This document shows positions 1-34,786 of a stretch of 34,786 nt of DNA, in pieces. The stretch covers positions 1 to 34,786 of the forward strand of contig JANYDO010000159.1 of NCBI GenBank assembly GCA_025363605.1, in the 5' to 3' direction. The notes beneath the pieces are model-generated. The model did not search any database, was not told the origin of the DNA, and saw only the letters and a list, made by a program, of their open reading frames with translations. The stretch comes from Candidatus Kapaibacterium sp. (GTDB lineage: Bacteria > Bacteroidota > Ignavibacteria > Kapaibacteriales > UBA4661). The stretch's first letter is position 1; each line of letters begins with the position of its first letter. The position numbers were made by a program, and so were the translations under genes.

Positions 1-141
1 AGTGATACCGAACCCAACAAATAAAAACCTCCGTTTGAGGTAGTGGGGTGTTCGGCGAGAATAAGTGCCTCCCGCTCGGTTGGAAAAATTGTGCAAGGGC
101 GGTGCGGAGTCTTCGGAGCGCCGTTCATTTTACCCTTGCAC
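1..141. repeat. Terminal direct repeat identical to 34646-34786 (circular-contig overlap)
   Basis: agtgataccgaacccaac...tttacccttgcac occurs at both window ends, 141 nt exact by eye. Confidence 0.95.
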
Positions 142-212
142 GATTTTTAGCGGAGTCTTCGGAGCGACAACCGAGCTATCTTGCACTTATGAAGCCGGAC
201 CACCCCACTACC
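39..212 (+). repeat. Nested palindromic element A (about 174 nt)
   Basis: Outer arms GGTAGTGGGGTG (39-50)/CACCCCACTACC (201-212), ATAAGTGC (61-68)/GCACTTAT (183-190), CTCGGTT (75-81)/AACCGAG (169-175), core AAAAATTGTGCAAGGG (84-99)/CCCTTGCACGATTTTT (133-148) with a 33-nt loop. Confidence 0.85.
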
Positions 213-294
213 GGAACCGACAAAGCCGACTGGCACTTGCCGACGTGCAAAAAAATTGCGTGAGCCGTAACAACCACAAAGCCGATGAATGAAA

Positions 295-361
295 CGGCGG
301 GGAACAAGGGGCAAACGCTGCCGCCAAAAGCGGTGCGTTTTGCTGCTTGTTTCCCCAGCCG
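295..361. repeat. Long interrupted hairpin
   Basis: CGGCGGGGAACAAG...GCAAACG / CGTTTTGC...CTTGTTTCCCCAGCCG, pairing with small bulges. Confidence 0.7.
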
Positions 362-566
362 CGATACACACATTAAGGAGCGGTCAGCGCATTGCGCATA
401 GCACCCGCCGGAGGCACCACTGGAAAAGCCAAAGCGGTTAGCGGTGGCGATAACATTTGTCTTTGTGCCAATGGAGGGGGGGACGGGCGTTCTTGGGGGG
501 GCGCGGTCGCCCCACTGGTCGCCCACGTTGGCGGAGAAGTAATCCGCCACACAAAGAAGCCATTGA

Positions 567-618
567 GCGCGTTAAGCGCGGCAGTGGGCGGGTTTCCCGC
601 CCAACGCAGCCAACGCGC
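567..618. repeat. Interrupted hairpin
   Basis: GCGCGTT (567-573)/AACGCGC (612-618) around GGGCGGG-ttt-CCCGCCC (586-602). Confidence 0.7.
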
Positions 619-797
619 CCCCGACCGAAGGCGGCGGCGGGGAGCGCATTGGCAAGCGGCGAGGCGCTACGTAGAATGGTTGATGAGGAGTTGACTGGTG
701 GACAGCGCCGACGTTGGGAAGCGGACACACGATTTGTAACACTTGTTCTAGGGCAACAATGCCGAATATACGTTAGTACCGAAATCTAGGCACAAAC

Positions 798-909
798 GCC
801 GAATTTGTTAGCCACTGAGCGGGAAGCGTAGTGCGCTTTGCGCACGGAGATTCCCGCGAAGGGGAAAGAGAAAACCGAAGCGGAGCGAGGTGAGCGAAGC
901 GAAAGATAC
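798..909. repeat. 112-bp repeat unit, copy 1, containing hairpin GCGGGAA-gcgta-GTGCGC-ttt-GCGCAC-ggaga-TTCCCGC (819-857)
   Basis: Aligns without visible indels to 1100-1211 (GCCGAAT..AGCC..GGGAAGCGTAGTGCGCnnnGCGCACGGAGATTCCCGC..AAACCGAAGCG.AGCGAG.TGAGCG.AGCGAA.GATAC). Confidence 0.85.
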
Positions 910-992
910 ATCTTGTTACTGGGGTAAAGGGATGCGTATTATTACTGGGGCAAAGGGAAGGGGCTTTTTAGCCCCGCTTGAGAGAGCATATT

Positions 993-1029
993 CGCCGATG
1001 GACACGCGCCGACGCGGGGAACATCGGCG
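993..1029. repeat. Inverted repeat CGCCGATG/CATCGGCG
   Basis: Perfect 8-bp arms at 993-1000 and 1022-1029. Confidence 0.6.
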
Positions 1030-1099
1030 ACCGACAGAAGTACACACGGACGGCAACGTTGGAAGCGGTATTCACGGCGCGGAGCGCATACGATTGAAT

Positions 1100-1211
1100 G
1101 CCGAATGGGTGAGCCGATGCAAGGGAAGCGTAGTGCGCCCCGCGCACGGAGATTCCCGCAGCGAGGAAAGAAAAAACCGAAGCGTAGCGAGTTGAGCGGA
1201 GCGAATGATAC
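1100..1211. repeat. 112-bp repeat unit, copy 2, with conserved hairpin (1123-1157)
   Basis: Ungapped similarity to 798-909; hairpin stem retained while loop changes TTT to CCC. Confidence 0.85.
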
Positions 1212-1213
1212 AC

Positions 1214-1265
1214 GGGGGCGAGGGTTTCGCCGGAGCTTCCCAGCGAGGACGAAACCCTCGTCCCC
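1214..1265. repeat. Strong hairpin GGGGCGAGGGTTTCG/CGAAACCCTCG-T-CCCC
   Basis: 15-bp stem with one bulge, 20-nt loop. Confidence 0.75.
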
Positions 1266-1565
1266 GATGACGGGATGAGAAAGGATAGAAATGTTTTGTG
1301 AGCCGAAGAAAAAACTTCGTTGAAAGTCAAAAAAATCGTAAAAAAAATGCACGATCCGAAAAAAAGTTTACTGGAGCATGGTTCTGGGCAAATGTTTTTC
1401 TTGTTTGCACTTAGGAGAAAAAAACGGGACAAAGTAGATGTTGCAACAACGATTGTAACGGGTTTTTCGTTACAGGTGACACTAGCGCGGTATGGGGTGG
1501 GGGTTGTATATTGGGGATGGAAACTTCAGGCAGTCCTTAATCAACACACAAATAAGACATAAAAT

Positions 1566-2876
1566 ATGATTTCAACGGCAGCTGACTTTTTGGAGCAATT
1601 TAAAAGATATGCACTTTCAAGAATTGAAAGTGAAGACAGTGACATTAAACATACTGTTGCAATCGGTGACAATTTTGAAGGATTAACTGCTGAATTACTT
1701 AATAAAGCGATTTTTGAAGACCTGAATTTAAAAATGGTAGAGAGAAGCTTTGTTTACAACGACAGTGGTGTAATGAGTGCTGAATTTGATTGTTTATTAG
1801 TAGTTGGTGATGGGCAAAAAATGTCTTTTGCTGGTAGATACAAATATCATATAAAGGATGTCATTGCTGTTTTTCAAGTAAAGAAAAACCTTTATGCAAA
1901 TGACCTAGACGACGCTCACCAAAACTTACGTTCAATAATTGAAGTTTCCGAACCGAGAGACCCAGATTCATACGTTGGAAGACTTTTTAGTAATGCTTAT
2001 AAAATTCTAACTTCAAAAGAATCACCAACTACAGAAAGGAGAACGCGGTTTACGGATAGAGAAAATATGATATATCATTATTTAATGATGGAAGCATTTC
2101 ATCCGCTAAGAATTGTTATTGGTTACTACGGTTACACTACAGAACATGGGCTTAGAGAAGGATTTGTTAAAAAATTAGAACAGCTTATCAAGAGCGGTCC
2201 CGTTAGAGGTTACAGTCCGAGTAGCTTTCCTAGTTTAATTATTTGTGGTAATAGTACAATTATCAAAAACAATGGAATGCCTATGGGTATACCACTTTCG
2301 GAGAATGATGATTTTTATTTTCATGTTCTTGTATCATCATCTGGAAAGCCTATGTATCATTTACTTGAATTAATATGGACAAGACTCTCATATAAATTTA
2401 GTCTCGGTTCAGCTATGTTTGGTGACGATTTTGATAGTGAGGCTACGCATCCCTTCATATCTTGTAAAAAAAAGAGAATGAGTGCCACTAATTGGGGATG
2501 GGAATTTTTCTATCATGACTTGACAAAACAACAACTTTCATTACCATTAGTCTCACAGCCGTGGAGACCTACAGAAATTGATCCAGACAAATTTTCAATT
2601 CTACATATGCTTCTTAAGGTAGGAACTATAGATATACAGACAGATAGAGAATTTCTAGAATTTATAAATGACTGTAAACTAGATGCTGACAAAATAGTAA
2701 AGGAGTTAATTGATGCAAGATTAGTATATGTTGATGAAGGGAAAATGGGATTATTAGTTGACGAACTTGTTACACTTATTACACCAGATGGAAAGATTTA
2801 TGCGGGTGAAAATAGAAGTGGTGAAATGGCAAACTATTTTAATAAACAAATAGGAGCCAATCCAACAAATAAATAA
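1566..2876 (+). CDS. DUF6602-like protein with possible PD-(D/E)xK-type nuclease domain
   Basis: 436-aa ORF, AT-rich; N-terminal motif SAEFDCLLVV...IKDVIAVFQVKKNL resembles DUF6602/restriction-endonuclease-like folds. Confidence 0.75.
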   Translation: MISTAADFLEQFKRYALSRIESEDSDIKHTVAIGDNFEGLTAELLNKAIFEDLNLKMVERSFVYNDSGVMSAEFDCLLVVGDGQKMSFAGRYKYHIKDVIAVFQVKKNLYANDLDDAHQNLRSIIEVSEPRDPDSYVGRLFSNAYKILTSKESPTTERRTRFTDRENMIYHYLMMEAFHPLRIVIGYYGYTTEHGLREGFVKKLEQLIKSGPVRGYSPSSFPSLIICGNSTIIKNNGMPMGIPLSENDDFYFHVLVSSSGKPMYHLLELIWTRLSYKFSLGSAMFGDDFDSEATHPFISCKKKRMSATNWGWEFFYHDLTKQQLSLPLVSQPWRPTEIDPDKFSILHMLLKVGTIDIQTDREFLEFINDCKLDADKIVKELIDARLVYVDEGKMGLLVDELVTLITPDGKIYAGENRSGEMANYFNKQIGANPTNK

Positions 2877-3084
2877 AAAGCCTCCTTATCAAGCCTGCAA
2901 GCATCAACCCCACAAAAAGCAGCACCACTCCAAATAATATCCGCCCACGCTCAAAAAGAACATACGCCGGAGAAACAAACAGCAACGTCACAAGAAATTC
3001 CGGTATAGACGAAGGACGTAGAAAGGCAAGCACACAAACGCCGAGCGCTGCAACGAACAACAAATACTGTGTGAGCGTCTTCAT
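2839..3084 (-). CDS. Small membrane protein
   Basis: MKTLTQYLLFVAALGVCVLAFL...ILFGVVLLFVGLMLAGL; start overlaps stop of upstream nuclease gene. Confidence 0.6.
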   Translation of the reverse strand: MKTLTQYLLFVAALGVCVLAFLRPSSIPEFLVTLLFVSPAYVLFERGRILFGVVLLFVGLMLAGLIRRLFIYLLDWLLFVY

Positions 3085-3458
3085 GCCGCATACCCATGTT
3101 GTGCCAGCAGCACGGCAAGGTTCGTACTTGCGTTGCCCCACAGCACAAACACTTGACGGAGATAGCGGAAGTAGATGTCGTTATCGGGTACACCGTCGGG
3201 GCGAATGATGGTGACGGTCTCGCCAAGCAGGATGTTTTCTGCAAAGTCCTTCGCACGTATGCCCTTTTTAAGCGCATCCCGAAGGGAAATGCCACGCGCC
3301 AGCGACTGACTGCGCAGCTTCGCGCCGTAGCGCGTTTCAAAACAATCAACGCCAAGAATCCGAACGATGTACTCGTGGCGCTCGTACTCCACGCAATACG
3401 TGTCGCCGTCCACGACGCGCGTTATGGTGCAGGTGCAAGATGTGGGAAGAAAGCTCAT
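3081..3458 (-). CDS. Staphylococcal nuclease (SNase/thermonuclease)-like protein
   Basis: CTITRVVDGDTYCVEYERHEYIVRILGVDCFETR motif typical of SNase domains. Confidence 0.8.
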   Translation of the reverse strand: MSFLPTSCTCTITRVVDGDTYCVEYERHEYIVRILGVDCFETRYGAKLRSQSLARGISLRDALKKGIRAKDFAENILLGETVTIIRPDGVPDNDIYFRYLRQVFVLWGNASTNLAVLLAQHGYAA

Positions 3459-3463
3459 ACGAT

Positions 3464-4174
3464 TTACAAAATGGTTTTGCTGAATTGAATATTGGTGAGG
3501 TCGAAGCGCTGGTTGTTGCGGATTTCGTTCACGGCAAATTCGATGATGCGGGCGCTTTCGTTCAGGTAGTCGCCAAAGTTTCCGCCCTTGCGGGAATTGT
3601 ACTCGGTCATTTTGTCCGTCCGCGCTCGGAATTGGAGCGAAAGATTCGGGTCGGCGCTGGCTGCGAGCTGCCGCATCTTCACTGCCGCTTGCCCCAAAGA
3701 AAGAAGCTGCGTGTTGATGAAATCCAAATCGCGGCGTTTGAAATTGCCGTTTGGTAGGCGCTCAATACTATTCAAGAGCGTGAAGTCTTTGATGGTGTAA
3801 ACGCCCGTTCGTACTGCCGGCATAAAACCGCCACCGCTCAATCCAACGACACAATATCCGGCAAAATCAGGATTGCCGCCCCATTCTCCCGACGAATCCA
3901 GAATGGCATACTGCACATTTCCACCGGAACTATACACCGATGCAGGAATTTCCCATTGCGCGACAAAACGGTTTGCGCCCTGTGGAGTCATTGGCACGGG
4001 CGGCGCGGCGATAAATCCGGGTGCAGTGGTGGTTTCGTATTGGAACACAATGGTATATGGTCCCAATGCCTCGTCTTGTTCTTGTCCCGTTGTGAGGGTA
4101 ACGCGAACCCCGCGTGTTGACGGCGGACTTGGTGGCAGCAGCCACTCGTTCCAGATTGCGCTTTGACGTGCCAT
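3464..4174 (-). CDS. Hypothetical protein, possibly phage-derived
   Basis: MARQSAIWNEWLLPPSPPSTRGVRVTL...; in a tight co-directional gene run. Confidence 0.7.
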   Translation of the reverse strand: MARQSAIWNEWLLPPSPPSTRGVRVTLTTGQEQDEALGPYTIVFQYETTTAPGFIAAPPVPMTPQGANRFVAQWEIPASVYSSGGNVQYAILDSSGEWGGNPDFAGYCVVGLSGGGFMPAVRTGVYTIKDFTLLNSIERLPNGNFKRRDLDFINTQLLSLGQAAVKMRQLAASADPNLSLQFRARTDKMTEYNSRKGGNFGDYLNESARIIEFAVNEIRNNQRFDLTNIQFSKTIL

Positions 4175-4175
4175 A

Positions 4176-4382
4176 TTATTCCACTCCATCAAGTTTGTTT
4201 TCAACGACTTCAATGCGTCGTTCTAATTCCGTGAATTTATTTCCGGCAACAGCAAGGCTGGTTTCTTGGGTCTGCACACGGTTAATCACCTCGCGCAAAT
4301 CGGTGTGAATGAGCTTGAGGAAATAGGTGATAATGCCTAATCCACTACCAAGAATGACCTGTATGATTTTTTCGTCGGGCAT
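4176..4382 (-). CDS. Small membrane/coiled-coil protein, holin-like position
   Basis: MPDEKIIQVILGSGLGIITYFLKLIHTDLREVINRVQTQETS...; near endolysin-like gene. Confidence 0.65.
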   Translation of the reverse strand: MPDEKIIQVILGSGLGIITYFLKLIHTDLREVINRVQTQETSLAVAGNKFTELERRIEVVENKLDGVE

Positions 4383-4423
4383 GGGGAATGTGTTCTAATG
4401 CTAGAAAAGTAGAGCAATTACTA

Positions 4424-4492
4424 GCACAGACAAGAGTGTCTGTGCCACCGAAGCCAGTATTGATGGTGTAGCACAGACACTCTTGTCTGTGT
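4424..4492. repeat. Pair of 22-bp dyads, each self-palindromic and mutually inverted
   Basis: GCACAGACA-agag-TGTCTGTGC (4424-4445) and GCACAGACA-ctct-TGTCTGTGT (4471-4492). Confidence 0.85.
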
Positions 4493-4512
4493 AATTCTGA
4501 AAGTATCCATTA

Positions 4513-4812
4513 TTACAATGATTTGAAATTCATCACCGCAAGCACTTCGCCGAACTGTTCGATGCAGAATTTGCCAAGTTCCTCCAATTCGCGGGAGGAA
4601 TAATCCGACGCTTCTTTGATGCCTTCGGGCAGATTGGCAGCGATGGTGCCAAGATTGCCGATAGCGCGAATATCACCGATGTCAATGCCATCCACTAAAC
4701 ACTTGAGAACCTCGGCAACGTTATCAATCACGCGCTTGGTGGCTTCGATGCCGTAGAGTTCTTGTGCTTCTTTGGGGGTTATGGTTTGAGCATTACGCTG
4801 AGTTTGATTCAT
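4513..4812 (-). CDS. Hypothetical phage-like protein
   Basis: MNQTQRNAQTITPKEAQELYGIEATKRVIDNV...; overlaps stop of the endolysin-like gene. Confidence 0.7.
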   Translation of the reverse strand: MNQTQRNAQTITPKEAQELYGIEATKRVIDNVAEVLKCLVDGIDIGDIRAIGNLGTIAANLPEGIKEASDYSSRELEELGKFCIEQFGEVLAVMNFKSL

Positions 4813-5231
4813 GGTTGTCTCCGAATGGAAATGATGGTGGAAAGGAGAAAGGTTGAGATTGAAACCCGATTTGATTGGTTGCCGCCGAGAAGAAGAACGT
4901 TGTTGTCCTTGCGTCCGGTATAAAAGCCGACGTGACCTTCGCTTGGGTTCTTGCCGCGAGAAAGTACAACAATATCGCCGCGCTGCGCTTCCGTGATGGG
5001 AACAGGCACACCCCACGTGAGGAAACTTCGCGCTCGTGCGGAGTTTGTGCCAACGATTGCGGCAACACGCAAACACCAATTCACAAACGCTGCGCACCAC
5101 GGGATTTCATCTGCTGTTGCCTTCAGGGAAGTACAGGCGTGGTATTCGATAATGCGCGGATTGTGTTTGCTGCCGCTTTGTTCCTGCACTCCTATTTCGT
5201 GGAGCGCTATTTCGTAGGGGGTGAGAGTCAT
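4809..5231 (-). CDS. TIGR02594/CHAP-NlpC-like peptidoglycan hydrolase (endolysin-like)
   Basis: ALHEIGVQEQSGSKHNPRIIEYH...DEIPWCAAFVNWCL...RGDIVVLSRGKNPSEGHVGFYTG: catalytic Cys context and GHVGFY. Confidence 0.85.
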   Translation of the reverse strand: MTLTPYEIALHEIGVQEQSGSKHNPRIIEYHACTSLKATADEIPWCAAFVNWCLRVAAIVGTNSARARSFLTWGVPVPITEAQRGDIVVLSRGKNPSEGHVGFYTGRKDNNVLLLGGNQSNRVSISTFLLSTIISIRRQP

Positions 5232-5449
5232 ATATTTACAGCCTTTACGCTTGAAAGTGCCTTAAACAGGCTTAAAACGCCTTTTTTGAACATTGCTTGA
5301 TGGGAAATACTTGTGATGGAAGCTATCGTGCATACGCTTCTGCTACGTTACCCGAAAAACACCGCTTTGAGAGCCGAAAAACGCCACTTTTGACCAGTTT
5401 TCATATCAAATTTTACCCTAAAACAAACCGCTTTTATACCGAAAAAGGC

Positions 5450-5728
5450 TCATTTCAGGAGTTGGTAGAAGACTTCGCGTGAACCGCGTTGCCGTTTCAA
5501 GATGCCCTTTGCTTCCAGTTGACTTGCGGCTCTTGTGATCGTCGGCTTGCTGCACTGCATATCTGCCATGAGCGTTTTGAGTTGCAAGGTGCATTTTCCG
5601 TTCACGTCGCAGTATTTGGTGAGAACGCCGTAAAAAATACGGGAGCGCATTTTGAGCGATTCGTCATTGTACACCGTTGCACCGGGCAAATCATAGTTTG
5701 GTTCGGAAAGTAGGTGTCGTGAAGCCAT
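5450..5728 (-). CDS. Winged-helix DNA-binding protein
   Basis: KCTLQLKTLMADMQCSKPTITRAASQLEAKGILKRQ helix-turn-helix/wing pattern. Confidence 0.7.
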   Translation of the reverse strand: MASRHLLSEPNYDLPGATVYNDESLKMRSRIFYGVLTKYCDVNGKCTLQLKTLMADMQCSKPTITRAASQLEAKGILKRQRGSREVFYQLLK

Positions 5729-5809
5729 AGTCTGTTGTGCAAAAAAATAGCAGCGCGTCAGCGTTGAGATTGAGAATCGGAGACGCGCTGCGATTGGTGG
5801 TGTTCGTCC

Positions 5810-6136
5810 TTACGCAGTCGGAAGGTCAATCGCACCCAGCGAAGTCTCGAAGGTGTTGACTGCCGTTACGATGGATTCGAGTGCCAACTTGAACGCAACC
5901 GTCGGTGCGAATTGCACATCGGTTTCTGCACCTTTGGCAAGAATCGAAACGCGGGCTTCGGCTTGACCATCAATGCGGGTGTTAAACTCAGTCAAGTTTT
6001 TGCTGAGTTTGGTTTTGAGATTCTTCGCCGTGGCGATAGCGCCCGCGAAGGCTTGCAGTTCTTCTTGCAAGTTGTCGTATTTGCCATCGGGAAGCTGGTT
6101 GAAGGCTTCCATGCTGGCGATGTTGGAAAGCAACAT
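5810..6136 (-). CDS. Hypothetical protein
   Basis: MLLSNIASMEAFNQLPDGKYDNLQEELQAFAGAIATAK...; an alternative start is at 6172. Confidence 0.6.
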   Translation of the reverse strand: MLLSNIASMEAFNQLPDGKYDNLQEELQAFAGAIATAKNLKTKLSKNLTEFNTRIDGQAEARVSILAKGAETDVQFAPTVAFKLALESIVTAVNTFETSLGAIDLPTA

Positions 6137-6226
6137 GGTAGTGTAAAAAATGGTGGTGAGCAAGACGCTCAAAAAAAGATGATGTTCCGTTTTGAGCAGT
6201 GCACAGCTTCAAGGAACGAAAGCAAG

Positions 6227-6520
6227 TTACGCCACATCGGAATCGTGGACAAGGATGCGCTCTCCACAGGTTTCCACAAGTTTGCGATAGTGAGCATCGG
6301 TGGTAATGAGTTCATCGTGGGTGCGGATAAGGTGCAAAACCGTCGTGTGATGCCGCTTCAGCGTTTTGCCGATAAGCGGTAACGAGAAGTGATGCGCTCT
6401 CAGATGCGCCGCCAGCAAACGCCGACAATCGCACACCAGCGCCGTGCGGTTTTGTTCCAGCAACCGTTCTTTCGGATTTGTACCCAGCACCTCAGCAAAA
6501 GCATCATAGTTGATGTGCAT
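6227..6520 (-). CDS. DnaA domain IV-like DNA-binding protein (no AAA+ domain)
   Basis: LLAAHLRAHHFSLPLIGKTLKRHHTTVLHLIRTHDEL resembles the DnaA C-terminal signature region. Confidence 0.75.
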   Translation of the reverse strand: MHINYDAFAEVLGTNPKERLLEQNRTALVCDCRRLLAAHLRAHHFSLPLIGKTLKRHHTTVLHLIRTHDELITTDAHYRKLVETCGERILVHDSDVA

Positions 6521-6531
6521 AGCTCTGAATG

Positions 6532-7434
6532 TTAGTGGATGGTCGTAGATTGAGCAGAATAGTTCGTATGCGTGAAGACAATATGCGACGGCTCTCTGAT
6601 GGCGTACTCCTTGCGCTCTTTCACGGACAAACATTCACCGTCACTCAGCTTCAGAAAGACCTTGCGCTCGTTGTGTTCCGAATCCGATGGAACAAAGTAC
6701 GCTCCGGCAGGAGCGAGGTCAAATCGGATGGGATAAATGTAGAGCGTTTCGATGTCGGGTTCGGCTAAGAGTTCACGAGTGTAGCTTGGAGCAGCTTGAG
6801 AAGATTTCTTCTGAGCGTTTCGCTCTTGAGCATTTTGCTCGGGAGCATTACGCTCAGGAGCGTTCCGTTCAGGTGGAGAATCGGCATCGTTTTTTTTCGC
6901 TTCAGTAGATTGATGAATGGATAAGTCTTCTGTATAAGTAGATAACTTACTACGTAAGTTAGTAGATAGGTGTGCGGGGAGGTTTTGAGTGTGTACCATT
7001 TGGTTTGGGTCTGTATCCAAAAGGTAAGCACTCGTAACCTTATGGTTAAGGTAAGGTTTTTCGTCCTTGCGGGGTCGTCCTCCTTTCTTTCCGCCTTCGG
7101 CTCGTGCACGTCGAACGGCATCAAGTTTACCCATTCGGTTCAACAAAGCGTGCGAAAAAATCTTTCCCTCAAAGCGCCGAATGAGACACAGTTCGACCAG
7201 TTCATCAAGGAATGTGGTGAGGTCGTCGTCGCTTGTACAATTCAATTCGTGTTTGAGCGCTTTGAGATTATGTCGTTCTGAAATATCGAACGTGTAGTCT
7301 TCCTGCTCGCGCAAGATTTCTACCAAACACCACCATCGTCCGATGCCCTCCATACCACATTCTTTTGCCAGCATGAGAAGTTTGGGGTCGTGCCGAGCGT
7401 TGGCATCGTGTTGGAAATAGTATGCGTCTTTCAT
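6532..7434 (-). CDS. DUF4373 (Lin1244/Lin1753-like) phage replication-associated protein
   Basis: MKDAYYFQHDANARHDPKLLMLAKECGMEGIGRWWCLVEILREQ is characteristic. Confidence 0.8.
   Translation of the reverse strand: MKDAYYFQHDANARHDPKLLMLAKECGMEGIGRWWCLVEILREQEDYTFDISERHNLKALKHELNCTSDDDLTTFLDELVELCLIRRFEGKIFSHALLNRMGKLDAVRRARAEGGKKGGRPRKDEKPYLNHKVTSAYLLDTDPNQMVHTQNLPAHLSTNLRSKLSTYTEDLSIHQSTEAKKNDADSPPERNAPERNAPEQNAQERNAQKKSSQAAPSYTRELLAEPDIETLYIYPIRFDLAPAGAYFVPSDSEHNERKVFLKLSDGECLSVKERKEYAIREPSHIVFTHTNYSAQSTTIH
6813..6872. repeat. Four tandem 15-bp units within CDS
   Basis: GAGCGTTTCGCTCTT/GAGCATTTTGCTCGG/GAGCATTACGCTCAG/GAGCGTTCCGTTCAG; encodes a PERNAPERNAPEQNAQERNAQ linker. Confidence 0.8.
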
Positions 7435-7513
7435 GGTTCGTCTTTGAATTTGTATTTGAAAAGGCATGAATGTTGGAGTTAATGCAATATGGAATACAAC
7501 AATCAAGCAGGAT

Positions 7514-7717
7514 TTATGCGCGTTGTTCTAAAGCGGCTTTGATACGCTCTTCGCGCTTGATGATGGCTTGTTCAATTTTCAACGCGAGTTCCAGCGCTTC
7601 GATATTACCGGAACGCAGGCGCATGGTTGCGGCGGATTGCGAGATATGGAGTGTTTCAGCAACCTTTTTCGCTACCCCGTGGCGAAATTTGTGAGGACGA
7701 AATGTTTGTACTTTCAT
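7514..7717 (-). CDS. Cro-like HTH protein
   Basis: RHGVAKKVAETLHISQSAATMRLRSGNIEALELALKIE; divergent from the HTH ORF at 7805. Confidence 0.65.
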   Translation of the reverse strand: MKVQTFRPHKFRHGVAKKVAETLHISQSAATMRLRSGNIEALELALKIEQAIIKREERIKAALEQRA

Positions 7718-7804
7718 AAAATTTCCTTTGGATGAAATAAATAATTCTTATATTGGATTGAGAATAATCTTAGGCACTGCAATATAGGAAAATACTTATT
7801 TATT
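7718..7804. promoter_or_regulatory. Divergent operator/promoter region of a CI/Cro-like switch
   Basis: 87-bp AT-rich gap between divergent HTH genes; TATATTG (7749-7755)/CAATATA (7780-7786) inverted repeat. Confidence 0.6.
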
Positions 7805-8290
7805 ATGCAAGATAAATCTGATAATCGTCATGACCGCTTGAAAGAATTTATTCAAGAGCGTAGCTGGTCAAAAGCGGAGTTTGCACGTCGAGTGGGGATT
7901 TACTCGCAAGACGTGAACAAGTATTTACATGGTCTGCTCAACATTGAGAACTTGTACTTGAAGTTGCAGGAGGCAGGTTGCGATATGCAATGGCTCAAGA
8001 CAGGAGAGAAACAAGATAATACCGAAGATGTTGCTATGCTGGCAATGCTTCATGCGCGTGGCATCACGAGCGCGGCACAACTAGAGCGATTTTTCCTTTT
8101 GACAGAGAACGTGCAACGGTTCGCCCAATCGGTCAGTGTAACACTGAGTGAGTTTGCCGTGGTGGGTAATCTTGCCGACATGGGCGGTGTGGTGCGGATT
8201 CCCCATATAAAAGAAGTAACCGAACACAACAAAACAGCACCATTGGTGCAAAACAAAACCAAAAAAACTATATCCAAGACAGGGGAGTGA
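7805..8290 (+). CDS. HTH repressor-like protein (no fused peptidase)
   Basis: RLKEFIQERSWSKAEFARRVGIYSQDVNKYLHG HTH. Confidence 0.75.
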   Translation: MQDKSDNRHDRLKEFIQERSWSKAEFARRVGIYSQDVNKYLHGLLNIENLYLKLQEAGCDMQWLKTGEKQDNTEDVAMLAMLHARGITSAAQLERFFLLTENVQRFAQSVSVTLSEFAVVGNLADMGGVVRIPHIKEVTEHNKTAPLVQNKTKKTISKTGE

Positions 8291-8670
8291 CTATGGAAGT
8301 CTGTGAGCAACGGAGGGTTCCCGTTATCGGAGTACGCTGCGGAAAACCGGAGTACAACTATGAGTACGAAGACAGTGCCGAGGTTCCGGCATTTTTAGTG
8401 AGCAAACATACCTACATTCTTCGAGCGGAAGGCAGAAGTATGGAACCGACAATACCGCAGGGGAATTTGCTCGTGGTGGAAGCCGGAGCAGAGTATGCGC
8501 ATGATTCACTTGTCGTGGTGCAAACACCGAGCGGACTAATGGTCAAGCGTTACCATAAAAAAGGTCTTTTGACGAGCGACAATCCGGCATATCCGCCGAT
8601 AGAATTTTCGATATTTGATGAGGTGTGTGTTGTTGGCGTGGTGCGCCAGATGATTACATCGTTTAAGTGA
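8287..8670 (+). CDS. S24-family, UmuD-like peptidase protein (GTG start 8287 or ATG 8293)
   Basis: VRCGKPEYN (possible C-G cleavage site), EGRSMEPTIPQGNLLVVE (Ser), SGLMVKRYH (Lys). Confidence 0.85.
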   Translation: MTMEVCEQRRVPVIGVRCGKPEYNYEYEDSAEVPAFLVSKHTYILRAEGRSMEPTIPQGNLLVVEAGAEYAHDSLVVVQTPSGLMVKRYHKKGLLTSDNPAYPPIEFSIFDEVCVVGVVRQMITSFK

Positions 8671-8793
8671 GCTTGCTTGGTTGAAGCCTTTGCAAAAGAA
8701 GAAGAATTTTGTTTGTTACAAATCACAGACACCTGTTTATAGTTCGTAAAAAAGCCAGCAAAACACCCTCTAACACCGCATGAGTCCTCAGGT

Positions 8794-9435
8794 ATGAAAC
8801 CATACGTCGCATACTACCGTGTTTCCACCAAACAGCAAGGCGCAAGCGGCTTGGGGCTGCAAGCGCAGCGCCACAGTGTCGCACAATTCATCGGCAGCGA
8901 TGTCCTCCTCGCAGAATATACCGAAGTCGAGTCTGGCAAGCATGACAAACGCCCGCAATTACAAGCAGCGTTGGATTTTGCCCAGCGCCACAACGCAACG
9001 CTGGTAATAGCAAAATTGGACAGGTTGAGCCGTAACGCTGGCTTCATTTTTGCGCTGCGCGATGCACGTGTCAATTTTGTCTGTGCTGATATGCCGGAAG
9101 CAAATACGCTCACCATCGGCATCTTCGCTGTTCTGGCTCAATACGAGCGGGAATTGATTTCGCAGCGTATTGTGGCGGCACTGGCGGCAAAGAAAGCGCA
9201 AGGGTACACGCTCGGCAATCCCGAAAACTTGACGTATCAAGACCGTCTCAAAGGAGCACGAGTGCGCAAAGAACAAGCAAAAGAAGGCAGTGTGCAAGCT
9301 GCCCAAGTAGCAAAGCTGTTACGCGAAAAAGGGCTAACGCTTCGTGCGATTGCTGACGAGCTGCACCGAACAGGGTTCCGAACGCCCAAAGGAAAAGAGT
9401 TCCGACCGACCAGTGTGATGCGTTTGGTGAAATAA
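8794..9435 (+). CDS. Serine recombinase (resolvase/invertase family)
   Basis: VAYYRVSTKQQGASGLGLQAQ...LVIAKLDRLSRNAGFIFAL...AQYERELISQRIVAALAAKKAQG. Confidence 0.92.
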   Translation: MKPYVAYYRVSTKQQGASGLGLQAQRHSVAQFIGSDVLLAEYTEVESGKHDKRPQLQAALDFAQRHNATLVIAKLDRLSRNAGFIFALRDARVNFVCADMPEANTLTIGIFAVLAQYERELISQRIVAALAAKKAQGYTLGNPENLTYQDRLKGARVRKEQAKEGSVQAAQVAKLLREKGLTLRAIADELHRTGFRTPKGKEFRPTSVMRLVK

Positions 9436-9825
9436 TGATGTAGGTATGATAAGCAAGCCGTTGTACAATAATGGCATTACCAGCCCCCAGTAGAAGTATT
9501 CCTTGAGTTCGGTAGTGATGTGGTGATGGGAAGTGTTACCGTTATGAGAAGAATCGTCGTGAGATTTGTAGAAGATGACGAAAGGGGAATAATTCTAAAG
9601 AAGAGGAAGGTTCGGGGGCAGGGCTTCTTTTTTGGTCCGAGTGTTGTATATTTGCGTCTGCAAACTAAACGACAACGATTCCAGAAGCCTGACGAAAGAA
9701 TGCAACTCGCGCTGCGAAAGCCTCAAAGGAGCAAAACCGCTAAAGTTTACAAAGTTTATAGTTGTTTACGTTATTTAAGAGTTTAGTGCGGCGCGAACGT
9801 GTTGGAAAACAAGAACTTGTAAATC

Positions 9826-10003
9826 TTTGCGGTAGTGAATCTTGCGTTTGCGGTAGTGAATCTTGCGTTTGCGGTAGTGAATCTTGCGTTTGCGGTAGTG
9901 AATCTTGTGAAAATTTTATGTTTGCGGTAGTGAATCTTGCGTTTGCGGTAGTGAATCTTGCGGCGATTTTTTGATTTTTGCGTTTGCGGTAGTAAATCTT
10001 GTG
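9826..10003 (+). repeat. Seven 21-bp iterons (probable replication origin)
   Basis: TTTGCGGTAGTGAATCTTGYG at 9826, 9847, 9868, 9889, 9921, 9942, 9983 (last copy has GTAGTAAATC), directly upstream of rep. Confidence 0.93.
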
Positions 10004-10017
10004 AAAGAGAGTTATTG

Positions 10018-11025
10018 ATGGATAGTATTTTCAAACCGAGTTCGTTGGTGGATATAGAGAATATTCTTACTCTTGCTCAACGAAAGGTCTATAATATTTT
10101 GATTGAGCACAGTCGACAGTCAATCCACAATGCAACGACATTTTCCCTCAGCGTAAAAACAATTCGAGAGAAAGCTGGTGCGTCGTTGTTTGAGAGCAAT
10201 ACCAGTGTTTACGAGCAACTAAAAGCAATCATTGACCTTCCAGCGATGGAAGCGAACATTTTTGGGAAAGATAAAAAATATCCTACCCGAATCGCCGTGA
10301 CCTTGATTGCACAGGTTGAATACAATAAAGACCAAGAAATGATTTCGTGGTCATACCCGCCCTTTATCCACAAAATGCTCACATTGCTGAACACGCCCGA
10401 CGCGAACGATATTGGAATGTATGTTCGGCTGCCGCTTTCGGTGCAATCGCAGTTTTCCAGCAAGCACTCGCTTGCGCTTTGGGAATTTTGTCGTTCCCGG
10501 TTTGATGAAAAGCGTGGCTACGCCGAAAGCCCGTTTATTTCGGTGGAAGACCTGAACAAGCTCTTTCACACTAATTACGAATCGTGGAACAGGCTCAATA
10601 TTAACATCGTGAAAAAAGCACTTCAGGACATTCACAAACAAGAGCCGACGTATTTTATCAATGTGGTGGAGCAAAAAGTCCGGCACAAAGTTGTCGCGGT
10701 GAAATTTATCATTCAGCGCCGACTTTCGGGTATTCCGCTTGTGGAAACGCAGAATTTGAAACTGCGTACAACAAAAGAATCCCTCAAAGCAAGTAACACC
10801 GCACAAGACCTCAAAGAACTGGCACGAAACACCGTCGTCGAAAAATTCTTAGCGACGCTTTCGCCCGAACAGCAAACCCGCATCCAAGAAGAAGCCGAGC
10901 AAAGTGTTCCCGAATATCTACTCTACCCCGCTAATGAACGCGAACAAGCCGCGTACCAACTTCAATTACAAATCAATCGCATCGCAATCGTAGAAGCCCT
11001 TATCAACTCTCAGCAACAACTATGA
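10018..11025 (+). CDS. Rep_3-family plasmid replication initiator
   Basis: Initiator pattern (LTLAQRKVYNILI..., WSYPPFIHKML, SLALWEFCRSRFDE) preceded by iterons. Confidence 0.88.
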   Translation: MDSIFKPSSLVDIENILTLAQRKVYNILIEHSRQSIHNATTFSLSVKTIREKAGASLFESNTSVYEQLKAIIDLPAMEANIFGKDKKYPTRIAVTLIAQVEYNKDQEMISWSYPPFIHKMLTLLNTPDANDIGMYVRLPLSVQSQFSSKHSLALWEFCRSRFDEKRGYAESPFISVEDLNKLFHTNYESWNRLNINIVKKALQDIHKQEPTYFINVVEQKVRHKVVAVKFIIQRRLSGIPLVETQNLKLRTTKESLKASNTAQDLKELARNTVVEKFLATLSPEQQTRIQEEAEQSVPEYLLYPANEREQAAYQLQLQINRIAIVEALINSQQQL

Positions 11026-11783
11026 CCAAAATAATTGCCTTTATCAATCACAAAGGCGGCGTTGGTAAAACCACTGTCTGCGCTCACCTTGCCTACTCTC
11101 TGGCACACCATCACCAAAAACGGGTGTTGGCGATAGATTTCGACACACAGGCAAATCTCACGGAAATTCTCGGAGCAATAGAAGCACCGCGAACTATTAC
11201 CGACGTTTTGAACGGTGAAAGTGCCGCCAGTTGTGTCTATGACGCAAATGGTGTAAGCGTACTTGCTTCAAGCATTGAGCTTGCCAATACCGAATATGAC
11301 CTCACGGCAAATAATACGCAAAATGCGCTCAAAGCGGTTCTTGGTGATGTTGTTCAGCAATACGATTTTGTGCTTATTGATTGCCCGCCCTCGCTTGGTA
11401 TGCTCACGGTGAATGCAATGCAAGCAGCTACGGATGTGTGCGTTGTCAGCAATGCAGAGTATCTCTCGCTGCGCGGCATGACGAACATTGTAACGGTCGT
11501 GGAGCAAATGCGTTTGTACAATACGGCACTTGAATTGTCCGGCGTGGTTATCTCGCACTACGATACACGCAAAAGTGTCAACCGCGAGGTCTTGGAGCAG
11601 CTACGCGAAACCTTCAAAGACCGCGTAATTACACCGCCTGTGCGGAGTGCTGTTGCTGTTGTTGAAGCAAGTTCTCACGGCGGTACGGTGTTTCAGATTC
11701 GCCCTAATGCCGATGTAGTTAATGATTTTCAGGCACTCACCACATCATTTATCAAGCATTATGAAAAGCAGACTCGGCAATAA
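11022..11783 (+). CDS. parA: ParA partition ATPase
   Basis: IIAFINHKGGVGKTTVCAHLAYSLA (deviant Walker A), DFDTQANLTEIL, DFVLIDCPPSLG. Confidence 0.95.
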   Translation: MTKIIAFINHKGGVGKTTVCAHLAYSLAHHHQKRVLAIDFDTQANLTEILGAIEAPRTITDVLNGESAASCVYDANGVSVLASSIELANTEYDLTANNTQNALKAVLGDVVQQYDFVLIDCPPSLGMLTVNAMQAATDVCVVSNAEYLSLRGMTNIVTVVEQMRLYNTALELSGVVISHYDTRKSVNREVLEQLRETFKDRVITPPVRSAVAVVEASSHGGTVFQIRPNADVVNDFQALTTSFIKHYEKQTRQ

Positions 11784-12507
11784 CCCTCTCGCAGCGCTCA
11801 CCTCTACGGGAAAAAAGAATGAATTTGCAGGGCGCGATATTCAACTGGCAATACAAAAAGTTCCGATTGGCGAACTTATTCCGAACCCACTGAATGTACA
11901 GTATTTCAAGCCGCTTGCTGACGACGAAATGGCAAGCCTTGTTGAAAATATACGGGTTAATGGCATCCACGACCCACTGATTGCGCGTCGGGACAAGACG
12001 TTAATTTCGGGACACAACCGTCTTGAAGCTGCTAAGAAGTTGGGTTTAACCCACGTACCTGTGCGCTTTGTGCTAGACGATATGTCGGAACAAGAAGAAA
12101 TACAATTTATTGTTTCCGATAATCTGCTACGGCGACATTTAAGCACCGATGAGAAAATCCAGCTTTACCGCGTTTTGTTTCCGAATTTCGACAAGCGTAT
12201 AAATGTTCGCATCAATGCAAAAGGTCTGGACAATGTCCAGACCCTTGACGTTCAACCACTGAACGCGGCTGAGATTGCTCAAGCAACGGGACAAGGTGTC
12301 GAAGCGGTACGGAAGCAGCTTCAACGGGCAAAAGAAAAGATAGTCACCCCTCAAAGTGAGCAAGATACCTCAAGTGAACGGGAAAGGCTTTCGGAAACAA
12401 TCTTGAAGGTAAGCGCTAAAGCCAAAGGGCTTTCTGAGGACGACCGCAAGGCGCTTGCGGCGGTATTACGGAAAGTGGCACGGGAAATAGCTGCGATGTC
12501 AACGTAG
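11761..12507 (+). CDS. parB: ParB-family partition protein
   Basis: IPIGELIPNPLNVQ-like segment, LVENIRVNGIHDPLIARRD, LISGHNRLEAAKKLG; overlaps parA. Confidence 0.92.
   Translation: MKSRLGNNPLAALTSTGKKNEFAGRDIQLAIQKVPIGELIPNPLNVQYFKPLADDEMASLVENIRVNGIHDPLIARRDKTLISGHNRLEAAKKLGLTHVPVRFVLDDMSEQEEIQFIVSDNLLRRHLSTDEKIQLYRVLFPNFDKRINVRINAKGLDNVQTLDVQPLNAAEIAQATGQGVEAVRKQLQRAKEKIVTPQSEQDTSSERERLSETILKVSAKAKGLSEDDRKALAAVLRKVAREIAAMST
12223..12243. repeat. Perfect 21-bp palindrome inside parB
   Basis: GGTCTGGACA-A-TGTCCAGACC, 10-bp arms. Confidence 0.9.
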
Positions 12508-12545
12508 AAATGCTTAATACATCCGGGGGTCACACAAACTACGGC

Positions 12546-12577
12546 AAAAGCCGCTTCAGTTTTGAAGCGGCTTTTTT
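12546..12577 (+). terminator. Rho-independent terminator after rep-parA-parB
   Basis: AAAAGCCGCTTCA-gttt-TGAAGCGGCTTTTTT. Confidence 0.92.
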
Positions 12578-13054
12578 GTTGTCCTTTCGCTATCCTTTTC
12601 CTCACGCTTTTTTATCATACGCCTCTGTCTTTTGTCGAGACTTTCCATAGTAATCGTTTTCAAACGCAACTAAACTCAAACAGGTTGAATTATTCAAAAT
12701 TAGTACTTGAATTTGCTGTGCAATAAATCGGGACTTCATTCTCTGCATACGTCTGATTGTTCTACTATCACCGATTCGCCTGCCCACTCCTTTCGCGCCC
12801 GTCGCGCTCTCTGCGGGGCGGTGTGGCAACGGTCGGCGGTACTCTTTCGGCTGCAAGCCGCTTTCCGCGCTCCCCCGAAAACCTTTGTTCCTATCGTGTA
12901 CCTTCCGTTTGGGGGAATCGCTCCAAGCAGCTTGCGTTTGTTTTTTCTACCGCCGCCGTGCAACAGAGGAAGCGGCATACTTACGGCGGGCTTAATGTTA
13001 TGGCTTCCGCTTTGCTCCGCCACGCCCTGCGGCAGCAGGTATTTGTTGTTGTCG

Positions 13055-13233
13055 GGGGCAGGGCAGTGGGCGGCGAAAAAATGCAAAGATACGGCGGTCG
13101 GTCGAAGACTTCCTAAAAATCAAAATGCAAGGGTAGTACAGAGCGCTTCCGGCTTTGCCTCACGCGCCCTTGCATTTCGATTTTTCCCACCGTAAGAAGC
13201 ATTTTTCGTTCTCGCCGCCCACTGCCCCGCCCC
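13055..13233 (-). repeat. Nested palindromic element B (about 179 nt), related to element A in inverse orientation
   Basis: Outer arms GGGGCAGGGCAGTGGGCGGCG/CGCCGCCCACTGCCCCGCCCC (20/21); core AAAAATCAAAATGCAAGGG (13115-13133)/CCCTTGCATTTCGATTTTT (13167-13185), 33-nt loop. Confidence 0.85.
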
Positions 13234-13307
13234 CTCTTCCGGCGGTTTTTTGTTTTTCTCGCGGTCGGTGCGGTTTTTTCTTTCTCTTTTTTTATTGAGG
13301 TGTTGTT

Positions 13308-13469
13308 ATGTCTCTTGTCCTTATTCCCGCCGATGTTCTGGAATCCATGTTGGATTCCGTCATCACTAATGATGAAGCAGGCTTTGTCATGGATTGCGAT
13401 GTGCCGGATGAAGTGATTCCGGCATTGGATTACATTTTGTGGAATAAGTTGTGCGAAGAAGAAGATTGA
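13308..13469 (+). CDS. Small acidic protein (53 aa)
   Basis: MSLVLIPADVLESMLDSVITNDEAGFVMDCDVPDEVIPALDYILWNKLCEEED; SD-like gaggtg upstream; below the ORF-track cutoff. Confidence 0.55.
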   Translation: MSLVLIPADVLESMLDSVITNDEAGFVMDCDVPDEVIPALDYILWNKLCEEED

Positions 13470-13793
13470 TGTTTCGTTCCCTGTCCGTTTCGGGCGGGGC
13501 TTTCGCGCGGTATTGCGTGGGCTGTTCTCCTCGCCGTCCTCGTCGCCCTGCCCCACAGGTCGTTCCGTCTCGTCCCTCGTCTCTCTCTCCCTCGGCATTT
13601 GTTGTTGTTGCCCGAAGGGGCGAATGCCCAATTTTGATAGAGCTAAACGACAGGTCAGGGACGAATGGCTTGCTGACGAATCTTCGTATTTTTTCTGCTT
13701 ACTATCTTGTGTTGCCCTTGACAAGAGTATGAAGACCAAGCATCAACGGTAGTAATGAATAGAGCGCTAAGAAAAATTTTCCTAGTTACACCT

Positions 13794-13827
13794 AAAAAAA
13801 CGCCGCCTGTAGAGCGCACAGGCGGCG
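13794..13827 (-). terminator. Rho-independent terminator for the leftward lipoprotein gene
   Basis: On minus strand CGCCGCCTGT-gcgctct-ACAGGCGGCG-TTTTTTT. Confidence 0.9.
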
Positions 13828-13841
13828 AATAAGTCTTTTTT

Positions 13842-14474
13842 TTACCGTGTGGTCGTCACTGGTGGTGTGGTACCGTTACACGCAGCAAGTGGGAGTTTGC
13901 TGGGGTTGTAGTGAATGAGTACAAAATACGGATATGGAGGAAAGGTTTCAAATTCATAAGCCTCTGTATTAGAAACTTTTAAGTTTCCGTAGAAGAACCG
14001 ATAACCACCTTGTACACTGCTATCGGGTACTGCATCCAGGTTAATAATATTAAAATCTACACGATTTGACATGTAACCTGTACCAACCAATTTGCCTCGC
14101 CAAACTAAATCCGGTCTATTACCTGTATAATCAAAACTGATACTTGTACGTTCCGCAACAAAAGTTCGCGTCGCGGACATATTGCATTGCAGCTTACGAA
14201 ACACAGTTAATGAGTCAGCTTGTGGGAAAGGATTTTTGATAACTCGATAGCTAATGACTGAAGGGTCGCCCGCATAGCGTAAATTCAAAACATTTCTGTC
14301 GTCTTCAGTTAGCGAAGCGACTGCAATACTGTCGGGAATAAGGTTTCGCAAAACTTCAGTTGGAACTGTTGTTGTATCATTACTTGAAGCAATCGGATGT
14401 GGTTGTCCCTGACATGAACAAGCGGATAGTATAAACACCATCGGCAGGAGCAAGATGCTCAAAAGATTTTTCAT
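13842..14474 (-). CDS. Predicted lipoprotein
   Basis: MKNLLSILLLPMVFILSACSCQG: signal peptide and lipobox LSAC. Confidence 0.85.
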   Translation of the reverse strand: MKNLLSILLLPMVFILSACSCQGQPHPIASSNDTTTVPTEVLRNLIPDSIAVASLTEDDRNVLNLRYAGDPSVISYRVIKNPFPQADSLTVFRKLQCNMSATRTFVAERTSISFDYTGNRPDLVWRGKLVGTGYMSNRVDFNIINLDAVPDSSVQGGYRFFYGNLKVSNTEAYEFETFPPYPYFVLIHYNPSKLPLAACNGTTPPVTTTR

Positions 14475-14528
14475 AGTTGCACCTTAAAAAATTAAGAGGT
14501 TATGGAAATAAATTACAAAATTTTGTTG

Positions 14529-17500
14529 TTATTTAGCAATAATCATTTTACGAACAGCGGTGCGCTGTCCTGCTCTCAAGCGGTAGGTATATACCCCCGA
14601 AGATAAGCGTTCCGATGTCAGAATAAAGGAATATCGCCCTGCTTTCATACGCCCATTCGTTACGACAGCTACCTCACGCCCCAAAACGTCGAATACTCTC
14701 AATGAAACATCTTCCTCACTTGGTAGTGAAAAAGCAATTTCTGTATCGTCGGTAAACGGATTAGGATGATTTTGCTCAAGTGTAAAATCATATTGTTCAG
14801 TTTCGTTTGCCAGTTCGCTGCTCTGATACCCTGCTGTAAGTGTGCCGGAAGATTTTGTATTAAAAGCCACTACTGACGAAGGAAGCGCTTCAATAAACCG
14901 TGTTATCACTGATTCTACACCTTGGGCATCGCGCATAGTCAGTTTCAGGTTCACACCACCTATTCCATTTGTCGGCATGGTGAAGGTGAATGTCTCTCCT
15001 CCACTGCCTACCACACCGGAGACGGCTTGATTACCCGGCATAGTCTGCGCAGACCATTGATACAAAAATGGTGGTTGCCCTGTGCAAGAGGAAGCTGAGT
15101 ATGCTCCCGGGTCTCCTACTCGTACCCGTGCCGGTCCTGTTACTGTCGGGTACACCGATGACGTATAGAGGTTAGCAATTTTAGGTCCTGTCAGTCCAAT
15201 AACCCGCGACATATTTTGTGTGTCTGTCCCAATTGTAACGGGACGCGACTGCAAGGGACCGCCAACACTCATTTGGTCAGTGACCGTAACTGCAATGCTC
15301 GGATTCGACCAATAGGGAATGCGTTCCGCCGTCCCGTATCCAGTTCCGCCACCGTGAAACATGATAGTACCGGTTGTGAATCGTGTCGGTGTATTATCCA
15401 CAAGGCGCATACCGACATCAATAAATCCTTGCCCATCCGGGAAAGGCGATCCACCTGCGCCGGTAAAAGCTCCCGGTTCATGGTCGCCTTGAGCAAGATG
15501 TCCAATTTCGTGTAAAACAATGTATGCCAGACCTTCTGGACGGTTCCCTTGAGCATACGCAACCCCAGGCAGTTGCATTGAAACGGTAGAGATAGGAGCT
15601 TTGCTTGGCAAAGTACCACTAAGAGAAGTAGCGCCGTTATAGTTGGGCCAATCAAAAACCATGATAAGATCTGCATTGAGTTTTTCTCGTAATTGGGATA
15701 TTCTTGATTTTGGATTATCAAGATACCGATCAATAACGCCTAAAACAGCCCCTTCCCTCAGAACTTGAGAAACCGGGATGTTCAATTCGGCGTTAGTGAC
15801 AAGTTCACCGTCAGGATTCGCATATTTTGTTGTTAGGTGATTAATGCCACTGTTTTTGAATACGGGGTCATAAAAACGTAAACTTTCACGAATTCTATCC
15901 TCCACCGTTTTCCTTACTTTCGCCAGTTCATCCCGTGCAGCTTCAGTATAGATTGCCATAACAGAGATGGTATCTACCTTTTGCGGGCAGGAAACGAACT
16001 GCGCTATTACGGGAACATTTACCGTTTTACCATCAAAGATATGGCTGATAACTCCTGTGCGTGTTGGATTTCCTTCATATGGTACGGTTATGGTGAGAGG
16101 AAGGGTAATTTGGGCATTACCCGAAACTGATAATTGACAAATATTGACACCTTCACTACAACTGAAGGTGACACTGACACCATTAGGAAGCCCCTTTGTA
16201 GTCTGCAGCAAAAATCCTGGTGGTGCCGAAATACGAAGGATTTGATTCGCTCCGGTCGGGGTAATTTCTAAGTTGTAGTTAAATGTCCCCGACGCAGAAA
16301 ATGCGTTTACCGAAGCAATAAAAGTAATCGGGTTGGGGTCTGCTCTGAAGATATTTGTTTCCGCTCGCCCGCGCACTGTCATTACGGTTCCGGTTGTTCC
16401 GCTTGCGGTATGCGTTACTGTGAGTGTTCCCGTCTGCCCTACTGCTGTGGGTAAATATTGCATTTCAATTGTTACCAATCCACTGGTTTGTCCCAGAGGT
16501 GGTGTGAATACAAACGAATTTGTTTGGAACGGCTCCGGCATCGGGGTATTGAGTATTTGTAGTTTCCGTGCCGAAAACCGACTAGGCAATGGTATCGTTA
16601 TTGGTCCCGAGATATTTTGCCATCGCAAAAGATAGGTTGCGGTCGAAGTGTTGTTGATACCGACTGTTCCGAAATCCAGTGTTTGGGGCGTGAGTTCAAT
16701 AAGCACAGGCGGGTTCTTTGCTGTTAGCATGAGCTTTAGTGTTGCGCTTGTACCGTTACCGTTATGCAAGATATTAGGGTTCAGTGTTCCGGCAGCTATC
16801 GGTGAATGCTGGATTTCCAAAGCAAATGATCCGTTATAACCTTGCGGTGTGAGCATAAGTGAACCACTTTGGAATGCGCCTCCGGGTAACAGACGGGCGC
16901 TTATATTTGTGGGTAGCGTGAGGGTTATCGGCGCAGTGCAATTCCGATAGGTAAGTGAATATGTGTTGGTCGAAGAAGCGCCAACAAACACCGTTCCTAG
17001 AGAAAGTATATCCGGCACAACGTCTAACACTACAGACGGTTTTGTCGCCGTCAGCACCAAATTATCACTATCCACCGTGCGCGGGTCCCCGCCGTCGGCA
17101 AGGTGCGTGAGTGTTATGTTCGACGCTTGGGCAATCGTTGGCGTGTAGCGCACCCATAGTTGTAAGTCCGTTGTGGCTGCGGTGGCGGGCTGCACGGTCG
17201 GCAGCGTGAGCGTCTGCCCTGCCGTTGTCCATGTGCCACTTGAAACTTGAGCGATTGCAAAGTCATTTCCCGCCGGAACAGCCACCGAAATCGTGCTTGC
17301 CGTGATATTACGGTAGGTCATCGTGTAGCCATAATACCGCGTTTGCCCTAAATCTATCTGCCCGAAGTGTATGCTTGGTTGTGCTACATTCACCATCGGC
17401 GCAAGTCCTGAGCCTCGGAGCGTCAAGCGTACACTGGCAGCAGTGGTAATATTATCAGCAAGAGTGCTTGTGTGATTCAGATTCACACTCACATTGCCGC

Positions 17501-20500
17501 CGCGCACGGGTACAAACCGCACCCAAAACGTTGCCGTACCACTCGCAGGTGCAGGCTGTGTGCCGCCAACAGTCAAGGTGATACTTTCGGTGGTGGTGAA
17601 AACACCATTTTCACTGACGGAGGTGAGGAACGCCGAATGATTGGTAGCGCTCATAACAATAGTGTTTGTGGTAATATCATCGTAGCGCAGCGTATAGGCA
17701 CGGGTTACGGGCGCAAGTACAAACTGTGAGCCAAAGTCAAGCGTCGCACTGGTGAGCGTAAGACGAGCGGGCGGTTGCTGTACGGTGAAGGTACGGTTGC
17801 CAGTATAGGTCGCAATCGCCGTGCCATTGGTGGAATTGAGTGTCATAGCGTACGTTCCAAGCGTAGAAACCACGAATGGATTGAAGTAGAGTTTTCCATA
17901 ATCGGCAAGTTGGGCATTGAGGTTTGCTGTTGTGGTCAGTTCTGCAAGAGAAAATGTATTGCTTGTGGTTCCCAATGCAGTATGACGTACATTGTTAATC
18001 GTCAGGTCAACCGTTCCTCCCCACAAGTGGGTGCGCGTACCACGCACATCGCGTAAGGTCACGTTTGCTTGGTCAACTTGTGGAGAGAACACATCAGCCA
18101 CATACAAACGTGTTGGCACATTGGCAAAATCTGCACGAACCGCCAAACCCGGACTAAGGCTTACGTCATAAGTTCCACGCAAAAACCTATCCAATATTTC
18201 AAGCAGTGTGTCAATAATAGGATCTCCGGTCAATTCACTGCCTTTTTTCCAGCCGCCAAGTTTTGATTGATACGGACCGGGAAGGAGGACAGGCACTTGC
18301 GCCTTATAGACACCAAGCGACTGTCGGGCAAAAGCAACTGTCGCGGTAGAACTTGGAAATTCCGCGTTGGTCACAATCACCGCCAGCGAATCATAGCCAC
18401 CAAGATTATCAGTAGGGTTCCCAAAAGCATCAAAAAGATTCGCAGTAACAGAAATTGAGCCTCCGCGCGTGGTCATGGCGCTGGTGGAGATAACGAAATC
18501 TACGGTTACAAAACTCGATGGCGTAAGCGTAAAGGCTTTCGTCCCAAACGTATTTGCAGGGGTAACGCTGGAAACAGCAAGGTTGTATGCTCCGGCAATC
18601 GTGCAAACGGTAGATTGTGCACTGTACATTCCTGTTGAAAGCCGCGTGAGGGCAAGCGTTGCAGTCGAAGAGCCACCGGAGCGCGTATAGGTCAGTCGCC
18701 CAACACCATTATCGGTAAGATTCCCCGCAGCATCCTCGAAGCGGAGCGCAAAGGCAGGAACGACTGTTCCGGCTGTTACCGAGACAGGAACGCCGCTCAG
18801 GGTAACGCGGGCATCATTGCCACCCGTGACCGTGTAGGAGCGTGAGCCTGTTGTTGTGCCGATGCCGTCAATCCATAGCGAATACGTGCCACCAATGTCC
18901 ATGCGGGTTGCCGTTGCTGTGGAAACACCCGTGGAAGCGTATCTGAGACGGATAGTTCCCGTCGTTGCTCCTGTACTTTCTCCATAGCCAAGCACAGGCG
19001 AAGCAACATTGGTCAAATTGCCGAAGGTGTCGCGGAAGCGCACAGTAAAAGCATTCAGGTTTGTGCCGGAAACAACGCTTGTGGTCACATTCACAAATTC
19101 GGAGCTAACGGCTGCCGCACCACGTACAGTGAGATTTTCCGCAGCCGACGTACCGCCGCCCAACACAGGAGTATGCGCACGAATTTGATAGGTGCCGGAA
19201 ATCGTGATAAGACTTCCCGGAATGGTGACGGTCGCCATCGTCGGCGAGAGGAGCGAAAGTACGGCGAGGGTTGTTGTGACAGCGCCATTCTGAAAACGCA
19301 CGACGGTTGCCGTCGTGAAATATCCGCCGTAGAGCGTCAGCACGGCATCTTGTCCTGCTACAACGCTGACGGGTGCAATGGCGGCAAGCAGCGGTGCAGG
19401 ATTATTGACGGTAAGCGTCCGTGGGAGAGACGTGCCGCCGCCGGGCGTGGGATTCTCCACCACCACCGAATATATTCCTGCAAGTGGCTGTACGACTTGC
19501 GCCTTCAGGAGTGCGCCGGAAATGAACGAAACATTTTGCTGGTCAAGAGGTACACCATCCACGATGACACGCGATTCGGGCAGGAAGTTCGAGCCGACGA
19601 GCGAAAGTGTCCACGTGTTTGTGGTGGCGGTCGTCGTAACGGGTGCAATGGAACTCAGCGTCGGAGCGGGATTATTGACGGAGGCTTGCACCGTGAAGGT
19701 GCGTGTACCGCTTGTACTTGTCACACCCACAAGAGAGAGCGTATAGGAGCCTGTGCCAGTGAAAACGCTGCTTGCTTGGTATGTGCCAAGACTGAGGCGC
19801 GTAAACGTGAGTGTTCCGGTGGATGCGCCAAGAGGCGTACCACCGCGAAAGTCAACAGCGCCCGGATAATCTACCAAAGCATTTGCGGCATTGCGGAAGG
19901 TAACGGTAAATGCTTGAAGGTCGGTGACATCAATCGGGGTACGAACGCCTGCGAAGGCGGCTTTGAGTACAGGCGGTGGAATTGGTGTAGTTCCTGTACC
20001 ATTGAGGGCAAGCGTCGCCGTGCTTGCACCTGAAGCAAGTATTGCTCCGGCACTTGCGCCCGTCGCGCTTGGTGTGAAGCGCACAAAAACTGTCGTTGGC
20101 AAAATGGTATTGCCGACGGGAACGAGCGAAAGCGAGGCTTGCGTCGTAAAAGGGCTGCCAGTGAGCGAAAGCGAGAAGGACGCGCCGGAGGAAGTCAGCA
20201 CGAGCGCCTCAGTCAGTCCATCTCCATTCACTGAAAAACTTGCTGTGGAAACCGTTCCAAGTGTTACACTGCCAAAGTCGAGCGCCGAAGGTGTGAGCGT
20301 AATACGCGACGGCGGCAGTGTGACAAACGAAGAAGTAAGCGGTGATATGGTTTGATACGAGCGCACAGCGCCCGCACCATTGGAAGGAAAAATAACAACG
20401 GTATAACTTGTTTGCGGCGATAATCCTGTAAGTAAAAGGTTTGTGCCGGAGCCATCATAGACAATACGACTACCATCTGCCAAAGCGTTTGCCAAGGTAA

Positions 20501-23500
20501 TGTCACTGTTGACACCTGTGGGTGTTGTACCGTTCGCAGGGCTGTAACTTGGCGTACCGTTGGGGCGAACAACGACGATGTAGCTTTGTGCGCCACCTAC
20601 GGGCGGATTCCAAGCGATTGTTGCCGATGACGCATTGACTAACGAGAACACCAAGGTTGTAGCGGCTGCGGAAGGCGGAACGGCGAAGGGTTGGAAATTC
20701 ACGCCGTAAGCACTTGCACCACTAATGGTAACGGAAGTGGAAGACGGCACAAAAACATAGCCCGTAAGTGTCGGCGTAACGGTGTAAACGCCATTTGCCA
20801 ATGTGCTAAAGGAATATGCACCTACCGAAGAGGCACTTGTACTTTGCGTCGCCGCTCCTCCAAGCGTAACAACACCGCTTGCAATGCCGATACTGCCGAA
20901 GATACTATATTGATTTTGGCTTTGAATCCCCGCACCATTGACTGTTACGACGGCACTTGTTGCGTTGAGGCTCGAAACTGTGAGAGTGCTTGCATATCCT
21001 CCAATCACTGAGGGCGAAAAGCGAACAAAGATTTGTGTTGCGCCGAGTACGCCATTGGTAGGGGTAAGGCTCAGTACCGCTTGGGTTGTAAATGGTGTGT
21101 TGGTGAGAGAAAGGGATAGAGATGGATTTGCCGCCGTTACATTCACGGCTGCAAGGAGTGATGTTCCCGAAATAGTCAGACTTCCCGTCGAGACCGTACC
21201 GACGGTAACGCTCCCGAAATCGAGAGAGGCAGGAGTGATTTGCAGTTGAGGCAGTGCGGATGTGCTTTGCATTCCTGTAAGCGGGGCGTTTATCTGGTAC
21301 GACCGCATAGCACCGCTACCATTGGAAGGAAAAACGACGACGGTATAACTTGTTTGCGGTGAGAGTCCCGTAAGTGAAACACTTGTACCGGAGCCGTCAT
21401 ACACAATACGGCTACCGTCTGCCAGAGGGCTTGCCAGTGTAAAATTGCTGTTTACGCCTGTGGGTGATGTGCCATTCTGGGGCGTGTAGCTCGGAGTGCC
21501 ACCAGCGCGAACAACGACAATATAATTTTGCGCTCCGCCTACGGGCGGATTCCACGTAAGGGCTGCGGAGGAAGCACCAACCGATGAAAACGTCAGCACG
21601 GTAGCCGGAGCCGGAGGTGCGGCAGCAAAGGTTTGGAAGTTTATGCCCGAAAGACTTGTGCCGCTAATCGTAACAGAAGTAGAGGACGGCACAAAAACAT
21701 AGCCTGTAAGCGTTGGCGTAATGGTGTATGTGCCATTTGCTAAACCGCTAAAAGAGTATGCGCCAGCAACAGAAGCCGTGGTAGAGCTTGTTGCTGTGCC
21801 GGAGAGGGCGAGGCTTGCACCATTTATACCACTCATGCCGGAGATTGCATAAGAGACATCAGTTCGTGGGAGAGTGCTATATCCCGTCATTCGATAGACG
21901 TTGTTATTAAGTCCCGGCACTCCCGTAGTCGCAAAGATACTTGTTGAGTTTGCGGCAAAAGCTGTCAATTTTGCATCGAGCAACGGATTAGAGTCAACAA
22001 TTTTTTTCCATGTTATGCCATCATCCGAAGAATAATAAACTCCCGCAGATTCAGTTGCAGCAAAGACAGCTCCATCACCTTGTACCAATTTACAGCCGGT
22101 TGTTGGTTGTGTTGGCAAGACCGTAACCTGTTGCCAAGAATTACCATTATCCGTAGAACGGTAGATTTTACCACTACTTGCATATGCAAGAACTCGTGTA
22201 CCATTACAAATGATAGAATTGATTGTTTCGGTCGAACTCTCAGCCTTTACATTTGTCCACGAATTGCCATTATCAAGTGAGCGGAATATGCCACGGTTGC
22301 CCACAACGAAAACAGTTGTGCCTTGCACATCAGTATCAAAGATAAAAAAGTCAAGATACCTATTTGGCACCGTCCCGTAGCTTGGTAGATTGTTGTCAAC
22401 TTTTGCCCATGAAACACCGTTATCAAGTGTACGGTAGATATGATCATTGGCTACCGCAATAAAAATGCTGTTCCCATCACCTGCCATTGCCGTACCGTAC
22501 ACACCCGTTACACCTGATGCTCGTGCCGCCGGAGAAGGTGGTGTGCGGAGTGGTTGATAGGATTGTAGGAAAGGATATTGTAAAGCATTTACCGAATCAT
22601 TGCAGAAATGTTCGAGATTCCAAACAATCGAACCGTTTTCAAAATCACCAAATCGAGGATAAACATAGCAAGAAAATGCAGCCCCGGAAATAGTCGTTTG
22701 TTTTCTATACAACGGGGAATGTCGTATAAAAACAGGATATTTCTGTGCTGGCTGTGTCGTTCCATTTGCGTCAATGTACGCACTACGGGATAGACTGACA
22801 AACCATCCGTAGCCAGGAATTGGATCTAGTGCAGAACTGGACATTGCTTTGGCTATAACGGCAAAAACGGCATCCTCGTCGTTATTTACTTGTGGCAGTG
22901 TGCTTTTATCTCCATTAACAAGTGCGAGCAATTCAGGTGCAGGGTCAAGTGTAAGCTCAGAATGAGCAGCTAGTATAAAATTGTAGTCTTCATCTATTAT
23001 CTCAGGAAAACTGGTGGATTTGAATGTACCGAAGCGAGGGATAGTGTATTGGTTATTCAAGGCTTTAGTCAGAACATTATACACACGACGTTCAGCATCC
23101 ACGCCATCTTTAATACCCCGCAGCAAGGCAACCGATTGAATAAGTTGGTCATAGTTAGTAGGAATTTGCACATCATCCCAAGTTAAAGCAACTAAACGCG
23201 CTGCTGATGGTGCGGAACCAACAAAGTCTATACGGCTCCATGTTGTGCCGTTGTTAAATGACCGAAAAAGCCCATCGCCAAACTGATAGGCAAAAGTAGC
23301 GGAGCCATTGAAATGAAAACTAAAAGGGGACACTGGTACAGACGGGTCGGATAGAGTAGTCCATGTTGTACCGTTGTCAAGCGAACGATGCAAAGTCCAA
23401 ACATTATTTGCCGATTTTGGTACAAAAATCGTATTGGCGTTTACTCCAATGGCACTAAAGCTAGGAAAAATATCAGATGGACTAATCAAACTGCTATTGC

Positions 23501-23621
23501 CTATCGGAGACCAAACGGGTTGAGCAGAAATTTTATCAGTGAACGAAGCACCAAGAAAAAGGCTTGCAAGGCAAAATACAACAAGCCTCAAAGCAGAAAA
23601 AGAACGAAACAATACGGTCAT
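14529..23621 (-). CDS. Giant (3030 aa) secreted T9SS substrate: BNR/sortilin-like repeats, FN3/CarboxypepD-reg-like modules, IPT/TIG-like and HYDIN-type (choice-of-anchor) domains, reprolysin-like metzincin, C-terminal sorting domain
   Basis: N-terminal signal peptide; SLDNGTTWTTL-type repeats; repeated LDFGSVTVGTVS; HEIGHLAQGDH (15480-15512) with downstream TGTIMFHGG; C-term NHPNPFTDDTEIAFSLPSEEDVSLRVFDVLGREV...GVYTYRLRAGQRTAVRKMIIAK. Confidence 0.92.
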   Translation of the reverse strand: MTVLFRSFSALRLVVFCLASLFLGASFTDKISAQPVWSPIGNSSLISPSDIFPSFSAIGVNANTIFVPKSANNVWTLHRSLDNGTTWTTLSDPSVPVSPFSFHFNGSATFAYQFGDGLFRSFNNGTTWSRIDFVGSAPSAARLVALTWDDVQIPTNYDQLIQSVALLRGIKDGVDAERRVYNVLTKALNNQYTIPRFGTFKSTSFPEIIDEDYNFILAAHSELTLDPAPELLALVNGDKSTLPQVNNDEDAVFAVIAKAMSSSALDPIPGYGWFVSLSRSAYIDANGTTQPAQKYPVFIRHSPLYRKQTTISGAAFSCYVYPRFGDFENGSIVWNLEHFCNDSVNALQYPFLQSYQPLRTPPSPAARASGVTGVYGTAMAGDGNSIFIAVANDHIYRTLDNGVSWAKVDNNLPSYGTVPNRYLDFFIFDTDVQGTTVFVVGNRGIFRSLDNGNSWTNVKAESSTETINSIICNGTRVLAYASSGKIYRSTDNGNSWQQVTVLPTQPTTGCKLVQGDGAVFAATESAGVYYSSDDGITWKKIVDSNPLLDAKLTAFAANSTSIFATTGVPGLNNNVYRMTGYSTLPRTDVSYAISGMSGINGASLALSGTATSSTTASVAGAYSFSGLANGTYTITPTLTGYVFVPSSTSVTISGTSLSGINFQTFAAAPPAPATVLTFSSVGASSAALTWNPPVGGAQNYIVVVRAGGTPSYTPQNGTSPTGVNSNFTLASPLADGSRIVYDGSGTSVSLTGLSPQTSYTVVVFPSNGSGAMRSYQINAPLTGMQSTSALPQLQITPASLDFGSVTVGTVSTGSLTISGTSLLAAVNVTAANPSLSLSLTNTPFTTQAVLSLTPTNGVLGATQIFVRFSPSVIGGYASTLTVSSLNATSAVVTVNGAGIQSQNQYSIFGSIGIASGVVTLGGAATQSTSASSVGAYSFSTLANGVYTVTPTLTGYVFVPSSTSVTISGASAYGVNFQPFAVPPSAAATTLVFSLVNASSATIAWNPPVGGAQSYIVVVRPNGTPSYSPANGTTPTGVNSDITLANALADGSRIVYDGSGTNLLLTGLSPQTSYTVVIFPSNGAGAVRSYQTISPLTSSFVTLPPSRITLTPSALDFGSVTLGTVSTASFSVNGDGLTEALVLTSSGASFSLSLTGSPFTTQASLSLVPVGNTILPTTVFVRFTPSATGASAGAILASGASTATLALNGTGTTPIPPPVLKAAFAGVRTPIDVTDLQAFTVTFRNAANALVDYPGAVDFRGGTPLGASTGTLTFTRLSLGTYQASSVFTGTGSYTLSLVGVTSTSGTRTFTVQASVNNPAPTLSSIAPVTTTATTNTWTLSLVGSNFLPESRVIVDGVPLDQQNVSFISGALLKAQVVQPLAGIYSVVVENPTPGGGTSLPRTLTVNNPAPLLAAIAPVSVVAGQDAVLTLYGGYFTTATVVRFQNGAVTTTLAVLSLLSPTMATVTIPGSLITISGTYQIRAHTPVLGGGTSAAENLTVRGAAAVSSEFVNVTTSVVSGTNLNAFTVRFRDTFGNLTNVASPVLGYGESTGATTGTIRLRYASTGVSTATATRMDIGGTYSLWIDGIGTTTGSRSYTVTGGNDARVTLSGVPVSVTAGTVVPAFALRFEDAAGNLTDNGVGRLTYTRSGGSSTATLALTRLSTGMYSAQSTVCTIAGAYNLAVSSVTPANTFGTKAFTLTPSSFVTVDFVISTSAMTTRGGSISVTANLFDAFGNPTDNLGGYDSLAVIVTNAEFPSSTATVAFARQSLGVYKAQVPVLLPGPYQSKLGGWKKGSELTGDPIIDTLLEILDRFLRGTYDVSLSPGLAVRADFANVPTRLYVADVFSPQVDQANVTLRDVRGTRTHLWGGTVDLTINNVRHTALGTTSNTFSLAELTTTANLNAQLADYGKLYFNPFVVSTLGTYAMTLNSTNGTAIATYTGNRTFTVQQPPARLTLTSATLDFGSQFVLAPVTRAYTLRYDDITTNTIVMSATNHSAFLTSVSENGVFTTTESITLTVGGTQPAPASGTATFWVRFVPVRGGNVSVNLNHTSTLADNITTAASVRLTLRGSGLAPMVNVAQPSIHFGQIDLGQTRYYGYTMTYRNITASTISVAVPAGNDFAIAQVSSGTWTTAGQTLTLPTVQPATAATTDLQLWVRYTPTIAQASNITLTHLADGGDPRTVDSDNLVLTATKPSVVLDVVPDILSLGTVFVGASSTNTYSLTYRNCTAPITLTLPTNISARLLPGGAFQSGSLMLTPQGYNGSFALEIQHSPIAAGTLNPNILHNGNGTSATLKLMLTAKNPPVLIELTPQTLDFGTVGINNTSTATYLLRWQNISGPITIPLPSRFSARKLQILNTPMPEPFQTNSFVFTPPLGQTSGLVTIEMQYLPTAVGQTGTLTVTHTASGTTGTVMTVRGRAETNIFRADPNPITFIASVNAFSASGTFNYNLEITPTGANQILRISAPPGFLLQTTKGLPNGVSVTFSCSEGVNICQLSVSGNAQITLPLTITVPYEGNPTRTGVISHIFDGKTVNVPVIAQFVSCPQKVDTISVMAIYTEAARDELAKVRKTVEDRIRESLRFYDPVFKNSGINHLTTKYANPDGELVTNAELNIPVSQVLREGAVLGVIDRYLDNPKSRISQLREKLNADLIMVFDWPNYNGATSLSGTLPSKAPISTVSMQLPGVAYAQGNRPEGLAYIVLHEIGHLAQGDHEPGAFTGAGGSPFPDGQGFIDVGMRLVDNTPTRFTTGTIMFHGGGTGYGTAERIPYWSNPSIAVTVTDQMSVGGPLQSRPVTIGTDTQNMSRVIGLTGPKIANLYTSSVYPTVTGPARVRVGDPGAYSASSCTGQPPFLYQWSAQTMPGNQAVSGVVGSGGETFTFTMPTNGIGGVNLKLTMRDAQGVESVITRFIEALPSSVVAFNTKSSGTLTAGYQSSELANETEQYDFTLEQNHPNPFTDDTEIAFSLPSEEDVSLRVFDVLGREVAVVTNGRMKAGRYSFILTSERLSSGVYTYRLRAGQRTAVRKMIIAK

Positions 23622-23818
23622 AGAACTCTGTCAATAAATGGAGCAAAGCCGATTTTGAGCGGCGTTGCCGATGAAAAATGAGATTAGTTGCGTTGTCAAG
23701 GGACGTTCCAGCCAAGCAGAAACCATATGGAAGCCTGCATTATCACTATACGGTATTTCGGCTTTTCAGCGAATAAAATCCGACGCAAAATTATCCCCCT
23801 TTTTTACCGGAAACAACC

Positions 23819-23850
23819 TCCTTTGTGTGAATCGGTATTCCTTTGTGTGA
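23819..23850 (+). promoter_or_regulatory. Paired direct repeats, candidate LytTR binding site
   Basis: TCCTTTGTGTGA at 23819 and 23839 (exact 20-bp spacing) between divergent giant gene and response regulator. Confidence 0.6.
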
Positions 23851-24005
23851 GCATTCTCTCTTTTCGTTGAGTTTTTTTTCAAACTCTTGTTTTCTAAGAA
23901 AATTATTTTATGTAATTTCATGCGTTCTTTCTCCAGTAAGCGTTTATTCGACCATATCTAAAAGTCTGCGTCTCATTCTTTCTCTCTCCTATCAAGGATT
24001 GTTCT

Positions 24006-24872
24006 ATGCCCGAAGTCTCAACCGAACCAGCGGTTTTCCATGCACCCGTTCGTGCCGTTATTGTGGAGGATAGCAAGCGAATACGCGAACTCATTGCCCT
24101 CAACGTTGAACGCTACTTCACAGGACGTATTCATATCGTCGGCGAAGGCGTTGATGTTGAGAAAAGTGTGCTGCTTATCCGTACACTCCGACCACAACTG
24201 CTCTTCCTCGACATTGAACTTATGAGGGGAACAGGCTTTGACATTTTGGATATTTTGGGCGACGAGCGCGAAGAAATGTCTATCGTGGTGATTAGCACCC
24301 ACGAAAAATATCTGAAGCAAGCCGTAAGCTATGGCATTGTGGATTTCATCAGCAAACCCATTCTGGGAACGGAGTTCCAACAAAGTTTGGAGCGATGCAT
24401 CAAGAAAATCCACGCCCGTCAAGCGGCAGACGTGCGCCTTCTGGAGAATGCCCGTGCTCGCTGGGAAGCGAATCCTCATCAAGACACGCGGTCGCTCTTG
24501 GCAAAAGCCGTGCAAGGTCATCGGGCAACCATCACCATACGCCACGCAGGAGTGAAGGAAAAGACAGAAGAAATCGTTATCCACGACATCACTCATTGTC
24601 TGGCGGAGGGAGGCTATACGCACATTTATCAGGAGAACAAATCGTCTGCTGTGATAGATTCCAAGCCACTGGCTCGGTATGACGAAAAGCTCACGGAGTA
24701 TGGTTTTCTACGGATTTCACGGTCATTATTGATAAACCCTGAGCATTGCCGTTTGCTCCATGAGGGAAAAGACGACATAACGGTTATCCTTCCGAACGGC
24801 ACAGCGCATCCGGCAGAGGGAAAACACATAGAGCCACTACTGGCGTATTTGCGGCGCTTCAAGGAACAATAG
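24006..24872 (+). CDS. LytTR-family response regulator (REC + LytTR)
   Basis: VRAVIVEDSKRIRELIALN...LLFLDIELMRGTGFDIL...FISKPI; C-term YGFLRISRSLLINPEHCRLL...ITVILPNG. Confidence 0.93.
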   Translation: MPEVSTEPAVFHAPVRAVIVEDSKRIRELIALNVERYFTGRIHIVGEGVDVEKSVLLIRTLRPQLLFLDIELMRGTGFDILDILGDEREEMSIVVISTHEKYLKQAVSYGIVDFISKPILGTEFQQSLERCIKKIHARQAADVRLLENARARWEANPHQDTRSLLAKAVQGHRATITIRHAGVKEKTEEIVIHDITHCLAEGGYTHIYQENKSSAVIDSKPLARYDEKLTEYGFLRISRSLLINPEHCRLLHEGKDDITVILPNGTAHPAEGKHIEPLLAYLRRFKEQ

Positions 24873-24945
24873 TGCTTCTATGCGAGAATTGTCATTGAGG
24901 GGAGAAATGCAAGCGTTCCAAAAAAAACTCGAATAAAAGTCGGAG

Positions 24946-24976
24946 TGCTCACACAATGCTTGAGATGCTCACACAA
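24946..24976 (-). promoter_or_regulatory. Second paired repeat, inverse orientation, candidate LytTR site
   Basis: TGCTCACACAA at 24946 and 24966 (exact 20-bp spacing); reverse complement TTGTGTGAGCA. Confidence 0.6.
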
Positions 24977-25052
24977 CGGGGCTTGCTTTTGAAGGGATGT
25001 GTGATGTATGTTGCACAGGTATGGAAATTACTTTCTCCTTTTTCTGAATATC

Positions 25053-25817
25053 ATGGCACACTACCTTCGCATAACCTGCGTACTGTTTTTCGGTCTCACC
25101 GTCGGCGGCTGCCCTCCGGCTCCGGAAGTCGTGCAACCAACGCCACCCGAAAACTTGGGTATTGTTATCAACAAATTTTGCAATGGACTTGATAAAAATA
25201 CTGCCGCTAGTGATACGGTTGAATTACTCGTACTGCAAAAGCGCTTGGACGCACGGGGCATCCTGCTGAAGGATTTTTCTCCGAAAACAGGGATTGAGGA
25301 TTATGATAATGGCGGAGGGTTTGTGTTTCGGGAGGACACAGAGGTGTGGGCAAATATTAAAGCCGGAACGTTTATCGTTCTGTCGTGGTCGAACAAGCCC
25401 GTACAGAAATTCGGTGATACACTCATTACGGCGGGATTGCTGAATAAGGAGGCGTTTCGGGAAGTAGGTACAGGCAAAAATAATCTCTTCAATATTGCCG
25501 AACATGATGCTCTCATGCTCAAGTATAAAGGCTCGTCGTTTGCTAAAGAGGAGGGTTGTATTCATGCGTTCTCGGCTGGCTTGACAAATGAGCAACAGGA
25601 TATTTTCCTTCGTTCCACACCAATCCTCTACTCTACGAGCAAACTCACAAAAGACAGACCCTACGCCATAGCAGAAACGCGGACTCCTGAGCGCAAGGCT
25701 TACGTGCAGCCACAGGGCACGGCTGTTAGTGTTTTTCGTTTGCCGGAAGGGAAGTCGTTCGGGCAGGCACACTCGTTGCAGAATCAGGCGTTGGTGGATT
25801 GGGTGAGGAGGGAATGA
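25053..25817 (+). CDS. Predicted lipoprotein, paralogue of 27602-28579
   Basis: MAHYLRITCVLFFGLTVGGC lipobox; shares NIAEHDALMLK...GCIHAFSAGLT with the paralogue. Confidence 0.8.
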   Translation: MAHYLRITCVLFFGLTVGGCPPAPEVVQPTPPENLGIVINKFCNGLDKNTAASDTVELLVLQKRLDARGILLKDFSPKTGIEDYDNGGGFVFREDTEVWANIKAGTFIVLSWSNKPVQKFGDTLITAGLLNKEAFREVGTGKNNLFNIAEHDALMLKYKGSSFAKEEGCIHAFSAGLTNEQQDIFLRSTPILYSTSKLTKDRPYAIAETRTPERKAYVQPQGTAVSVFRLPEGKSFGQAHSLQNQALVDWVRRE

Positions 25818-25871
25818 ACTACTTGCAATCAAAATTAAACAATCTTTTAGCGAACATTTCCCCCTATTTTT

Positions 25872-26561
25872 ATGCGTATTTCTGAAAAGACCATTGAAAT
25901 AAATTTTTGCTCACAATTTTCTGCTCTTATCAAGAACGATACCATTTGGTTTGGTCTTACACAACAGCAAGAAGCAAAATTGGGCTTCGATACTTGCATT
26001 CGTCTCGAAAAATCTTTGTACATTTTTCAATTCAAAGCCTCGAATATCGTTGACGGGAAAGGTTGTCGTAAATTTACTGCTCCACATGAGCAAATGATAA
26101 ATCTTAGAAATTTAATTGGGAAGCACTCTCTTATTCGACGTGTCTTTTATGTTCTGCCTAACTTTGGTAATACTGATACGTTTAACTCTATTGGCGGACG
26201 TGTTGCTGCAAATTCGTTGCTACTGGATGTAGAAAATATCCCAATAGATTTTGCTCCTGCAATCAAAGCTAATGGCAATCCTAAGAGCAGTCATACTATT
26301 TTTCTTCATCCGGCAGATGCTTCAGGTTCTCGCATAGCGGTTATAGACTCAGAGAAACCGGAGATTACGTTGGAAACCACGGAGAGTTTAGCGAGGAGTA
26401 TTTCCGACAAGAGTACCCCCGCTAAGATTATCCTCGACCCACGCTTTGATGGCCGTCTTAATGATGATGCCCCAACACAAAGCAAAGAAAAAGCAATAGT
26501 TTCTTATCCTAACGAACTACCTCTCTTCTTAGGACGCAAGACTATGGCACTTATCGTATAA
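25872..26561 (+). CDS. Putative PD-(D/E)xK-like protein of unknown function
   Basis: EAKLGFDTCIRLEKSLYIFQFKAS motif; AT-rich; adjacent to DUF2806-like gene. Confidence 0.7.
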   Translation: MRISEKTIEINFCSQFSALIKNDTIWFGLTQQQEAKLGFDTCIRLEKSLYIFQFKASNIVDGKGCRKFTAPHEQMINLRNLIGKHSLIRRVFYVLPNFGNTDTFNSIGGRVAANSLLLDVENIPIDFAPAIKANGNPKSSHTIFLHPADASGSRIAVIDSEKPEITLETTESLARSISDKSTPAKIILDPRFDGRLNDDAPTQSKEKAIVSYPNELPLFLGRKTMALIV

Positions 26562-26589
26562 TCCTATTTTTCATTTGTCTGTAAACTAC

Positions 26590-27555
26590 ATGACTGACTT
26601 CCTAGAACCAATAAAATCCGGCTTTGGTGCATTAGATGCTTTCAAAGAGGGAGGGAAAGCTATACAATTCATAGCCTACATTGTTGATAAAGAACGAGAA
26701 CCATCATATATCCGCCGAAATGCAGAAGCAACAAGTCAAGCTATTGAACAAGTAACGAATGCTATTATTACGAGTAGTAAACGCTTGCGCGAAACAGGAA
26801 TGAGCAAAAAAGCTATTGAGAATTTTCAGACAGCAATTATTTACCGCCAAGCAAAAAATTTATTGGAGATATTGGAATTTATACCTGAACAAGAGCAACT
26901 TCTTCTTGCTGAACACCCTGAACAAGACTCAACCTTTGACCCAGACAATACAAATGGGACTGAGTTTGAGGATTTTTTCTGGCGAGTTGTTTCTGCTTCG
27001 ACATTTACAGGAGATACAGAACTACAAAAACTTTGGGCTGCCGTTCTTGTACGAGGATGTTATTTTTCAGGGAGCGTCTCTCCAAAAACACTAGATGTTC
27101 TGAGAACAATGACACGAAGTGATGCAGAGTTGTTTTCACGATATTGTTCTACTCTCTGGAAAATCACCTCTGCTTCATTTAAGAGTAATACTATGAATAC
27201 CGATCCAAGTATAGACTATATTGTGAAGCATTCTCAATTCGTGGCATTTATTATTGAAAATGTTGCCGAGTTAAAAGAATTTGAGTTGCAACGAGGAGAG
27301 GAAGCAGATTTAATTTCGCTTGGGTTAGTTCCTGACCAGTTTAGCAGTTCCACCGATAGAGTTCAGTTGACTCTTGAACAATTTGATAAGCAATTGTCCT
27401 TTATACCGGGAAACTCTTTGAATTTTTTACATTCACCAAAAGGAGCTTTAACCCGTGCAGGTGAAGAACTATATCCCATTGCTGCAAAATTTAACCCTGA
27501 GTATTTTAATACTTTTGAAGATTTTCTACGAAAACAGGGGTGGCTGATTCAGTAA
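26590..27555 (+). CDS. DUF2806-like protein
   Basis: FEDFFWRVVSASTFTGDTELQKLWAAVLVRGCYFSGSVSPKTLDVLRTMTRSDAELFSRYCSTLW. Confidence 0.75.
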   Translation: MTDFLEPIKSGFGALDAFKEGGKAIQFIAYIVDKEREPSYIRRNAEATSQAIEQVTNAIITSSKRLRETGMSKKAIENFQTAIIYRQAKNLLEILEFIPEQEQLLLAEHPEQDSTFDPDNTNGTEFEDFFWRVVSASTFTGDTELQKLWAAVLVRGCYFSGSVSPKTLDVLRTMTRSDAELFSRYCSTLWKITSASFKSNTMNTDPSIDYIVKHSQFVAFIIENVAELKEFELQRGEEADLISLGLVPDQFSSSTDRVQLTLEQFDKQLSFIPGNSLNFLHSPKGALTRAGEELYPIAAKFNPEYFNTFEDFLRKQGWLIQ

Positions 27556-27601
27556 AAGTAAAACGAACTTCTATCCTTTGTACAATCTATTCTTTCAACC
27601 C

Positions 27602-28579
27602 ATGCGCCTTGTTATCCTCCTTGCACTACTGATGACTACTCCACTTGTTGCCCAGGATGTGGTCGTAAGCAAATACTTCAATGGTGGCAATAAACAGTCT
27701 GCTATCGGCGACACGGTAGAGCTAACGGTAATTAAAGATGGGTTTGATATGCAGGGCTACACATTGAGAGACTTTGCCATTATCTCCTCAACAAATACAT
27801 TTACAACCGACCCTTTTACTTCCGGCTCCGGCTATTTTCACTTCGCCAATATCCCTTTTTGGCAAAAACTTCGTGCCGGAACGATTATTATACTACCTTA
27901 TGCTGCTGACGAAGCACAATGGCAAGGTGATACCGTTGTAATGGTGGGGCTGCTCAATATGACCTATTTCATACGCGACGGTGGTACATTCAACATAGCA
28001 GAAAGTGATATGATTATGCTCAAGCGCGTCACGACTTCCACGTACGGCACAGAAGGAAACATCCATGCACTTTCAGCAGGACTAACCATCAAGGACGTTT
28101 CGGGCATAGTTCCTCTTGTCCGTACCTCCGATGATGCCAGTGGAGCGCGTCCGTATGCAGTGCCAGACAATATTGCTGGAAATCTAAGCGATTACAACAG
28201 TAGCCGTGCCGGAACAGTAGCGTATGCACCTTTCGGACGCGCCACCAATGCCGCCAATCAACGGTTTCTGGATTCGTTACGTCGCTCGCGTACATCACTT
28301 ACCTCAGTTGTAGCAAAGCCATCATTGTATCGCTTGCGTCTTGCTCCCATTCCAGCCAGTAAAGATTGTGAGGTGAATTTCCGCATTGATGCAGCCGATA
28401 CCGTCATTATTTCAGTGCTTGATATGTTGGGCAACTCGCAAATCCTCTATCATTTCTATCACACTGCGGGCGATCAGAGTATTCGGGTCTCGCTGGCGAA
28501 CGTGGCACAAGGAGCATATTTTCTGGTAATAAAGACCAATAATGCAGAGTGGCGGGAAAAGATTTCGGTGGTGAGGTGA
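27602..28579 (+). CDS. Exported protein with T9SS C-terminal sorting domain (lamin-tail-like N-domain)
   Basis: Signal MRLVILLALLMTTPLVAQ; C-term LAPIPASKDCEVNFRIDAADTVIISVLDMLGN...GAYFLVIKTNNAEWREKISVVR. Confidence 0.85.
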   Translation: MRLVILLALLMTTPLVAQDVVVSKYFNGGNKQSAIGDTVELTVIKDGFDMQGYTLRDFAIISSTNTFTTDPFTSGSGYFHFANIPFWQKLRAGTIIILPYAADEAQWQGDTVVMVGLLNMTYFIRDGGTFNIAESDMIMLKRVTTSTYGTEGNIHALSAGLTIKDVSGIVPLVRTSDDASGARPYAVPDNIAGNLSDYNSSRAGTVAYAPFGRATNAANQRFLDSLRRSRTSLTSVVAKPSLYRLRLAPIPASKDCEVNFRIDAADTVIISVLDMLGNSQILYHFYHTAGDQSIRVSLANVAQGAYFLVIKTNNAEWREKISVVR

Positions 28580-28716
28580 TGGAACAACATTCCATATTTT
28601 TAGAGTGATAGACTAGACAGGGGCTTCAGTAGTTGTTCTTTGAAAGAAATACTATTGGGAGCAGAAGATGGTGTGGATTTGAACAGATATAACCTACTTT
28701 ACAAATTAAGGTATTG

Positions 28717-29406
28717 ATGTTGTCACAACTTTTTAAAATCAACCACATTTGTAGAAAACTTTTCCCAAGAAAATATATGAAATTAGCATATCACGAGGCA
28801 GGTCACTTTATTATTGCTAGTTTATTTGATAATATAAAACTCAATTCACTTACAATTGATAAAGATTATGCTTCAAAACATGACCCTAATTACAATGGAG
28901 CGCTTGATATGTCTTTCGTAGTGGTACCAGAGCCTACTGATTTCGAGTCGGCAGACAATTTATTACTGATTGCTTTGGCAAGTATTTGTGCACAAACAAT
29001 CTATTCCAAAGGTCAGAAATATGTTTCTGAGAATTTTAGTAAGTTTAGAAACGATTCCAATTTGCTTGATAAAGAGGGCGCATCAGGAGATATGGAAATT
29101 CATAATCAATACTTTGAACATATTGCGCAAAATTATCGCATTGAAAAATCCCATTATACTTGGAGTCTATTTCATTGGCTATTCGTAACAATGAACGAGC
29201 CAATTATTTGGGATGCAATAAAATTACTCGCAGAACATCTGTACTCTTCTTCAAATCAGGCATTGAAAAATTCAGCGATTGAGAATTTTATGAACAGTAG
29301 CAACTTAACTCACAATTTAGCGTTAGTTCGTGATAAATGCTTATCTACACGCTACCCTCTATCAGCGAATACAATACGTAATTTTGCAGTAAGAACTCAC
29401 ATATAA
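28717..29406 (+). CDS. Orphan M41 (FtsH-type)-like HEAGH protein lacking AAA domain
   Basis: MKLAYHEAGHFIIASLFDNIKLNSLTI; AT-rich. Confidence 0.7.
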   Translation: MLSQLFKINHICRKLFPRKYMKLAYHEAGHFIIASLFDNIKLNSLTIDKDYASKHDPNYNGALDMSFVVVPEPTDFESADNLLLIALASICAQTIYSKGQKYVSENFSKFRNDSNLLDKEGASGDMEIHNQYFEHIAQNYRIEKSHYTWSLFHWLFVTMNEPIIWDAIKLLAEHLYSSSNQALKNSAIENFMNSSNLTHNLALVRDKCLSTRYPLSANTIRNFAVRTHI

Positions 29407-29614
29407 ACAGAAATAACAGTTTTGACCAGACCGTAAATTGGCAAATACGTTGAATATCAAGCCTCCTACTATACTTTGGCAATATAATTGTTCTCCTTAA
29501 TCACAACATTCATTTGATGCTTAAAAGACTTAGACTTCTGTTACTCTGTGATGGAGTATATCGTAAGTTCTGGTGGTTTGAAATGAACGACGACGACTTG
29601 TATTGGGGAGCATC

Positions 29615-29977
29615 CTACTCAAGTAGTTGGGTGCCCTTGGGAATAATCTTCGGCTCAAACTGTCCTTGACGGTCACGAGGAATCGAGAGTTCTACCTCGC
29701 TGTGAGCAGTTTTTAGGCTCTTCGCAGACGAACCGTTCCGGGCGTTCCCGCCATCAAGAAGGCGTTGCTCATGCTCTGGCTTCTGATATTTCTCATAGCC
29801 CAGATGATGGTTCATTTCGGTTTCGAGCATTCGCTCAAAAAGCCGTTTGGTCAGTTGGCGGTAGATACCGTCCTCTCCGAACACCTCTTCGTGACTGGTC
29901 GAACCGTTCAAAAGACTATCGACAAGTTCGTCGGTTAAGCCGTAGGGCTGCCGGGCATTTTGTGCTTTGGTTGCCAT
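29615..29977 (-). pseudogene. Truncated IS256-family transposase (N-terminal fragment)
   Basis: LFERMLETEMNHHLGYEKYQ...GNARNGSSAKSLKT...ELSIPRDRQGQFEPKIIPKG then stops after TQLLE. Confidence 0.9.
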
Positions 29978-30374
29978 AAAGATTCTCCAAAAAAATGAGT
30001 GAATCGTGATTGATAAACTTCACTCTTCCGATTCATTTACACAAAACAATTTACACTCTCTACAACAAATCCTTGGCGAACAAAAAAACAAGTGCTTTGA
30101 TAATAAAACTAAATTCTGATGCTAATTCCTTACGCCATTACTTTGATTTTTTCCTGTCACCTGTCGGTACATTTGGTTTCCCTGACCCTTTAATCAAAAT
30201 TACACATAGCAATGTCCCAATTGCAACAATACCACCTATAACTCATTCCCTAAATGAGGATTTAATTCTTTGTATCCGGCGTTTTACACTCGGAGATAAG
30301 GAATTTGGAGAATGGAAACCTAAATGTGATATTATCATGACACCAACGATAATTTGAAGTTGTATTTCACCTCC

Positions 30375-30983
30375 TCACGGCTCCACCCCCTTCACCACAA
30401 AATATTCCCAAAATTCCCGCGCAAGCCCATACAGCCGCTCACCTTCCTCACGGTCGCGGGGAATCTTGACAATATCAACCTTTGTACCTTGCAGCACACA
30501 TACTTTTGCTTCGTCCACGTCCAGCAGGTGCATCGTGTATTGTACCTGTGCTTCGGCACAAGCAAGACGTTTTTTGCTGAAGTACGACGAAACTTTTAGT
30601 TCGATAAGTATGGGTTTGGGGGTCGTGAAATTGACAGCGAAGCCGTCCGGGGTGCAGTAGTGCGGCAGTGGTTTTGCTTCGTGGTCAGTCTGGAAATAGA
30701 TTCCGTTGTTGCGTTGCATAACAAACCCGTCGAAGTGGTAGGTTTGCAGATACGCAAAAAAGTGCGGTTCAAAAAAATTACCGATTCGCGTTGCCTGATT
30801 GCCTTCAAACGCTGCCAGTCCTGTTTTCTCACGCCACACATCGCGGGGCGAAGTAAATTCGGAAAGTCCTGCTATGGCAGGGATTTCGCTTGCACCGATG
30901 CCTCTTTTGCGCATGACATTCCGTTTTGTGCGCGGTTCGTAGCGGATGGTGTTGGGGAACGTAAAGGGTTGTGGTCGTGGCAT
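30375..30983 (-). CDS. YqaJ-like viral recombinase/exonuclease
   Basis: RKRGIGASEIPAIAGLSEFTSPRDVWREKTGL...IGNFFEPHFF...CTPDGFAV...PILIELKVSS. Confidence 0.9.
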   Translation of the reverse strand: MPRPQPFTFPNTIRYEPRTKRNVMRKRGIGASEIPAIAGLSEFTSPRDVWREKTGLAAFEGNQATRIGNFFEPHFFAYLQTYHFDGFVMQRNNGIYFQTDHEAKPLPHYCTPDGFAVNFTTPKPILIELKVSSYFSKKRLACAEAQVQYTMHLLDVDEAKVCVLQGTKVDIVKIPRDREEGERLYGLAREFWEYFVVKGVEP

Positions 30984-31068
30984 GGCAGTTGAGAAAAGTT
31001 GTTCTGGTTTGTATAAAAATTGCCCCACGCTTGGGCGTACGCTGTGGCGTGGGGCGGTGAGTGAGTGG

Positions 31069-31575
31069 TTAGTACAGTGGGCGAACATCAAAGGACTTTG
31101 CAAAGCCCATATCTACTTTGACTTTTTCCGTGTAAGTAATCTCCACGGGCGTTCCTTGCGGCAGTTCTGAGCATTGCGATACAAGAATTTTTGCACCACA
31201 AATCCAGACTTGTTTTGCGGCATCAATCCACGATGCACACTCAATCGGTTTCACTTCGCCATTGTCTTTTTTGAAAATGGTTTTCATTCCCAAATAGACA
31301 CCGCGCACCGTTTCGCCTGTTGCATCAAACTCGCGGTACTTTGCGTTCAATGCGATTCCGCTTTCCATTGCTTCCAGCTTTTGCAAGGAATCCTCAATAG
31401 CGTTCAGGCGCTCTTTGCTGATGAGAACAGGCGACGCGCTGAGTTCGGTTTCTTTCTCGCGCCCGTCGCTCGTGACAGCATCCAGCGGCGTGAGTGCTTC
31501 AGTTTCTTTGACTTGAGCAATTTGCTCGGTTTCTGTGTCGAATACTTCATCGTAGGTTGATTTTTTCGTAGCCAT
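31069..31575 (-). CDS. Hypothetical phage recombination-module protein
   Basis: MATKKSTYDEVFDTETEQIAQ...VWICGAKILVSQCSELPQGTPVEITYTEKV; between nuclease and coiled-coil genes. Confidence 0.7.
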   Translation of the reverse strand: MATKKSTYDEVFDTETEQIAQVKETEALTPLDAVTSDGREKETELSASPVLISKERLNAIEDSLQKLEAMESGIALNAKYREFDATGETVRGVYLGMKTIFKKDNGEVKPIECASWIDAAKQVWICGAKILVSQCSELPQGTPVEITYTEKVKVDMGFAKSFDVRPLY

Positions 31576-31867
31576 TGTATTTGCTTTCGATGTGCCGCCA
31601 TTGAGAATTACGCTTGGAAGCATTTTGCTCAGGCGGCTGTTAAAAATGTGTTTATTGTTGTTGCGCTTCCCATTGTGCAAGCGCTTCTGTATATGCTTCT
31701 TCTCCACCTTCAATAGTCCACCCACCCTCGTCCTCGAAGTGATTCTGTCCTTCATATCCAAAATCTTTTGGATTCGGTTTTTTATCCATTGTGGTCTTTC
31801 GATGTGTCGCACGACTACGGTTGTTTTGTACTCGTGCGACTTGTTAAAAATTGAGTTGGAACGTATG

Positions 31868-32848
31868 TTATAGTTCATTTGCTTGCTTGGACAGGTTTTT
31901 GCTTACAACCTGCAATGAATGGCGGGCGCTCTCAAGCATTGATGTCATTTCAGCGCTTTGGATTTCAACGCTTTTTTCGGAAAGCATTTTGATTTCCAGT
32001 GCAAAAGCAAGCAACTTCGCTTTGTCCGGGCGGTTGCGCTCTGCTTTTTCCGCTTTTAGCCGTGCTTTTTCCGCTTCTTTTTGTGCGGCTCTTTCTGCGG
32101 TTTCTTTTTCCGCCTTTTCTTTTTCGACTTTCTCCCGCGCAAGCCGCTCTTTTTGCGCTTCTTGCTCCGCTTCTGCTCTGGCTTTTTCGGCAATAAGTGC
32201 CTCTGCTTTTAAGCGCTCGTTTTCTTTGCGCATAGCTTCATGTGCTTCTGCTTCCGCTTTTTCTTTCGCTACGCGCTGTTCTTCTGCCGCCGCAAGTGCC
32301 GCTTGCTTTTGCTCAAAGGCAAGTGTAATGGATGCAAGCAGCGAACTAAACGATTCCTCGGACATTTCTTCTAGGTTGTAGTGCTTTGTTTCCACCGCAA
32401 ACGGCTCTAGTGCCAGTTCTCTTTCTGCCCGCAACTGCGCTTTCCGTCTCTTTTCCTGAAGTTCAGCGAATTTTTCTTGCTCTTCAAGATGTGCTTCAAT
32501 GGGTGCTATTTCGTTGGTCAAAATTCGCGCAATGGCATCAATGGTTTGCCCGATACGAAGGCTGTCTTCTTTCAGCTTTTTGCGGGTATGCTCGACCTCG
32601 ACACGGATGTTTTTCAATGCAAGACGCGCTTGGCGGGCGATTTTCATTTCGTTTTTTTGTTCAACGCTTGTTATTGTCAGGGTTGCCGCTTGCTCTTGCC
32701 ACCGTTTAATATCGCTGAAGAAATTCAAGAACGCTCCCACGATACTTTGATTTGGTGCTACCTGTATGCCATTGCGCTCTATAAGGTCAAAGACCTCTAC
32801 GGTTGTAAACTCAGTCGTTTCCATAGTTTTTTGGGTTAGATGGTTCAT
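31868..32848 (-). CDS. Phage-type coiled-coil protein
   Basis: Long Ala/Glu/Lys heptad-rich segment; common neighbour of YqaJ-type genes. Confidence 0.8.
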   Translation of the reverse strand: MNHLTQKTMETTEFTTVEVFDLIERNGIQVAPNQSIVGAFLNFFSDIKRWQEQAATLTITSVEQKNEMKIARQARLALKNIRVEVEHTRKKLKEDSLRIGQTIDAIARILTNEIAPIEAHLEEQEKFAELQEKRRKAQLRAERELALEPFAVETKHYNLEEMSEESFSSLLASITLAFEQKQAALAAAEEQRVAKEKAEAEAHEAMRKENERLKAEALIAEKARAEAEQEAQKERLAREKVEKEKAEKETAERAAQKEAEKARLKAEKAERNRPDKAKLLAFALEIKMLSEKSVEIQSAEMTSMLESARHSLQVVSKNLSKQANEL

Positions 32849-33152
32849 AATGAAACTGATTAAAAATGCTGATGTCGCTCAAAATGGTATGCGCTCTCGA
32901 ATAATCGCGGTATTTCAATTCCTCCGGCTCACAGTTAAAATGCGCCCTGATACACTCACGGAATGGTTCGCGCTTCCAAAGCCAGCTTTGCGTCTGCAAT
33001 TCCAGCAAGGCGTTTTGGTGCATCGGTTGATGCTCAACCTCTTGCATTTTACGCAATGCCGCGATTCGTGCTTGTTCCCAAAGTGCTTCATTGTGCGGGA
33101 TGTGACCTGAACGCGGTGTGTCGCGCTCGATGACGGTGTGCTCAAAGTTCAT
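32811..33152 (-). CDS. Hypothetical protein
   Basis: MNFEHTVIERDTPRSGHIPHNEALWEQARIAALRKMQEVEH...; overlapping operon-style. Confidence 0.65.
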   Translation of the reverse strand: MNFEHTVIERDTPRSGHIPHNEALWEQARIAALRKMQEVEHQPMHQNALLELQTQSWLWKREPFRECIRAHFNCEPEELKYRDYSRAHTILSDISIFNQFHYEPSNPKNYGND

Positions 33153-33331
33153 ACTGCTACCCTCCAATCACCTTCATTGCTACTGTGCCAGTCAATAAAC
33201 TCTGCGTACCGTTCTTCATTCCAGACTTCTTCGTCTGCTTGGGCTTGCGCGTCTATGCCGTCCCATTCTTCTTGTGTCATATCGGGGACTTCATTATCTT
33301 GCGCTTCGATATACTCTATCGTCCGTATCAT
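33149..33331 (-). CDS. Small acidic hypothetical protein
   Basis: MIRTIEYIEAQDNEVPDMTQEEWDGIDAQAQADEEVWNEERYAEFIDW. Confidence 0.6.
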   Translation of the reverse strand: MIRTIEYIEAQDNEVPDMTQEEWDGIDAQAQADEEVWNEERYAEFIDWHSSNEGDWRVAV

Positions 33332-33367
33332 TGCTGTACCTCAAATTCAATAATGATGTGGGAAAAT

Positions 33368-33397
33368 ATCGGCGCTAGTCTGACCACTAGCGCCGAT
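33368..33397 (-). terminator. Perfect 12-bp stem hairpin, probable terminator/attenuator
   Basis: ATCGGCGCTAGT-ctgacc-ACTAGCGCCGAT; on minus strand followed by ATTTT. Confidence 0.7.
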
Positions 33398-33403
33398 GCT
33401 ATT

Positions 33404-33547
33404 TTATGCCAGTGCTTCCAGTGCAGCCGCAGCCTCCAAGAGTGTTCTGTAAAATGAACCGCGAAAAACCTCCTTTCCCTCCGCATCCACTTTTATCGGC
33501 AAAAAGCCGTAGCCTTTGACGTGGCGAATAACAAAATCTGTGTACAT
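33404..33547 (-). CDS. Small protein (47 aa), absent from ORF track
   Basis: MYTDFVIRHVKGYGFLPIKVDAEGKEVFRGSFYRTLLEAAAALEALA; followed directly by a hairpin. Confidence 0.6.
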   Translation of the reverse strand: MYTDFVIRHVKGYGFLPIKVDAEGKEVFRGSFYRTLLEAAAALEALA

Positions 33548-33668
33548 GATGACTGTCTCCTGATAAGATGAATGATTGCGGCTTTGTGCCGCGTTGTTTC
33601 TGAGTACAAATATAAGAAAATTCTTAGCAATTTAATAAGAAAATTCTGCGTCATGCCATAAGAAAATT

Positions 33669-34025
33669 TCACGCTCCTTGATGAATCACTTGCCAAATGG
33701 ATAATTTTTGCCTTGTTGCTTCACGCAGCATTGAAGCTGAACCGAAGGATTTTCCATCCCAAATAAGGACAAGCGCCTCAGCATATTTCGCCATCTGACG
33801 ATTGCGAATTGGTCCAGCGGCAGCGCCAAACGTTTTCCAGTCCGGCAAAAAAATCGTGCAGGGCAAGTCCAATTTGGCGGCAATGATTTCCGCGAGAGCA
33901 TCCACGCCCAACGCTCCACCCGAAACGATTTCGGTGACAGAAGCAAAAAACGGTGCTTCTTTGAGTGCGCGGCGCACGATAGAAATATCACGAATGGAGC
34001 GGCTTCCGGCGATAATACATTTCAT
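33669..34025 (-). CDS. DUF2493 / YspA-type SLOG-family protein
   Basis: MKCIIAGSRSIRDISIV...TEIVSGGALGVDALAE...AAGPIRNRQMAKYAEALVLIWDGKSFGS. Confidence 0.88.
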   Translation of the reverse strand: MKCIIAGSRSIRDISIVRRALKEAPFFASVTEIVSGGALGVDALAEIIAAKLDLPCTIFLPDWKTFGAAAGPIRNRQMAKYAEALVLIWDGKSFGSASMLREATRQKLSIWQVIHQGA

Positions 34026-34107
34026 AAATTTTCGGTAACGTGCGAGAGCTGAAACAATGTGCCACTACCGAGCGGAGAGCGCACGGCGCGGCGAGGGTCA
34101 TAAACGC

Positions 34108-34131
34108 GGGGGCGCAATCGGCAGCGCCCCC
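34108..34131. repeat. Perfect hairpin GGGGGCGC/GCGCCCCC
   Basis: 8-bp arms, 8-nt loop. Confidence 0.75.
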
Positions 34132-34191
34132 AAGCGGAGAGCAAAAAAGCACCCACCGCACGAAGCGGCGGGGCGGGGCGGGCGAGAGCAA

Positions 34192-34629
34192 TCAACCATG
34201 CAACCAGTGGTATGAGGGCGCAATGTTAATCGTGCTACGCTGGAATTTACTGCGACGGTGCTGTGTGAGACGTTTATTTGCGCCGATGATACCAAGCCAA
34301 CTCCAAGCACTGCGCGGCGCTGTAAGGTCAAAGGGAAACGCTAGAGCAACACTAGGCGGCAATACAGGCACGGAAACGAAGTACACGCCGTCTTCTTGCC
34401 TCACAGCACAAGCATACCCAACACAGTCACCGGCACGGCGGGCGCATTTCTGGGCGCTCTGGCTATCAGTGAAATGCACCACACAAACCCAATCGGTGAA
34501 ACTATTGCGGCTGGGACGCAACTGCACTGCGCTTGGCTGCATTTGAGCAACGGCAGCACAGAAGGAAGCAAAATGCGGCGCATGGACGGCTTGACCGCTT
34601 GGGGAATGGTATTTTGTTACGCACTTCAT
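34192..34629 (-). CDS. Hypothetical protein, possible first gene of the leftward operon
   Basis: MKCVTKYHSPSGQAVHAPHFASFCAAV...SFTDWVCVVHFTDSQSAQKC; same direction as following genes. Confidence 0.4.
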   Translation of the reverse strand: MKCVTKYHSPSGQAVHAPHFASFCAAVAQMQPSAVQLRPSRNSFTDWVCVVHFTDSQSAQKCARRAGDCVGYACAVRQEDGVYFVSVPVLPPSVALAFPFDLTAPRSAWSWLGIIGANKRLTQHRRSKFQRSTINIAPSYHWLHG

Positions 34630-34645
34630 AGTAGTAGAGGAAAAG

Positions 34646-34786
34646 AGTGATACCGAACCCAACAAATAAAAACCTCCGTTTGAGGTAGTGGGGTGTTCGG
34701 CGAGAATAAGTGCCTCCCGCTCGGTTGGAAAAATTGTGCAAGGGCGGTGCGGAGTCTTCGGAGCGCCGTTCATTTTACCCTTGCAC
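34646..34786. repeat. Second copy of the 141-bp terminal repeat
   Basis: Identical to 1-141. Confidence 0.95.

Follow-up and report, generated by a model that had tools for sequence, protein, structure and literature searches.

The plasmid and its two nested hairpins

The window, by which we mean the whole 34,786-bp stretch of DNA analysed, is an entire contig (C338) from a 5.3-Mb metagenome assembly, and its host is an uncultured freshwater bacterium. An identical run of 141 bases at both ends, together with the window being the complete contig, indicates a circle of 34,645 bp, in which positions 34646-34786 duplicate the window start, including part of the element termed A below. The circle can be identified as a plasmid by its genes for a Rep_3 initiator, ParA, ParB, a small serine recombinase, an S24-type repressor and a YqaJ exonuclease, as well as by iteron-like repeats; the 21-bp direct repeats (TTTGCGGTAGTGAATCTTGCG) at 9817-10003, upstream of the Rep_3 gene, are probably the origin iterons. 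This small plasmid also carries a 3030-aa ORF (14529-23621) with fibronectin III, sortilin-like and type IX secretion sorting domains. A short dispersed repeat at 1336-1521 recurs on seven or more further contigs of this genome, and a ~400-bp repeat module (663-1272), partly tandem on the plasmid (795-910, 1097-1212), is also found at L159:2744-3172 and L183:103-733.

Two nested hairpins, element A on the plus strand and element B on the minus strand of the plasmid, are composed of the following parts.

32-219, plus strand (sense): element A, complete nested hairpin; its first part recurs at 34677-34786 owing to the overlapping ends of the circular contig
84-99, plus strand: 5' core arm of A, AAAAATTGTGCAAGGG, with the core GCAAGGG invariant in 10 copies
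100-132, plus strand: 33-nt apical loop of A, with a small hairpin followed by unpaired bases that end in TTTTA
133-148, plus strand: 3' core arm of A, CCCTTGCACGATTTTT; its TTG (136-138) is proposed as the -33 box
149-167, plus strand: side hairpin of A, looped out of the main stem within the promoter spacer
177-184, plus strand: proposed -7 box of A, TATCTTGC, in an internal loop; box type TAnnTTGY (PMC9723704)
13054-13234, minus strand (sense): element B, complete nested hairpin
13134-13166: apical loop of B, 33 nt
13128-13130, minus strand: proposed -33 box of B, TTG inside CCCTTGC
13098-13114, minus strand: side hairpin of B within the promoter spacer
13084-13091, minus strand: proposed -7 box of B, TATCTTTG, mostly in an internal loop
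12787-13301, minus strand: unit of ~550 bp around B

Folded as RNA, element A reaches -96 kcal/mol (z -7.4), with an equally good fold in none of 200 shuffles, and element B (13050-13238) reaches -100 kcal/mol (z -10.1). With DNA parameters the z-scores are -7.4 for A, -11.9 for B and -3.9 for a third subtype, C, indicating that one strand forms a stable large stem-loop. The nested hairpins and the shared 33-nt apical loop described in the first-pass annotation are therefore real, with pairing that extends to about 32-219 and 13054-13234. Folded as DNA, the sense strands of A and B are more stable than their antisense counterparts (-51 versus -47, -66 versus -58, -63 versus -54, and -60 versus -52), the asymmetry being slight in subtype C, which is without the side hairpin. 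The elements are 125-190 nt in length.

Element B aligns with A, outer arm to outer arm, when A is read on the plus strand and B on the minus strand. The loop residues CGGA..GCGC earlier thought to be retained in both copies are an artefact of the wrong orientation, as B needs to be reverse-complemented. The outer arms had been described as different, and parts of them prove to be alike once oriented (AGTGGG..CGGCGAGAA). The gap between AAAAAT and TGCAAGGG, given as 3 nt in both elements, is actually 2 nt in A and 5 nt in B, and the gap bases pair.

Copies of the element and conservation of its pairing

Copies were sought by pattern search, and a covariance model was then built from the core. 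This type of search, proposed in the first-pass annotation, recovered homologues: 10 distinct copies, assigned to subtypes A, B and C, in four of the eight genomes of one Candidatus Kapaibacterium genus, numbers that are lower bounds because the metagenome-assembled genomes are fragmented. Elements A and B reside on the window plasmid and at the corresponding positions of a relative of it, a plasmid in genome G006; a further B copy is chromosomal (contig C187, in the same genome as the window plasmid), and the five copies of subtype C belong to G000, G005, G006 (two) and G007. No copies were found in the other four genomes of the genus, and a phylum-wide scan of 396 genomes gave only chance-like matches outside it. 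A weak match in G008 (L221) proved to be an ordinary terminator-like hairpin; viral contigs scanned with a loose pattern yielded only chance hairpins, at which the covariance model found nothing strong. Comparison with the Rfam covariance models, also suggested at the outset, matched the element to no known family, and a blastn comparison of element B with 72,556 plasmid records gave no match. Another family of palindromic repeats, GCAAGGGGCTAAAGCCCCTTGTTAAACAATGACTTACGCAACAAGGGGTTTCAACCCCTTGC, distinct from this element, is present in G007, G005 and G003 (e.g. L156, L153, L157); its copies in G007 number about 20 or more.

All copies share GCAAGGGCG, an apical CG/CG pair and ACCCTTGC without change; below this invariant core the sequence varies and the pairing is kept. 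The apical core is thus common to the three subtypes, and the arms pair via compensatory changes. In the core helix of the 10 copies, 17 cells are changed on both sides compared with 5.4 in shuffles, and the covariation score is 0.319 compared with at most 0.12 when the partners are slid. The earlier suggestion of selection on structure is supported by these values, which amount to support rather than proof since the alignment includes close relatives.

Conservation between the window plasmid and its relative in G006 is high for both elements and their adjoining ORFs (90-100%). Element A is 95-100% identical and its left flank is likewise well kept, whereas stretches of its right flank are only 65-93% identical; the region of the 145-aa ORF next to A is 97-100% conserved. 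Element B is 90-98% identical over aligned bases, and the region of its adjoining ORF (13300-13479) is 98-100% conserved. The ~550-bp unit around B recurs on the chromosome at 87% identity (C187), where it is truncated next to an IS3 insertion; this chromosomal copy abuts IS3 without an ORF and looks like a relic. Part of the flank of the unit is also found on contig C129, in which a composite repeat unit is fused to B-flank sequence and directly adjoins what appears by eye to be a leucyl-tRNA synthetase-like gene fragment.

Candidate promoter boxes and adjoining genes

The 3' arm of B contains TATCTTTG, and the same place is occupied by TATCTTGC in A and by TATTTTG in C. In an automatic search, in which each copy was folded as DNA, the main stem traced and the side branches dropped, the arrangement TTG-N21/22-TAnnTT(T)G was identified, by consensus only, on the folded 3' arm of 10 out of 10 sense folds and of none of the 10 antisense folds. 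Within the folds the TTG is paired and the -7 box is at an internal loop. Counted by hand along the helical path from the TTG of CCCTTGC to the -7 box, the spacing is 19 nt in A and B and 21 nt in C; the automatic value of 21-22 exceeds the hand count of 19 as its path takes in a few unpaired bases. In linear DNA the boxes of A and B are 36-38 nt apart (38 in A with its side hairpin), due to the side hairpin lying between them. The promoter of subtype C, being without this hairpin, would also work in double-stranded DNA. Shuffling of the arm produced the motif by chance in 0.3-2% of trials overall (0.003 for A, 0.010 for B, 0.014 for a C copy), figures that are not independent because the promoter was sought after the sequences had been seen and the subtypes share ancestry. 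Upstream of ORFs in these genomes the TAnnTTTG box is over-represented (14 occurrences, compared with 4 on the opposite strand and 6.1 +- 2.3 in shuffled sequence); no such enrichment was observed there for TATAAT or for the 7-nt box of A and C. The latter, TAnnTTGY, is a promoter type known from Flavobacterium and corresponds to motif SM5 of Flavobacterium psychrophilum (PMC9723704).

The genes adjoining the plasmid elements, or lying further in the same direction, are listed below.

34192-34629, minus strand: 145-aa ORF adjoining A, on the strand that folded A would transcribe
33669-34025, minus strand: SLOG / YspA-like gene with a DprA-related fold (PF10686, E 5e-10), the next gene after A in that direction
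30375-31103, minus strand: YqaJ / RecE-like exonuclease, in the same direction as the SLOG / YspA-like gene
13308-13469, plus strand: acidic 53-aa ORF adjoining B, on the strand that folded B would transcribe

In all three intact contexts the folded strand is the template of the adjoining gene, which starts at 34629 (minus) for A, at 13308 (plus) for B and at about 4829 (minus) in locus L162 for C, that is 48, 74 and ~284 nt beyond the stem base, respectively. T-runs and weak terminator-like hairpins are found between stem base and ORF. A family search with the 145-aa ORF next to A found none. The gene next to C, on the minus strand, belongs to a 5-kb module with SLOG-like, DnaJ-like and YqaJ genes, and the other side of C is occupied by a NikA-like ribbon-helix-helix gene of 74 aa that has a TATATTTG promoter of its own. 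One G006 contig (L210, L211; JACVZY010000028.1) holds the 5-kb module, with element C in it, in two copies ~29 kb apart. A stretch of 38-42 bp is nearly identical upstream of different genes on the window plasmid (34056-34097) and in the subtype C modules (L162:3774-3811).

A further observation concerns the adjacent-gene side of the subtype C loci, where ~930 bp contain only 2-5 T on the would-be template strand, with 37-41% A.

L162:3898-4828, L163:3735-4662, L166:3780-4737, L159 ~850-1880 and L253:3444-4077: T-poor stretches

These stretches are conserved across species at 75-84% identity with the absence of T kept: A/C, A/G and C/G changes are abundant among the copies compared, and changes to T are rare. 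As a consequence of the T absence, the opposite strand has almost no A and few stops. It seems to encode two proteins, one of them SLOG/DprA-like by eye, a frame for which no Pfam match was obtained. Such a strand is very unusual; limited searches found no precedent, and we know of none. The neighbours of A and B display only a mild trend of the same kind (the lowest coding-strand AT skews among the 26 window genes).

Taken from folds and motifs, the reading that we lean towards, with slightly better than even confidence, is that the A/B/C element is a candidate single-stranded-DNA promoter working in the manner of Frpo/ssi of F and ColIb-P9. On plasmid DNA in the single-stranded state, either entering a cell or exposed in replication, the hairpin would form, host RNA polymerase would bind the promoter rebuilt in the stem, and the polymerase would run down the stem and transcribe the adjoining gene with the folded strand as template; the transcript may also prime second-strand synthesis. 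In folded A and B the looped-out side hairpin would restore the normal box spacing, and in double-stranded DNA the separation of 36-38 nt would leave the promoter off. The plasmid could thus turn on genes while still entering a new cell. The neighbouring genes, which handle single-stranded DNA and recombination (YqaJ, SLOG), and the relaxosome-type NikA-like protein adjoining C are consistent with this role. Counting against it are the negative relaxase search (PF03432 in six genomes, and the scanned window ORFs), the opposite strands of A and B, the T-runs before the ORF, the absence of a side hairpin in C and the unenriched 7-nt box. With A and B on opposite strands, one transferred strand holds only one element in working orientation; this is no contradiction if either strand can be single or if each needs a priming site, and it is not predicted by conjugation alone.

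A broader proposition, which we regard as doubtful, is that these elements represent a single-strand-only promoter class beyond the enterobacterial Frpo, with a side hairpin that splits the spacer and with leading genes whose template is purged of thymine. The thymine purge near C (~930 bp) would then be an adaptation to expression from, or survival as, single-stranded DNA.

Alternative explanations and comparison with known systems

Among the other explanations, a structured RNA, i.e. a long hairpin in a leader or a small RNA that acts after transcription of either strand, survives best and is nevertheless unlikely. The compensatory changes would be expected of it, G-U pairs are more numerous in the A/B sense folds (4 versus 0, 5 versus 3, 5 versus 1, 7 versus 2), T-runs follow the hairpin on the antisense side, and the 550-bp unit containing B could be a transcription unit. 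On the other hand, no Rfam family matches, no promoter reads through C (each flanking gene has its likely promoter beyond it), and an RNA leaves unexplained the -33/-7 boxes of every copy and the side hairpin in the spacer. The G-U asymmetry was rejected as proof of strand, since it holds for A/B and fails for C. The 550-bp unit as a large noncoding RNA was also discarded, as it has no Rfam match and explained less.

The first-pass annotation had also proposed a mobile palindromic element, and a non-autonomous, MITE-like one would account for the copies on plasmid and chromosome and for the recurrence of the B unit and part of its flank (C187, C129). Like MITEs and other bacterial palindromic repeats, the elements are intergenic imperfect palindromes on both kinds of replicon; in contrast to these they are few, with diverged arms and a fixed gene context. 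With only 10 copies in four genomes, A and B keeping their places in the related plasmid, a conserved unit that varies from subtype to subtype, and neither target duplications nor empty sites seen, this origin is quite improbable.

We assign a similarly low probability to a recombination, transfer or priming site that acts as a single strand without transcription (oriT, attC-like or ssi). Such a site would agree with the strand-specific single-stranded-DNA fold and with the NikA-like gene beside C, and the opposite-strand A/B pair resembles paired ssi sites such as those of RSF1010. An integron attC site is likewise a strand-specific single-stranded-DNA hairpin with unpaired features; it differs in size, and no cassette array is present here. 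A relaxase search (PF03432) gave nothing above the cut-off in six genomes and none among the scanned window ORFs, for which reason an oriT, considered because of the NikA-like gene, was rejected; moreover, neither promoter boxes nor a constant gene-start position is predicted by such a site. A retron was discarded as no reverse transcriptase was found among the scanned window ORFs. A double-stranded operator, in which a regulator, for instance the ribbon-helix-helix protein, would bind nested inverted repeats, is very improbable: it would suit the invariant GCAAGGG/CCCTTGC half sites and the gene near C, but binding of a dimer needs neither 50-60 compensated pairs nor the strand preference of A/B.

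Of the three options offered by the first-pass annotation, namely a mobile element, a structured RNA and a single-strand DNA site, the last fits best, and the candidate single-stranded-DNA promoter can be compared with two known systems. The proposed boxes are those of Bacteroidota sigma-A promoters (TTG / TAnnTTTG, and the TAnnTTGY type SM5), with a folded-path spacing of ~21-22 (PMC9723704); the difference lies in the 36-38 nt between the A/B boxes in linear DNA. Frpo of the F plasmid is a single-stranded-DNA stem-loop in which -10/-35 boxes are rebuilt and from which leading genes are expressed early (PMC9849209); many conjugative elements have related promoters in their leading regions (PMC11541004). 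Promoters active on a single strand account for the expression of anti-defence and establishment genes by plasmids that have yet to become double-stranded, the well-studied examples being enterobacterial. If our reading is true, the principle has evolved or spread more widely, and the element would be a compact, testable part with a built-in switch between single- and double-stranded states. Others could be sought by folding one strand, removing side branches and looking for a 3'-arm promoter that points at a gene.

The F regions upstream of ssb and of an ORF taken to be ygeA (Frpo1/2), folded in the same way, form nested imperfect hairpins within ~355 nt; the gene, which is on the opposite strand, lies 20-46 nt from the base, and the transferred strand is the more stable one (-86 versus -79, -92 versus -82). 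The comparison is architectural, as the published sigma-70 boxes of F Frpo were not recovered by simple consensus. The earlier view that the element belongs to no named family is thus borne out for its sequence but not for its architecture, which matches the known Frpo/ssi class. The differences comprise the lack of detectable sequence similarity (no plasmid match for B), so that the element is not a member by sequence, Bacteroidota-type -33/-7 boxes instead of -35/-10, a length of 125-190 nt instead of ~355, a side hairpin in the A/B spacer, no known oriT or relaxase, and two copies on opposite strands. New here are the type of boxes, the side hairpin that splits the spacer, the group of hosts and, possibly, the T-poor template. 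Shared with Frpo/ssi are a long nested imperfect hairpin on one strand, stem-rebuilt boxes pointing from apex to base, A/T-rich inner arms, a steadier folded strand, and a gene just past the base for which that strand is the template.
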